DNA from: Elusimicrobiaceae bacterium
GTDB taxonomy: Bacteria > Elusimicrobiota > Elusimicrobia > Elusimicrobiales > Elusimicrobiaceae
Direction: 5' to 3'
Assembly: GCA_016282685.1 (NCBI GenBank)
Contig: JAEELM010000016.1
Span: forward strand, 1-64,000
DNA: 64,000 nt
Below, one piece after another: positions 1 through 64,000 of this stretch (position 1 is the first letter of the stretch; each line of letters starts with the position of its first letter). The translations under genes and the position numbers were made by a program. The notes under the pieces are model-generated. The model did no database searches, had not been told where the DNA came from, and saw only the letters and a list, made by a program, of their open reading frames with translations.

Positions 1-2
1 AA

Positions 3-119
3 AAAGGTGGTAAACCGAAAAAAGTCGAAAAATGCGGTATCAAAAAAGAAAAAGGATACTTGTATTTCTTAGACAAAAAAGGCGATATTTCCAGAGCCAA
101 AATGGTAAACGCCAAATAA
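3..119 (+). CDS. 3' end of a truncated CDS (...KGGKPKKVEKCGIKKEKGYLYFLDKKGDISRAKMVNAK*), function unknown
   Basis: Open frame from the window edge to TAA at 117-119, followed directly by an intrinsic terminator. Confidence 0.6.
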   Translation, partial: KGGKPKKVEKCGIKKEKGYLYFLDKKGDISRAKMVNAK

Positions 120-134
120 GTTTACTAAACTTAA

Positions 135-160
135 ACCCCCGACTTCCGTCGGGGGTTTTT
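135..160 (+). terminator. Rho-independent terminator
   Basis: ACCCCCGAC-TTCC-GTCGGGGGT followed by a T run. Confidence 0.85.
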
Positions 161-177
161 ATTTTTCAAAACAACTG

Positions 178-1182
178 TTAATCAATAATAAACTTACGGC
201 CCTTGTACCGCTCCGCCAAAAAAGGAAATGCTTGTATGAGAGGTGTTAGATCTATCTTAAAATCCGGCACCGTTGCTTTGGTTTGAACTTGATTTATTAA
301 AATCCCACATTGCTCTTTCCCGGGTTTTAAAAATAATGTATTAAAAATGTAATCTGCTTTATCCTTTTCACATTTACAACTATTCAGTCCGGAGAGATAA
401 TCTTCAAATTTAAAATCATCTTTGTGTTCACTGGCAGCAATCGGGTTGTTCAAAATCTTCAAACGCACACAGGGAATTTTATAAGCATTGGCTATTATCA
501 AGCCATGCAAGGAAGAAGACAACACCGCTTTACATTGCAAAATTTCATCTACAAATGTATTCAGGGTTTCATATTTCCGGTTGATATTAATTATTTTAAC
601 TCCGGGAATATTTTCAAATAGAGGAATAAATTTTTCCTGGGACCAATGCAACACAATACCCAGTTCAAATTTTTTAGTTTGCTTTGGATAATAAATTTGA
701 GGCATTACCAAAGCCGGATCCGCATAAACTGCCGGGCATTGATACCCAGACTTAAGCAAGATTTCCCGCGTTAATTTTCCTCTTACGGCCAAGTAGAGCG
801 GCCGACCGGTTTTTCGCCGAATCCATTGCCTAAACTTCGTTAACTTTATCTTATAATAAGCTTGCGGTGACAAAAAACCGCTTCCCCACACCACCGCATT
901 TGAACACATTTCATTTCTGTTTAATACAGAACCCACCGAATCCAAATGATAAATGTTGTTTTCCGGATATTTTACCACCGCTTTGCCGGATAGTTGCTCT
1001 ACAATATATCGGGCCAATAAATCCCCATAGTTTCCTGCCGCATAGTCTGTAGCTATGCACACAGTGATTTTTCCGCTGTCCTTTCCTGCCAAACATTTTT
1101 TAAGTATACCATCTATAGACGGGTCTTTACCATTCAAAACAGAGATATTATCCTCTTTATTTAATCTTAGAAGCATAATCAC
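178..1182 (-). CDS. Polysaccharide pyruvyl transferase family protein
   Basis: 334 aa; ATDYAAGNYGDLLARYI N-terminus, VWGSGF and SSSLHGLIIANAYKIP motifs typical of the family. Confidence 0.75.
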   Translation of the reverse strand: MIMLLRLNKEDNISVLNGKDPSIDGILKKCLAGKDSGKITVCIATDYAAGNYGDLLARYIVEQLSGKAVVKYPENNIYHLDSVGSVLNRNEMCSNAVVWGSGFLSPQAYYKIKLTKFRQWIRRKTGRPLYLAVRGKLTREILLKSGYQCPAVYADPALVMPQIYYPKQTKKFELGIVLHWSQEKFIPLFENIPGVKIININRKYETLNTFVDEILQCKAVLSSSLHGLIIANAYKIPCVRLKILNNPIAASEHKDDFKFEDYLSGLNSCKCEKDKADYIFNTLFLKPGKEQCGILINQVQTKATVPDFKIDLTPLIQAFPFLAERYKGRKFIID

Positions 1183-1435
1183 GGTGTCCGAAAGAGAATC
1201 TTTTAATCAAAAGCAAAATAGAAACCACTTTGGGGCTATTTTACTGCAACTATCTGCTATTATAGTAACAAAAATCAGCCTTGATTTTATAAAAAAATTC
1301 TTTATACTATTCGTATCTGCAGGGTTTGGAGGCTCACCAAAGAATTCTAATATCTACCCGTAATTTCCTTGTGCACCCCAAATAGGGGACAGGGGGATTG
1401 GTTTTTGTTCCGTACGCGCGGGCGCGAACTATTCG

Positions 1436-1465
1436 TTGACAACGCGTCCCTAATAATGATTTAAT
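1436..1465 (+). promoter_or_regulatory. Candidate sigma70-like promoter upstream of hpf
   Basis: TTGACA (1436-1441), 18-nt spacer, TTTAAT (1460-1465), about 45 nt before the hpf start. Confidence 0.45.
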
Positions 1466-1509
1466 GATAATACGGGGGTATTCTCTCGTAATGACCAACG
1501 GAGGAGTAT

Positions 1510-2058
1510 ATGGATATTAAAATTACGGCAAAAAACATTAAATTAACTGCCGCTATCAAAGAATACATCAATACGCGTGTAAGCAAAGTGGAAAACTTTT
1601 TTGACAATATCGTTTCCGCTCAAGTGCTTATCTCTGTAGAGAAAAAAATTAACCAACGCGCGGAAATCATTTTATACACAGGGGCCAAATCTACTATTAA
1701 CGCCAGCGCCGTGGAAAACAACCTATATAAAGCCATCGACGCCGCCGCTACCAAAGCAGAAGCCCAAGCTAAAAAACTCAAAAACAAAGTAAAAAACCGC
1801 AAATCTTCTAAAAAATCCGTAAAAAATATGGAAGTAGAAGCATTTGAACCTGTCATCATGCCGCAAAATGACGTTAAGTTTTCCGTCATTAAACAAGTGG
1901 AAGTTTCCCCTATGAACCCGGAAGATGCCGCCTATGAAATGGAACGGTTGGGTTATTCCTTCTGGATGTTCTTAGACGAATCTTCCAAACAAATCAACCT
2001 TATTTTCAAACGGTTGGACGGCACATACGGTTTAATTAAACCGATTAAAAAGAAATAA
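1510..2058 (+). CDS. hpf: Ribosome hibernation promoting factor, long form
   Basis: N-terminal HPF/RaiA domain (MDIKITAKNIKLTAAIKEYI) and C-terminal long-HPF domain (MNPEDAAYEMERLGYSFWMFLDE); RBS GGAGG upstream. Confidence 0.9.
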   Translation: MDIKITAKNIKLTAAIKEYINTRVSKVENFFDNIVSAQVLISVEKKINQRAEIILYTGAKSTINASAVENNLYKAIDAAATKAEAQAKKLKNKVKNRKSSKKSVKNMEVEAFEPVIMPQNDVKFSVIKQVEVSPMNPEDAAYEMERLGYSFWMFLDESSKQINLIFKRLDGTYGLIKPIKKK

Positions 2059-2069
2059 GCCGGAGGGCG

Positions 2070-3020
2070 GTGGTGGAATTTACCAAATCTATTACCGTAG
2101 CAGAACTACTCCAAGTGAAAGCCCTTCACTTGGAGTTAGTTTGCGGTAAACGCTATATCCACCGCGAAATTGTCCAGCCCAGCGTCAACCGCCCGGGATT
2201 AGCCTTAAGCGGTCAACTTACCAATTTCCGTGCCGATTCCGTACAAGTTTTCGGCCACAGCGAATATGAGTTTTGTCTAAAAGAAAACAAAACCCGTCTG
2301 CGTGCAAACATCACCAAAATTTTAAGCGAAGGAACTGCCCCCTGTATTGTAATGACCGGGGACTTGGACCCGTTGCCGGCTATACGTAAAGGGTGTTTGA
2401 ACGCAGATGTTCCCGTTTTGAAAACAACCATGGATTCTTCCGCTTTTATGGCGGAATTTTCCCGTTTTGTAGATGAAAAACTTTCCCCCATCACGCACAT
2501 CCACGGCGTGTTGGTGCGTGTAAGCGGTATTGGGGTACTCATCCGCGGAGATGCCGGTATCGGTAAAAGCGAATGCGCTTTGGAGCTTATTAAACGCGGT
2601 CACATTTTAGTGGCAGATGATGTGGTGGAAGTACAAAAAAGATGGGGCCGATATTTAGTGGGTTCTTGTCCAGCAATGCTCAAACACTATATGGAAGTAC
2701 GTGGACTGGGAATTTTGGATGTACCTCTTTTGTTCGGGGTAGGGTCCACATTGGAAGAAACCAATATTGATATGGAGGTATTTTTAACCTCTCCTACCAA
2801 ACAACCCATTGACCGTTTAGGTGTTGAACAAAAGACGACCGACATTTTAGGCGTGGAAGTTCCCTCCTTGCATTTACCGGTTACACCGGGGCGCAACTTG
2901 GCTGTTTTAATAGAGGTAGCTTCCTTGAACCAGCAACTCAAAAGCCAAGGAATTTTCTCGGCCAAAGAATTTAGTCAAAAAATTTTAGATAAAATGAAAA
3001 AAGGAAATCATGGCAAATAA
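2070..3020 (+). CDS. hprK: HPr kinase/phosphorylase
   Basis: P-loop [14 protein letters not shown] and HprK signature [18 protein letters not shown] start. Confidence 0.93.
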
Positions 3021-3870
3021 TACAAAACGCCGTATCTTTATTATTACCGGCATGAGCGGAGCAGGAAAATCCCAAGCATTAAAAATTTTTGGGGACTTCG
3101 GGTTTTTCTGCGTGGACAACTTGCCCATCGCCTTATTCCAGCATTTTATTGACTATCTGCGCGCCTCCGGAAGCCGGCAAGATATCGCCCTAGGAATTGA
3201 CGTGCGCGAAGGAGACCGCTTAAAAGAGTTGCCAAAAATGCTTAACAGCATGACTGCCGATGATTTTATAGTAAAAGTGTTGTTCTTGGATGCCGCCGAA
3301 GATTGTTTGATCCGGCGTTTTTCTGAAACAAAGCATCGCCATCCTATTCACAAAAAATTATCTGCTGCCATTTCGCATGAACGCAAAACACTGAGCCCCA
3401 TTCGCTCCTTGGCTGACAAAGTAATTGATACTTCCAATTTGAAATTGGGAGAACTCAAAGAAAAACTTTCCGCTTTATTAGGATATACCCGCGAAGGGGA
3501 AATGCAAATCTCTGTGGCTTCTTTCGGATTCAAAAACGGTATTTTGCAAGATTGCGATATTGTAATGGACGTACGCTTTTTACCTAATCCCTATTACGTG
3601 GCCGATTTAAAAGAAAAAACCGGGCTGGACAAACCCGTTCAAGATTACATTCTTTCTTTTAAAGAAACACATGAATTTATTGATAAATTCGTAGATTTAA
3701 TTCAATACTTGATTCCTAAATATATTCAAGAAGGAAAAAGTTATCTTACCATTGCCATGGGTTGCACAGGCGGTCAACACAGAAGTGTTTTTATGGCACA
3801 TGAAATTGCACGCCGCTTAAACAAAATGGGGTTAACTGCTTCCGAATTTCACAGAGATATAGAGGTATAA
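3010..3870 (+). CDS. rapZ: RapZ-family nucleotide-binding protein
   Basis: [26 protein letters not shown] and C-terminal [17 protein letters not shown]. Confidence 0.93.
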
Positions 3871-3873
3871 CAT

Positions 3874-4269
3874 ATGGTAAATATTATTCTGGTTACACAT
3901 GGCAATCTTGCCCAACAAATGCTAGATACTGCAGCGCAAATTATCGGCAAACCGGCCGAAGGATTTGCCACTTTTGCAGTGACTACCGTGGCTTCCGTAG
4001 AACAAGAAGCTGCCAAATTAAAAGCCCAACTGGAAACTTGCCAAGACGGTGCCCTCATCTTGACCGATATATTCGGTGGCAGTGCCACCAATATTTCTTT
4101 GACAGCCAGCAAAGATTTGTCCAATTGTTATGTTATCACCGGGCTGAATTTGAGCATGTTGTTAACAGCTATCAACAGCCGTAAAAAATTATCTACTAAA
4201 GAATTGGCCGAAAAAATTGAAGCTGATGGAAAACGTGCCGTCATTAACGCAACGGAATTATTGATTTAG
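3874..4269 (+). CDS. PTS mannose-family EIIA component
   Basis: VTHGNLAQQML active-site region, DIFGGSATNISL. Confidence 0.88.
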   Translation: MVNIILVTHGNLAQQMLDTAAQIIGKPAEGFATFAVTTVASVEQEAAKLKAQLETCQDGALILTDIFGGSATNISLTASKDLSNCYVITGLNLSMLLTAINSRKKLSTKELAEKIEADGKRAVINATELLI

Positions 4270-4276
4270 GAGAAAT

Positions 4277-4744
4277 ATGCCTATTGTTTTTGCCCGCGTA
4301 GATGATCGTTTAATTCACGGTCAAATCGTGCAAGCGTGGTTGCCGGAGCTCAACGTGGATGAAGTACTCATCCCCGTTTCCAAGAGCCGTGCGGCCATGC
4401 TTAATCGCGGCCTGTTGCGCCTTAGTTTACCCTATGAATACAAGCTTACAATTTTAGATTCACACGATTGCATGCGTTATGCCTTGGATGCCAAACAACG
4501 CATTTTTTTGTTAATGGGCACATTGCAGGAATTTACAGACATGATTGAAGATGGCTTGCAAATTAAATCTCTAAATATAGGCGGAATGCATTTTAAAGAA
4601 AACGCACAAAAATTAGACGACAACGTTTTCTTGGATAATCAAGACAAACGTTTGCTAAAACTGGTGCGGGATTTAGGAATTACCATTGAAACCCGTGCTG
4701 TGCCAACGTCGCAATCGATCTCTGTGCTAGAGGTGTTAGGATGA
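4277..4744 (+). CDS. PTS mannose-family EIIB component
   Basis: ARVDDRLIHGQIVQAW active-site motif. Confidence 0.92.
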   Translation: MPIVFARVDDRLIHGQIVQAWLPELNVDEVLIPVSKSRAAMLNRGLLRLSLPYEYKLTILDSHDCMRYALDAKQRIFLLMGTLQEFTDMIEDGLQIKSLNIGGMHFKENAQKLDDNVFLDNQDKRLLKLVRDLGITIETRAVPTSQSISVLEVLG

Positions 4745-5349
4745 CCAGTCCCACTTTACTTCTTCTTTGTTTATTTGCCACTGTTTTGGAACTAGACACC
4801 ACTTATGCTTTCCAACTTACTTTTTCTCGCGGAATTATTGCCGGTCCGTTACTTTCCCTTTTAACCGGCGATTTAATAGCCGGTTTACAGGTAGGAATTT
4901 TTACCGAATTGTTGTTTTCCGATATTAATCCTTTAGGCGGAGTATTGCCTCCCAGTGCAGTAGGCTGTTGTGCTGTTACGTTGGCGCTAAATTTTTTAGG
5001 AACTCCCCTCCCCGTAGCTTTCTTTTTAGGGGTACTGGCCGCCTTTGCTTTTGCGTATGCGGAACGTTCTGTACGTAAAATTCGTTGCCGTTGGATTGGC
5101 AATTGGGAAAAAAAGATCATGGAACAACCCCGGTTAATTAATCGTACGGTTTTCCTTTCGTTACTTACTTCTTTTGCATCCACCTTTTTATTATTTAGTT
5201 TATTTATTATAGCAGGAACTGCTTTGTGCAAATGGCTACTGCCTCATTTGCCGGAACAGTCCCTCCTGGCGTTTAAATTGGCATTCATGGCGGTCCCGTG
5301 GATTGGGATTACAACCTTGTTGTATTCGTTCCGCCTAAAAACAAAATAA
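4741..5349 (+). CDS. PTS mannose-family EIIC component
   Basis: Hydrophobic EIIC-like protein between EIIB and EIID; ATGA overlap with EIIB. Confidence 0.8.
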   Translation: MTSPTLLLLCLFATVLELDTTYAFQLTFSRGIIAGPLLSLLTGDLIAGLQVGIFTELLFSDINPLGGVLPPSAVGCCAVTLALNFLGTPLPVAFFLGVLAAFAFAYAERSVRKIRCRWIGNWEKKIMEQPRLINRTVFLSLLTSFASTFLLFSLFIIAGTALCKWLLPHLPEQSLLAFKLAFMAVPWIGITTLLYSFRLKTK

Positions 5350-5351
5350 AT

Positions 5352-6176
5352 ATGAAATTCACATTGCAATTGCAATTATTTTTGCGATCATTTTTCCTTC
5401 AGACCAGTTGGAATTATGTAAGATATCAAAACATTGGGCTGACGTTCATAATGTGGCCCTGGCTTAAGTATTTGTATAAGGAAAATCCCCAACAATTACC
5501 CTCTGTTTTGGAACGTTATCTGGAAACTTTTAACACACATCCGGTAATGGCTTCCTTCTGCTTTGGAGCCTTAGCCAAGCAAGAAGAAAAAATTGCCAAA
5601 GACCGCTCCTCCGATCACGTACAAAAAAACTTATTGCGATGGGTAGATACCCGCCGAAGTCTTTCCATCACTACCGCTTCTATCGGGGACCGCCTTTTTT
5701 GGGGTTCTCTCAAACCGCTTACCCTACTTTTAGCTCTGTTTATTTGTTTGTTTCTGCACATTAATTTTTTTGAACCAGACTTGGCACAAACAGAGCCGTC
5801 TGCTTATATTTGGGTAGCATTGTTAAGTGCATGGTTAGTGTTCAACTCGGTGGCTTTATTCGTGAAATGGATTGGTATTTCGCTGGGGTATCGTTGTGAA
5901 GAAAATGTTTGTTTCGGGTTGATTTGTTTCGATTGGAACAAAACTATTTACTATGCCAAAAAGATTGGTATTTTATTGGCACTTTTGATGTTATTCTTGG
6001 GTGCGTATTTCTTTTTCAAAGCAACCGGACCTTTGCCCAATTACCACGCCATGGCCCGTGGAACATTAATGGTGTTTTTCATTTTGTGTAGTTGGATGGC
6101 ACACAAGTTGCGTGTTGCCAATCTTTATATTTATTTGATTGCCGTACTGATGTTTGGCTTGGTTAGTTTATTTTAA
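5352..6176 (+). CDS. PTS mannose-family EIID component
   Basis: RSFFLQTSWNYVRYQNIGLTFIMWPWLKYLY N-terminus typical of EIID; likely start ATG 5352 rather than the ORF start 5298. Confidence 0.88.
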   Translation: MKFTLQLQLFLRSFFLQTSWNYVRYQNIGLTFIMWPWLKYLYKENPQQLPSVLERYLETFNTHPVMASFCFGALAKQEEKIAKDRSSDHVQKNLLRWVDTRRSLSITTASIGDRLFWGSLKPLTLLLALFICLFLHINFFEPDLAQTEPSAYIWVALLSAWLVFNSVALFVKWIGISLGYRCEENVCFGLICFDWNKTIYYAKKIGILLALLMLFLGAYFFFKATGPLPNYHAMARGTLMVFFILCSWMAHKLRVANLYIYLIAVLMFGLVSLF

Positions 6177-6188
6177 TAGGGAGTTACC

Positions 6189-6458
6189 GTGATACAGCAA
6201 GAACTTAAAATTATCAATCGTTTAGGGATCCATGCCCGCCCGGCAGCTCTTATTGCACAAACAGCTGCTAATTTTGTTTGTGAAATAAAACTTATAAAAG
6301 ACAACATCTCCGTTGATGCTAAAAGCATTATGGGCGTAATGATGCTGGCCGCAGAATGCGGTTCCAGTGTGCAAGTAATAACCAAAGGCGCAGATGAAAA
6401 AGAAGCTGCCGACGCTCTAAAAAATTTATTTGAAAACAAATTTAACGAGGAATTTTAA
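6189..6458 (+). CDS. ptsH: Phosphocarrier protein HPr
   Basis: NRLGIHARPAALIAQ (His site) and DAKSIMGVMMLA (Ser site). Confidence 0.95.
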   Translation: MIQQELKIINRLGIHARPAALIAQTAANFVCEIKLIKDNISVDAKSIMGVMMLAAECGSSVQVITKGADEKEAADALKNLFENKFNEEF

Positions 6459-6461
6459 TTC

Positions 6462-8201
6462 ATGCTTGTACTAAAAGGTGTGCCTGCAAGTCCTGGTATT
6501 GCCATCGGTCCGGCCATTTTGCTACCCGGTGAGCAGATTATTGTACCCGTGCAGCATATCAACGCCGCAGAGGCTTCTGCCGAGTTGCAAAAAATCTTGC
6601 GGGCCATTGAAAAAACATCGGAAGAATTAGACCAATGTGAAAAAAAAGTACAAGCTTCTTTGGGAACGGAATATGCTAATTTAATGTCCACTCATAAACT
6701 AATTTTGCAAGATCCGGCATTAAAAAATTCCATCATTCAAAAAATTACCAAAGAACACCTCTCCGCCCGTTCCGCACTTTGTGTTACGTTACAAGAACTG
6801 GCCGCTAATTTTGACAAGATAGAAGATCCCTTTTTCAAAGAACGCCGCAATGATATTTTTGACGTTGGCAAGCGTCTTTCTGCCAATCTGGTAGGAGGAA
6901 AACAAGAGTTTTTGGCTTCCATTCATACTCCTTCTTTATTGGTGGCGCATGATTTATTCCCTTCTGACACCATTGCCCTCCCGGAAAACCACGTAACCGG
7001 TTTCTGTACAGATTTAGGGGGTAAAACCAGTCACACGGCTCTTTTGGCACAAAGTTTAAACATCCCGGCAGTTGTGGGTTTGTCCACTGCTTCCAAAGAC
7101 GTGAAAAATGGGGATATTCTTATTATCGACGGAGAAAATGGTCTCCTTGTCATCAACCCGGACCGTTATACCCTTTCTAACTATCGTAAAATTCAGCGGG
7201 AGTTAAAGAAAACAGAATCCTTATTAAAAACAATCAACCATTTACCGGGGATTACCCAAGACGGTCATCAAATCAATCTGTACGTCAATTATGACCCGCG
7301 TACCGATACAAAAGAAAATAAACGATTGGTCACAGACGGGCTCGGTTTATTGCGTACTGAATTTTTGTTCATGAACACCCCGCAGCCTCCTTCGGAAGAT
7401 ATCCAGTATTCTACATATTTGGCAGTTGCCAAACGTTTTGATATGCGCCCCGTTACCATTCGCTTGGCTGATTTAGGGGCCGATAAAATGCCGGATTTCC
7501 CTTTAGATGAAATTGATGAGGACGACAATCCTTTCATGGGATGCCGCGGAGTAAGGTTACTTCTTAAGAACCCAGACTTATTACATACTCAATTGCGCGC
7601 CATTGTGCGTGTAGCTTGCGAAGTTCCCGCCCAAGTGCGCATCATGATTCCAATGGTGTCTTCCGTAGAAGAAGTACGCCATGTGCGAGCTGCTTTTGAG
7701 CAAGTTTTATCCGAAATAGAAAAAGATAATAAGAAACCTGTAAATAAAATTGCATTGGGAGCCATGATTGAGGTCCCGGCTGCTGCCATTGCCCTAGACG
7801 GCATGATTAATGACTTGGATTTTGTGTCTATTGGCACAAACGATTTAATCCAATACCTCGTAGCTGTAGACCGCGTCAACCCGGATGTAGCGCACATGTA
7901 TGATCCTTGCCATCCGGCTGTAGGACGCACTATTCACGATATTATTCAGACCACACACCAACGCGGGAAGAGTGTGACCATCTGTGGAGAAATCGCCTCC
8001 GACACGAAAATGTTACCATTACTTATTGGATGGCATGTGGACGGCCTTTCCGTTACCCCGCGTATGTATTTACGTGTTAAAAATTCCATTCGCAATTTGA
8101 ATTTTGATACCTGCTCTGACTTGGCGCAAGCTGCGCTGTTAATGGGCAGTTCCGAAGAAATCCGTAATTTAATCGAGCAAAACCAACATGAAGATTCGTA
8201 A
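6462..8201 (+). CDS. ptsI: PTS enzyme I (phosphoenolpyruvate-protein phosphotransferase)
   Basis: GGKTSHTALLAQSLNIPAVVG, GLLRTEFLFM, SIGTNDLIQYLVAVDR. Confidence 0.96.
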   Translation: MLVLKGVPASPGIAIGPAILLPGEQIIVPVQHINAAEASAELQKILRAIEKTSEELDQCEKKVQASLGTEYANLMSTHKLILQDPALKNSIIQKITKEHLSARSALCVTLQELAANFDKIEDPFFKERRNDIFDVGKRLSANLVGGKQEFLASIHTPSLLVAHDLFPSDTIALPENHVTGFCTDLGGKTSHTALLAQSLNIPAVVGLSTASKDVKNGDILIIDGENGLLVINPDRYTLSNYRKIQRELKKTESLLKTINHLPGITQDGHQINLYVNYDPRTDTKENKRLVTDGLGLLRTEFLFMNTPQPPSEDIQYSTYLAVAKRFDMRPVTIRLADLGADKMPDFPLDEIDEDDNPFMGCRGVRLLLKNPDLLHTQLRAIVRVACEVPAQVRIMIPMVSSVEEVRHVRAAFEQVLSEIEKDNKKPVNKIALGAMIEVPAAAIALDGMINDLDFVSIGTNDLIQYLVAVDRVNPDVAHMYDPCHPAVGRTIHDIIQTTHQRGKSVTICGEIASDTKMLPLLIGWHVDGLSVTPRMYLRVKNSIRNLNFDTCSDLAQAALLMGSSEEIRNLIEQNQHEDS

Positions 8202-10017
8202 TTTTTCCATTGTAGCCCATATTGACCACGGCAAGACAACCCTTTCTGATCGTATTTTAGAAGACACCGGCACCGTTCCTAAGCGAAAGATGCAAGCCCA
8301 ACTTTTAGACGGTATGGATTTGGAACGGGAACGGGGCATTACTATCAAAGCAAAAGCCGTACGTATTGCCTACAAAGATTATATCTTAAACCTCATTGAT
8401 ACCCCCGGCCATGTAGATTTTTCTTACGAAGTAGCGCGGTCACTCCGCGCCTGCGAAGGTGTATTACTTTTAGTGGACGCCTCCCAGGGGGTGGAAGCCC
8501 AAACCGTTGCCCATGCACATCTGGCACAAAGTTTAGGCCTTAAAATTATTCCGGTAATGAACAAGGTAGATTTATCGCAATCTGATGCAGACGCTTCCGA
8601 AGAGCAATTGTGGGATATCTTGCGTGAACCTATCGAAGCGGAGCGTGTCAGTGCTAAAACCGGCATGGGTATCGAACATTTATTGGATCGTATCATCTCC
8701 GACATTCCGGCCCCTCAAGGGAAGATTCAATCCCCCTTGCGTGCCCTTATTTTTGATTCTTATTATGATCCTTTCCGCGGTGTAATCATGTATTTGCGCA
8801 TTGTGGACGGATCTATCAAAGCGGGCCAAAATATTCAATTTATGTCCTCCGGTTCAACTTATAAAGTGGAAGAAGTAGGGTTTATGACCCCCAAACAACT
8901 CCACAAATGTGATGTATTGTCTGCCGGAGAAGTAGGATATTTGGCTGCAGGCATCAAAGACATTCACCAAGTACAAGTGGGGGACACTATTACCTTGGCC
9001 GATAATCCTGCTACCCAACCTTTGCCCGGATATGAAGAAGCTAAACCTGTTGTGTTTGCCTCCATCTTCCCGGTAGAAACGACTGATTTCCCCCTTTTGC
9101 GCAAAGCGCTTGAAAAACTCAATTTGTCGGATTCTTCTTTTCACTATCAAAGTGAAACTTCCAAAGCATTGGGATTTGGTTTCCGCTTGGGATTTATGGG
9201 AATTTTGCATATTGAAATTGTGAAAGAACGGTTAGAGCGGGAATTTAATTTGTCACTTATCGCCACTTCCCCCAACGTAGTGTATCATGTAAAATTTACG
9301 CCTCGTAAATCGCACTCACAAGAATTGGCCGCCTTGCCCGAAGCGCCCGACGATCCCGGCTATCGCATCATTGATAACCCCGCCAATTTCCCGCCGTATG
9401 GGGATATTATCGATATCAAGGAACCAGTTATTCATATTACAATCGTAACCCCAGTGGAATTTATGGATGGGGTTATGACCTTGTTAAAAGAAAAACGGGG
9501 AACTTACATCAGCATGGAGCACTTATCCAATCAACGCGTTATTATCAAGTATGAAATGCCCATGGGAGAAATGGTCATTGATTTCTATAACAAATTAAAA
9601 TCCGTATCCAAAGGGTATGCTTCCTTCGATTATGAAGTGGCCGGCTTCCGCAGTTCTGATGTTGTTTTAATGGAAATTTTGTTACATGGTACCCCGGTAG
9701 ACGCTCTTTCTACGGTTGTTCACAAAGAAAAAGCTGCCACCATTGGCCGTGCCCTGTGTGCCAAATTAAAAGAATTAATCGGCCGCCAACAATTTGAAGT
9801 AGCCGTTCAAGCTGCCGTGAACGGAAAAGTAATTGCGCGCGAAACAATCCCGGCTTTCCGCAAAGATGTAATTGCCAAATGTTACGGCGGAGATATCACA
9901 CGCAAACGTAAACTATTGGAAAAGCAAAAAGAGGGAAAGAAACGGATGAAGGCCATTGGCAGTCTAAACATTCCGCAGGAAGCCTTCGTAGCTATGCTTA
10001 AGATTGATGAAGAATAA
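8188..10017 (+). CDS. lepA: Elongation factor 4 (LepA)
   Basis: NFSIVAHIDHGKTTLSDRILE, DTPGHVDF, LepA C-terminal GGDITRKRKLLEKQKEGKKRMK. Confidence 0.97.
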   Translation: MKIRNFSIVAHIDHGKTTLSDRILEDTGTVPKRKMQAQLLDGMDLERERGITIKAKAVRIAYKDYILNLIDTPGHVDFSYEVARSLRACEGVLLLVDASQGVEAQTVAHAHLAQSLGLKIIPVMNKVDLSQSDADASEEQLWDILREPIEAERVSAKTGMGIEHLLDRIISDIPAPQGKIQSPLRALIFDSYYDPFRGVIMYLRIVDGSIKAGQNIQFMSSGSTYKVEEVGFMTPKQLHKCDVLSAGEVGYLAAGIKDIHQVQVGDTITLADNPATQPLPGYEEAKPVVFASIFPVETTDFPLLRKALEKLNLSDSSFHYQSETSKALGFGFRLGFMGILHIEIVKERLEREFNLSLIATSPNVVYHVKFTPRKSHSQELAALPEAPDDPGYRIIDNPANFPPYGDIIDIKEPVIHITIVTPVEFMDGVMTLLKEKRGTYISMEHLSNQRVIIKYEMPMGEMVIDFYNKLKSVSKGYASFDYEVAGFRSSDVVLMEILLHGTPVDALSTVVHKEKAATIGRALCAKLKELIGRQQFEVAVQAAVNGKVIARETIPAFRKDVIAKCYGGDITRKRKLLEKQKEGKKRMKAIGSLNIPQEAFVAMLKIDEE

Positions 10018-10019
10018 AA

Positions 10020-10045
10020 AAGGGGAGCGCAATAACGCTCCCCTT
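10020..10045. terminator. Bidirectional intrinsic terminator between convergent genes
   Basis: AAGGGGAGCG-CAATAA-CGCTCCCCTT. Confidence 0.8.
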
Positions 10046-10061
10046 GGTAGTTCATTTAACT

Positions 10062-10742
10062 TCACCGGAAGCTAAATGTTAACGCTAACGACACATAGCT
10101 GTACCTTTTTTCTCCTATCGTTGTATCTACTCCTACTTTAGAGGCCAAATCTCCCATATCGTAGGTGAAGGAATTATAACGTCCTTCTATACCAAAGGCA
10201 TAATTGGCCCCCAAATCGACCTCCCAACCTAAGCCGGCGTAATATCCCAGCGAAGCGGAAGTATGGTCCCGCGAAGTTTCATAATAATCATTTTCAATAT
10301 ATTTAATTTCACCGTTGGTCAATGTTAATCCGGCTCCGAAAGGAATGTATAAACGAGTCGTTCCCTCCGGATTTAAGTAAAGCCGTCCGGCGGCCATTAA
10401 ATGCATTAAAGACGTGTCCAATTCCACTCTGTAATCGTCCAGGTGATGGCCATGCCAAACAAAGAATTCCTTATCACTTCCGGCAAAACCGCTTAAACGC
10501 AAATCTCCGCCGATACTTAAGTACGGGTTTACAAAATTCTGCACAGAGAACCCAAGCTCTCCGCCAAAATTTCCCCAGGCAAAATCTTTTTCTCCCGCAA
10601 ATTCTATACCGGTTCGCTGTAACCCTGCACTTAAACCGCCATACAAACTAAAGAATGTCTGGCCGGCATCCACGCCTTGCCCCATTGCCGTTAAAGGAAA
10701 AAACAGCATGCTAATAAAAATAAAAAAATATTGTTTACGCAT
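10062..10742 (-). CDS. Outer-membrane beta-barrel-like protein
   Basis: Signal peptide MRKQYFFIFISMLFFPLTAMGQ, alternating amphipathic strands, C-terminal aromatic (ALTFSFR); internal Met start preferred. Confidence 0.65.
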   Translation of the reverse strand: MRKQYFFIFISMLFFPLTAMGQGVDAGQTFFSLYGGLSAGLQRTGIEFAGEKDFAWGNFGGELGFSVQNFVNPYLSIGGDLRLSGFAGSDKEFFVWHGHHLDDYRVELDTSLMHLMAAGRLYLNPEGTTRLYIPFGAGLTLTNGEIKYIENDYYETSRDHTSASLGYYAGLGWEVDLGANYAFGIEGRYNSFTYDMGDLASKVGVDTTIGEKRYSYVSLALTFSFR

Positions 10743-10875
10743 ATTCGGCCTCCTTTTTTCTGTTTTCACACTCAAGGTTTTATACCTGATATTTTTATAA
10801 CACATTTCTCCCCTTTTTCATTGCATCTTCTTTTTTTTCTTATACGCCAGACAAGAGATTTGCTACAATATAACT

Positions 10876-11739
10876 ATGATTTTAGAAGGAAGAACCCTTG
10901 CCAAAAACATTCGTCAGCCCTTAGCGGAAAGGGCCGATGCCGTACGGCAAAAATTGGGGCGTCCGTTGCAGCTTTGTGCCATCGGTTCTACAGAAGATTA
11001 TGGGGCACGCATTTATCTTAACAAAGAAATACAAGCCGCTGAAAAACTGGGAATCAAAAGTAAAACTTTTGAAGTAAACAGCAAAACGCCTGTACAAGAT
11101 TTTTTATCTCTGGTACAACGTTTGTCGGCAGACCCGCAAGTAGATGCCATTTTAATTCCGCGGCCTTTACCCACCCATTTAGCCGCCAGTGATTACGCCT
11201 CTTACCTTAATCCGCAAAAAGATATAGATGGGATGTCTGCTTTGAATGCCGGGCATTTGTTTCTTTGTAAAAATTGGCAAGAAATCGAAAATTTAAAAGG
11301 GTTTGTACCTTGTACGGCCATGGCAGCAATTAAGTTGTTGGATTTTCATCAAGTTCCGCTTGCCGGGAAAGAAATAGTTGTAATCGGGCGTTCCAGCACT
11401 GTAGGACGTCCACTGGCACATTTACTTACATGCAAAAATGCAACCGTTAAAATTTGCCATACACAAACCGATTTGCCCCGCGCTATAAAAGATGCCGATA
11501 TTATTTGTTCCGCAGCAGGAAAACCCAATTTATTAAAAACAGCTTGGCTTAAACCGGGCGCCATCGTCATTGATATTTCCACTAATTGGCACAACGATCA
11601 GTTGCAAGGAGACGCCAACGCACAAGAATTGGACCAACGGGGCTTTTCGTATTCCCCGGTTCCAGGGGGAGTGGGGCCGGTAACGCTTGCAGTTTTGCTG
11701 GAAAACATTGTACTATCTGGAGAGAGGCATTTTCAATGA
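10876..11739 (+). CDS. folD: Bifunctional methylenetetrahydrofolate dehydrogenase/cyclohydrolase
   Basis: VDAILIPRPLPTHL, VVIGRSSTVGRPLAHLL, PGGVGPVTLAVLLEN. Confidence 0.95.
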   Translation: MILEGRTLAKNIRQPLAERADAVRQKLGRPLQLCAIGSTEDYGARIYLNKEIQAAEKLGIKSKTFEVNSKTPVQDFLSLVQRLSADPQVDAILIPRPLPTHLAASDYASYLNPQKDIDGMSALNAGHLFLCKNWQEIENLKGFVPCTAMAAIKLLDFHQVPLAGKEIVVIGRSSTVGRPLAHLLTCKNATVKICHTQTDLPRAIKDADIICSAAGKPNLLKTAWLKPGAIVIDISTNWHNDQLQGDANAQELDQRGFSYSPVPGGVGPVTLAVLLENIVLSGERHFQ

Positions 11740-12152
11740 AGACATTGTTTAAAGCAGGGATAATCTTCCTTTGTACCTTTATAGTAGCTGCCTGTAGCGA
11801 GAACATTAGCGAAAGCGAGCGCACCCACCGCAAAATTTATCTTACCGAAGAAGATTATCTGGAAGATTTAACGGCCGAAGCTGCCAAAGAAAGACGCGAA
11901 GCTCCTGCACAAGTGGAATCGGATTATATTTTTAATATCCAACCGCATGTGGAGGATAACGTTTATTTCTTTGATGAACGCCAACAGCCCAAAATTCCGG
12001 GTCAACCCTCTGCCAAAGATTACAAACATGAAAAACGCTTGTGGACCAAACCGCGCCGCTACACGCCCGACGAGTATTATGGCCTGCAGGGTGGTTCCTC
12101 CGGCAGTAGTTCTTCTTACGAAGAATCATCCAGTTCCTCTGAATATTATTAA
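11736..12152 (+). CDS. Putative lipoprotein
   Basis: MKTLFKAGIIFLCTFIVAACSE lipobox; ATGA overlap with folD; Ser-rich C-terminus. Confidence 0.7.
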   Translation: MKTLFKAGIIFLCTFIVAACSENISESERTHRKIYLTEEDYLEDLTAEAAKERREAPAQVESDYIFNIQPHVEDNVYFFDERQQPKIPGQPSAKDYKHEKRLWTKPRRYTPDEYYGLQGGSSGSSSSYEESSSSSEYY

Positions 12153-12153
12153 T

Positions 12154-12182
12154 AAAACCCCGGAGACAATCTCCGGGGTTTT
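12154..12182. terminator. Intrinsic terminator
   Basis: AAAACCCCGGAG-ACAAT-CTCCGGGGTTTT. Confidence 0.85.
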
Positions 12183-12248
12183 CAAAAGTCCCGAAAAGCC
12201 CAGCGTTTTCATAGGCCCAAAGGCTCTTTCAACGGAGGGCCTTTAATT

Positions 12249-12929
12249 TTACCAGCCATCTGAAAAAATACCGTCTGCCCCCATTTTGTCCACGCGTTCT
12301 TTTTCTTTGGCAGTATTAACGGTATAAACAAATATTTTTAATCCGTTTTCGTGACATGTTTGCACGATATCTTCCGTAAGGCGCGTTTGATTGATATGTA
12401 TGCTCTCTACCCCTAAAGCTAGCGCTTCAGAAATATCAAAATTACGCGTCAGCAGGCCTATGCGCGCGTTTTTATTCAAAGCGCGTAATCTGCGCAGGGT
12501 AGATTGATCAAAACTGGAAAACAAGGTTTTTAACGCAATTTGAGGGTACTTCTCAAGCAATGACATCAAGACTTTTTCTATCCCCGGATAAATATTCGCA
12601 TCATTTTTAACTTCAATATTTAATAGTTGCAGCCCCGGCATTACCAATGGAAATACTTCTTGTAAAAGAGGCACATAAACGGTGCTTTGTGTAAAGGGAT
12701 TATGTAATGGATATTTTTTTAAATCTTCCGCTGTTAAATCGGCTAATTTCACATCTATCCCTGCCGTAGAAAAAAGGGAATAATCGTGGTGGACAGCCAA
12801 TTGCCCGTCTTTAAGCAAATGGACATCTAATTCATAACAGGTGGCTCCTCTTTCACGTGCCAACGCAAAAGATTCACACGTGTTTTGGACACGCCGGGAG
12901 GAAAAGCCGCGATGAGCAAAGTAAATCAT
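12249..12929 (-). CDS. Glycerophosphodiester phosphodiesterase family protein
   Basis: AHRGFSSRRVQNTCESFALARERGATCYELDVHLLKDGQLAVHHD and C-terminal VYTVNT...MGADGIFSD. Confidence 0.9.
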   Translation of the reverse strand: MIYFAHRGFSSRRVQNTCESFALARERGATCYELDVHLLKDGQLAVHHDYSLFSTAGIDVKLADLTAEDLKKYPLHNPFTQSTVYVPLLQEVFPLVMPGLQLLNIEVKNDANIYPGIEKVLMSLLEKYPQIALKTLFSSFDQSTLRRLRALNKNARIGLLTRNFDISEALALGVESIHINQTRLTEDIVQTCHENGLKIFVYTVNTAKEKERVDKMGADGIFSDGW

Positions 12930-13007
12930 ACCTACAGTATAGAAAAGACAAAGCAGAAAAACAAAATGTTTTCCTGCTCTGTCTAAATTTTTGTTTCAAC
13001 GTACTCT

Positions 13008-13463
13008 TTATTTAAGTTCAGAAGTACAATGAGGGCAGCGGGTAGCTTCCAAAGCAATGTCACTGCAGCAGTGTGGGCATTTTTTGGTGGTGGGAGCAGC
13101 CGCCGGGGCCGGTTTGTTAAGTTTATTAATGGCTTTGATTAAAATGAAAATACAAAAGCCGACAATTAAGAAACTAATAATAGCGTTTAAAAACAAGCCA
13201 ACATTCAACGTGGTGGCCCCAGCTTCTTGGGCGGCAGCAGTGGTGGTAAATTCACGTACGCCATCGGCACCCGGTCTCAACACGATAAACCAGTTGGAAA
13301 AATCTACTTTCCCTAACAATAATCCCAAGGGCGGCATTAAAATGTCCGCTACCATAGAATTAACAATTTTCGTAAAGGCCCCGCCGATAATGATACCTAC
13401 GGCCATATCAATCACGTTGCCGCGCATAATGAATGTTTTAAATTCATTGATAATTCCTTTCAT
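13008..13463 (-). CDS. mscL: Large-conductance mechanosensitive channel with C-terminal zinc ribbon
   Basis: FKTFIMRGNVIDMAVGIIIGGAFTKIVNSMV plus C-terminal CPHCCSDIALEATRCPHC. Confidence 0.9.
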   Translation of the reverse strand: MKGIINEFKTFIMRGNVIDMAVGIIIGGAFTKIVNSMVADILMPPLGLLLGKVDFSNWFIVLRPGADGVREFTTTAAAQEAGATTLNVGLFLNAIISFLIVGFCIFILIKAINKLNKPAPAAAPTTKKCPHCCSDIALEATRCPHCTSELK

Positions 13464-13472
13464 TTTAATCTC

Positions 13473-14180
13473 CTATTGTATTAATTTTACCGCTTTTAAA
13501 AGCGGTGCATACAAATCGTCTTGCGCCGGATATTTTATCTCTTGCGGATGGGTTTTTTCTACAAACTCTACAGGTGCGTTTTCAATCACACACAAAGGTT
13601 GCTGTTCGTTTGCTTCGCCCATCAGTAAAGTAGCCGCACTTGCCAAACTATCCGCTCTGTCTACCAGGGTTGTTTGGAGGGAACGGCCAAAAATATCTTC
13701 CTGTCCGCGCCAATCTTTTACGCCCTTAAACCCGGCATATCCTACGGCTGCGCCAATCACACCGGCCCGTAGGGGAAGAATCATACTATCTGTAATTATT
13801 ATACCCAAATTTTGCACCTTCCATAAAGTTTTTAATCCCTGGCGCAATTCTTGGGCGACCTTAAAGCAGTCTTTCGGAAACAAAAGCAATTTACCATCTG
13901 CGTTGGAGGCATCAATCCCGGCATTGGTCATCACCATTCCTTCTTTAATCGTCAACCATGCCAATTTTGTTTTTAATGCCGCAGAACTTTCCGTTTGAAT
14001 TAGTTTTTCTTTTTGCGCTTCATTTTGGTAGGGCACACTCTTTCCTTTCCACAAACAGACCAATTTAGAAGCAACTGCCAGAACCGTATTTTCCTTTACA
14101 GCCGGAATAAAATGCGTTATAAAAGAAGGCAAATCTTCCTTTTCTTTAAAAATGCGGGTGTGAATGGGTGTTAATTTCAT
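13473..14180 (-). CDS. CofE-like (coenzyme F420:L-glutamate ligase-like) protein
   Basis: NAGIDASNADG, DSMILPLRAGVIGAAVGYAGFKGVKDWRGQEDIFGR resemble CofE-type signatures. Confidence 0.65.
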   Translation of the reverse strand: MKLTPIHTRIFKEKEDLPSFITHFIPAVKENTVLAVASKLVCLWKGKSVPYQNEAQKEKLIQTESSAALKTKLAWLTIKEGMVMTNAGIDASNADGKLLLFPKDCFKVAQELRQGLKTLWKVQNLGIIITDSMILPLRAGVIGAAVGYAGFKGVKDWRGQEDIFGRSLQTTLVDRADSLASAATLLMGEANEQQPLCVIENAPVEFVEKTHPQEIKYPAQDDLYAPLLKAVKLIQ

Positions 14181-15280
14181 ACTTCATCAAACGGGGCTAC
14201 AAAGCTGCAAAAGACTTCATTGGCCAGAAAAAGCCCCTCTCTAGATAATTTTACCTTTTTTCCCTCTCTTACTAAAAGACCGGATTGGAGATGTCTTTCA
14301 ATCTCCCGCCCAAACCAATGTTCTTGCCTGGGGGTTAATTCTACCCCGTCTAATTTGCGCAGCCCCAACATCAAACTTTCCCCTTCTTTTGCCTGGCCGG
14401 TTAATTGTTCGGAAAAAACAACGGGCGTTTCCCCCCGCTCTATTCGTTGAATATAATCGGTTATGTCTGCCGTGTTTTGGCTTCGCACTCCTTGCCAATA
14501 AGAGGCCGCCGCACTCCCTAAACCAATATAAGAACCATTATCCCAATAATGCGTATTATGTAGGGCTTCATAACCGGGTTTGGCAAAGTTGGAGATTTCG
14601 TAATGATGATATCCTTGTTGCGTTAACAAATCATGTGTTTGCTCCAACATTTGACGCATCAATAACTGGTCACATACGATCCCCCGTTCAAAGAAAGGCG
14701 TTCCCGGCTCTATCTGCAATCCATAGACGGATAAATGTTCCGGCTGCAACCGTAACAAATGCGTTAAACTGCTTAAAAAGCTTTCCAAAGTTTGCCCGGG
14801 CACTCCGGCAATCAAATCCACATTAATATTTGTAAACCCGGCCTTACGAGCTGCCTGGTAGGCAGTAGAGAATTGCTGCGCCGTATGCACTCGCCCCAAT
14901 GTTTTTAATTCTTGCTCGTTGAAACTTTGCAATCCCATGCTCAAACGGTTAAAACCCGCTTGTCTTAAAGAGCGCAGTTTGTCTTCCGTTAAACTTTCCG
15001 GATTGGCTTCAAAAGTACTTTCCGCAAAATTAATTACCGAATCAAAATTCCGTTTTACTATATCGGCCAAAAAATCAATCTGCCTTTCTGACAACAAACT
15101 GGGAGTTCCTCCCCCCACATACAACGTTTGTACAGATCTATTTTTATGAGAAACAGCCTCTTTGGCCAAGGCCTGCAGATAATTTTCCAAAAAAGATTCC
15201 CGCCCTGCAAACGAAGCAAAATCGCAATAATTGCATTTTTGTTTGCAAAACGGGATATGAATGTACAAACCGGTTTTCAT
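14177..15280 (-). CDS. hemW: HemW-type radical SAM protein
   Basis: GLYIHIPFCKQKCNYCDFASF, YVGGGTPSLL, GLQSFNEQELKTLGR. Confidence 0.9.
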   Translation of the reverse strand: MKTGLYIHIPFCKQKCNYCDFASFAGRESFLENYLQALAKEAVSHKNRSVQTLYVGGGTPSLLSERQIDFLADIVKRNFDSVINFAESTFEANPESLTEDKLRSLRQAGFNRLSMGLQSFNEQELKTLGRVHTAQQFSTAYQAARKAGFTNINVDLIAGVPGQTLESFLSSLTHLLRLQPEHLSVYGLQIEPGTPFFERGIVCDQLLMRQMLEQTHDLLTQQGYHHYEISNFAKPGYEALHNTHYWDNGSYIGLGSAAASYWQGVRSQNTADITDYIQRIERGETPVVFSEQLTGQAKEGESLMLGLRKLDGVELTPRQEHWFGREIERHLQSGLLVREGKKVKLSREGLFLANEVFCSFVAPFDEV

Positions 15281-16398
15281 TATTTTTTATGTTCGGCTTC
15301 GTAATTTAAAAAAGCTAAAATAAACGGATCCAAATCTCCGTCCATCACGGCATCAATTTGACTGGTTTCATAACCGCTTCTTAAATCTTTTACCAACTGA
15401 TAAGGCATAAACACGTAAGAACGGATTTGATGTCCCCAGGCAATTTCCCCTTTTTGGCCATAGCGTTTTTCTGCTTCTCCGCGTTTTTTATCCATTTCCA
15501 ATTCATACAACTTGGCCTTCAGCATTTTCATAGCAGTTTGCCGGTTTTGCAGTTGGCTGCGTTCAATACGACAGGAAACAACAATTCCGGTAGGGATATG
15601 CAGCAAACGCACAGCGCTTTCCACCTTGTTTACGTTTTGTCCGCCATGTCCCCCCGCACGGGAAGTTTCCAACTGAATATCTTTTTCCGGAATCTCGATG
15701 TTAATATCTTCATCAATATCCGGCAACACATCACACGAAGCAAATGATGTATGCCGCCGGGCATTGGCATCAAACGGAGAAACCCGCACCAGCCGGTGCA
15801 CGCCGTTCTCTCCTTTCAAATAACCGTAGGCAAACGGCCCTTCCACCATAGCAGAAAGCGTTTTAATACCGGCTTCATCACCCGGTTGGGCATCTAGTAC
15901 AGAGAACTTAAAACCATGTTGCTCGGCCCAGCGCGTATACATACGCACCAACATTTGTGCCCAATCGCAAGACTCCGTTCCGCCGGCTCCGGCATGAATC
16001 GTTAAAATAGCATTGAGCTTATCATTCGGTTCCGAAAGGCGAATCTCCCCTTCTTTTTGCGCGACTTGTTTTTCTGTTTCAGCCAAAGAATGATTTAAAG
16101 CAATTAGTTCGTTTTCATCTTGTATTTCTTTGCACAATTCGAACAAAGCCCGGGCGTCTTCCATCTTTTTTTGCAAGAGAGAAAAAGTTTCGATAGAATT
16201 TTTTAAAAAATCAATTTGGCGGCTTACTTCTTTGGCTTTTTGGGTATCATTCCAGAAGGCAGGATCAGCCGATTGTTTTTGCAAGGCGGATAATTGCGTT
16301 TGTTTTCCCCTGATATCATCAATAGCTTCTATCTTAGACACTCGGGAAGAAAGTTCTTCAATTTTTTGTTCCACATCTTTAAACTCAATGTTATTCAT
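15280..16398 (-). CDS. prfB: Peptide chain release factor 2
   Basis: [15 protein letters not shown] (SPF motif), [26 protein letters not shown] (GGQ); start MNNIEF preferred over the upstream ORF start. Confidence 0.93.
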
Positions 16399-18010
16399 AA
16401 ACAAACACAACCGTAGAAATTAATACCGTAAAGAAAATAAAGGCACAGAACCAGGCGAACCAATCTCCCCATTGAGTATAGAAATTAGGCGCTTGCTTAA
16501 GAGATAGCGGGACCGATTCAATCAATGTTTCGCGCGTAAACAAACCGGATTTATCTTCTATTCGGCCGAAAGGATCAATATAAGCAGAAAACCCCGTGTT
16601 AGCCGCGCGCAGTACGGGGCGACCTGTTTCCACGGCACGCAACACATTCGCCGCCAGGTGCTGATAAGGTGCTGCAGTTTTGAAGAACCAAGCATCATTG
16701 GTAATATTTACAAACAACTGTGCTCCCATTTTATTCTGCGCTTGCCACAATTGCGGGAAAATAGATTCGTAACAAACGGTTGTACCGATTTTTACGCCCT
16801 CCATATCCAAAAGCGGTTGATCTTCTTTTCCCTTTTCGAATACGCCTAATTCCCCCAGTACTTCCACATTGCTAAACCATTTACGAATATATTTTTCAAA
16901 CGGAATATATTCGCCAAAAGGGACCAGTTTAATTTTTTGATAATGCTGACGTGCCAGAGTTTCGTTGGGTGCTACTAAATAGGCACCCACATATTGTTTA
17001 TTGTCTTGCAAGATAGAAGACCCGAGTAATTGATAGGCTCCTGTTTGGGCAGCTATTTTTTTCACAATTTCTTCGTAAGGTTCTTCTGTTAACGGACGGG
17101 GGAGGACACTTTCCGGCCATACTGCCAAACGAATATTTTTGTCACTCAGGCCATCCGCCATTGCTTCTAAATTATCGACAATTTCTTCTTCATATTCTTT
17201 AGACCATTTCTTATATTGGTCAATATTAGGCTGCAACAAAGCAGCTTTCAAGCTGAGTAAAGACTGTGAACGCTGTGTATTTTGCATCCGCGGCAATTGG
17301 TACGTTCCAAAAAAATAGATTCCTAAAAATAAACAAGCCGCAAAAAACATATGGCCAATGCTTTTTTTCAGTCCCGGTTCAGCGAAAGCCCACCCAATAG
17401 ACGTTCCGACCCATACGATTAGGAAGCTAATCCCGTAAGTTCCCATGTAACCGGCCAGTTGTATCATTTCCGGCGCATTCCATTGGGTATATCCCAACAT
17501 CAACCAAGGGAATCCCAAACCGTAGTAAGCAATCATCTGATGAGCCCATTCCAAAGCCACCCATCCTATGGCTGCCATTAAGGGGAAAAAACCGCGCAAC
17601 TTTACCAAGAAATGGCAGCAACCGCTCCAAAAGGCAAACTGTAAAGCTAACAATCCTGACAATCCCAACCAGGCAACTCTGGATAAACCCACAGTCATTC
17701 CGCCACCGTTCACACAGGTGTAGTAAATCCAATACAAAGCTGCCGCGTGGAACATAAACGAAGTTATCCAGCCATAAATGCAAGCTCCCCAAAAACCACG
17801 CGTTTTGCTTACCCCCCATGCAAAAGGAGCCAGTGCAAACCATGCTAACGCATGGTAAGATTGATTGGGAAAACTTTTATAAAGCAGCCAGGCACTCGCG
17901 GCACCGGTAGCTAACAAAAACAGCAAACGCACACTTTCGGAAAGAGTGCGTTTTAAGAAGTCAGAAGATTTTTTCTCCGGTTTTTTTTCAGTAATCTCTT
18001 GGTCTTGCAT
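16391..18010 (-). CDS. lnt: Apolipoprotein N-acyltransferase
   Basis: Polytopic N-terminus plus nitrilase-type domain: [45 protein letters not shown]. Confidence 0.93.
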
Positions 18011-18012
18011 AA

Positions 18013-18447
18013 TTAATAAACAATTTTACATTGTCTGGATTGGCAAACAGCACGTGCAGAAGGGCTACATTCTCTTTTGCGGGAAGGGGCCGTCTCCGGG
18101 CACGTTTTTGACATAGATGCCTTTGATTGCATAGCATTAAAATCCACAGTGTAATTCAAATTAATAGCCGTTACCCCTTTAGGTCCAATTAAACAACCAC
18201 AAATGTCTTTGTCCACAATAATACAATCTTCATTTACTTTGCAGGAATACATTCTGCGCGCACGCTCTGCTGCGGCGGCTTCTTTGGCTTCTTTTTTCAA
18301 AGCGGCCTCTTTGGCATTCAATTCTTCCAATTTAAGCACAGGAGCCTCTACGTAGATAGGCTCATCCTTTTTCCAAAACGTAAAAGCGAGCAATGCAATT
18401 ATAATAGCTCCCAACACATTGGCTAAGTTTTTAACTGTTTTCTTCAT
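18013..18447 (-). CDS. Small membrane-anchored Cys-rich protein of unknown function
   Basis: Single N-terminal TM; 9 cysteines in the C-terminal region ([19 protein letters not shown]...). Confidence 0.6.
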
Positions 18448-21038
18448 AGATCAGCTCCGCAACATTTCTTGTATTTTTTACCACTTCCACAAGGGCAAGG
18501 ATCATTGCGCCCAATTCGTTTAGGAGGCGTTTGATTGGCAGCATTTGGATTTTTAGCTGCCGCATCTTGCGCCCGTTCTGCCGCCGTACGACGAGGTGGC
18601 AGCTGTAAACGGAAAATATAACTTACCATCAAATCACGCACACGGTTGAGCATGGAAGAATACAATTTGTAAGATTCCTTTTGATATTCAATCAACGGAT
18701 CTTTTTGAGCATATCCCCGTAAACTAACGCTGTTTTGCAATTGGTCCAGCTCATACAAATTCTGTTTCCAAGCATTATCAATAATCTGTAAGAAAAGCAT
18801 GCGCTCGATTTCGCTAAAATTAATACCTTGTTCAGCAAAATAAATAGAGCGGGCTTGGTACAAATCTTCAATTTGCTTCATTACATCATCTATCAACGCT
18901 TCTTGTTTTTTGCCTTTTGTGTTTTCAAGCGTCAATTCAAACGGCAACGGGAAGAAATTGCGTAAGCCAACATTTAATGCACCGAAATCAGAACGCTGCG
19001 GATGTTCCGGATGATAATACTGTTCCACTAAATCCGCCACAATTTCTTCCATCATCATTTTAGAACGGGCCGTCATGCTTTCTCCGTCTAAAATAGCGTT
19101 GCGAATTCCATAAATAGCGGTACGCTGTTGATTCATTACTTTATCGTAATCTAACAACTGCTTGCGGATATCAAAGTTCCGCCCTTCTACCATGCGTTGG
19201 GCCCCTTCAATTTGGCGTGTCATCAAGCGTGATTCTATGGCCTCTCCTTCCTTCATTCCCATTGTGCTCAATAACGAAGCAATCTTGGTAGAGTTGGCAA
19301 ACAAACGCATCAGTTCATCATCTAATGCAATATAAAAACGAGAGCAACCCGGGTCCCCCTGGCGTGCACAGCGTCCGCGCAATTGGTTATCAATACGGCG
19401 TGATTCGTGGCGTTCACTACCAATAACGTGTAAACCGCCTAATGCAATCACTTCCTCTTGCTCTTTAGGGTCCGCCGGATTTCCTCCCAATACAATATCC
19501 GTACCGCGGCCTGCCATATTGGTGGCAATTGTTACAGCCCCTTTACGACCTGCCTGGCTAATGATTTGCGCTTCCATTTCGTGATATTTAGCATTAAGTA
19601 CTTTGTGCGGAATACCACGTTGACGCAACATATGGCTTAACGTTTCGGATTTTTCAATAGAGCGCGTACCTACCAACACAGGGGCACCCTGTTTCCATAA
19701 TCCTTCCACTTCATCCACAATAGCATTAAATTTCTCCCGTTCGGACAAATACACCAAATCCGGGTAATCAATACGTCTGGAAGGGCGATTGGGACGAATT
19801 TCCACTACATCTAATTTATAAATCTGCCAGAATTCATTGGCCTCTGTCATAGCCGTACCGGTCATACCGGAAAGTTTGTTATACAATTTGAAGAAGTTCT
19901 GGAACGTAATCGTAGCCAATGTCTGGTTTTCTTCTTTGATTTGTAACCCTTCTTTAGCTTCTACTGCTTGGTGCAGGCCGTCGCTCCATCGACGACCCGG
20001 CATCAAACGACCGGTAAATTCATCTACAATAATAACTTCCCCATCTTTTACAACATAAGCCACATCCCGTTCATATAAGTGATGCGCCCGCAAGGCTTGG
20101 TTGATGTGGTGCACCCACTCGGATTGCACATCATCATATAGGTTGGGAACATTTAAAAATTTTTCTGCTTTAGCAATACCGGTTTCGGTAAGTGTAGCCG
20201 TGTGTGCTTTTTCGTCGATAATAGCATCTACACCTTGGTTCAAATCGATCCCTTCATACTTGGCTTTTACCTCATCTTTTTCTGTGATAAGACGGACTTT
20301 TAAAGAGGGAATCAAACGATTGACAATATAGTATTTATCGGTGCTCTGTTCCGAAGGGCCGGAAATAATTAACGGAGTACGCGCTTCATCGATTAAAATA
20401 GAATCTACTTCGTCTACAATACAAAAATTCAGCGGACGGAGTACCCGGTCTTCCCGACGGATAACCATGTTATCACGCAGATAATCAAATCCCAATTCGT
20501 TGTTAGTTACGTAGGTGATATCTTTGGCATACATCTCACGACGTTCTGTATTTTCCATGTCGTGGCCGATAAAACCAACGGTTAATCCTAAAAATTCATG
20601 AATGGGCCCCATCCATTGGCGGTCACGTTTGGCTAAATAATCGTTTACCGTAACAACATGCACCCCTTTTCCCGTTAGAGCATTTAAGTAAGAAGGCAAT
20701 ACAGCCACCAAAGTTTTCCCTTCCCCGGTACGCATTTCTGCAATTTTGCCTTGATGCAAAATAATGCCACCCAGCAATTGCACATCATAAGGGCGCAAGC
20801 CGATTACACGTTTGGCAGCTTCCCGCACAACAGCAAAGGCTTCGGCAAGGATATCTTCCAGCGTTTCCCCGTTGGATAAACGGTTCTTAAATTCTTGGGT
20901 TTTAGCTTTTAATTGTTCGTCGGATAAGGCTTCAATTTCAGGAGCAAGCCGATTGGCTTTATCTACATAATGTTGAATTTTTTTTAAATCACGTTCACTT
21001 TTTGTTCCAAAAACTTTGTTAATTACTGTTTGAATCAT
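18444..21038 (-). CDS. secA: Protein translocase subunit SecA
   Basis: [41 protein letters not shown]-terminal SEC-C zinc motif [13 protein letters not shown]; ends in TGA. Confidence 0.97.
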
Positions 21039-21105
21039 ACAAAAACCTCTAAAAATATAAAAAATGGCAGCCTTCTGCTCACACGCATCTCCTACACAAG
21101 CAAAG

Positions 21106-21828
21106 TTATTTGGCTACCGGCTTTTTATTTTTAGAGGTAACAGAAAGATTTTTGGCTTCTTTAGCAGCTTTTTCTTGTTCCATGGCTGCCGCAATACGTT
21201 GCTCTTCTTGGAAGGAAAGCAACGATTGCTCTTGTTCTTGTGCCACGTAATTTTTGATTACAAAATCAATTTGCTGAGAAGAATCTTTTTTCAGGCTTTT
21301 GATTTCTTTCTTCAGTAGAGAAAGTTGATTATTCAGTTCTTTCTTTACTTGCTCTTTTTCTTGTGCAGACAATGTTTTATTGTGACGAAGATCTTTGATT
21401 TGCTGCTTTTTATCTTTTACTTGCAACTCTCTTACTTGGACAGTTACCGCCCAAATTTTCCCAAATACAGGATGTAAGTTTTCTATAAAACGATCCGTAA
21501 TAGCGGAAGTATCCAAACCATAAGCATAGTTAATGGGGAAGGCGCGGTCATATTCTTGGGAAAGGGCACTTAATTCTAAAGAAGTGTCAAAATTGCGAAC
21601 AAGCGCAACTAATTCATAGTAGTTGTTTTCATTTTGTTCAACATTGTAGGAGGCCATTACGCTTTCTAAAAGAAGAGCATATCCTTTATCCTGTTGTGCT
21701 CTTTCCAACACAGCCGGATTGTATTTGGCAAAAAGATTCAACATCTGTTCGCGGGTATAATTTTCTGCAGCACAAAGAGACATGGAAGACAACGCCAATA
21801 TGGCAAAGATTGCTAAACTGCGTTTCAT
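21106..21828 (-). CDS. Signal-peptide protein with coiled-coil C-terminus, unknown function
   Basis: MKRSLAIFAILALSSMSLCAAE leader; charged coiled-coil-like region. Confidence 0.6.
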   Translation of the reverse strand: MKRSLAIFAILALSSMSLCAAENYTREQMLNLFAKYNPAVLERAQQDKGYALLLESVMASYNVEQNENNYYELVALVRNFDTSLELSALSQEYDRAFPINYAYGLDTSAITDRFIENLHPVFGKIWAVTVQVRELQVKDKKQQIKDLRHNKTLSAQEKEQVKKELNNQLSLLKKEIKSLKKDSSQQIDFVIKNYVAQEQEQSLLSFQEEQRIAAAMEQEKAAKEAKNLSVTSKNKKPVAK

Positions 21829-21843
21829 ATATTCCTCCTAAAA

Positions 21844-21866
21844 AAACAGGAGCATCCGCTCCTGTT
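21844..21866. terminator. Intrinsic terminator-like hairpin
   Basis: AACAGGAGC-ATCC-GCTCCTGTT followed by AAATTTT. Confidence 0.7.
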
Positions 21867-21871
21867 AAATT

Positions 21872-22342
21872 TTATCGGGCGGCCGTGCGGAAAAAGTTCC
21901 CCTTAACATTCCGCGCTAATTGTACGGGGCCCAAAGTTTTGTCAGCCTGGACAACTACATTTTTATCCGTAGCATGAACGATCCCTTCTACAGAGCCGAA
22001 AATATCGCCCTTTTTCAAAACGCCCAACCGTCCATGATTGTTAATTTGAACTTCTAACTTCAAATCACCATCTACTTTTTCTGCTAACAAATCTTCTTCG
22101 CTCATGGCAAATTCCAACGGGAATTTTGGATTGATAATCCGTTTAATTGCCACGGGCACATCAGCTTCGTTTTTCACCACAATAGCACAAGAGTTATTGT
22201 CGCCTTGTGCCATACAAACCAACTGTTCGGGCACAGTGACCGTTCCCGCCAAAGAGAACCGTCCTTCTTCTACATGGCGGCTGGCACAAAAGAAATAAGC
22301 CCCAGCACTGCAAACGGCTAATAAAATAAAAAGTTTCTTCAT
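21872..22342 (-). CDS. Exported/membrane-anchored protein of unknown function
   Basis: Likely start MKKLFILLAVCSAGAYFFC; beta-rich remainder. Confidence 0.55.
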   Translation of the reverse strand: MKKLFILLAVCSAGAYFFCASRHVEEGRFSLAGTVTVPEQLVCMAQGDNNSCAIVVKNEADVPVAIKRIINPKFPLEFAMSEEDLLAEKVDGDLKLEVQINNHGRLGVLKKGDIFGSVEGIVHATDKNVVVQADKTLGPVQLARNVKGNFFRTAAR

Positions 22343-22422
22343 ACTTATATTATATCTAATTCCAATCTTTCCTCGCAAGTAACGCAAGGCACAAAAGACC
22401 TAGGCCTTTTGCTGACAATAAT

Positions 22423-22890
22423 TTATTGTTTAAAGAATCCCCACAGGTTGGCATTATATACCCAACCCTTACAAGTTCCCAAGGATGCTTTCTCCGGGTT
22501 ATCAACTACCTGAATCCATTTCCCTTGTCTGGAAAGATATTTGAAAGGATAGCCTTTTTCTACGGTACAAACGATATCCGCATTGGCAGAAGGACTTTCG
22601 CGAACGTTCAAATCTACCGTGGCGGCCATTCCTCCATTAGGGCTTAACAAGCTGGCAGAAATCCAACCTTGATATCCTTCGAAATCTTTGACCAATACCC
22701 AGCTTTTGTCTTCATTGGTTTTTAACATCAAGACAGGGGTATACTTCCACATATAAAACTTTACAGGGCAAGATGTTCCGGCGCAAGTACGCACATTGGC
22801 TCGTTGTGCAGTAACGCTAGCATATTTTTGAGCAAACACAGGAGCGCTGAGCAAAACAAAAAGGGCACTTAAAGCAATGAGTTTTTTCAT
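22423..22890 (-). CDS. Secreted protein with two bacterial SH3-like domains
   Basis: Signal peptide MKKLIALSALFVLLSAPVFAQ; repeats ANVRTCAGTSCPV...GWISASLL and LNVRESPSANADIV...GWVYNANLW. Confidence 0.75.
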   Translation of the reverse strand: MKKLIALSALFVLLSAPVFAQKYASVTAQRANVRTCAGTSCPVKFYMWKYTPVLMLKTNEDKSWVLVKDFEGYQGWISASLLSPNGGMAATVDLNVRESPSANADIVCTVEKGYPFKYLSRQGKWIQVVDNPEKASLGTCKGWVYNANLWGFFKQ

Positions 22891-23014
22891 ATTTCTCCTT
22901 TTCGATTATAAACGTAAAATTCGGTATATTTAAAGTATAGCAATACTTTGGAAAACATTGCAAGCGTTTTCTCCGTTTATCCGGCAGTCAAAAAAGGTAT
23001 AATATAAAAAACAA

Positions 23015-23251
23015 TTGGAGAAAGACATGAAAGAACAAGTAGAGAAAGTAATTAATGAAATCCGCCCGATTTTGCAAGCCGACGGCGGAGATATTCAATT
23101 AATCGGCGTGGACGAAAAAACCGGGATTGTAACCGTTGGGCTGCGTGGGCATTGCGGCAGTTGTCCGCACGCACAGCTAACGTTGCAAGCCGTAGTAGAA
23201 CGCCGCTTGAAAGAATTAGTCCCCGGCGTAACCGCTGTAGAACGTGTATAA
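23015..23251 (+). CDS. NifU C-terminal-domain (Nfu-type) Fe-S scaffold
   Basis: IRPILQADGGDIQLIGVDE...VGLRGHCGSCPHAQLTLQAVVERRLKE. Confidence 0.9.
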   Translation: MEKDMKEQVEKVINEIRPILQADGGDIQLIGVDEKTGIVTVGLRGHCGSCPHAQLTLQAVVERRLKELVPGVTAVERV

Positions 23252-24066
23252 TGCCCATTATCGATCTGCACACTCATTCAGATTATTCGGATGGCACCTC
23301 TTCTCCGGAAGAGGTGTTTCATGCTGCATTAAAAAATGGGGTGCAAATCTATGCACTTACCGATCACGACACAACTGACGGCATTCCAACTGTTGCCAAA
23401 ATTTGCCAGGAACACCAGGTACTATTCACTTGCGGAGTAGAAATTAGCACGCGGGACCATGATCACCTGCATCTCATTGGATACAACGTAGATATTACCC
23501 GCCCGGAATTTCAGGCATTCTTGGCCAATAACCGCCAAAAAAGACGCACCCGTATTCAACAAATCATTTTGCAACTCAACCAAGCCGGAATAGAATTAAC
23601 GGAAGGGGAAGTTTTTTCTCGGGCACCAAATACAATTTCCCGGGCGCACGTAGCGGACGCTCTTAAAGCTAAAAAATATGCCCAAACCCGACAAGATGCT
23701 TTCCGTAAGTATCTGGTTCCGGGCCAACCGGGGTATGTTCCCTCTGCCGGCGTTTCTGCTTTGGAAGCTATTGCACATATTAAAAAAGCCGGCGGGATGG
23801 CCGTTCTGGCACACCCGGGGCTTACTATCGGCCATTGGGATTTCCCCGCTTGGACAGAAGCCGGCTTGGAGGGAATAGAGGTCTTTTACCCGGGACATAC
23901 CTATTCTTTGAAACAAGATTTGCTCTCTTTAGCTTCTAAATACGGCCTTGTGGCTACAGCCGGTTCCGATTATCATGGTCCTCGCGGGGGGCGCATTACC
24001 ACTCCCGGGATGCAAATCCCGCAAAACCATTACGACAAGCTCCTGCGAAAACTTTTCAATCGCTAA
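23251..24066 (+). CDS. PHP-domain phosphoesterase
   Basis: MPIIDLHTHSDYSDGTSSPEE, YALTDHDTTDGIP, AVLAHPGL, TAGSDYHGP; start after overlap with the NifU-like gene. Confidence 0.9.
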   Translation: MPIIDLHTHSDYSDGTSSPEEVFHAALKNGVQIYALTDHDTTDGIPTVAKICQEHQVLFTCGVEISTRDHDHLHLIGYNVDITRPEFQAFLANNRQKRRTRIQQIILQLNQAGIELTEGEVFSRAPNTISRAHVADALKAKKYAQTRQDAFRKYLVPGQPGYVPSAGVSALEAIAHIKKAGGMAVLAHPGLTIGHWDFPAWTEAGLEGIEVFYPGHTYSLKQDLLSLASKYGLVATAGSDYHGPRGGRITTPGMQIPQNHYDKLLRKLFNR

Positions 24067-24073
24067 ACCAATT

Positions 24074-24104
24074 AAAAACAGGCCTCTTAAAAAGGCCTGT
24101 TTTT
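24074..24104. terminator. Bidirectional intrinsic terminator
   Basis: AAAAACAGGCCT-CTTAAAA-AGGCCTGTTTTT. Confidence 0.85.
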
Positions 24105-24121
24105 AATAAACTTATTTATTG

Positions 24122-27100
24122 TTATTGCGCCGGAGACGGTGTCGGTCCTTCCGTCGGACCTTCTCCGGGGGTATCTCCTCCCCGGTGAAAGAATCTCTTA
24201 AATCGCTCCCATACTTTTTGGATTTCTTGGCGCACCCCCGTCACAAGAGAAGAATTGCGCATCATCCGCGGAGTAAGCAGCAAACTGGTCAGTAACATAC
24301 CGCTTGCATAGAGTAAATTAGCCGGCACACCCAGCCCAGCCATTCCTGCCATATAACCTGCTGGAATAGCAACCGCGCCACCTACTGACATGGTTAATGC
24401 CATAAGAGAAGAAAGCTCTCGGTCTCGTTTTTCTTTTTCATACCGTCCCGTAATATAATTATACATTTGTGTGAAGAAGTTCCCTATCCCTATAGTGGCA
24501 ATTGTAGCACCGGCAATGGTTTGCGGTACACTGCCACCGGCGGTAACCATCATTGCCGTTCCGATTGCAGAAAGGGTAGAAAAGCCTATATACATGGAAG
24601 CTGGGCTCATCTCACGGTTGCTGAGGTCTCCTCCCGCCAGACGGCCGGCAATCATTGGTAGGTATAAGGTACTGGCAACCAAAAAGAGGGCTAATTCACC
24701 TTGCGGGATAAGATCTTTCATAATACCGGTAAATGAACTGGAAAGTACAAACTCGTGTACACACGCAGCCGACATGGCAGCCAATAACGAAGGCACCCCC
24801 GGGGAACGGAACATTGTCCACATGTTACCCAGGTTGTTTTCTTGCATTTTAATTGCATCAGACAAGCGCTCCATAATTTGCTTGGCTTCTTCCGGTGTTT
24901 TCTTGTATTCTTGGATCAATTTCTTTTCCACTGCAACCCACACTTTTTCCTTAAAATCTTCATAAAGAATTTTTTTGAGGGCTTTTTTATCTTTGGAAGG
25001 ATCAGAATCTATTTTGATATGTGCAAAAGCCAAGGCATCCAGAGACTCTTTAAACGAATACGCAACATCACGAATGTCTTGTTGGTTAAGGTCTTCTTTT
25101 GCCAAAGTCTTCGACCCCGTATCAATCATATTGATTACGATTTGCCGGCTTTCGTTCAATTTTTTAACGGTGTAGGCATCACGCAGTTTAGAACCCAATA
25201 TTCTGAACATGGTGTAAGTAGAGTATAAAGCATAAATCGGGAAAGCGATGGAAAAGTCAAACCCTAAATTTATGCCCGTTGTAAATTTAACTGCGTAGTT
25301 AATAACAAGTGCCATAGCCAAAAATGTTAATGTTCCTACATTCTTATAAGTAAAGCCCTTGTTATAACCGGCCAACGTGCTGAGAGAAATTTTTGGCTTT
25401 TGAAGAAAAATTTCCTTAAACCGCTGGGCAATTAATTTAAAACCTTCCGGTTTTCCCTCTGTCAATTCTTCTACAACTCCTTCAGTCTTTTCCTCTGATG
25501 ACAGAACCACCACTCCACGATTGCTTCTAATTAATGGATTACTTACCAACTGCTTTATAATTCCGGCTCCGGCCATGCAGATCATCCCCGCCATAAATAG
25601 TCCTTTCTGAACGGGGCCCAATGTCATTTGTTCCACAAACCCGTAAAACCCACCGGCAGTTGCCAATAGCCCAGATAGCGCAGATATTCCCATCGCGGTT
25701 ACCAGCAAATTCTTTTCCCCATACTTCTTAAGCGCCGGAGTCATTAAAGAAGCAAAACCCGGCATGACATAGTTGATAGAAAACATCAAAGCATTGGCAG
25801 TGGCATCACTGACTCCCAAAGGATCTCTTACAATAGATCCTACTTTCCCCAAACTAATGTTGGATAAGGCAGCATCACGCGCCACGAGAGACACTCTGTC
25901 TTCCGTTGGATTTATTATAAATTCCAATTGGGTTCCTTTCTCTAAGAAAGGTTCCAATTTCATAAATTGTTGGAGCTGATGTTTCGGGAAACGAACGTAA
26001 TATTCTTCCGGAAGGGGAACAATTTCATCAGAACCTTCGAATTTTAATCCAATTTCCCCATTTTCGCGTAAGAAGAATTGAGCGTTTAGAATAAGATTTT
26101 CACTCTGTGTGCCCGGCAACCCCAACGATTCCAACCAGTGCGAAAACGCCTGTTTTGCCTCTCTGCGCCACAAAGCAAGACTTAACTGTACATCTAATTC
26201 CACCGGTAATTCTTCCCCGGTTTTTTCATCATAAAGTTTCTTTTTTACCCGTTCCAATGATGCATTCGGATCGTGCTCCAATTTCAAGCTCAAACTCACG
26301 CCGGCTTTTTGTGCCGCACGCACGAGCGCACCTACGTCATTGGGAGAAATGGACATATAAAAGTGTTCCATATCAACGGGCTTTTCCCCATTTTCGACAC
26401 GTTTTACAATATATCCGTTTTCAAAACGGGGTTCTTCTTGGAATATTATTTCGTCATAATCTCCTTTAAAAGAGGAGCCTATGCTAAACGTAATGGGAAG
26501 AGCTCTCTTTTCTCCGGTCTTGCTTACCACACTTACCGGGAAAGAAGTACGTTCCCCTTTTTTGCCGGATAAAAACTGTTTAAACCGTTGTAATACGGTA
26601 GCCGATTCTTCTTGTGCGGGAACAACCTGCTCCGCAACGGCCTGCTCAACTGTAACCGGCGCTGTTACAACCGGTTCCGTTACAGCCGGAGTTATTTCCT
26701 CTGTCAGCGAAGAAGGTGGCAAAGCTAACACCAATGGTTCAACCGGCCCACCGGCTTTGCCGGCCACACCACGCTTAGGCGCGGAAGAAGGCACTACCCG
26801 AAATTCTTCCAATTCTCCCAGATTGCGCCAAGTAAATGTAGCAGAAGTTGAGAAATCACCGACTAAACCGGCAAACGGCCCATAACGAAGTAAACCTTTT
26901 TGGAAAGAAGGAGAAGCTACAGAAGCATCCGGAGCTTGATTCGTAAGCTCTGTTATTTGGTTGCGGAATGTTTCCCAGGAAATGTCTTGCGCATCTTCTT
27001 CAAACAACGATTTTAATTTACTTTCAGCCTCCTTCCCCATACGTTGTAAACTGCGGCCCAATAAAAGTTTTGCAGGGCTTTCAAAAATAGTTCCTTTGGC

Positions 27101-27712
27101 TGCTTTGTAAAAATCAAACAAAGAAGGAATATCTTTTTCATTCCCCATTAACCCCAAGGCAGCGGCATCAGCAAATAAACCAAAAACTTTTTCTTCCGGG
27201 CTATTTTCAGTTTTCAGCACCCGTTGCGAGAAAGATTCCAACGTTTCCCCTTTGCCGACCATGGAAAAAATCTGAGGAGCTTGCGCCAACTGTTCTTGGT
27301 AAAAACCAATTGCTTGCCCGCGTTCAAAACCGGGTAGGCGGCGTTTCAAAGCAAGGCCTACCATTTGGTTACGCATTAAAGCAAGGGAATAAGAACTTTG
27401 CGGAAGTTTTAGAATCTGAGCACCTAAACCAAGAAACTGATTATTTTGAAATTGAGAAGAGATAAGTTGAATTTCTGTCGGAACACCGGATTGCACAGTA
27501 AAGGAGGGAATACGTGCTAAATAGGCGGCTGTAATTGTTCCGTTAAACACGTGTCTTGAAAGTGCTGCCGGCAAAAAAAGACTTTGCCGAGGAGCTCCTT
27601 GGGCTGTAGCGCGAACGACAGATTCTCCCAACGGAGTTAGCTGCGCAAAAGCCGGCGCAGCCGTATTTACAAGCAGACAAGCACTTAATACGAGCGATAA
27701 AAATTGTTTCAT
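24122..27712 (-). CDS. Large (1196 aa) protein: signal peptide, long extracytoplasmic region, C-terminal polytopic MFS-like membrane domain
   Basis: MKQFLSLVLSACLLVNTAAPAFAQ leader; multiple hydrophobic segments from roughly residue 630 onward; Pro-rich tail GEGPTEGPTPSPAQ. Confidence 0.65.
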   Translation of the reverse strand: MKQFLSLVLSACLLVNTAAPAFAQLTPLGESVVRATAQGAPRQSLFLPAALSRHVFNGTITAAYLARIPSFTVQSGVPTEIQLISSQFQNNQFLGLGAQILKLPQSSYSLALMRNQMVGLALKRRLPGFERGQAIGFYQEQLAQAPQIFSMVGKGETLESFSQRVLKTENSPEEKVFGLFADAAALGLMGNEKDIPSLFDFYKAAKGTIFESPAKLLLGRSLQRMGKEAESKLKSLFEEDAQDISWETFRNQITELTNQAPDASVASPSFQKGLLRYGPFAGLVGDFSTSATFTWRNLGELEEFRVVPSSAPKRGVAGKAGGPVEPLVLALPPSSLTEEITPAVTEPVVTAPVTVEQAVAEQVVPAQEESATVLQRFKQFLSGKKGERTSFPVSVVSKTGEKRALPITFSIGSSFKGDYDEIIFQEEPRFENGYIVKRVENGEKPVDMEHFYMSISPNDVGALVRAAQKAGVSLSLKLEHDPNASLERVKKKLYDEKTGEELPVELDVQLSLALWRREAKQAFSHWLESLGLPGTQSENLILNAQFFLRENGEIGLKFEGSDEIVPLPEEYYVRFPKHQLQQFMKLEPFLEKGTQLEFIINPTEDRVSLVARDAALSNISLGKVGSIVRDPLGVSDATANALMFSINYVMPGFASLMTPALKKYGEKNLLVTAMGISALSGLLATAGGFYGFVEQMTLGPVQKGLFMAGMICMAGAGIIKQLVSNPLIRSNRGVVVLSSEEKTEGVVEELTEGKPEGFKLIAQRFKEIFLQKPKISLSTLAGYNKGFTYKNVGTLTFLAMALVINYAVKFTTGINLGFDFSIAFPIYALYSTYTMFRILGSKLRDAYTVKKLNESRQIVINMIDTGSKTLAKEDLNQQDIRDVAYSFKESLDALAFAHIKIDSDPSKDKKALKKILYEDFKEKVWVAVEKKLIQEYKKTPEEAKQIMERLSDAIKMQENNLGNMWTMFRSPGVPSLLAAMSAACVHEFVLSSSFTGIMKDLIPQGELALFLVASTLYLPMIAGRLAGGDLSNREMSPASMYIGFSTLSAIGTAMMVTAGGSVPQTIAGATIATIGIGNFFTQMYNYITGRYEKEKRDRELSSLMALTMSVGGAVAIPAGYMAGMAGLGVPANLLYASGMLLTSLLLTPRMMRNSSLVTGVRQEIQKVWERFKRFFHRGGDTPGEGPTEGPTPSPAQ

Positions 27713-27758
27713 GGTATCTCCTTACCTCTATTGTGGCTTTTTTCAAACCATAAGAAAA

Positions 27759-27798
27759 GGGCCAAAAGACCTAGATAAACAGGGTTTTTAGACCTAGA
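27759..27798 (-). promoter_or_regulatory. Candidate shared motif, two copies (GGGCCAAAAGACCTAGA and AGGGTTTTTAGACCTAG on +)
   Basis: Near-identical to sites at 30474-30490 and 62204-62220, also upstream of signal-peptide genes. Confidence 0.5.
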
Positions 27799-27869
27799 AA
27801 CGAACTGGTTCAAAGGTGCTTCTTTACCATTATTTTATTAAACCTGCCCACTCCCCCACAACGGCCAAA

Positions 27870-27903
27870 AGGCCCATTTTATTTCTGGGCCTTTTGGGTT
27901 AGA
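27870..27903. terminator. Intrinsic terminator downstream of coaD (upstream side of the 1196-aa gene)
   Basis: CCAAAAGGCCCA...TGGGCCTTTTGG stem-loop. Confidence 0.75.
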
Positions 27904-27921
27904 TGGAGAAAAAAATAAGAG

Positions 27922-28404
27922 TTAGTGAATAAGCTTTCTTTTCAAGGCACTAAAAACGCTGGCAGGTAGCAGCGGGCGAACATCTGCCCCATAAGAAAAC
28001 GATTCTTTGACGAGGGAAGAACTTACAAAAGCAAATTTTTCTGTAGCAGGCAAATAAACCGTTTCCAATGAAGGGTATAGCCATTGATTGTAGGCCCGGG
28101 CGGTATTTTCATAAGAGAGGTCCGCCCCATTGCGGATACCACGTACCAATACCGTTAAATGATGTTTTTTCATATAGTTCACCAATAACCCCGTAGCACT
28201 GGCTACCTTAATATGTTTATCTTTTTTGAACACTTCTTCCAATAACGCTTTACGTTCCTGCAAAGAAAACAAAGGGGTTTTTTGCGCATTGGGCATCACC
28301 AGCACCACCACCGAGCCAAAAATAGACTGTGCGCGGCGAATGATTTCCACATGGCCATTTGTAACGGGATCAAAACTCCCGGCAAAAACAACAGGTTTTG
28401 GCAT
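27922..28404 (-). CDS. coaD: Phosphopantetheine adenylyltransferase
   Basis: AGSFDPVTNGHVEIIRRA, LVRGIRNGADLSYE, FVSSSLVKE. Confidence 0.95.
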   Translation of the reverse strand: MPKPVVFAGSFDPVTNGHVEIIRRAQSIFGSVVVLVMPNAQKTPLFSLQERKALLEEVFKKDKHIKVASATGLLVNYMKKHHLTVLVRGIRNGADLSYENTARAYNQWLYPSLETVYLPATEKFAFVSSSLVKESFSYGADVRPLLPASVFSALKRKLIH

Positions 28405-28454
28405 AGATACTCCTTCCTATTACAGAACTTCTTATATTATGGTATCATAATTTT

Positions 28455-29576
28455 ATGATAAAAAACCCCTTTTCTGATGAAATTTATTTGAAACGCACCC
28501 ACCCGCACACTCCTGATTTGCGGGATGAATATTTTCGCGACCAGACCAAAATTATTCACTCGTTACCTTTTAGACGATTGAAACATAAAACACAAGTATT
28601 TTTTGCGCCCAATAATGACCATATCTGTACGCGCATAGAACACGTTTTACACGTAGCTACCATTGCTGCTACCATCTGCCGCGGACTTAACAAAAGCGGG
28701 AATTGGAATTTAAGCGAAGATTTAGCCTATGCTATCGGCTTGGGTCATGACATCGGCCATGCTCCTTTCGGACACGAAGGCGAACGTGCCATTGATTCCT
28801 GCATTCGGCCACACCGTTTTTTACATGAACTCAACAGTTACCGTGTTGTAGAACACTTGGCCAATTATGGGGAAGGGCTCAATCTAACTTTTGCCGTTAA
28901 AGATGGTATCATCTGCCATTGCGGAGAGGACTTTGCCAACAATCGGCTTCGCCCTGCTGAAAAACCAAATGATTTGGAAGCTATACAGGGCCGCACCCAG
29001 ATGCCTTCCACATACGAAGGCTGTATTGTACGTTTATCAGATAAAATTGCTTACTTAGGACGCGACATCGAAGATGCCATCAAAGCCGATTTAATTACCC
29101 GGAAAGATATCCCCCAACGGGTACGTGAAGAAGTAGGCACTTCCAATGGGGAAATTATTAACACCCTTACGCTGGATTTGATTCATCACTCCAAAGATAC
29201 AGACTATATTGGCTTTTCAGATGAAAAATTTGAATTGCTTTCCCAACTGCGTAATTTTAATTATCAATCTATTTACCACAACGAACAAATGTGCCGCCGC
29301 CAAGATGCTATCAACCATTGTATTGGGGATTTGTTTGCTTATTTCCGCAAACTATTTCAACGCTATCAGTTTGATTATGAAGGTTATCAAAAAGAACGTA
29401 AACTGGCCGCACGCGGATTTGGCAATTACATCAAATCTATGAACCGAGTGTATAAGGAAGATGCTGCGCAAATCAACACAATTATTTCTGATTATATCGC
29501 CGGAATGACAGACTCTTTTGCGTTAAGCATTATGCAAGAAGTTATTCTGCCCACCACCATAGACTTCTTTAACTAA
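28455..29576 (+). CDS. dgt: dGTPase-like HD-domain triphosphohydrolase
   Basis: DQTKIIHSLPFRRLKHKTQVF, GLGHDIGHAPFGHEGERA, ISDKIAYLGRDIEDA-type motif. Confidence 0.9.
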   Translation: MIKNPFSDEIYLKRTHPHTPDLRDEYFRDQTKIIHSLPFRRLKHKTQVFFAPNNDHICTRIEHVLHVATIAATICRGLNKSGNWNLSEDLAYAIGLGHDIGHAPFGHEGERAIDSCIRPHRFLHELNSYRVVEHLANYGEGLNLTFAVKDGIICHCGEDFANNRLRPAEKPNDLEAIQGRTQMPSTYEGCIVRLSDKIAYLGRDIEDAIKADLITRKDIPQRVREEVGTSNGEIINTLTLDLIHHSKDTDYIGFSDEKFELLSQLRNFNYQSIYHNEQMCRRQDAINHCIGDLFAYFRKLFQRYQFDYEGYQKERKLAARGFGNYIKSMNRVYKEDAAQINTIISDYIAGMTDSFALSIMQEVILPTTIDFFN

Positions 29577-29595
29577 TATTTGTTACAAAACAGAC

Positions 29596-29630
29596 AAAAA
29601 AATCCCCGATCATTTTTGACCGGGGATTTT
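29596..29630. terminator. Bidirectional intrinsic terminator
   Basis: AAATCCCCG(AT)...CGGGGATTTT. Confidence 0.8.
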
Positions 29631-29635
29631 ATTAC

Positions 29636-30424
29636 TTATAATAAAGAGGTATGTTCTTTCAAAAACTTCAAGAGATGTTCCCGTTCTGCACTATTAGGGC
29701 TGCGTTCCACCAACGTGCCAATCGTATTCCCGGCGGCATCCGTTGCCCAACGTTTAATTTCTTCTTCGTAAATACCGGTAGAGCTGGCGCGTACCAATTC
29801 GCTGGAGTTGTTACGAACATTTTCTAATTTGGTCACATTTTCTGCTAAGTTAGAGTGGGTATATAAAGGATAGAAAGAGGCTACTTCACCGCGGCTTAAA
29901 TGGCTGATTAATGGGGTTTCCATTGCCATATTTCGTTCGTTTTTCAATTGATTGATTACAGAAAAATCTGTTGGGAACACGGTGCGGAATAAAGAAGCAA
30001 TCGATAACAATGTAGATAAATCTTGCGCATTATGTAACAAATTGTTTTGAAATTCATCTGTCTGCAACAATACTTGCGGATGAATACAAGCAGCTTGCGG
30101 TTGAATATCTGAAATAGAAATAAGAACTGTATCCTTGGGACAAGAGAGAGGTTGGTTGGCGCGGACTTGTTGAGTTTGTGAAACTAAGTTGGAAAAAGCA
30201 TTGGCTGCTCCCAAGCGGGCCCATTGATGAAACTGTTTGTTTAATTGTATTTCTAAGTTAGAAAAATCTGCAGCGTGTTGACGGTTTTTGTTCCAAGCAC
30301 GCCATACTTTTTGTTCGTATGGGCGGGCGCTTTCTTGCGTTTTTAAGCCATATTCCACCTCGTGCGCTTGTAGAGACATTACCGATAGCAAACTTATAAC
30401 CAACAGGTATATGATTTTTTTCAT
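29636..30424 (-). CDS. Secreted protein of unknown function
   Basis: Signal peptide MKKIIYLLVISLLSVMSLQAHE; RBS AGGAGAGG upstream; no recognised domain. Confidence 0.6.
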   Translation of the reverse strand: MKKIIYLLVISLLSVMSLQAHEVEYGLKTQESARPYEQKVWRAWNKNRQHAADFSNLEIQLNKQFHQWARLGAANAFSNLVSQTQQVRANQPLSCPKDTVLISISDIQPQAACIHPQVLLQTDEFQNNLLHNAQDLSTLLSIASLFRTVFPTDFSVINQLKNERNMAMETPLISHLSRGEVASFYPLYTHSNLAENVTKLENVRNNSSELVRASSTGIYEEEIKRWATDAAGNTIGTLVERSPNSAEREHLLKFLKEHTSLL

Positions 30425-30473
30425 AGGGCACCTCTCCTTTCCTATAGTATGCCCATTTAATATATAAATAACG

Positions 30474-30490
30474 AGGGTCTTTAGACCTAT
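30474..30490 (-). promoter_or_regulatory. Candidate shared palindromic motif AGGGTCTTTAGACCTAT (+ strand)
   Basis: GGTCT-TT-AGACC inverted repeat about 50 nt upstream of the 29636-30424 start. Confidence 0.5.
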
Positions 30491-30501
30491 TGCAAATAAA
30501 A

Positions 30502-30530
30502 AAAAGACCTATGTTTTTTATAGGTCTTTT
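30502..30530 (-). terminator. Intrinsic terminator downstream of tRNA-Gly
   Basis: AAAAGACCTAT-GTTTTTT-ATAGGTCTTTT perfect stem, T run on the minus strand. Confidence 0.7.
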
Positions 30531-30578
30531 AGGAACTGGATACCGGCCAACAAAAAACCTCTCCGGAGGAGAGGTAAA

Positions 30579-30652
30579 TGGAGCGGGCGAAGAGAATCGA
30601 ACTCTCGTCTCAACCTTGGCAAGGTCGCGTTCTACCATTGAACCACGCCCGC
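30579..30652 (-). tRNA. tRNA-Gly(GCC) with encoded CCA
   Basis: Minus strand GCGGGCGTGGTTCAATGGTAGAACGCGACCTTGCCAAGGTTGAGACGAGAGTTCGATTCTCTTCGCCCGCTCCA folds as a cloverleaf. Confidence 0.95.
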
Positions 30653-30714
30653 AAAATCGTTACTACCTATATAGTATATCAAATTTTATAGATTCCCACA
30701 ACTTTATTTTAGCG

Positions 30715-31797
30715 CTATTTTGCAGAAGACGCTGTCGAGGTAGCCTTCGGATTGCCGGATGTATTTCCCAACAACACCCCGGCTATTGGTTTCAAATAAC
30801 GATTTTCCGTTACAGCTCGGCGAATTGCCGGATTTTGCCGCAAATCGTCTAAATAAGGATTTCCGCTGATAATTTGCTCTGCTTCCCGTGGATTATTGCG
30901 GAAATACTTCAAAGAGGGGCTTACCAACAAATAACTCATAAAAAGGCTATCGCTCACTTCTTTTACCATTTGTTCGTTAGCAAGAACAGCCTGCACAGTA
31001 GGATCATTAAAAAAATCTCCCATAGCCACCGTATCCTGTGCAAACGCCGCCAATAACTGCGGATCCTCCAGCAAAGGGGCCACATCCGGCCGGCTGGTAA
31101 AAGCGACCGCCAATTCTTTACGAGAAAGCAGATATCGTATCAATTCCGGATCTGAAATATTAGCAGTAAAATTTTCCGTTAATGCCCACGGGGCCGATCC
31201 GGCCACTTCAAACATCTTGTCAGTAAAAGACTTGTAATTAAAACGGCTGATAATGGGCAATGTAGATCCTAAGTTAGAGGTAGCCACGCTGCGGTCCTGC
31301 CCCTCTTGAATGTTTAAGACCGTGGAATTTTGATGAGGATTAAATTCCCAATCGCCACGTAACCCTTGCACTTGCTGAGGATCAAGAGCATGGCTTAAAT
31401 TAGCAGAACGATGGTTTGCCCACAATACCCACAAGCCTGTGATGAATAAAAGAAACAACACCGTTCCCCCTACAAGCAACAACGGTTTATCTAAACTTTC
31501 GTTAGAAGAAGAATCTTTTTTCTCTGTTTTCTTCGGCGTTTTTTTCTTATTCCACGGAAGATTCTTCCCTTGGAGGAATGATTTTTTTTGCGGTTGTTTT
31601 TGGGGCTCTTGTTGCACGGAGGTCTCCTGCGAAAGCTTTGCAGAAGGCCCCGTCTGCGGTGCTTGTGATGCTGAATCAGTCCCTTGCGGCGTTACGGTCT
31701 TTTCGTCTCCCATATCCAATAAAGGCATGTGCCCCTCTTGAGGGGCCGGAGGTTCTTTGGGAGGGAAAAAGATAAGAAATAAATCTTTTATATCCAT
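30715..31797 (-). CDS. Single-pass membrane protein with Pro/Gln-rich cytoplasmic region and STI1-like C-terminal repeats
   Basis: TM LLLVGGTVLFLLFITGLWVLWA; repeated DP-xLL/NP-type helical segments. Confidence 0.6.
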   Translation of the reverse strand: MDIKDLFLIFFPPKEPPAPQEGHMPLLDMGDEKTVTPQGTDSASQAPQTGPSAKLSQETSVQQEPQKQPQKKSFLQGKNLPWNKKKTPKKTEKKDSSSNESLDKPLLLVGGTVLFLLFITGLWVLWANHRSANLSHALDPQQVQGLRGDWEFNPHQNSTVLNIQEGQDRSVATSNLGSTLPIISRFNYKSFTDKMFEVAGSAPWALTENFTANISDPELIRYLLSRKELAVAFTSRPDVAPLLEDPQLLAAFAQDTVAMGDFFNDPTVQAVLANEQMVKEVSDSLFMSYLLVSPSLKYFRNNPREAEQIISGNPYLDDLRQNPAIRRAVTENRYLKPIAGVLLGNTSGNPKATSTASSAK

Positions 31798-31869
31798 AAT
31801 TCGCAATCCGCTTAAATCAAGTATAATTTATTATATGAAATCTTTACTTTTCTAGAAAGAGGACACCCT

Positions 31870-32268
31870 ATGCAAAAAACAATTTTTTATCATGATACTG
31901 ATTGCGGCGGCGTAGTTTATTATGGCAACTACCTTAAATTTTTTGAAGAAGCCCGCACCCTCTATATGGCGCAAAAAGGTTATTCCGTAGCTTCTTTAAT
32001 GCAACAAGGTAAATTTTTTGTTGTAGCACGGCAAGAAGTGGAATATAAGTTCCCGGTGCGTTATGCTGATGTAATTACAGTAAGTACAAAGGTGCTGGAA
32101 GTTTCTGATATTAAAATTGTGTTTGAGAACACAATTATCAATCAAAACGGCCGTTTATGTACAAAAGGAAAAACCACTTTGGTTTGTGTAGATAAAAACG
32201 GCGTTCCTTCTTCTATGGGGGTAGAGGTAAAACATGCTATGGCAGTAACCCCGCAAACAAACGGCTAA
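31870..32268 (+). CDS. YbgC-type acyl-CoA thioesterase (4HBT hotdog fold)
   Basis: FYHDTDCGGVVYYGNYLKFFEEART signature. Confidence 0.9.
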   Translation: MQKTIFYHDTDCGGVVYYGNYLKFFEEARTLYMAQKGYSVASLMQQGKFFVVARQEVEYKFPVRYADVITVSTKVLEVSDIKIVFENTIINQNGRLCTKGKTTLVCVDKNGVPSSMGVEVKHAMAVTPQTNG

Positions 32269-32306
32269 CCCTAAAATGATCCTGTCCTCTTCATCAAATA
32301 ATAAAA

Positions 32307-32335
32307 ATAAGGCTCTTCTTTGCGAAGAGCCTTAT
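32307..32335. terminator. Bidirectional intrinsic terminator
   Basis: ATAAGGCTCTTC-TTTG-CGAAGAGCCTTAT. Confidence 0.85.
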
Positions 32336-32355
32336 AAAATATAAACCCAATATCC

Positions 32356-32619
32356 CTAGACGATTTTACTTTCTTCTTCTTGGGCTTTTTCAATTTCTTT
32401 TTCCAAACGGGTATGCAAACGACGCAAAACCGTTTGTGTATTTCTTTTCCACTCTTTTATGCTCTTCAAGTCCGCTTCCACTTCTTTCAATTTCAATGTA
32501 TTTTCTTCCAATACACGCATGCGTTGTTTGAGCGTCGCATTCTCCGTCATCAATTCCTTTTGACGGGAAAGAGCTTGAGAAATTAATAATTCCAGTTGTT
32601 TTAATTTTTCTTGCATCAA
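32356..32619 (-). CDS. Small coiled-coil protein
   Basis: 87 aa heptad-rich sequence adjacent to pheT. Confidence 0.55.
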   Translation of the reverse strand: MMQEKLKQLELLISQALSRQKELMTENATLKQRMRVLEENTLKLKEVEADLKSIKEWKRNTQTVLRRLHTRLEKEIEKAQEEESKIV

Positions 32620-32629
32620 CGGGCTCCCG

Positions 32630-35017
32630 TTAGCGCAATTGTGCCCCTAATTGGGTGCGTAACTGTTCTACAATGCGTTCAAACGCTTCGTCGATTTCTT
32701 TGTCTTTGAGTGTTCCGTCTTTCTTAGAAAAAGCCAAACTAAACGTAACGCTTTTCTTCCCTTCGGGTAAGTGTTCCCCTTGATAAACATCAATCAAATG
32801 ATGATCCAATTGCACATCTAGCGGCGTCTTGTCCAAAGCGCTGACAATTTGCGCATAGGAAACGGTTTTTTCCAGCACCACAGATAAGTCTCTTAAAGAC
32901 GGCGGAAAAACAGCAATATCTTGCGCCGGTTTAAAATTTTGTGCAGAAAAAGTCTTTTCAATCAATTTTGTACCAAATTCAAAAGCCCACACTTCGGTAT
33001 TTTTAATATTAAAAGCCTTTAGCGTTAAGGGATGAATTTGTCCAAATACCCCTATTAGCTTCCCTCCCAACAGGATATCCATGCTAATTTTCGGATGCAG
33101 ATAAACCGGCGCTTGTTTGGAAGGAACAAAAGAAATACCTTCCACGTTCCCTATCAGCGCTTGTATTAATCCTTTAAGCCAATAGAAATCAACAGGTTGT
33201 TCCTTGCTGCCGAAAAATTTATCGGTCAAATTACCGCACAGCACTCCCCCCACGGTGTAATTTTCAACGGGGAATCCCTTCATAGACTGGAACGTTTTGC
33301 TTGTTTCAAACAAGGCCAAGTCATTGCTGCCAAACCGCAAATTACTTTCTACGTTTTTCAACAAAGACGGTAATAATGTTGGACGTAAGTAATCCCAGCC
33401 TTGCGCAAGCGCATTTTTAACACGAATACAAAATTTGGTATCTACTCCAAAAAGTTTCAGTTCCTTTTCGCCCAAGAAATCAATATTTTTGCATTCGCAG
33501 AAACCAGCTCCGATTAATTGGTTTCCGTAAATTTTCGCCAAATCAATTCCTTTGGGGTTATCGGCAAACACCACGCGTGCCTTTGTAGGAGCCGCAGGGA
33601 TTTGGTCATAACCGGCAAAGCGGGCGGCTTCTTCTGCCAGGTCCCACTTGTGGTTCAAATCGCGCCGGTGTGTAGGAGCCTGGAAACTCCATTTTTCCCC
33701 ATCCGTACGGAATTGTGCGGCTAATCGCGCAAAAATTTCTTTTAGTTTTTCTACCGGGATTTGTGCGCCTAAAATAGCGTTAATTTCTGCCGGCGTGAAT
33801 TCAACCGTTTTATTTTCAAATTTTTGCGGATAGACGTCATTGATTTCACTGGCTGTGCCGCCGCAAATTTGCACAAACAAATCACTGGCACGGCGCATAG
33901 CCAAAAGTGCACCTTCTATGTCGCTTCCTCGTTCAAACCGTTGGGAAGAATCGGAAGAAATAGCAAATTTTTTGACAGTTTTGTTAATGGTAGGTGGATT
34001 AAAGTAAGCCGCTTCCACAAAAATATCTTTTGTATCGTCTTGAATACCACTATTAAGTCCGCCCATAATACCTGCTAATGCAGTGGCTTTCTTTTCATCA
34101 GCAATAAGCAAGCAATTTTCGTTAAGTTCCAGTTCGCGCCCACCTAATACGGTAAATTTTTCTCCCTCTTTGGCGTTGCGGACAATAATCTTGCCCCCCT
34201 CCACCAAACGCAAATCAAATGCGTGGAGTGGGTTCCCCAATTCAAACATCACATAGTTTGTAATGTCAATAAGAGCATTTTTGGGATTAAGCCCCATGGC
34301 GGCCAAACGTTCTTTCATCCATTCGGGAGATTCTACATTCTTTACCCCGCGAATAATCCGTCCGATATAACGGGCGCATCCTTCCGGGTTTTGAATTTCT
34401 ACTTCTAGTGCTTTCCCTTGCCCTTTAATATCCTTGATTTCCGGCATTTTAACCGGTTTGTTGAGTAAAGCGCCCAATTCACGTGCTACTCCCAGATGAG
34501 ACAGCAAATCAGGCCGGTTAGAGGTAATTTCCAACTCAAACAGTGTATCCGCTTTCCCATAGAGAGTGGAAACATCTGTTCCCAGTTCCAAATTTTCATC
34601 CAGCACTAAAATTCCGTGGGCGCGCGTATGGGTAAGGCCTAATTCATCAGACGAGCAAATCATCCCTTCGGACTCTACTCCGCGGATAACGGCCGGTTTC
34701 ATTACAATCTTACCCAAACGTGCTCCAACGCGGGCCAAAGGAACCTTTTGTCCTACTGCAATATTGGGGGCTCCGCACACGACCCGTTGTGTTTGTCCGT
34801 TTCCACGGTCCAACGTTACCAAGTGCAAATGATCGGAGTTGGGATGTGCGTCAATTTGCGTAATTTGCGCCACATGCACGCCTTCGAAATCAGCCCCGGT
34901 TTTTTCCATAGAGGCTACTTCAATACCCAGGTCTGTTAATTTTTTAGCCAACTCTTCGGGAGTTAGATCCACATCCACAAAATCTTTTAACCAAGAATAT
35001 AAAATTTTCATAAACAC
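32630..35017 (-). CDS. pheT: Phenylalanyl-tRNA synthetase beta subunit
   Basis: MKILYSWLKDFVDVDLTPEELAKKLT, tRNA-binding domain, VCGAPNIAVGQKVPLA, GNPLHAFD. Confidence 0.95.
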   Translation of the reverse strand: MFMKILYSWLKDFVDVDLTPEELAKKLTDLGIEVASMEKTGADFEGVHVAQITQIDAHPNSDHLHLVTLDRGNGQTQRVVCGAPNIAVGQKVPLARVGARLGKIVMKPAVIRGVESEGMICSSDELGLTHTRAHGILVLDENLELGTDVSTLYGKADTLFELEITSNRPDLLSHLGVARELGALLNKPVKMPEIKDIKGQGKALEVEIQNPEGCARYIGRIIRGVKNVESPEWMKERLAAMGLNPKNALIDITNYVMFELGNPLHAFDLRLVEGGKIIVRNAKEGEKFTVLGGRELELNENCLLIADEKKATALAGIMGGLNSGIQDDTKDIFVEAAYFNPPTINKTVKKFAISSDSSQRFERGSDIEGALLAMRRASDLFVQICGGTASEINDVYPQKFENKTVEFTPAEINAILGAQIPVEKLKEIFARLAAQFRTDGEKWSFQAPTHRRDLNHKWDLAEEAARFAGYDQIPAAPTKARVVFADNPKGIDLAKIYGNQLIGAGFCECKNIDFLGEKELKLFGVDTKFCIRVKNALAQGWDYLRPTLLPSLLKNVESNLRFGSNDLALFETSKTFQSMKGFPVENYTVGGVLCGNLTDKFFGSKEQPVDFYWLKGLIQALIGNVEGISFVPSKQAPVYLHPKISMDILLGGKLIGVFGQIHPLTLKAFNIKNTEVWAFEFGTKLIEKTFSAQNFKPAQDIAVFPPSLRDLSVVLEKTVSYAQIVSALDKTPLDVQLDHHLIDVYQGEHLPEGKKSVTFSLAFSKKDGTLKDKEIDEAFERIVEQLRTQLGAQLR

Positions 35018-35020
35018 TCC

Positions 35021-36061
35021 CTAGAATTGTTTGAGCAACCGCACATCATTTTCATAAAAAGCGCGAATGTCTTTAATGTTCAACATCATCATGGCCAAGC
35101 GTTCCACACCCATTCCAAACGCATAGCCGCTAAATTCATTGGGATCGATTCCGCAGTTTTTCAAAACATTGGGATGGACAACCCCTGCTCCCAACATTTC
35201 AATCCACCCATTTTGTTTACAAACGTTGCAACCTTTTCCCTGGCAGAACACACATTTTACATCTACTTCCACACTCGGTTCGGTAAACGGGAAAAAAGAC
35301 GGGCGAAAACGAATTTCAGCCTTATTGCCGAACAACCCTTTCATAAAAGCCGTCAAATCACTTTTAAGATCTGCCAACGATACGTTTTTATCTACATACA
35401 ACCCTTCAATCTGGTGAAATACCGGGCTATGGGTAGCGTCCAAACTGTCGTTACGAAATACACGCCCCGGCGCCATAATACGCAGCGGCGGTTTGTGCTT
35501 TTCCATATAGCGGCTTTGCACGTTAGAGGTATGTGACCGTAACACCAGCGGCATTTTGGTATCTACAAAAAAAGTATCCTGCGCATCACGTGCCGGGTGA
35601 TGAAGCGGTACATTGAGCAAATCAAAATTATGTTTTTCATCTTCCACCCACGGACCTTCTGCCCATTCAAAACCGAGATGAGCCAAAATAGTAGTCATAC
35701 GGTCCTGCGCCACGGAAAGAGGATGTTTGTGCCCTTTGGCCACCGGATAACCGGGCAAAGTTAAATCTAAATTTACTTTGTTTAGTTCGTCATTAATTTC
35801 TTTGGCAGCAAAAAATTCTGCTTTTTCATCCAATACAGCTGTCAGTGTTGCTTTCAAAGCATTGCCTAAGGGGCCCGCTTCCTTTTTTTCTTCAATAGAA
35901 AAATCTTTTAAGCCTTTTAATAAATCCGTAAGCGCACCTTTGCGCCCAAGAGCGGCTACACGCAAATCTTCCACTTCGGCAGAAGTTTGGGCAGCTGCTA
36001 TTTTTGTTTTGTAATCTTGCTCAATGGCAGAACATGCATTTTTAAATTCCAAAATAGTCAT
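35021..36061 (-). CDS. pheS: Phenylalanyl-tRNA synthetase alpha subunit
   Basis: GHKHPLSVAQDRMTTILAHLGFEWAEGPWVEDEKHNFDLLNVPLHHPARD, GMGVERLAMM. Confidence 0.97.
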   Translation of the reverse strand: MTILEFKNACSAIEQDYKTKIAAAQTSAEVEDLRVAALGRKGALTDLLKGLKDFSIEEKKEAGPLGNALKATLTAVLDEKAEFFAAKEINDELNKVNLDLTLPGYPVAKGHKHPLSVAQDRMTTILAHLGFEWAEGPWVEDEKHNFDLLNVPLHHPARDAQDTFFVDTKMPLVLRSHTSNVQSRYMEKHKPPLRIMAPGRVFRNDSLDATHSPVFHQIEGLYVDKNVSLADLKSDLTAFMKGLFGNKAEIRFRPSFFPFTEPSVEVDVKCVFCQGKGCNVCKQNGWIEMLGAGVVHPNVLKNCGIDPNEFSGYAFGMGVERLAMMMLNIKDIRAFYENDVRLLKQF

Positions 36062-36174
36062 AATATTATTATAGTAAATTCCGCACGCGTAAGTATGTGT
36101 ATAGGAAGACTTGTCTTAATCCTCCCAAACAAGGGCTCTGTCTAAATTGAAAAGAAATAAAGTACAATAAAAGT

Positions 36175-36468
36175 ATGGCAAGAGATATCGTTCAAGTAGA
36201 AATCAAACGTATTCCGCTGGAAATAGAAGATTCCGGCTTAGGCGTGGTGGAATTGTCCGATTTGGCCTCTAATGTAGAAAAATACATGCAACGTCTACAA
36301 GAAGAGGGAGAAATCGACACTTTGAAACAAGCTTTGCGTACGGCTCTTTTCTTTGCGGCACAAGCCTATTTGAGCAATCAAAACGAAGGAGGCAAACGGC
36401 AAGAAGAAGAGGCCCGTTTAGATTCTTTGATTTCCAAATTAAAAACATCTCTTGATAATACCCACTAA
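36175..36468 (+). CDS. Small ZapA-like/coiled-coil protein
   Basis: 97 aa; VQVEIKRIPLEIE N-terminus and helical C-terminus resemble the ZapA layout; weak. Confidence 0.4.
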   Translation: MARDIVQVEIKRIPLEIEDSGLGVVELSDLASNVEKYMQRLQEEGEIDTLKQALRTALFFAAQAYLSNQNEGGKRQEEEARLDSLISKLKTSLDNTH

Positions 36469-36470
36469 TT

Positions 36471-37715
36471 ATGGCCGAAGATTTAAGACCTTTAGCCGCG
36501 CGCCAAGCGCCGCAGAAATTAGAAGATTTTGCCGGGCAACCGCATCTATTAGGTCCGGGAAAAATGTTGCGCCGGTTGCTGGAAGCGGACATGATAAAAT
36601 CGGCCGTTTTTTTCGGCCCTCCCGGTTGCGGCAAAACAGCTACGGCCCGCTATATTGCTTCCCGCACACAATCTTATACCGTGGAACTCAATGCCGCCTC
36701 CGCTGGAGTAGCCGATCTAAAAAAAGTGCTGGCCCAAGCCAAAGAGCGTGCACAAATGCCCTCTTTCGATCAACGCCGCACTTTGGTTATTTTGGATGAA
36801 ATTCACCACTTTAACAAAACCCAACAAGACGTTCTGTTGCCGTCGGTAGAGAAAGGCGATATCATCCTCATCGGCATCACAACGGAAAATCCCTATTTTT
36901 ATGTTAACAATGCCCTATTATCCCGGTTTTCCGTATTTGAATTCAAACCCCTTGAAGATAACGATTTGCTCAAAATTTTAACACGTGCCGCCCAGACAGA
37001 AAACGCCAAAATTGACAAAGACGCTGCCGAATTTCTTATTACTCAATCCAATGGAGATTCGCGTAAAATGCTAAACGCAGCCGAGTTAGCTTTTGTAACG
37101 ACTGCTCCAGACAAAAAAGGCAAAAAACACATTACCCTGGCCATTGCACAAGAGTGTATTCAAAAACGTCATTTACGCTATGATAAAAAAGGGGATGACC
37201 ATTATGACATTATTTCCGCTTTTATCAAATCCATGCGCGGCAGCGACCCGGATGCTACTGTTTATTGGTTGGCCCGCATGCTTGAAAGCGGAGAAGATCC
37301 CCGTTTCATTGCGCGACGAATTCTAATTTGCGCATCCGAAGATGTAGGCCTGGCCGAACCTTACGCTATCATGATTGCACAGGCCGCTTTTTCCGCCGCA
37401 GAAGAATTGGGCATGCCCGAAATACGTATTCCTTTGGCACATGCAGCTATCTATGTGGCTTGCTGCCCTAAAAGCAATTCTGCTTATCTGGCAATTGATC
37501 ACGCTTTGGCCGAAGTACGCGAAGGCCGCTATCGCCCCGTACCGGATCATTTACGTTCCGGTGGAAAGAACCGCGGATATAAATATGCACACGACTTTCC
37601 CAACCACTACGTCAAACAACCATATATGCCCGACCCCCTCCAATTCTTTGAACCGGGCCAGCTGGGCAAAGAGCCTTCCTTAATTGAACGGCTCAAAAAA
37701 ATCAAAGGAGAGTAA
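36471..37715 (+). CDS. rarA: RarA/MgsA-type AAA ATPase
   Basis: DLRPLAARQAPQKLEDFAGQPHLLGPGKMLRRLLE, GPPGCGKTATAR, LVILDEIHHFNKTQQDVLLPSVE. Confidence 0.95.
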   Translation: MAEDLRPLAARQAPQKLEDFAGQPHLLGPGKMLRRLLEADMIKSAVFFGPPGCGKTATARYIASRTQSYTVELNAASAGVADLKKVLAQAKERAQMPSFDQRRTLVILDEIHHFNKTQQDVLLPSVEKGDIILIGITTENPYFYVNNALLSRFSVFEFKPLEDNDLLKILTRAAQTENAKIDKDAAEFLITQSNGDSRKMLNAAELAFVTTAPDKKGKKHITLAIAQECIQKRHLRYDKKGDDHYDIISAFIKSMRGSDPDATVYWLARMLESGEDPRFIARRILICASEDVGLAEPYAIMIAQAAFSAAEELGMPEIRIPLAHAAIYVACCPKSNSAYLAIDHALAEVREGRYRPVPDHLRSGGKNRGYKYAHDFPNHYVKQPYMPDPLQFFEPGQLGKEPSLIERLKKIKGE

Positions 37716-38918
37716 ATGGAAGCCAACCCCTTTCAAGGGCAAGTCTTTACCGTTACCGCACTTACACTCGCCGTCAAACAAATGATGGAGGGCGTGTTTC
37801 GAGATGTATTTGTGGAAGGCGAAGTTTCCAATCTGCGAGAAGCCGGATCCGGGCATATTTACTTTGATTTAAAAGACCGCGATTCTTTACTTGGCGCCGT
37901 CATGTTCAAATGGGATGCCCGCAAATATTCCTTACAACTGCAAGAAGGCTTACAAGTACGTGTATGGGGAAATTTGTCCGTCTATGCCAAGTCCGGGCGT
38001 TACCAAATTGTAGTAAAAAAAGTAGAAGCTCTCTCCAAAGGAAATTTGTATTTGGCCTTTGAAAAATTAAAACAAAAATTAGAAGCGCAGGGATTGTTTG
38101 CCCCGGAACATAAAAAAGAAATTCCTCCTTACCCGCAACGTATAGGAATTGTCACTTCTCCTACCGGAGCAGCTATACGGGATATTTTATCGGTACTAAA
38201 AAGACGCAACCCTTATTTAGAGATACTAATTGCCCCTGTTTTGGTACAGGGAGAGGAAGCCGCCGGACAAATTGCCCAAGCCATAGAAGACTTAAATCGT
38301 TTTAAACCCAAATTAGATGTTTTACTTATCGGACGTGGCGGAGGCAGTATAGAAGATTTGTGGGTCTTTAATGAAGAAACCGTTGCCCGGGCTATTTATA
38401 AAAGTAAAATTCCAACCATTTCTTGCGTCGGGCATGAAGTAGATTTTACCATCGCCGATTTTGTGGCTGATTTACGGGCTCCCACTCCCTCTGCTGCAGC
38501 GGAATTAGTGGTAGAAAATTCGCAAAATACTTATGCGCATGTGTTGCAATTACAAAAACGTATCGGGCAAGCCGTTTCTTTGTTTTACGAACGTGCCAAA
38601 AATCGTTTGGATCTGGCTTCAAACAGCCCTGTTTTCAAAGATCCTCTCTTGCTTACGCAAAACAAAGAACAAGAAGTGGATGCTCTTTCTTTGCGCTTAG
38701 AAAGTGCATGGAAAAATCAATTGGGGCGCTGCGAACACCGCTTGGAAATGGCACGTCAAAAATTAGAGGCCCTGGGACCGCAGAATATTTTAAAACGCGG
38801 TTACAGCATTACGCGCAAACAAGATGGCAGTGTCATCAGTCACGTTACACAAACGGCCCCCGGTGAAACAATTTATGTACAAGTGCAAGACGGTATGATT
38901 TATACAGAGGTGAAATAA
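37716..38918 (+). CDS. xseA: Exodeoxyribonuclease VII large subunit
   Basis: FVEGEVSNLREAGSGHIYFDLKD, GIVTSPTGAAIRDIL, LIGRGGGSIEDLWVFNEE. Confidence 0.96.
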   Translation: MEANPFQGQVFTVTALTLAVKQMMEGVFRDVFVEGEVSNLREAGSGHIYFDLKDRDSLLGAVMFKWDARKYSLQLQEGLQVRVWGNLSVYAKSGRYQIVVKKVEALSKGNLYLAFEKLKQKLEAQGLFAPEHKKEIPPYPQRIGIVTSPTGAAIRDILSVLKRRNPYLEILIAPVLVQGEEAAGQIAQAIEDLNRFKPKLDVLLIGRGGGSIEDLWVFNEETVARAIYKSKIPTISCVGHEVDFTIADFVADLRAPTPSAAAELVVENSQNTYAHVLQLQKRIGQAVSLFYERAKNRLDLASNSPVFKDPLLLTQNKEQEVDALSLRLESAWKNQLGRCEHRLEMARQKLEALGPQNILKRGYSITRKQDGSVISHVTQTAPGETIYVQVQDGMIYTEVK

Positions 38919-39166
38919 TGGCAAAAATAACTTTTGAGAAGCAACTCTCCCGTTTGGAAGAAATCGTAACACAATTGGAAAGCGAACAAACCGATTTGGA
39001 TGCTTCCGTCAAATTATTTGAGGAAGGCATAACGCTATCGAACGATTTGTCTAAAAAACTGGAAACCGTTAAATTCAAGGTAGAAGAATTAAAGAAAAAA
39101 GGGCAAGCTCTCTCCACAATCCCTTTTCAAACAGAATTAGCCGAGGAAGATAATGGCGAAGAATAA
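38918..39166 (+). CDS. xseB: Exodeoxyribonuclease VII small subunit
   Basis: TFEKQLSRLEEIVTQLESEQTDLDASVKLFEEG. Confidence 0.95.
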   Translation: MAKITFEKQLSRLEEIVTQLESEQTDLDASVKLFEEGITLSNDLSKKLETVKFKVEELKKKGQALSTIPFQTELAEEDNGEE

Positions 39167-39917
39167 ACTGCGTTTAGACATGGCTCTGGTAGAACAGGGT
39201 TTTTTTCCCAGTCGCAACCGCGCGCAAGCCTCTATCATGGCCGGAGAAATTTTAGTAAACGGAGAAGTGGATACCCGTGCTGACCGCACTATTTTACCCG
39301 AAGATAAAATCACCCTTAAAGAAAAATCTTGCCCTTATGTTTCACGCGGCGGTTTAAAATTAGCCGGGGCACTAAAACACTGGAACATTGATGTAAAAGG
39401 AAAAGTTTGTGTGGATATTGGTGTGGCTACCGGTGGATTTAGCGACTGCATGTTACAAGCCGGGGCCAAATGTGTGTATGGCGTAGACGTTGGAAAGGGG
39501 CAACTGGCTGACGAAATGCGCCGCTACAAAAATTTTTATTTCAAGCCGGAAACAAACGCCCGTTTTATGACGCCCGATTTGTTTGATTTCCCGCCGCAAT
39601 TTGCCGCTGTAGATGTATCTTTTATCTCCCTTACCATGATTATGGAACCCCTATTTAAAATAATGGCACCGGAAAGCGAAGTGGTCTTCCTTATCAAACC
39701 GCAATTTGAACTTACCCCTAAACAAGTACCGCATGGTATCGTGAAAACGGATGAAAATCGCCAAGAGGCCATTAAACGCGTGCAACATTTCTTAGAAGAA
39801 AATTTAAAAGAGAAATACGGGGCTCAGCCGGGGGATATTATTGAGTCTCCCATCAAAGGGACCCACGGGAATATAGAATTTTTGTGGTATGTAACCTTAA
39901 AAAAACCCGCTGTTTAA
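39153..39917 (+). CDS. tlyA: TlyA-family rRNA methyltransferase/putative hemolysin
   Basis: LRLDMALVEQGFFPSRNRAQASIMAGEILVNG (S4), DIGVATGGFSDCMLQAGAKCVYGVDVGKGQL. Confidence 0.93.
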   Translation: MAKNKLRLDMALVEQGFFPSRNRAQASIMAGEILVNGEVDTRADRTILPEDKITLKEKSCPYVSRGGLKLAGALKHWNIDVKGKVCVDIGVATGGFSDCMLQAGAKCVYGVDVGKGQLADEMRRYKNFYFKPETNARFMTPDLFDFPPQFAAVDVSFISLTMIMEPLFKIMAPESEVVFLIKPQFELTPKQVPHGIVKTDENRQEAIKRVQHFLEENLKEKYGAQPGDIIESPIKGTHGNIEFLWYVTLKKPAV

Positions 39918-39926
39918 GCGGGTTTT
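39902..39926. terminator. Intrinsic terminator
   Basis: AAAACCCGCT-GTTTA-AGCGGGTTTT. Confidence 0.85.
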
Positions 39927-39938
39927 GGAAATGGTTGA

Positions 39939-41318
39939 TTACTGGGTACGCTCCTGATAAATTTTAGCTTCCACCAACTGCTTAAATACTTTGCCGCGCT
40001 GTTCATAATCTTTAAATTGATCAAAACTGGAACAAGCCGGAGACAGCAACACAACATCTCCTTTTTCGGCTTCTTCCATAGCAACGCTTACCGCATTTTC
40101 GAGTGTACCGCACCGAATGGTAGGAAAACCTCCCCGCAATTCCGCATCTATTTTTTCCATGGATTCCCCAATCGTTAACACCGTCTTGCAATAAGTTTGC
40201 AAAAAGGGTAACAATACTTCGTAAGAGGCCCCTTTATCTCTACCACCCAAAATTAATAAAACATGTGGGGTTTTTTCAAAACTTTTTAAAGCGGTAATCG
40301 TAGAATCCAAATTGGTCGCTTTGGAATCGTTTACATATATTACCCCCTTGTGATAAGCAAACGGCTCTATACGGTGTTCCATGGGAGAAAAGGTGTCAAA
40401 TACCTCTTGTATCACATCTGTTTTTACACCGGCGGCTAAAGCCATCAAAGCAGCCGCCATGGCATTTTCCACGTTGTGAATGCCTTTTAAGTGAGGCGGA
40501 CGAATTTGATATCCCGCACTAAAAACAATTTCATCTCCATCAAAAAACACTTCTGTACGGAGCAAATGTTTCGGTTGGGTAGAAAAACCCAACACCGTGC
40601 TTTTAATTTTAGGAGCCAACGCCACACACAAAGCATCTGCACCGTTAATGATCAAAAAATCATTCTCTCTTTGGTTTTTGAAAATCTTTGCTTTGGCTTT
40701 AATATAATTTTTCATGCCATTGTGATGGTCTAAATGGTCCGGCGTAATATTCAACAGGCAGGCTATATGCGGACGAAAATAAGTGCTATCTTCCAATTGA
40801 TAACTGGACACTTCAATCACCACATCATCTCCGGTTTTTACCCGATCGGCAAAATTAGAAACAGGGTTACCAATGTTGCCGCACACAAAAACATTTCGCT
40901 TTTTGTTTTGTGCATCCAATTGCAAAATTTGCCCCAATAAAGAAGTAGTCGTAGTTTTCCCGTTAGTTCACGTTACCGCAACAATACGGCCCCCTTTAGG
41001 CATACATCCAATGGCTACCTCCAGCTCGCTAAAAACGGGAATTCCTCTTTTTTTGGCTTCCAATAGTTCCGGTTTGCGCGGAGAAAGGCCCGGGCTTTTA
41101 ATCCAAAAATCACAATCAAAAATTTTATCAGTATGTCCCCCTCCTTCTATTTCAATAGAAGAAGGCAATTGATAAGAAGGGCCATGATTAATGGTGGAAG
41201 ATTCGCTGATAAGCACTTGAAATCCTCTGTGGGCCAGCAACGCAGCTACTGCGCGGCCACTACGACCAAAGCCCAATACACAAACTTTTTTCCCTTTCAT
41301 TTTTTCCACATTAAACAT
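39939..41318 (-). pseudogene. murD: UDP-N-acetylmuramoylalanine-D-glutamate ligase interrupted by one in-frame TGA (complement of 40968-40970)
   Basis: ORFs 40968-41318 (GKKVCVLGFGRSGRAVAALL...IVAVT) and 39939-40937 are in the same frame; readthrough gives ...GRIVAVT*TNGKTTTTSLLGQ..., with the stop at the P-loop Gly. Confidence 0.85.
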
Positions 41319-42765
41319 GACTTTTCTCCCGCAAAAAGCGTTGTACGGTTTCCTGATCGGAAAAATGACGTTTCTCCGTTCCTACCAATTGATAATCTTC
41401 ATGTCCTTTGCCGGCAATAATTACAATATCATCCTTGTGCGCCGCACTTAAAGCTTCTTCAATGGCTTTCTTTCGATCCGGCTCTATATGATAATTGGTA
41501 CAACCTTGCATTCCTTGTAAAATATCGTTAAAAATTTGTTGTGGATCTTCACAGCGCGGATTGTCGTTGGTTAAAAAAACGTGATCTGCATGCGTGCAGG
41601 CAGTTTTTCCCATCAAGGGCCTTTTGGTACGATCCCGTTGGCCGCCACATCCAAACACTAAAAATACTTTCCCTTTTTTGAAAGGTTCCACGGTTGCAAA
41701 AGCACGTTGGAGCGATTCATTGGTATAAGCAAAATCTACAAATACAGTAAAATTTTGCCCCATGCGAATTTGTTCCATACGGCCCGGCACTCCCGGCAAC
41801 CGTTCCAAACCTTGCGCCACCGTTTCCAAAGAAATCCCGTTACAAGTGGCAGCCGCGCAAGCTGCCAAAGCGTTGGCAACATTATGGCGTCCCAACAAAT
41901 TAATTTTCATTGGGACTCCGTTCACCTTAAAATGTGTTTCCGTTAAACTTTCCCGAATATCTGTTCCTCTGTAATCAGCTTGTTGTTGCAAACTGAAAGA
42001 AGCTACTTTCACGCGCCCGTCGCAAAGAGACATCAGACGCTGCCCGTAAGGGTCATCTGCGTTGATAACTGCCACACGATTTTTTTTAGGGTTGTTAGGA
42101 TCGGTCAAATTCTCAAATAATTTTACTTTGGCCTGGAAATAATTTTCAAATGTTTGGTGAAAATCTAAATGATCTCTCTGTAAATTAGTAAAAAGCGCGG
42201 TATCATACCAAATGTTACGTACTCTTTGCAGTGCCAGCGAATGCGAGGAAACTTCCATAACAACATCAGAGCATCCCCCCTGGCGCATTTGTTGCAAAAG
42301 TTTGAAAAGCACCAACGCTGCCGGAGTCGTGTTGGGGGCAGGGCACAGCTGTGTTCCATTCAAACGATAATTAACCGTTCCAAATACGCCCACTTTGCGG
42401 CCCGCAACCTGTAAAATACTTTCCAATAAATAAGCAATGGATGTTTTCCCTTTCGTGCCGGTAATGCCAAACATTCGCAACTGATCAGAAGGACGGTTAT
42501 AAAATTCATACGCCGCATCTGCCATTTCCTTATCAATATCGGCCACTTGCAAAAAAGGAACGCCATAATCCATCTGCTGCGCTTGAGCAGACACAACCAA
42601 AGCAGCTCCGTTTTTTACAGCTTGTGCAATAAACAAATTCCCGTCAGAATTAGCCCCTTTTAATGCAAAAAAGGCAAAGTCCTTTTGCACTTCTTGAGAG
42701 CGAAACGTAAGGCCTTTCAAAAGAATATTTTTTTGCCGAGCGACGGTCAACACTGTACTAGACAT
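41311..42765 (-). CDS. murE: UDP-N-acetylmuramyl-tripeptide synthetase (meso-DAP-type signature)
   Basis: GITGTKGKTSIAYLLESIL, PNTTPAALVLFKLLQQM, TNDNPRCEDP; ATG at 42765 (MSSTV) or upstream TTG 42780. Confidence 0.93.
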   Translation of the reverse strand: MSSTVLTVARQKNILLKGLTFRSQEVQKDFAFFALKGANSDGNLFIAQAVKNGAALVVSAQAQQMDYGVPFLQVADIDKEMADAAYEFYNRPSDQLRMFGITGTKGKTSIAYLLESILQVAGRKVGVFGTVNYRLNGTQLCPAPNTTPAALVLFKLLQQMRQGGCSDVVMEVSSHSLALQRVRNIWYDTALFTNLQRDHLDFHQTFENYFQAKVKLFENLTDPNNPKKNRVAVINADDPYGQRLMSLCDGRVKVASFSLQQQADYRGTDIRESLTETHFKVNGVPMKINLLGRHNVANALAACAAATCNGISLETVAQGLERLPGVPGRMEQIRMGQNFTVFVDFAYTNESLQRAFATVEPFKKGKVFLVFGCGGQRDRTKRPLMGKTACTHADHVFLTNDNPRCEDPQQIFNDILQGMQGCTNYHIEPDRKKAIEEALSAAHKDDIVIIAGKGHEDYQLVGTEKRHFSDQETVQRFLREKSHV

Positions 42766-42817
42766 ACCTATATGGTACAAAATTGAACAGAAGGGAAGGA
42801 ATAGGCCTTTGGACCTA

Positions 42818-43549
42818 CTAGTCCTGTAGGAACTTAGTGCCTATTTCTTGGGCCATTTGGGCCAGGTGCGAACGAATTTGGGGTTGTTTCTTTTCCAACA
42901 ACGGCAGTAGTTCATTGCGTATCCAGTTACGCGTAAAAACATCTTCAAAATTAGTGGCATCTGTCACGTGTGAAAGATGATTATTCTTTAAATAAGTTTC
43001 TGTTTCTTGGCGAGTAATACACATCAACGGACGTACAATTTCCACCCCCGGGATGAAAGCACGACGAACGGGAATCCCCGCCAATCCTTTGGCTTTTGTT
43101 CCTCGCAATAAATTAAGCAAAATTGTTTCCACCTGATCGTCTAAATGATGTCCCAGTGCCAATTTGCTTCCTCCCCACTCTGTACACACTTGCGCATAAG
43201 CATCATAGCGGGCTTTGCGGGCGCCGTGTTCGGGGCTGAGCCCGTACTGTTGCGCTACGGCCTTGGCATCTACCCGTTGCACAAAACAATCAATGTCTAA
43301 TCGTTTGCACAACTGTTCACAAAATTGCTGATCCCTTTCGGCTTCTTCTCCGCGCAAACCGTGATTTACATGCACAGCGGCCAAAGCAAAATGCTGTTTA
43401 GCCGCCAAATAATGTAAAAAATGTAACAGGCAAACCGAATCTGCACCGCCACTTAAACCCACCAAAACACAATCTTTTGGGCCGATTAAAGAAGAGGTGA
43501 AAAGACGCATTTTAGGTAACACGGAAGCAATAAAGCTTTTTTTTGTCAT
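42818..43549 (-). CDS. tilS: tRNA(Ile)-lysidine synthase
   Basis: VLVGLSGGADSVCLLHFLHYLA, VHVNHGLRGEEAERDQQFC, LALGHHLDDQVETILLNLLRGT. Confidence 0.93.
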   Translation of the reverse strand: MTKKSFIASVLPKMRLFTSSLIGPKDCVLVGLSGGADSVCLLHFLHYLAAKQHFALAAVHVNHGLRGEEAERDQQFCEQLCKRLDIDCFVQRVDAKAVAQQYGLSPEHGARKARYDAYAQVCTEWGGSKLALGHHLDDQVETILLNLLRGTKAKGLAGIPVRRAFIPGVEIVRPLMCITRQETETYLKNNHLSHVTDATNFEDVFTRNWIRNELLPLLEKKQPQIRSHLAQMAQEIGTKFLQD

Positions 43550-43584
43550 ATAAAAAAGTATAATAAATATGGTAGGATAAATGT

Positions 43585-43950
43585 ATGAGAAAAAGAATTT
43601 TAATAGTGGAAGATGAAACAAGCCTTGTTGAATTGTTAACGCTTGTGTTGTCTCGCGAAGGATACGAAGTCCGCGCCTGCCAAAACGGCCGCGATGCCAT
43701 CGCCATGATGAAAACGGTCCACCCCCACTTGGTTATTTTAGATGTTATGTTGCCAGGATTGGACGGAACCAATCTCATCAAGATAATGTCCGAAGATGAA
43801 CAACTTGAATCTATCCCTGTTATCGTTACTTCCGCTCTTATTGAAGCCGAACGCTTATTCAAGCCTTATCCGCAAGTAAAATGTTTTGCTTATAAACCTT
43901 TTACGTTGGCAGATTTTATAGGGCAAGTTAAACGGTATATTGGTGATTAG
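43585..43950 (+). CDS. Stand-alone response regulator receiver domain
   Basis: RILIVEDETSLVELLTLVLSREGYEV, LVILDVMLPGLDG, YKPFTLADF. Confidence 0.93.
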   Translation: MRKRILIVEDETSLVELLTLVLSREGYEVRACQNGRDAIAMMKTVHPHLVILDVMLPGLDGTNLIKIMSEDEQLESIPVIVTSALIEAERLFKPYPQVKCFAYKPFTLADFIGQVKRYIGD

Positions 43951-43966
43951 TTTTTAAAATCTCTTA

Positions 43967-43992
43967 AAGCCCCGGGCAAACCGGGGCTTTAT
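43967..43992 (+). terminator. Intrinsic terminator
   Basis: AAAGCCCCGG-GCAAA-CCGGGGCTTTA. Confidence 0.85.
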
Positions 43993-44056
43993 TTTATCAT
44001 CAATAAGCAAAAATTATATACTTTATATATACTCATTTTTATAAGGAGTTTTAATT

Positions 44057-44743
44057 ATGACGGTAGATTGGAGCCTTTTAGTCAACTCTTTCATCGCTAC
44101 TATTGCTATTTTAAACCCCATAGGGAATATGCCTATCTTTTTGGGGCATGTAGAAAACGAATCTCCTCAAGTACAACGCGCCGTAGCCGTATTAATGGCT
44201 TGCTCCATCTTTGTATTATTACTCACCTTTTTCCTTTTTGGAACACGCATCCTTACCATGTTTGGTATCACGTTGCCCGCTTTCCGTTTGGCAGGATCTA
44301 TTATGATTTTACTCGTAGGTCTGCGCATGTTACAGGGGAAAAGCAAATTTGAAAATCACGGTATTGAAACCGCCGCTCATACCGGCAACACTTTTGACCA
44401 AGCACGCAGCTCATTGAGCCATATTTTAGTTCCGGTGGCTATGCCATTATTTATCGGCCCCGGTTCTATCACCACAGTTATTTTGTATGCAGAAAAAAGT
44501 CCTTCTGTGCTAATGTCTTTTTTGATGGTATTTGTGTTGGCCTTATGCGCCACGATTGTAGGAATAGTCCTTTTTTCTTCTCGCTGGATTTTTGACCGCA
44601 TTGGAACAAACGGCACGCAAATTGTCATTCGTTTTATGGGAATGATTCTATGTGCTATCGCTATGCAATTTATGATAGACGGAGTTGATCAACTTCTTCC
44701 CGGCGTGCTTAATGATGCTTTTACTCATGCGACTAAAATGTAA
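44057..44743 (+). CDS. MarC-family integral membrane protein
   Basis: NPIGNMPIFL, LAGSIMILLVGLRML, AMPLFIGPGSITTVI. Confidence 0.9.
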   Translation: MTVDWSLLVNSFIATIAILNPIGNMPIFLGHVENESPQVQRAVAVLMACSIFVLLLTFFLFGTRILTMFGITLPAFRLAGSIMILLVGLRMLQGKSKFENHGIETAAHTGNTFDQARSSLSHILVPVAMPLFIGPGSITTVILYAEKSPSVLMSFLMVFVLALCATIVGIVLFSSRWIFDRIGTNGTQIVIRFMGMILCAIAMQFMIDGVDQLLPGVLNDAFTHATKM

Positions 44744-44770
44744 TCACCAAAAAGCAATTGTTGCAGACGT

Positions 44771-46762
44771 ATGAACAAATTTAAACTTGTTTCTCGTTTT
44801 ACCCCTGCAGGAGATCAACCAAAAGCGATTGAAGCTTTAACTCGCGGTGTGCTCGAAGGGCAAAAACGTCAAACGCTCTTGGGGGTTACCGGATCGGGCA
44901 AAACTTTTACCATGGCCAATGTGATTGAAAAGCTCAATCGGCCTACGCTTATTTTGTCTCCCAATAAAGTTTTAGCTGCTCAGCTATATGGTGAATTTAA
45001 GCAGTTTTTCCCCGAAAATGCCGTCGAGTATTTTATTTCTTATTATGATTATTACCAACCCGAAGCTTACATCCCGCAAACCGATACATACATAGAAAAA
45101 GATTCTGCCATTAATGAACAAATTGATAAGTTACGATTGAAAGCTACCACCTCTTTACTCACACGCAAAGATGTACTGGTTGTAGCCTCCGTTTCATGCA
45201 TTTATAATATCGGCTCGCCGGAAAGTTTTAATGAAATGCGCATTTATGTAAAAAAAGGGGGCGAAATGACCCGCTCCCAACTATCAGGGCATTTGATCAA
45301 AATTCAGTACCACCGGGATGAATTAGAATTTACAACAGGAAATTTTCGCATGCGGGGCCCATTCGTTGACGTAATGACTCCTTATTCTGCCAACGCTATT
45401 CGTGTGGAAATCACCGGCAAAACTATTGCCCATATTTATGAAATTCACCCTGTTACCGGTAATATACTGGCTGAATTAGAAGAAGCCTGGATTTATCCCG
45501 CCAAGCATTTCGTGGCCACCGAACAAGATACACAAAACGCACTGAATCAAATTGAAAAAGATTTGGAAATTCGTCACGCACAACTACTGCAACAAGGAAA
45601 AGAATTGGAAGCTTTCCGTTTGAAACAACGCACAGAATACGATTTGGAAATGTTACGCCAGGCAGGCTTTTGTTCCGGAATAGAAAATTATTCGCGTTAT
45701 ATAGATGGGCGACAACCGGGGCAACGTCCGCAATGTTTGCTGGATTATTTCAAACGATTTGACGATTTCTTGTTGTTTGTTGACGAATCTCACGTAGCTT
45801 TGCCACAAGTGCGCGGAATGTTTAACGGAGATCGCGCCCGCAAGCAAATGTTAATAGATTTCGGTTTTCGCTTGCCTTCCGCGTTAGATAATCGCCCATT
45901 AAGATTTGAGGAATTTGAGCAGCTGTTACCTTCTACTATTTTTGTATCTGCCACCCCGGGGCCATACGAACTCACCGTATCCGGCAATCAAATTGTAGAA
46001 CAAGTCATTCGCCCTACCGGCCTGGTAGATCCCGAAGTAACGCTACATCCCAGTGAAGGCCAAATCGACCATTTAGTACAAAAGATTAACGAACACAAAA
46101 AACGCGGAGAACGCACCCTCGTGCTGGCCTTGACCAAAAAAACTGCGGAAGATCTAAGTGCCTATTTTGTGGAAAAAAATATCAAAACCCGCTACCTCCA
46201 CTCCGATATAGAAGCGCTGGAACGTTTGGAAATCTTAAAACAATTCAAACAAGGTGATTTTGATGTATTGGTGGGGATCAACCTGTTGCGCGAAGGAATT
46301 GATATTCCGCAAGTGGGATTAGTGGCCATTATGGGGGCAGATAATGAAGGCTTCTTAAGAAACACCACTACTCTTATTCAAATAGCCGGGCGGGCCGCAC
46401 GCAACGTTGACGGAGAAGTAATTTTGTATGCAGACCGTCAAACCGATTCTATCCGTTACGCCCTCAATGAAATGAACCGACGACGGCAACTGCAACAAGC
46501 TTATAATAAAGAACATCATATCACCCCCAAAACCATTCAAAAAACGGAGGCGCAACTGGAAGAATTTGAACAACAAACCAAAACTTCTGCCTTTGGTATT
46601 TTAAGCAAAACATTACCAGAACCAACCGTTAAAAATATCAAAGCAATCGAAAAAGATATCGAACAACAAATGCACCAGGCTGCCGACGCTCTCAACTTTG
46701 AATTGGCCGCTGAATTACGCGACCGATTATTTGAAATTCGCCAAATGAAAGTTAAAAATTAG
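44771..46762 (+). CDS. uvrB: Excinuclease ABC subunit B
   Basis: LLGVTGSGKTFTMANVI, YYDYYQPEAYIPQTDTYIEKD, GINLLREGIDIPQV, C-terminal UVR motif. Confidence 0.97.
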   Translation: MNKFKLVSRFTPAGDQPKAIEALTRGVLEGQKRQTLLGVTGSGKTFTMANVIEKLNRPTLILSPNKVLAAQLYGEFKQFFPENAVEYFISYYDYYQPEAYIPQTDTYIEKDSAINEQIDKLRLKATTSLLTRKDVLVVASVSCIYNIGSPESFNEMRIYVKKGGEMTRSQLSGHLIKIQYHRDELEFTTGNFRMRGPFVDVMTPYSANAIRVEITGKTIAHIYEIHPVTGNILAELEEAWIYPAKHFVATEQDTQNALNQIEKDLEIRHAQLLQQGKELEAFRLKQRTEYDLEMLRQAGFCSGIENYSRYIDGRQPGQRPQCLLDYFKRFDDFLLFVDESHVALPQVRGMFNGDRARKQMLIDFGFRLPSALDNRPLRFEEFEQLLPSTIFVSATPGPYELTVSGNQIVEQVIRPTGLVDPEVTLHPSEGQIDHLVQKINEHKKRGERTLVLALTKKTAEDLSAYFVEKNIKTRYLHSDIEALERLEILKQFKQGDFDVLVGINLLREGIDIPQVGLVAIMGADNEGFLRNTTTLIQIAGRAARNVDGEVILYADRQTDSIRYALNEMNRRRQLQQAYNKEHHITPKTIQKTEAQLEEFEQQTKTSAFGILSKTLPEPTVKNIKAIEKDIEQQMHQAADALNFELAAELRDRLFEIRQMKVKN

Positions 46763-46774
46763 TAGGATAATTAT

Positions 46775-47332
46775 ATGAAAACAAATACTATTGCTTTGCA
46801 ATCTGTTACAAAAGTGATTGGACTGGGAAAAACTACTAGCACACAGTCACTGGCCCGTTCTTTATCCTTATTGGAAACGCACGGCACCCTTATTTTAGCC
46901 TGCCAACAGACGGAAGCTTTTGACCGTTTCGGCAAAAAATTCCCGGCAGGAGACGGGGGAATCTATTTTACTTTAATCCTTAAGCCCTCTATTAAATTTT
47001 CTTTAGAGTCGCTCACGCGCGCCATGCAAAATGCGGTTACGGATACGTTGCAAAAGGTTTTCGAACTGAAAACAAAAATTACCGCAGAAGGCGACGTCTT
47101 AACGTGGGACAAATCCACCCGAAATTACAAAAAAATTGCAGGTATTTTAGTAGAAGAAAATGAGACCGGTTCTTACTTGGTAGGTTGTGGAATTTTCCTC
47201 AACAACAAAATAACCGGTGCCTTCCAAAATTCCTGTATTTCTCTAAAAAAGATAATCGGCTCGGACACGAGCAAAGAATTATTTTTGGATGAGGTCCTGA
47301 ATAATTTCTGGAAAGAATACTCTTTCTTATAG
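46775..47332 (+). CDS. Divergent biotin-protein ligase (BirA catalytic domain)-like protein
   Basis: TTSTQSLARSL...GTLILACQQTEAFDRFGKKFPAGDGGIYFTLILKP...GILVEENETGSYLVGCGIFLNN parallels the BPL fold signatures. Confidence 0.55.
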   Translation: MKTNTIALQSVTKVIGLGKTTSTQSLARSLSLLETHGTLILACQQTEAFDRFGKKFPAGDGGIYFTLILKPSIKFSLESLTRAMQNAVTDTLQKVFELKTKITAEGDVLTWDKSTRNYKKIAGILVEENETGSYLVGCGIFLNNKITGAFQNSCISLKKIIGSDTSKELFLDEVLNNFWKEYSFL

Positions 47333-47397
47333 AGGCGCCTCTCCAGATTATTCCCCCCGTTTAGAGAAATAAGTTATAATATAAAGGTACCGTTTTC

Positions 47398-47469
47398 GGG
47401 CAGTTGGCGCAGCGGTAGCGCGTCCGCTTCACACGCGGAAGGTCACAGGTTCAAATCCTGTACTGCCCA
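47398..47469 (+). tRNA. tRNA-Val(CAC), CCA not encoded
   Basis: GGGCAGTTGGCGCAGCGGTAGCGCGTCCGCTTCACACGCGGAAGGTCACAGGTTCAAATCCTGTACTGCCCA cloverleaf; anticodon loop TTCACAC. Confidence 0.93.
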
Positions 47470-47475
47470 AATTTT

Positions 47476-47506
47476 AAAGCATCTCCTCCGGGGGTGCTTT
47501 TTTTGG
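47476..47506 (+). terminator. Intrinsic terminator of tRNA-Val
   Basis: AAAGCATC...GGTGCTTTTTTT. Confidence 0.7.
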
Positions 47507-47616
47507 CAACAAAGTAGCTTTTTCCCCTCTCCAAAGGGTCTCTCTCTTTTTCACGAAGAAACGCTCTTGTCAAACCCCTATTCATCTATGCTATACTAAC
47601 TTTAAGAGAGGGTTTT

Positions 47617-48633
47617 ATGTTTCGTTCGAAAACAGCAGAACAATTAGCACCAATCAATACCGTTTGTTTGATTATCCTTACCACCTGTGCAGCTACCGGG
47701 GTACTTGTTTATACCAAAAGCATCTTGATGCCTTTTGTAATCGCTTTGTTTTTTGTAATGGTAATGGCCACTATCGCAAAATGGATGACTCAGCGTTGGA
47801 AAACACCTTACTGGGTGGGACTACTCTCCTGCTTCCTAGCTTTTTTAGCCATTACCATGCTGGCCTTTTCTTTTATCTCCAACTCTATTGAATCTTTTGT
47901 AAATGGGGCCGGTATTTATACTGATCGCTTAAACGATAGTTTGGATTGGGTATTAGCCAAGGCCAACCATTATCACATTAATATCAATGCAGAGTTTGTA
48001 ACGGAAGCCGTCGCCAAGTTGCCGGTATTCAATATGGTAAAAAGTGTGGGCAGCATTATCATGTCTGTTTTTACCAATGCACTTTTGATTTTATTATTTG
48101 TCATCTTTATCTTAATGGGAAAAGCTTCCGACGAAAAACATTCTTTCGTCAGCTCCATGCAAAAACAAATCTCTTTTTACCTCATTGTTAAAATATCCGT
48201 TTCCTTATTGGCCGCTTTTTGCACCTGGATTGTATTAACTTTCGTTCATACGGAATTGGCTTCTATGTTAGCCGTACTTACTTTTATTTTGAATTTCATT
48301 CCGAATATCGGTCCCTCTATTGCCACATTGTCCCCCGTTCCTGTTTTGTTTTTACAATACGGTTTTGACTGGCACATTGTGTTTGTATTAGGCTGTTTAA
48401 TTGCAATTCATTTCTTAATCGGTAATATACTGGAAACGAAATGGTTAGGAAAGGGAATGGATTTGGACCCCGTTGTCGTTGTTGCCAGTTTAATTTTTTG
48501 GGCACTAGTCTGGGGAGTTATGGGCGCCCTTTTAGCAGTCCCGCTGACAGCTATCATAAAGATGGTTCTGGAACAAAATGAAACCACCCGGCCGTTGGCT
48601 AAAATTTTAGGAGGGAATTTTACTCTCAAATGA
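47617..48633 (+). CDS. AI-2E family transporter
   Basis: Polytopic; FILNFIPNIGPSIATLSPVPV and WGVMGALLAVPLTAIIKMVLE. Confidence 0.9.
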   Translation: MFRSKTAEQLAPINTVCLIILTTCAATGVLVYTKSILMPFVIALFFVMVMATIAKWMTQRWKTPYWVGLLSCFLAFLAITMLAFSFISNSIESFVNGAGIYTDRLNDSLDWVLAKANHYHININAEFVTEAVAKLPVFNMVKSVGSIIMSVFTNALLILLFVIFILMGKASDEKHSFVSSMQKQISFYLIVKISVSLLAAFCTWIVLTFVHTELASMLAVLTFILNFIPNIGPSIATLSPVPVLFLQYGFDWHIVFVLGCLIAIHFLIGNILETKWLGKGMDLDPVVVVASLIFWALVWGVMGALLAVPLTAIIKMVLEQNETTRPLAKILGGNFTLK

Positions 48634-49958
48634 AAACAACACCCTGGCTGTATATTCCTTCTCTCTATTTGGCAGAAGGATTTCCGTATATTATCATTAA
48701 TACCGTTTCGGTCATTTTGTACGGTGCTTTAGGCTATTCAAACGAGCAAATTACTTTGTGGACCGGATGGCTCTATTTGCCCTGGGTACTTAAAATGTTT
48801 TGGAGCCCTCTTATAGATGCCAACTCCACCAAACGCCGTTGGCTCTTGGGTGCGCAAACGGCCATGAGTGCAGTTTGGTTGTTGATTGCAGGATTAATTA
48901 CATGGCATGCCTTTGCTCATGCACAAGAAACACAAAATTTAACCTTCTTCATTCTTTCCCTTTTTGGTTTCTTATTGGGTGCTTTTGTATCTGCCACGTT
49001 AGATATTGCCACTGATGGTTATTATCTTCTGGCGCTTACTCCGCAAGAACAGGGCTATTTTGTGGGGGTGCGCACTTTCTTCTATCGTGTAGCCATGATT
49101 TTAGGCAGTGGGATCCTTGTTTCGTTGGTAGGATTGCTGGCCAAACACGGTGTTGCTTCCCCTTATAACTGGGCAATATTCTTTGGCACAATGGCTTTGT
49201 TTTTTGGCGTTTGTGCTCTTTTCCATTCTTTTTGCTTACCCCGGCCAACGGAAGATAAACCTGTGGCCAAAACCCAGGGAAAAGCCTGGGCGGAATCTTT
49301 CGGAGAATATTTTAAACAAAAAGATATTGTTTATATACTCCTTTTCATTTTACTGTATCGTTTCGGAGAAGCCCTGTTAGAAAAAATTGTTCCGCTTTTC
49401 TTGCTTAAACCTACTGCAGAAGGCGCTCTGGGCATTTCTATGCAAGCTTATGGCTTGATTAAAGGAACGTTTGGATTGGGGGCTATTATTGCCGGGAATT
49501 TACTGGGCGGTTGGTTGTTGGGGAAATTTGGCTTCAAAAAATGTATTTGGCCTTTCGCCATAGCGTTGGTATTACCCAATATCTTTTATGTTTATCTTGC
49601 AGCAGTTCACCCCGGTCTTACTATGGTGGGAGTACTTATCACATTAGAAAATTTCGGTTATGGGCTCGCTATGATGGCCTTAACTGTCTTTATTATGTAC
49701 ATCTCACAGGGACAGTATAAAACTTCCCATTATGCTATCTCTACCGGTATCATGGCTTTAGGGATGATGATTCCTTCTATGTTATCCGGTAAATTGCAAG
49801 CCTTGCTGGGCTATCAAGGTTTCTTTGGAGTAGCTTTCTTAATTAGCTTGGTTACTTTTGCGATCGTTCCCCTTTCTTTTAAAATAAAAACATTGGACGA
49901 AACTGAAGCAAAATTCAATCATCACTTAACGGAGAAAAAAGATGAAAAAACCAATTAA
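48630..49958 (+). CDS. AmpG-like MFS muropeptide permease
   Basis: LYLAEGFPYIIINTVSVILYGALGYSNEQITLWTGWLYLPWVLKMFWSPLID; adjacent to murQ-anmK-nagZ. Confidence 0.82.
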   Translation: MKTTPWLYIPSLYLAEGFPYIIINTVSVILYGALGYSNEQITLWTGWLYLPWVLKMFWSPLIDANSTKRRWLLGAQTAMSAVWLLIAGLITWHAFAHAQETQNLTFFILSLFGFLLGAFVSATLDIATDGYYLLALTPQEQGYFVGVRTFFYRVAMILGSGILVSLVGLLAKHGVASPYNWAIFFGTMALFFGVCALFHSFCLPRPTEDKPVAKTQGKAWAESFGEYFKQKDIVYILLFILLYRFGEALLEKIVPLFLLKPTAEGALGISMQAYGLIKGTFGLGAIIAGNLLGGWLLGKFGFKKCIWPFAIALVLPNIFYVYLAAVHPGLTMVGVLITLENFGYGLAMMALTVFIMYISQGQYKTSHYAISTGIMALGMMIPSMLSGKLQALLGYQGFFGVAFLISLVTFAIVPLSFKIKTLDETEAKFNHHLTEKKDEKTN

Positions 49959-50841
49959 TTTAAACCTCTTAGCCACAGAAACCCGCAACCCCAATACATT
50001 GGATTTAGATCGCCTGACGCCGCGCCAAATTGCGCACAAAATCAATGCAGAAGACAAAGTAGCTGCTCTCGCTGTACAAAAAGCCGAAAAAGAAATCGGG
50101 CAAGTAATGCGCATGGCCGCTGATGCTTATTCTCATAAGCATAAAATTATTTTTATGGGAGCCGGAACCAGCGGACGCCTGGGGATTTTGGAAGCGGTAG
50201 AATGTGTGCCTACTTTTGGAACAAAACCTTCTGAGATTATCGGCATCATTGCCGGTGGGAAAAAAGCTATTTTCCGTGCACAAGAAGGAGCTGAAGACAG
50301 CGCCACTTTAGGGGCCGCTGATGTGATGAAAAATGCCAAAAAAGGGGATTTGGTAGTAGGGCTTTCCGCCAGTGGGCGTACCCCCTATGTTATGGGAGCA
50401 TTAAAAAAAGCGCAACAAATCGGTGCACGCACGGCGCTTGTTTCCTGCAACGGCCGCGCCGATACTACAAATGCCGAAGTCCATATTTTCTTACCCACCG
50501 GGCCGGAAGCTTTGTGCGGTTCTACCCGCATGAAAGCCGGAACTGCCACTAAAATGGCCCTTAACGCTATTACCACCGGCGCAATGACCTTGTGTGGCAA
50601 AACGTATCACAACCTTATGATTGACGTACAACCTACTAATTTAAAACTGGTTGCCCGTGCTACACGTTTGATTAGCGAAGTCGCAAAAACAGATGAAAAA
50701 ACTGCCCAAAAATTGTTAAAACTTTCCGGGCAAAAAGTAAAAACAGCCGTTGTCATGCATTGTAAAAAAGTCAACAAACAAGAAGCCGAACAATTACTTA
50801 AAAAGAACAACGGTTTCTTGACGAAGGTAATAGATGACTAA
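49942..50841 (+). CDS. murQ: N-acetylmuramic acid 6-phosphate etherase
   Basis: ATETRNPNTLDLDRLTP, FMGAGTSGRLGILEAVECVPTFG, GLSASGRTPYVMGAL. Confidence 0.96.
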   Translation: MKKPINLNLLATETRNPNTLDLDRLTPRQIAHKINAEDKVAALAVQKAEKEIGQVMRMAADAYSHKHKIIFMGAGTSGRLGILEAVECVPTFGTKPSEIIGIIAGGKKAIFRAQEGAEDSATLGAADVMKNAKKGDLVVGLSASGRTPYVMGALKKAQQIGARTALVSCNGRADTTNAEVHIFLPTGPEALCGSTRMKAGTATKMALNAITTGAMTLCGKTYHNLMIDVQPTNLKLVARATRLISEVAKTDEKTAQKLLKLSGQKVKTAVVMHCKKVNKQEAEQLLKKNNGFLTKVIDD

Positions 50842-51925
50842 ACTGGCTTTAGGACTAATGAGCGGCACAAGCGCTGACGGATTAACCATTAGCGCTGTGT
50901 CGTTGCGTCCTTTTAAAATCCTCCACTTCAAAAACTATCCATATACGCCCTCATTTCAACAGAAATTATTATTGGCATACGATCTAAAAGCACCTCAGTT
51001 AAGTGCGCTGCATTATGAAATTGGACGCGTGTATGCTACGTTGGTAAAACGATTTTTAAAAGATTTTCACTTGTCAGTGCGTGACGTTGCTGTTATCGGT
51101 TCACACGGCCAAACCATTTATCATGGCCCCGGAGACAAAACCCCCAACACACTACAAATTGGGGAACCTTCTTTTATGGCGGCCCAGATAGGGTGTCCCG
51201 TTGTGAGTGATTTTCGTGCTATGGATATGGCTTTGGGAGGAGAGGGCGCTCCCCTTATGCCATTTTTCGATCAATATTTTTGGGGGCGCCGTACTAAACC
51301 CGTCATTTTACTTAATATCGGCGGTATCTCTAACTTTTCGGTCGTCGGAAAAAACATTAAAACTTTTGGATTTGATGTAGGCCCCGGGAACACTTTAATT
51401 GATCTAATTTGCCAGGAAGCCTTCAAAAAACCTTTTGATAAAAATGGGCAATTTGCTGCAAAAGGAACGCCTCATATCCAACATGTACAATCTTTGCTCA
51501 AACAACCTTATTTCCGCCAAAAACCTCCTAAAAGTTTGGACAAAAACACTTATGGGCAAGATTATGTAAATCATTATTTTCCGGCGAAAAATTTTGCAAA
51601 TGCATATGACCGGATAGCTACTGCCACTTATTTTACAGCCGCCACCATTGCCGACGCCATCAAACGTTTTGTCCCTAAAAAAGCACAATATAAGTTGATT
51701 GTTTCCGGCGGTGGATGCTACAATAAAACCCTTTTAAAATATTTACATACCCAATTGCCGCATTTAATAATTACTACTTCCCAAGCAGAAGGAATAAATC
51801 CCCAAGCCAAGGAGAGTGCGGCTTTTGCGTTGTTTGGCTATTTAGCTCTACAACAGAAAACAAACCACTGCGCCTATGCTACCGGCGCGTGTAAAAATGC
51901 AATCTTAGGAAAAATATGTCGATGA
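50834..51925 (+). CDS. anmK: Anhydro-N-acetylmuramic acid kinase
   Basis: LGLMSGTSADGLTISAV, IGSHGQTIYHGP, FGFDVGPGNTLID. Confidence 0.95.
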   Translation: MTKLALGLMSGTSADGLTISAVSLRPFKILHFKNYPYTPSFQQKLLLAYDLKAPQLSALHYEIGRVYATLVKRFLKDFHLSVRDVAVIGSHGQTIYHGPGDKTPNTLQIGEPSFMAAQIGCPVVSDFRAMDMALGGEGAPLMPFFDQYFWGRRTKPVILLNIGGISNFSVVGKNIKTFGFDVGPGNTLIDLICQEAFKKPFDKNGQFAAKGTPHIQHVQSLLKQPYFRQKPPKSLDKNTYGQDYVNHYFPAKNFANAYDRIATATYFTAATIADAIKRFVPKKAQYKLIVSGGGCYNKTLLKYLHTQLPHLIITTSQAEGINPQAKESAAFALFGYLALQQKTNHCAYATGACKNAILGKICR

Positions 51926-53334
51926 ATACTAATCGTTTAGTTTTCCCCGGCTTTTGGTTCGGGAAAACATCAGAAGAAGAAGCCTTGGCCCTTTCACGTG
52001 CGGGCGTAGGCGGGTTCTGCATTTATGGCGGTACCAAACAAAAAGTAGTAGATTTGATCCGTAAACTACGGGCAGCTTCCCCCCTGTCTCGCATTTTAAT
52101 CGCTGCCGATTATGAAGACGGTCTGGGCCGGTGGCTTCCTGATGCGGAATTGCTTCCCTCCAATTTGGCTTTGGGGGCTGCCAATCAAGAAGATTTGGCG
52201 TTTGAAAAAGGATTTATTACTGCCTATCAGGCTCGTTTGTTACGAGTGGATTGGGTCTTTGCGCCGGTTCTGGATTTGGCAGATAATCCCGACAATCCCA
52301 TTATCAACACACGCTCTTTTGGGCAAGACCCGGAAAAAGTAATTCGTTTGGCACGGGCTTTTATGAAGGGGCTCTCCCAAGGAGGTGCCTTAAATTCCCT
52401 CAAACATTTCCCGGGGCACGGAAACACTTCCGTTGATTCTCATTTAGCTTTACCGGTCATGAATGCCAGCAAAGAAAATTTGAAAAAAGCTTTGCGACCC
52501 TTTCAAGAATTGTTAAACGAAGCCGATTCTGTGATGATGGGTCATTTATTAGTTCCGTTATTAGACGAAAAATATCCGGCCTCTTTATCTCCTATATTGA
52601 TTAAAGAGCTGTTGCAAAAACGGTTAAATTTTAGAAAATGCGTTTGTACAGACGCTCTATGTATGAAAGCTTTGGGGGATGAAAAACAGGCAGCTCTCCA
52701 AGCATTGCATGCCGGCGCGCATGTATTATTAGTGCCGGAAAAACCTTTTGAATTGATGGACTTTTTGAAAAAAGCTTCTATACCGGAAGATATTCTAAAA
52801 GCCGCAGAGCAACAACTCAATGCCCTGTGTGCCCAAGCGGATGAAATCTCTTTTTCCGCTCCGTCCTCTTGTCCTCCTGTGGCGGAATATATTTCCCGTT
52901 CGGCCCACCGTTGTTTAGTGCTGGAAGGAACCATTCCTCCTATCGAACCGGGAGAAACTATCCACTATCTATCTATCGGCAATGATGAGAATTTGTCGGA
53001 GATTCCCTTTTTAAACACGTTAACGGCTCATGGGATTAATGCCCAGGCATGGGAAAAACAAGCCGACACGCTGGTCATTTTATTTTGGCGCCGTTATCAG
53101 GCATTCAAAGGGAAAATTGGTCTTTCCAAAGAAGAGCAAGCCCTAATAGAGCAAGCCTCTCTTCAGGCCAAACATACGGTCCTTATTTGTATGTCAAACC
53201 CATGGGCTGCAGGTTCTATTTCCGCACAAGCTAAAATTTTTACCTTCAGTCCTGCGCCCATTTTCCAACAAGCTGCGGCAGAAACATTAGTAGGAAAATT
53301 ACATCCCACCGGCAAATTACCCATTACTGTTTAA
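51916..53334 (+). CDS. nagZ: Beta-N-acetylhexosaminidase (GH3, NagZ-type)
   Basis: GFCIYGGTKQKVVDLI, NPIINTRSFGQDPE, SLKHFPGHGNTSVDSHLALP. Confidence 0.9.
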   Translation: MSMNTNRLVFPGFWFGKTSEEEALALSRAGVGGFCIYGGTKQKVVDLIRKLRAASPLSRILIAADYEDGLGRWLPDAELLPSNLALGAANQEDLAFEKGFITAYQARLLRVDWVFAPVLDLADNPDNPIINTRSFGQDPEKVIRLARAFMKGLSQGGALNSLKHFPGHGNTSVDSHLALPVMNASKENLKKALRPFQELLNEADSVMMGHLLVPLLDEKYPASLSPILIKELLQKRLNFRKCVCTDALCMKALGDEKQAALQALHAGAHVLLVPEKPFELMDFLKKASIPEDILKAAEQQLNALCAQADEISFSAPSSCPPVAEYISRSAHRCLVLEGTIPPIEPGETIHYLSIGNDENLSEIPFLNTLTAHGINAQAWEKQADTLVILFWRRYQAFKGKIGLSKEEQALIEQASLQAKHTVLICMSNPWAAGSISAQAKIFTFSPAPIFQQAAAETLVGKLHPTGKLPITV

Positions 53335-53367
53335 GGCGTTGCCCAAATTTTCTGCTTACTTTAAGAA

Positions 53368-54591
53368 CTAGGGAAGAATTTCCCCAAAACACATGGCGTG
53401 TTCACAACGTGTGATTTTGGCTCGCACCAGTCCGTTGGCAGGACGGTCTACCTTTACGTTTTGGAAATTTCCGGTCAACCCCTGGGGGACACCTTTGCGT
53501 TCTTCCATAAATAAGGTTTGTTCCGTTCCCACTAAATTCGCCGCAAAACGGTTGCGCAATTTGCGATCCAACTCACGCAATTTATCGGCGCGTTGTTTGA
53601 TAATCGTTGAAGGAAGTTGTTTGAGTTTTGCCGCCGGCGTACCGGGGCGAGGTGAATAACTAAATACATGCAAACCTGCCAGTTGCATTTTTTCAATAAA
53701 AGCAAACGTCTCTTGAAATTCTTTTTCTGTTTCGGTAGGATACCCGGCAATCACATCTGCAAAAATTCCAATACCCGGAACTTCCCGACGTAGCTGTATC
53801 ACTTTATTTTCATAATCATTTGTTTGATAATGGCGGTTCATATCTTTCAAAATTTTATCGCTGCCGGCTTGCAGTGGCAAATGAAAATAATTGCAAAATC
53901 GAGCCGGATATTGATGCATAGCCTTGATAATACCCTCGCTTACTGTCGGCAATTCAATCGAAGAAAACCTCACGCGAAAAACCCCAGGCAGGCGGGCAAT
54001 CTCTTCACACAGCATAGCTAAATCTGCCCCCGTTTTTGGGCAACAATAATTGCCGATATTAATGCCGGTTAATACAATTTCTAAAAATCCCTTTTCTTTC
54101 AAGGATTGCAATTCTGTTAATACGTCTTGCAAGGGTTTTGATCGCTTTTCACTACGAGCATATGGCACTAAACAGTACGAACAAAAATTATCACATCCAT
54201 CTTGAATTTTGATAAACGCCCGACTATGGCCTTCGTGCCCGGAAACAGTCCAACACACATCTTTAACTCCAAAAAGGATGCGCCCCAAATCATATTTCCC
54301 TATGATTTCTGCTTGTGGAAAATGTTCCTTAATCTGCGCTTGATGAGTAGCAGCATAACACCCGGTTAATATCAATCGGGTAGAAGAATTGCGACGTAAA
54401 ATTTGACGAATGAGTTTCTCTACATCCTTATCTGCCTGATGAGTGACACTGCATGTATTGAGCAGACAGAGATCAGCCGTCTCAAAAGAAGAAGCTTCTT
54501 CATAACCGGAACGCAAGAATTGTTCCAAAATAGCTTGGCTTTCCACCTGATTTACACGACAGCCAAATGTTTTTAAAAAGAAAGTCGGCAT
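53368..54591 (-). CDS. mtaB: MtaB-type tRNA methylthiotransferase
   Basis: FFLKTFGCRVNQVESQAI, NTCSVTHQADKDVEKLIRQI, IQDGCDNFCSYCLVPYARS; start MPTFFLKTF preferred. Confidence 0.9.
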   Translation of the reverse strand: MPTFFLKTFGCRVNQVESQAILEQFLRSGYEEASSFETADLCLLNTCSVTHQADKDVEKLIRQILRRNSSTRLILTGCYAATHQAQIKEHFPQAEIIGKYDLGRILFGVKDVCWTVSGHEGHSRAFIKIQDGCDNFCSYCLVPYARSEKRSKPLQDVLTELQSLKEKGFLEIVLTGINIGNYCCPKTGADLAMLCEEIARLPGVFRVRFSSIELPTVSEGIIKAMHQYPARFCNYFHLPLQAGSDKILKDMNRHYQTNDYENKVIQLRREVPGIGIFADVIAGYPTETEKEFQETFAFIEKMQLAGLHVFSYSPRPGTPAAKLKQLPSTIIKQRADKLRELDRKLRNRFAANLVGTEQTLFMEERKGVPQGLTGNFQNVKVDRPANGLVRAKITRCEHAMCFGEILP

Positions 54592-54664
54592 TCGCTCTCC
54601 ATATCTGCCATTATACTTTGCATTTCTTTTGCAGAAAAAATTTTCGGGGTTTTTTCGCAAGATG

Positions 54665-55360
54665 TTACAACAATTTAGCCGCAGCAGCTATACACGCCGT
54701 TTCTGCCCGCAAGATGTTTACTCCCAACGTAACAGGCACAACGCCCGCTTGCGTTGCCATGGCTACTTCTTCTTGTGTCCAGCCGCCGGCCGGTCCAATA
54801 AAAACCCGTACCTCTTTTGGCATATTCAACTGCTGCATGCCCCAAGACAAAGTATGTTGCTTTTCAGCCTCGTAAGCCAACAAGGTTGGGGCTTTTACAC
54901 TAATTGCTTGTGAAAAAGGAAGAGGATTGGATACCCGGGGAATAAAAGGGGTGTCGCATTGTTTACAAGCCGCCACCATAATTTGATGCCACCGTTCGTT
55001 TTTACTTTCCCACTTACTAGTGACATCATATTCGCTGCGTGCGGAAATTAACGGCTGGAAAACGGCTACTCCCAGCTGTGTCCCCTTATCCAAAACTTCT
55101 TCTAATCCTGTGCGGGAATTGGGTACAAAACAAAGAGTCAAGTGCAAAGGAACTCGACGAACCGAACATGGTTCCAAAAGCGTTCCTCGGACAAATTTTT
55201 TCTGCAATGTATCAATACGCGCCATGAATTGTTTGCCGGTTCCGTCAAACACGCGAATGATATCTCCCTCATGATGACGTACCACAGCGCACACGTGATG
55301 GGCCTCTGCATCATTTAAGAAAAATTCTTTTTCTCGGATATCTGCAAAGTACTGTACCAT
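54665..55360 (-). CDS. rsmE: 16S rRNA m3U1498 methyltransferase RsmE
   Basis: VFIGPAGGWTQEEVAMATQAGVVPVTLGVNILRAETA. Confidence 0.93.
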   Translation of the reverse strand: MVQYFADIREKEFFLNDAEAHHVCAVVRHHEGDIIRVFDGTGKQFMARIDTLQKKFVRGTLLEPCSVRRVPLHLTLCFVPNSRTGLEEVLDKGTQLGVAVFQPLISARSEYDVTSKWESKNERWHQIMVAACKQCDTPFIPRVSNPLPFSQAISVKAPTLLAYEAEKQHTLSWGMQQLNMPKEVRVFIGPAGGWTQEEVAMATQAGVVPVTLGVNILRAETACIAAAAKLL

Positions 55361-55368
55361 GTCCGCTC

Positions 55369-55935
55369 CTACTCAAACAACCAAACAAGGCCCCACACTC
55401 CAAAAATAAATACGATACCTAATAAAAGAAATACCGGCCAAATCCCCATCATCCATGCCAGAAAAGCACGGTCCACGGATAGATTTCCAAGACGTTTTAA
55501 CTCGCGGGTTAAATAACAAATTTGCAAGAGCACAACGGCCCCTAGCCAGAAAAAGCCTATATCGCTTAATCCCAAGTTAGGGAAAACAGCCGCGATCAAT
55601 GCCCACGGGACGAGCAGCGTTTTTAAAAACCCGGCAAGACTGATCATGGAAAATAAATCAGAACACACAATGGGTTTTTTTCGGAAATGAAGATACAGCC
55701 CCGTCAGGGAGGCTATAAAATAACCTGCTGTAACCTCTGCTACAAAAAGGAAAAGAAGTCGGGCAAAAAGGCCCATTACGCTTAATCCTTCCCCTATGTT
55801 AAAGAAAATAACCAGAGATACTGCCGCCGCTAAATATCCCGCACAAGATTGCAAAAACGAACCTCGGCGAAAATAAGAAAACCAACCGGGTTGTGGGTTT
55901 TCCATGTAAGAAAAATAAGATTTTAGCAACCTCAT
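55369..55935 (-). CDS. Yip1-family-like integral membrane protein
   Basis: Five hydrophobic segments, PTGWFSYFRRGSF-type N-terminus. Confidence 0.6.
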   Translation of the reverse strand: MRLLKSYFSYMENPQPGWFSYFRRGSFLQSCAGYLAAAVSLVIFFNIGEGLSVMGLFARLLFLFVAEVTAGYFIASLTGLYLHFRKKPIVCSDLFSMISLAGFLKTLLVPWALIAAVFPNLGLSDIGFFWLGAVVLLQICYLTRELKRLGNLSVDRAFLAWMMGIWPVFLLLGIVFIFGVWGLVWLFE

Positions 55936-55944
55936 GCTTCCCCC

Positions 55945-57090
55945 TTATTGCACCCACAGGTACGAAACGCTGGGAGTAGACAAACTCTGCAATTGTTTTG
56001 CTACATTGCGCCCTTCCATAGAAGAACCGAACGAGAAAATAAAATCACGAAAATCTCCCGTACGAGATCCAATAATTTTAGGATCTTTAATCCCGGCCAA
56101 TTCTCCGGCCAATTTTAACGCCGTCTCTTCTCCTCCCAACTGGTCCACAAAGCCCAAATTAAACGCACGTTGACCCGTAAAAATACGCCCATCCGTGTAT
56201 TCTACCAAGTCACTTTCCTGCACATTGGGACGGCCTTTCTTTACCGCTTCAAAAAATTGCGTGTACGTATCATTTACCATATCTTGCAATAAAGCTTTTT
56301 CTTCTGCGGTCATGGGGCGATAAGCAGATCCAATATCTTTGTATTTCCCGGAAGTAATCGGCACCATTTTCACTCCGATTTTTTCAAACAAACCTTCCAA
56401 ATTGCTGGTCTGCATAATAACCCCTACCGATCCCGTAATTGTTCCCGGTTCGGCTACAATTTTATCTGCCGCCATGGCTATATAAAAACCACCGCTGGCT
56501 GCCACGTCACGGAAAAGAGCGACTACTTTTTTGTTTTCTTTTGCTTTCAAAATTTCACTATAAATGTTCTGAACGGAAGCAACGGTCCCACCGGGTGAAT
56601 TAATGTCTAGGACAATAGCCTTTACATTTTTATCTTTACCCGCTTCACGGATTTTTTTAGCAATGGCGGAAGCTCCGGAAGGACGAGAAAAAGGATTGGA
56701 GTTTTCGTCTTGAGAAATAACCCCGTAAATTTTAATCCAGGCTACCCCCGGCTTATTAGAACGCGCCATAGCAAGGGCCATTTCTTCTTGTGAATCAGTT
56801 TGTTCTTCTGTGTAGGGCAAGGTTTTAACCGTTAAAAAAAGCCCACAAAGAGAAGCTACTAAAAATAAAATTACCAACCCTTTGGCCCACCAAGAAGGAG
56901 TATGCTGCGTCTGCGCCTGTGCCTGTAACTGTGGTTGGGGCTGCTGTTTTTGTGCCACTGTTTCTTTTTTAGAAGCAGATTTCGAAGGCAAAGTAGTGCG
57001 AGCCGTTTTTTCTTTTTCTTTCAATCTTTTTTCCCAAATTTCTTTGGGAAGGCTGGTGTTACTTAAAGTTGATTGTTCTTTTTCTTCCAT
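55945..57090 (-). CDS. sppA: Signal peptide peptidase SppA (S49)
   Basis: IVLDINSPGGTVASVQNIYSEI, ALFRDVAASGGFYIAMAADKIVAEPGTITGSVGVIMQTSN. Confidence 0.93.
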   Translation of the reverse strand: MEEKEQSTLSNTSLPKEIWEKRLKEKEKTARTTLPSKSASKKETVAQKQQPQPQLQAQAQTQHTPSWWAKGLVILFLVASLCGLFLTVKTLPYTEEQTDSQEEMALAMARSNKPGVAWIKIYGVISQDENSNPFSRPSGASAIAKKIREAGKDKNVKAIVLDINSPGGTVASVQNIYSEILKAKENKKVVALFRDVAASGGFYIAMAADKIVAEPGTITGSVGVIMQTSNLEGLFEKIGVKMVPITSGKYKDIGSAYRPMTAEEKALLQDMVNDTYTQFFEAVKKGRPNVQESDLVEYTDGRIFTGQRAFNLGFVDQLGGEETALKLAGELAGIKDPKIIGSRTGDFRDFIFSFGSSMEGRNVAKQLQSLSTPSVSYLWVQ

Positions 57091-57172
57091 AAAATCCTCA
57101 CTAAAAGATGTTAATTTATTATACTATTTTAAATTGGTAGAATAAGAATAAGTTCTTTGCAGGGAGGCTTTC

Positions 57173-58057
57173 ATGTTCAAAGCAGTTTATACGGCATTGG
57201 TAACACCTTTTCGTGCAGATGGCAGTGTTGATTACGAATCTCTGGAAAAATTATTATTTGCCCAATTGACAGCCGGGGTGGAAGGCTTTGTTTTTTTAGG
57301 CACCACGGCAGAGGCTGCCACGTTGAGCTTCCCTGAAAAGCAGGAAATTCTTTCTTTCTGCACACAACGTGTGCGCGGCAAAGCAAAATTTATCATTGGA
57401 GCGGGAACGAACGATACCGTTACCACCCTTGAAAACGTCCGCATGGCAAAAACATTCCAACCGGACGGAATTTTAATTGTTACCCCTTACTACAATAAAC
57501 CCAACCCCAGCGGACTGATTGCCCATTACCAACAAATTGCCAAAGAGAACGTACCGCTGGTTATGTACCATATCCCGGGAAGAACCGGTTTAAAAGTACC
57601 GGCTGCCGTGTTAGAAAAACTATTAGCGCAAGTACCTCTCATTGCCGCAATAAAAGAGTCCGATTATGATATGGCTCACGTAACAGATACGGCCGTAAAA
57701 TATCACACACGGATTGATTACCTATGTGGCAACGACGATCTATTCCCTCAATATTTAGCAATCAATGCCACGGGCATTATCAGCGCCGCTGCAAATATTT
57801 TTGCGCCTGCTTTCGTAAAAATTTACAATTTATTTAAGCAAGGTCAAACGGAAGAATCTTTCCGTGTGTTTGCTTCCATCTATCCGCTGATTAAGGCCTG
57901 TTATTTGGAAACAAACCCCACCTGTGTAAAATATATGCTGTCTAAATTGGGTTTTGGCACCCCAACGGTTCGTTTGCCGTTGGGAGAAATCAGCCAAGAA
58001 AATAAGGCTAAAATAGATGTGCTGCTTTCCAAGGTGGATACTTCGCTTAGGATTTAA
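57173..58057 (+). CDS. dapA: 4-hydroxy-tetrahydrodipicolinate synthase
   Basis: YTALVTPFRADGSVDYESL, FLGTTAEAATLS, VTPYYNKPNPSGLIAHY, YHIPGRTG. Confidence 0.95.
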   Translation: MFKAVYTALVTPFRADGSVDYESLEKLLFAQLTAGVEGFVFLGTTAEAATLSFPEKQEILSFCTQRVRGKAKFIIGAGTNDTVTTLENVRMAKTFQPDGILIVTPYYNKPNPSGLIAHYQQIAKENVPLVMYHIPGRTGLKVPAAVLEKLLAQVPLIAAIKESDYDMAHVTDTAVKYHTRIDYLCGNDDLFPQYLAINATGIISAAANIFAPAFVKIYNLFKQGQTEESFRVFASIYPLIKACYLETNPTCVKYMLSKLGFGTPTVRLPLGEISQENKAKIDVLLSKVDTSLRI

Positions 58058-58060
58058 TCT

Positions 58061-58936
58061 ATGAAGACCGTTGGAATTATAGGAATCAATGGTAAAGTGG
58101 GCCAAACATTGCTGGCCCAAATGCAACGTGTAAAAAAGCCGTTTCAGTTAAAAACTTTTGGCCGGAATGATGAAATTCCGCCATTGGATATTGCCGTACT
58201 GTGCACAGATAACCCTGTTAGCGCACAACTGGTGCCACAACTGAAAACGCGGGTAAAATTTTTGATTGATATGTCTTCCGAGTTTCGCATGGCAGAGGGA
58301 GTTCCCCTAGTCATTCCGGAAATTAACCCACATGCCATCACCTCGCAAACACACCTCATTGCAAGCCCCAACTGCACTACTACGGGGTTAGTTATGAGTT
58401 TAGCCCCATTAAAAGCTTTTTATAATTTTAAGGAAGTTTTTTTCTGCTCTTATCAAGCCATCAGCGGTGGCGGTAAAATTCTTTTAGACGATTTTCACAA
58501 ACCCGGCTCTCTTTATGCCAACAACTGCGTTCCGCTGATTGGTTCTATACAGAAAAACGGCCACACCAGCGAGGAGTTAAAGGGCCTCTATGAAACACGC
58601 AAAATCATGGAATTGCCTTCTTTAAAAGTTTACTGCCATACAGTACGCGTGGCTGTAGAAAACGCCCATTCGTTAGGTGTTACGCTAAAGGCAGACAAAC
58701 CTTTTGATTTGCAACAAGTAAAAAATTTATGGAATCATTTCCCTAATTTATCCTACAGCGAAAAAGTGATTACTCCCAAAGAAGCCAGTGGGCAGGAAAC
58801 CACTTTTATTTGCCGTTTACGCTTAGACGTGGAAGACCCGCATATTATCCACTATTTTGTAACGTTTGATAATTTGCTGAAAGGAGCTGCCATGAACGGA
58901 CGACAAATTGTAGAACTGTTATTGGAGAAATTTTAA
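58061..58936 (+). CDS. asd: Aspartate-semialdehyde dehydrogenase
   Basis: VGIIGINGKVGQTLL, IASPNCTTTGLVMSLAPL, SYQAISGGGK; flanked by dapA and dapB. Confidence 0.88.
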   Translation: MKTVGIIGINGKVGQTLLAQMQRVKKPFQLKTFGRNDEIPPLDIAVLCTDNPVSAQLVPQLKTRVKFLIDMSSEFRMAEGVPLVIPEINPHAITSQTHLIASPNCTTTGLVMSLAPLKAFYNFKEVFFCSYQAISGGGKILLDDFHKPGSLYANNCVPLIGSIQKNGHTSEELKGLYETRKIMELPSLKVYCHTVRVAVENAHSLGVTLKADKPFDLQQVKNLWNHFPNLSYSEKVITPKEASGQETTFICRLRLDVEDPHIIHYFVTFDNLLKGAAMNGRQIVELLLEKF

Positions 58937-58937
58937 T

Positions 58938-59612
58938 ATGAAAAAAATACTCATTAACGGGGCCAACGGAAAAATGAGCCAGGCCATCATTCGCCTGATG
59001 AAGGAACAACCGGAGCTGGATTTAGAACCCGCCGTGTTGCGCAGCAAAGGGCAAACTATTACCGAACCTTTTGACGCTGTCATTGATTTTTCTACCCCGC
59101 AGGGCGCGCAAGAAGCTTTTGCTCTGGCCAAACATCACAAAAAACCATTTTTAACCGGAACTACTAATTTGCCTGATTTATTCTTGTTCCAAATGCAAGA
59201 AAACACTAAATTCCCGGTTTTTTATTCCCCTAATGTAAGTTTGAGTGTCTATTTTTTCTCCCAACTTTTAAACCGGGCCTCCCAAATGTATAAGGGATAT
59301 GAAATGGCCTTACACGAAATTCATCATGTACACAAAAAAGATGCCCCCAGCGGCACCGCCAAACGTTTGGCAGACGTGATGGGTCTTCCGCAAGAACAAA
59401 TAACGTATGAACGTACCGGGGAAGTTGTTGGCACGCATCAGGCTGCTTTCACCGGAGAAATGGATAAAATCGTTCTCACCCACCAAGCCACCAACCGGGA
59501 CTTGTTCGCTCAATCTGCTTTGCACATTACCGCCTGGCTTATCAAACAACCGGGTGGGTTTTACGCTATGAAAGACTATGCTAATTTTATACTAAAGGAA
59601 AATAAAAAATGA
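58938..59612 (+). CDS. dapB: 4-hydroxy-tetrahydrodipicolinate reductase
   Basis: ILINGANGKMSQAI, EIHHVHKKDAPSGTAKRLAD. Confidence 0.95.
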   Translation: MKKILINGANGKMSQAIIRLMKEQPELDLEPAVLRSKGQTITEPFDAVIDFSTPQGAQEAFALAKHHKKPFLTGTTNLPDLFLFQMQENTKFPVFYSPNVSLSVYFFSQLLNRASQMYKGYEMALHEIHHVHKKDAPSGTAKRLADVMGLPQEQITYERTGEVVGTHQAAFTGEMDKIVLTHQATNRDLFAQSALHITAWLIKQPGGFYAMKDYANFILKENKK

Positions 59613-61024
59613 AAATTCACTTTATAGGAATCGGCGGCGTAGGAATGAGTGCTTTGGCACAACTGCACGCTATGGGAAAAGACGAGGTGACCGGTTCGGA
59701 TCGGTTAATCAGCAAAGGGTACACGGACATGGCCCTTTGGAAGTATTTAAAAGATTTAAATATACAACTTTATCCGCAGGACGGGAGCGGCATTGACGAA
59801 AAAACCGAACTTGTTGTTTTGTCTTCCGCTATTGAAGAAGATAATCCGGAACTTCAAAAAGCCCGTAAATTAAAAATTCCAACAATACACCGTTCGGAAT
59901 TGTTGGCCAAACACGTTGCCGCCCATCGTACAATTGCAGTTTCCGGCACCAGCGGCAAAAGCACCACCACCGCTATGGTATATGATATTTTGGCCTTTGC
60001 CGGTTTGAGCCCGTCTGTCATTACCGGGGCATCTATTTTATCGTTGCAAAAAGACCAAGGTGTTTTTGGCAATGTTTATAAAGGGGAATCCGATATTTTA
60101 GTCATTGAAGCCGACGAAAGCGACGGTTCTATTGTAAATTACAAACCACACTTAGGCCTTTGTTTAAACTTGCAAAAAGATCATAAAGAAATTGATGTGC
60201 TGCAAGGATATTTCAAACAATTCATCTCTCATTGTAAAACGGCTATTATCAATGCTGAAGAAGAAAATTTGCGTTCCATTGCTCCGCAAGCCAAAACATT
60301 CGGCCTTTCATTGGGGGATATCCACCCCGGAGAAATCAAAGTAGACGGGTTCGGTTCTGATTTTACTATTCAAGGCCAGCCGTTCCGCCTGCAAATCCCC
60401 GGTGTACATAACGTGGCCAATGCCACCGCTGCAGTGGCAGCTGCATTGGAGATGGGCGTAGATTTAGAAACCTGCGCCAAAGCTTTAAGCCGCTTTACAG
60501 GGATTGCCCGCCGCTTTGCCAGCGTAGGCAGTTTCAACAAAATAGAAGTAGTGGATGATTTTGCCCACAATCCACACAAATTAGCTGCCACTATTGCGGC
60601 TGCACACTTGCGCGGTAAACGCGTATTGGCTTTTTACCAGCCCCACGCTTTCACTTCTATCAAATTGCTTTCCAATGAGTTTATCGAAAGTTTTTCCAAA
60701 AGCATTGGCAAAGATGACCACTTGTGGCTTACTGAAGTATATTATCCGGGCGGCACAATTCCGCAAGGGGTTTCCTGCCGGACGATTTACGAAGGGCTAA
60801 AAGGCCGCGGGGTAAACGTAAGTTACAACGAATGTCGCGAAAAATTGTTGGCCCAAATGGCGGCGGCAGCCCAACCGGGAGATATCGTTCTTATTCTCGG
60901 AGCGCGGGACCCAACCCTTACGGATTTTGCCCGTAAACTTTTAAGCGCTCTTAAAGAAACACAATCGTCTAACATGTGCAAAACGTGTATGTTGGGTAAT
61001 TGTTGTATGGCCTATAAGAAATAA
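59609..61024 (+). CDS. MurC-like Mur ligase (UDP-N-acetylmuramate-alanine ligase family), divergent
   Basis: IHFIGIGGVGMSALAQLHAMG, VSGTSGKSTTTAMV, IEADESDGSIVNYKPHLGLCLNLQKDH; Cys-rich tail. Confidence 0.82.
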   Translation: MKIHFIGIGGVGMSALAQLHAMGKDEVTGSDRLISKGYTDMALWKYLKDLNIQLYPQDGSGIDEKTELVVLSSAIEEDNPELQKARKLKIPTIHRSELLAKHVAAHRTIAVSGTSGKSTTTAMVYDILAFAGLSPSVITGASILSLQKDQGVFGNVYKGESDILVIEADESDGSIVNYKPHLGLCLNLQKDHKEIDVLQGYFKQFISHCKTAIINAEEENLRSIAPQAKTFGLSLGDIHPGEIKVDGFGSDFTIQGQPFRLQIPGVHNVANATAAVAAALEMGVDLETCAKALSRFTGIARRFASVGSFNKIEVVDDFAHNPHKLAATIAAAHLRGKRVLAFYQPHAFTSIKLLSNEFIESFSKSIGKDDHLWLTEVYYPGGTIPQGVSCRTIYEGLKGRGVNVSYNECREKLLAQMAAAAQPGDIVLILGARDPTLTDFARKLLSALKETQSSNMCKTCMLGNCCMAYKK

Positions 61025-61037
61025 CGAACGTAAGATT

Positions 61038-61070
61038 AAAAAAGAGCCATCCGTTTGGATGGCTCTTTTT
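61038..61070. terminator. Bidirectional intrinsic terminator
   Basis: AAAAAAGAGCCATCC-GTTT-GGATGGCTCTTTTT. Confidence 0.87.
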
Positions 61071-61113
61071 ATTATACAAGAAGTCTAGGGAGATAAAGAA
61101 AACAAAAATTCCT

Positions 61114-62142
61114 TTAGTCTCTGTGGACATGTTTAGTGTTTATGATGGGAGCGTTATCCATTAACATTTTCCAATTCCACGAATTAGATTTCCATTTTTG
61201 AAGGGTCCGTTCTATCTCTTTACGCCCACGGGGTTCCTTCGGGCTTGCCGTTACAGCAGGTTCTTCGCCCATCAATCTGATATAAGCTTCTCTCAACCGG
61301 CCCAAAACGGAATCCAACTTCAATAAATAGGTTGTATCCGTAGCCAAAGAAGAGTTGAAGTGTTCTACGGCGAAAGTACGCACGATTGCTTGTGTTTCAA
61401 GAATGTGCCCAAGTTGTACTTCTGCTGCGGCCGGAGTAATGGTTATCTCTCCGGTAGCCAATTTTTCCAATTCTCTTTTAGTTTCTTCAGCTACGCGAAG
61501 GCCATTGTTAAATACATCCCTATAATTCGCGTACACTCTATCTTCTTCGTAAGGCGTGAAATAACCCGATTTTAAGGTAAACATTACACTTAATCTGTCG
61601 GCCGTACCAACCGCATCCAAAAAATCAATATCTTTCCATGTTGCGGCCACCGCATCTTTGGCAAGCTGCGTGGACACATAATTCGGAAGAATTTCTTTCG
61701 GAAGGGCATTATTCATTGCACGAGCAACAGAAGAACTTAAAGACGATGAAACAAGTGCTTGCAGCGGTGGGATAGAAGCCATCAACTTCGGTCCGGCACT
61801 TGTTATGGCGCTTGTTCTGCTCAGTTCTTCTTTTACAAAATTAGGAGGTAATACAGAAAGAGGGACCTCAATCGCATTAGTAGGCACTGCATAAAAAGGC
61901 TTTTCAACCGCTTTTAATCCAGCGTTTGGTATAGCTTCTCTAAGCGTCATTCCTTCCGGAAGTCGGTAACATCTTAACCCGGCTCTTGTAGGAATAGTAA
62001 GAAATATTGTGCCACTTCTCATTTCCACTGCTTTGGCACCATTACCTATGAGAATTTCCGATACAATTTTACTTTCAACCCCTGCATTGGCAACCAATGA
62101 AAGACACAAACATCCAATTAACATGGCCCATTTTTGTTTCAT
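61114..62142 (-). CDS. Secreted protein of unknown function
   Basis: Signal peptide MKQKWAMLIGCLCLSLVANA with upstream AAGGAG RBS; no recognised domain. Confidence 0.6.
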   Translation of the reverse strand: MKQKWAMLIGCLCLSLVANAGVESKIVSEILIGNGAKAVEMRSGTIFLTIPTRAGLRCYRLPEGMTLREAIPNAGLKAVEKPFYAVPTNAIEVPLSVLPPNFVKEELSRTSAITSAGPKLMASIPPLQALVSSSLSSSVARAMNNALPKEILPNYVSTQLAKDAVAATWKDIDFLDAVGTADRLSVMFTLKSGYFTPYEEDRVYANYRDVFNNGLRVAEETKRELEKLATGEITITPAAAEVQLGHILETQAIVRTFAVEHFNSSLATDTTYLLKLDSVLGRLREAYIRLMGEEPAVTASPKEPRGRKEIERTLQKWKSNSWNWKMLMDNAPIINTKHVHRD

Positions 62143-62203
62143 TTTATTCTCCTTATTCGGCATTTGCATACTTATACTGTAATTCTTATATGCAGGTAAA
62201 ACC

Positions 62204-62220
62204 AGGGTCCTTAGACCTGG
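62204..62220 (-). promoter_or_regulatory. Candidate shared palindromic motif AGGGTCCTTAGACCTGG (+ strand), embedded in a longer inverted repeat
   Basis: AAAACCAGGGTC-CTTA-GACCTGGTTTT, about 60 nt upstream of the 61114-62142 start. Confidence 0.5.
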
Positions 62221-62270
62221 TTTTAAGGGGAATTAGGACCTAGTTAAATCTGGGCCCTGGGTACCAGAAC

Positions 62271-62302
62271 AAAAAAGCCCCCGGCAAAAACCGGAGGCTT
62301 TT
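62271..62302 (-). terminator. Intrinsic terminator downstream of dnaK
   Basis: AAAAGCCCCCGG-CAAAAA-CCGGAGGCTTTT. Confidence 0.8.
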
Positions 62303-62317
62303 GGAACTGCAAAATAC

Positions 62318-64000
62318 TTATTTATCTACAACTTCCGCTTCCACTACATCTTCTTTATTACCGGAAGCTTGCGCTTGCTGGGCACCTGGTTGCGGGCCGG
62401 CTTGTTGTGCACCGGCAGCACCCGCTTGGGCACCTTGTTGCGCTTTATACATAGCTTCGCCCAGTTTTTGGCTGGCTTGCAAAGCCGCATCCGTAGCGGA
62501 TTTCATACGGTTGGCATCATCCCCTTTTAACGCTTCTTTAAGGTCGTTTAACGCTTGTTCGATCTTACCGCGTTCTTCTTGGGAGACTTTATCCCCGTAT
62601 TCTTTAAGTGCTTTTTCCGTTTGGAAAACCACACTGTCACCGGTGTTTTTGGCTTCAATAATTTCTTTTTGCTTTTTATCTTCTTCCGCAAACTTTTCGG
62701 CTTCTTTTACAAATTTATCCACTTCGGCGTCGCTTAATTTGTTAGACGAAGTAATTGTAATGTGTTGTTCTTTATTGGTGCCCAGGTCCTTAGCGGTTAC
62801 ATTTAAAATACCGTTGGCATCAATATCAAACGTCACTTCGATTTGCGGGACCCCGCGCGGAGCAGGCGGAATGCCGTCTAAGTCAAATTTCCCAAGCGGC
62901 ACATTGTCTTTGGCCATGGGGCGTTCCCCTTGCAAAACGTTAATCGTTACGGCCGGTTGATTATCGGAGGCCGTAGAGAAAATCTGCGTTTTGCGTACCG
63001 GGATCGTGGTGTTGCGTTCAATAAGTCTGGTGCATACACCGCCCAATGTTTCCAAACCTAAGGAAAGAGGTGTAACGTCCAAAAGGAGTACATCTTTTAC
63101 TTCCCCGGTCAAAATACCGGCTTGTACGGAAGCACCGATTGCCACACATTCCATTGGGTCAATACCGCGTTCAATCTTTTTGCCTACAAGTTCTTCCACA
63201 TATTTTTGAACAATCGGCATACGGGTCGGTCCGCCGACTAAAATAATGCGGTCAATTTGGCTGGTGGTCAAATTAGCATCCGACAAGGCTTGATTGACAG
63301 ATTTACCGCAGCGTTTAACAATATCGTCTACCAAGCTTTCCAATTTGGCACGTGACAAACGCATTTCCAAGTGTTTGGCACCGTCGGCACCGGCAGTGAT
63401 ATACGGCAAATTGATATCCGTTTCCATGGTGGTGGAAAGTTCAATTTTTGCTTTTTCCGCCGCGTCTTTCAAGCGTTGTTGGGCTTGTTTATCTTTGGAC
63501 AAATCAATACCGGTTTGTTTGCGGAAATCATCTACCATCCATTTGATGATAGCGTTATCCATATCGGTACCGCCCAGTTGCGTATCGCCGGAGGTGGACA
63601 ACACGTCAAACGTGCCTTCTTTCCCCATTTCCATAATAGTTACATCCAGCGTTCCGCCGCCCAAATCAAACACCATGATTTTTTGTTCTTTGCCGGCTTT
63701 ATCAATCCCGAAAGCCAGTGCGGCAGCCGTCGGTTCGTTTACCAAACGCACCACATCCAACCCGGCAATACGCCCGGCGTCTTTGGTGGCTTGGCGTTGG
63801 TTATCGTTAAAATAGGCAGGCACAGTAATGACTGCTTTTTCTACCGGTTCGCCTAAGAAAGCTTCGGCATCTTTTTTCACTTTTTGAAGTACAAAGGCGG
63901 ATAATTGTTGGGGTGTAAATTCTTGTCCGCGCAAGTTGTATTTAAAATTTTCCCCCATTTTGCGTTTAAAAGCAGTTACCGTTCCTTCCGGGTTGGCAAT
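62318..64000 (-). CDS. dnaK: Chaperone DnaK (5' end outside the window)
   Basis: [61 protein letters not shown]; frame stays open upstream ([14 protein letters not shown]) to the window edge. Confidence 0.97.

Follow-up and report, generated by a model that had tools for sequence, protein, structure and literature searches.

The sequence TAGGTCY-AA-AGRCCCT of Elusimicrobia is probably the operator of a dimeric activator that binds just upstream of the –35 element and controls a regulon of exported proteins together with one small RNA (sRNA) and one ~50-aa protein. In the mechanism that we propose, the putative activator would bind as a dimer directly upstream of –35, its centre ~42.5 bp ahead of the transcription start, frequently together with one or two more dimers ~23 and ~47 bp upstream, and once bound it would recruit RNA polymerase to sigma-70-type promoters with a weak –35. 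The regulon would comprise tens of genes per genome, most of them coding for lineage-specific exported proteins. The operator, its fixed position in the promoter, its tandem spacing, the regulon and the conservation of the regulon are evident from the DNA itself. Three features lead us to infer activation and not repression: the register is rigid, the upstream dimers are phased, and the –35 hexamers are poor.

The initial annotation of the window (the whole 64,000-nt stretch analysed) had reported three near-identical 17-mers at 27781-27797, 30474-30490 and 62204-62220. All three lie at exactly these coordinates, with 0 mismatches, and end 68, 49 and 61 nt upstream of three minus-strand gene starts in identical orientation; in gene orientation the motif reads AGGTCYAAAGRCCCT. 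Three window sites alone are little proof, because the pattern was derived from those sites. Relatives of a gene near the sites assign the window to Elusimicrobiaceae of rumen and gut. In the source genome (1.42 Mb, 49 contigs, completeness 91%), AGGTCYAANGRCCCT occurred 17 times compared to 0 for the reversed-pattern control, and across 60 genomes of the family it occurred 138 times, again compared to 0; these matches came from genera g1 and g2 and from part of g3. A phylum-level search found the core TAGGTCYAANGRCCC in other families of the class Elusimicrobia as well, with a maximum of 11 in one genome (G129); outside the class there was practically none, with one match in ~80 genomes. With the promoter profile R1, 38 matches were obtained in the source genome at E ≤ 0.01, and 7-38 promoters per g1 genome at the same threshold, with fewer in g2 and g3; at E ≤ 0.1, matches were present in 58 of the 60 family genomes. 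Beyond the family, the full promoter profile was sparse and the operator core still present. In genome G038, four contig ends (C28, C31, C38 and C62) all carry an identical motif in their first ~135 bases, which suggests a repeated regulon promoter where the assembly broke. The scan of the source genome and its relatives that had been proposed as a check thus found the motif genome-wide and family-wide, and the observation is confirmed as real and far larger than the window.

The 109 sites behind the consensus consist of two inverted heptamers separated by 2 bp (7-2-7). When 87 sites from relatives were aligned with those of the source genome, –10-like hexamers started 22, 23 and 24 nt after the motif with 42, 21 and 10 matches among the 87 sites, respectively, over a background mostly <8, and the source genome gave 13, 5 and 3 matches at the same offsets. 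At all three promoters of the window the gap between operator and –10 is exactly 22 nt. With this spacing, –35 would begin at the final T of the motif, and the dimer would be centred at about –42.5. Two positions absent from the search pattern also showed a strong preference, with T at position –1 in 98% of sites and G at position 16 in 72%. The –35 position after the motif often reads TTG or TGG, and the –35 hexamers of the regulon promoters are poor. The placement of start codons provided an independent check on the predicted +1: 20 start codons coincide with it (offsets 34-36), compared to 2 at offsets 37-44, and leadered genes begin further on. Among the sites in loci L001-L027 and L111-L197, about one-fifth of the regulon genes (~20% of starts) begin exactly at the predicted +1; those mRNAs therefore look leaderless, which suggests that leaderless translation may be common in Elusimicrobiaceae.

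The three promoters of the window are all on the minus strand. At the gene for the exported 1196-aa protein (24122..27712), the strong 17-mer that had been taken as the main site is the distal partner (TAGGTCTAAAAACCCT, 27781..27796), 23 bp upstream of a weak 7-2-7 copy that is promoter-proximal and abuts –35 (TAGGTCTTTTGGCCCT, 27758..27773, PWM score 14.1 bits); the –10 element CACAAT (27730..27735) lies 22 nt past the end of this proximal operator, at the family-wide spacing peak. The 262-aa gene (29636..30424) has a proximal operator of 30.8 bits (TAGGTCTAAAGACCCT, 30474..30489, promoter-profile E = 9.4e-9), the –10 element CATACT 22 nt past it (30446..30451), and 22 bp upstream a distal half-site TAGGTCT (30505..30511) within a terminator-like hairpin. 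The 342-aa gene (61114..62142) has a proximal operator of 25.7 bits (CAGGTCTAAGGACCCT, 62204..62219, promoter-profile E = 5.7e-8), a distal operator 23 bp upstream (TAGGTCCTAATTCCCC, 62227..62242) and the –10 element TACAGT 22 nt past the operator (62176..62181); an alternative start of this gene at 62169 coincides exactly with the predicted +1 and would make it leaderless. The initial annotation had described all three products as signal-peptide proteins of no recognised family. For the exported 262- and 342-aa proteins no Pfam family was found; the 1196-aa protein has a signal peptide, a long N-terminal part without assignment and a C-terminal stretch, residues 983-1176, that is MFS_1-like. 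The initial annotation had also listed four weaker copies. Those at 27758-27773 and 62227-62242 are the second operators, 23 bp from the main site, and the other two are probably not members. The copy at 42801-42817 scored 15.0 compared to 24-31 for real sites and, at only 19 nt before a Mur-ligase start, leaves too little space for a –10; the copy at 22393-22410 was judged not to be a promoter.

Scoring of upstream DNA with a symmetric half-site placed the best second site at 20-24 bp in 26 sequences compared to 0.3 in shuffles. Further dimer sites clustered at 22-25 bp and 46-49 bp upstream. Distal half-sites often lie inside U-tailed hairpins (AAAAGACCTA...TAGGTCTTTT), for example at 30502-30530 of the window and in loci L002, L004 and L009, as if the upstream terminator and the distal operator shared sequence.

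Downstream of the sites, a crude test called a signal peptide in 98 of 106 ORFs, compared to 8 of 53 other genes of the window (Fisher p ~5e-23). The enrichment upstream of signal-peptide ORFs for which a test had been suggested was therefore found, and the motif is not merely as common upstream of these genes as expected. Nearly all of the downstream exported proteins were without a Pfam match (94 proteins searched), the exceptions being some with ankyrin repeats, two with receiver-like domains, one ChaN and one matrixin. One exported protein (L017:1550-2656) has a C-terminal receiver-like stretch that matched Pfam Response_reg at E = 2e-5, and in another (L023:39-1439) such a C-terminal stretch was seen by eye only; a receiver-like domain is odd for a location outside the cytoplasm. 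Among the papers that literature searches listed, none described a regulon or an sRNA from the phylum Elusimicrobiota.

Several regulon promoters drive, in place of an exported protein, an RNA of ~75 nt that ends in a U-run. The sRNA locus (L009/L332:1501-1579; G000:C11:22706-22780; homologues L333-L361) is single-copy, and a covariance model built from six examples found it in 30 of 36 g1 genomes and in 3 of 3 g2 genomes. The operator was present at 23 of the 24 non-seed loci, where the gene had been found by homology alone. Across the 30 sRNA sequences the stem covaries and so retains its pairing, with 17 both-side compensatory changes compared to 3.6 in shuffles, and the hairpin loop is C-rich and almost invariant, with UCCCAAACCCUG in most of the sequences. 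Against Rfam, only tRNA matched at the gathering threshold, and at E ≤ 5 no match attained the gathering score of its family; the sRNA appears to be a previously undescribed family. At several loci a tRNA gene lies nearby on the opposite strand. A search of the window for complements of the loop gave no excess over chance, and a plasmid search for the sRNA locus found none. C-rich loops are also known from the sRNAs sX13 of Xanthomonas (PMC3771888) and B11 of Mycobacterium abscessus (PMC10470900). The Elusimicrobia sRNA resembles these in its exposed C-rich loop, for which pairing with G-rich sites in mRNAs is expected, but has a single conserved hairpin loop, and we claim no sequence relation to either. 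Because of this C-rich loop, we infer that the sRNA would act as the repressing arm of the regulon.

The ~50-aa protein (NLRFLLALGNTKIVVL...) is encoded as a single copy in 49 of the 60 family genomes (L320:1489-1650; G000:C15:59354-59500; homologues L302-L331). It is limited to genera g1-g3, which have the regulon, and was not found in g4-g6; the operator lies upstream at 20 of the 24 non-seed loci that were found by homology alone. AlphaFold predicted a beta-beta-beta-alpha fold with moderate confidence, and a fold search with this model gave no PDB match at E ≤ 0.001. The protein, too, appears to belong to an undescribed family. We considered it as the regulator and rejected it: the predicted model has no helix-turn-helix, and the protein was undetected in the motif-bearing genomes G009, G012, G014 and G020, which are 98-99% complete. 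The sRNA and the ~50-aa protein are absent from the same six g1 genomes (these four, G038 and G045). As some of the six are closely related, the joint absence may be a single loss; possibly it reflects one clade-specific loss, or else a functional link.

As to what binds the operator, CRP, GerE and GntR regulators were searched genome-wide. The CRP/FNR family was missing from genus g1 except for a weak LexA-like match to PF13545; no strong operator was found near this LexA-like gene, and one weak copy lies elsewhere in L206. GntR proteins were absent from the motif-bearing genomes G000, G050, G054, G020, G030, G001, G015 and G129. All family genomes tested have two full-length NarL/FixJ regulators in common, RR-A and RR-B, and some gave extra GerE matches; in G000, the HTH regions of RR-B and RR-A are at G000:C22:1551-1718 and G000:C33:75023-75190. 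RR-B is a GerE regulator encoded beside a receiver-histidine kinase hybrid. The motif-bearing members of the class that were compared (G129, G153, G126, G166, G098 and G162) have orthologues of RR-B with 60-72% identity, and the recognition helix of RR-B, SVKT(I/V)KNHLN, hardly varies, with G004 as the main exception. Genera g4 and g6 keep RR-B with an identical recognition helix while motif matches are absent. Because of this, we regard a NarL/FixJ-family response regulator as only somewhat favoured as the binder, and RR-B, the better of the two candidates, as a tentative choice at slightly under even chances. In the loci scanned, the response regulator genes had no operator upstream.

A binder from another family is the strongest competitor, though still unlikely: the genome-wide search covered CRP, GerE and GntR only, but the 7-2-7 repeat, its position abutting –35 at a fixed distance from –10, and the phasing of tandem dimers at 22-25 bp are the features of a NarL/FixJ class II regulon, and all of them were found here. 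It is improbable that the binder is RR-A instead of RR-B. RR-A is present in 19 of 19 family genomes and neighbours a HisKA_3-type kinase gene that would pair with it, but G129, with 11 exact sites, has no RR-A orthologue, and the two close GerE proteins of this genome are orthologues of RR-B.

A repressor acting on otherwise constitutive promoters through an operator that overlaps –35 is a little less probable again. The motif does abut –35, often followed by TTG or TGG, and a repressor in this position could likewise show a fixed distance to –10. However, a repressor operator needs neither the rigid –10 register nor dimers phased at 23 and 47 bp, the poor –35 hexamers resemble those of activator-dependent promoters, and repressors of the GntR type are missing. 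We consider it very improbable that the motif is an RNA leader, as the initial annotation had allowed, or a riboswitch or terminator hairpin. The motif is palindromic, and some distal copies do overlap terminator-like U-tailed hairpins, to which the sites as a whole are not confined; but an RNA leader is unsupported because the motif precedes the predicted –10 and transcription start. Its distance to –10 is fixed while start codons follow it at anything between 27 and >150 nt, apparently leaderless genes use it, and the Rfam matches of the window are tRNAs only. A dispersed repeat or chance recurrence, which the few sites in the window could by themselves have suggested, has next to no probability, as 109 of 111 site windows share nothing beyond the motif and promoter, the control count is zero, and the operator is retained upstream of orthologous genes with differing flanks. 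The reading of the inverted repeat as the operator of a dimeric regulator, in turn, is supported by its genome- and class-wide recurrence, the fixed –10 distance, the tandem spacing and the downstream signal peptides.

More speculatively, the class Elusimicrobia may possess one phosphorelay-controlled regulon for an orphan secretome, in which a single NarL/FixJ activator would drive tens of fast-changing exported proteins, a repressing C-rich sRNA and the ~50-aa protein; we think this possible, at well below even chances. Elusimicrobia occur widely in guts and in groundwater and are hard to study, and the exported proteins found here are mostly orphans. The operator is a sequence tag for co-regulated exported genes and their start sites, with which a secretome can be listed from DNA alone, and from such a list one can ask which signal controls the regulon. 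The sRNA and the ~50-aa protein that share the regulon make concrete experiments possible.

Among known operators, the NagR site, a GntR/HutC operator, is TGGTCTAGACCA. The Elusimicrobia site is like GntR/HutC operators in its GGTCT/AGACC half-sites, but differs in its 2-bp spacer and in that motif-rich genomes have no GntR protein. The heptamer of NarL is TACYYMT, whereas that of Elusimicrobia is TAGGTCY/AGGGYCT, the targets are different, and the regulator is only a candidate. NarL of E. coli activates yeaR-yoaG and ogt from a 7-2-7 site abutting –35 (PMC7419079), and the Elusimicrobia promoters share with these the inverted heptamers, the 2-bp spacer and the position next to –35 (–44.5 at ogt, about –42.5 here). 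In Bordetella, BvgA binds as head-to-head dimers phased at 22 bp, the most proximal of which abuts –35 (PMC7250471). The Elusimicrobia promoters similarly have a proximal dimer at –35 and phased dimers, at 22-25 and 46-49 bp, but their DNA sequence and phylum are different, and BvgA controls virulence genes where the Elusimicrobia operator precedes orphan exported proteins. The likeness to NarL and BvgA is thus one of layout, not of sequence: activators that abut –35 are a known type of system, and what is new is this member with its class-wide regulon of exported proteins.
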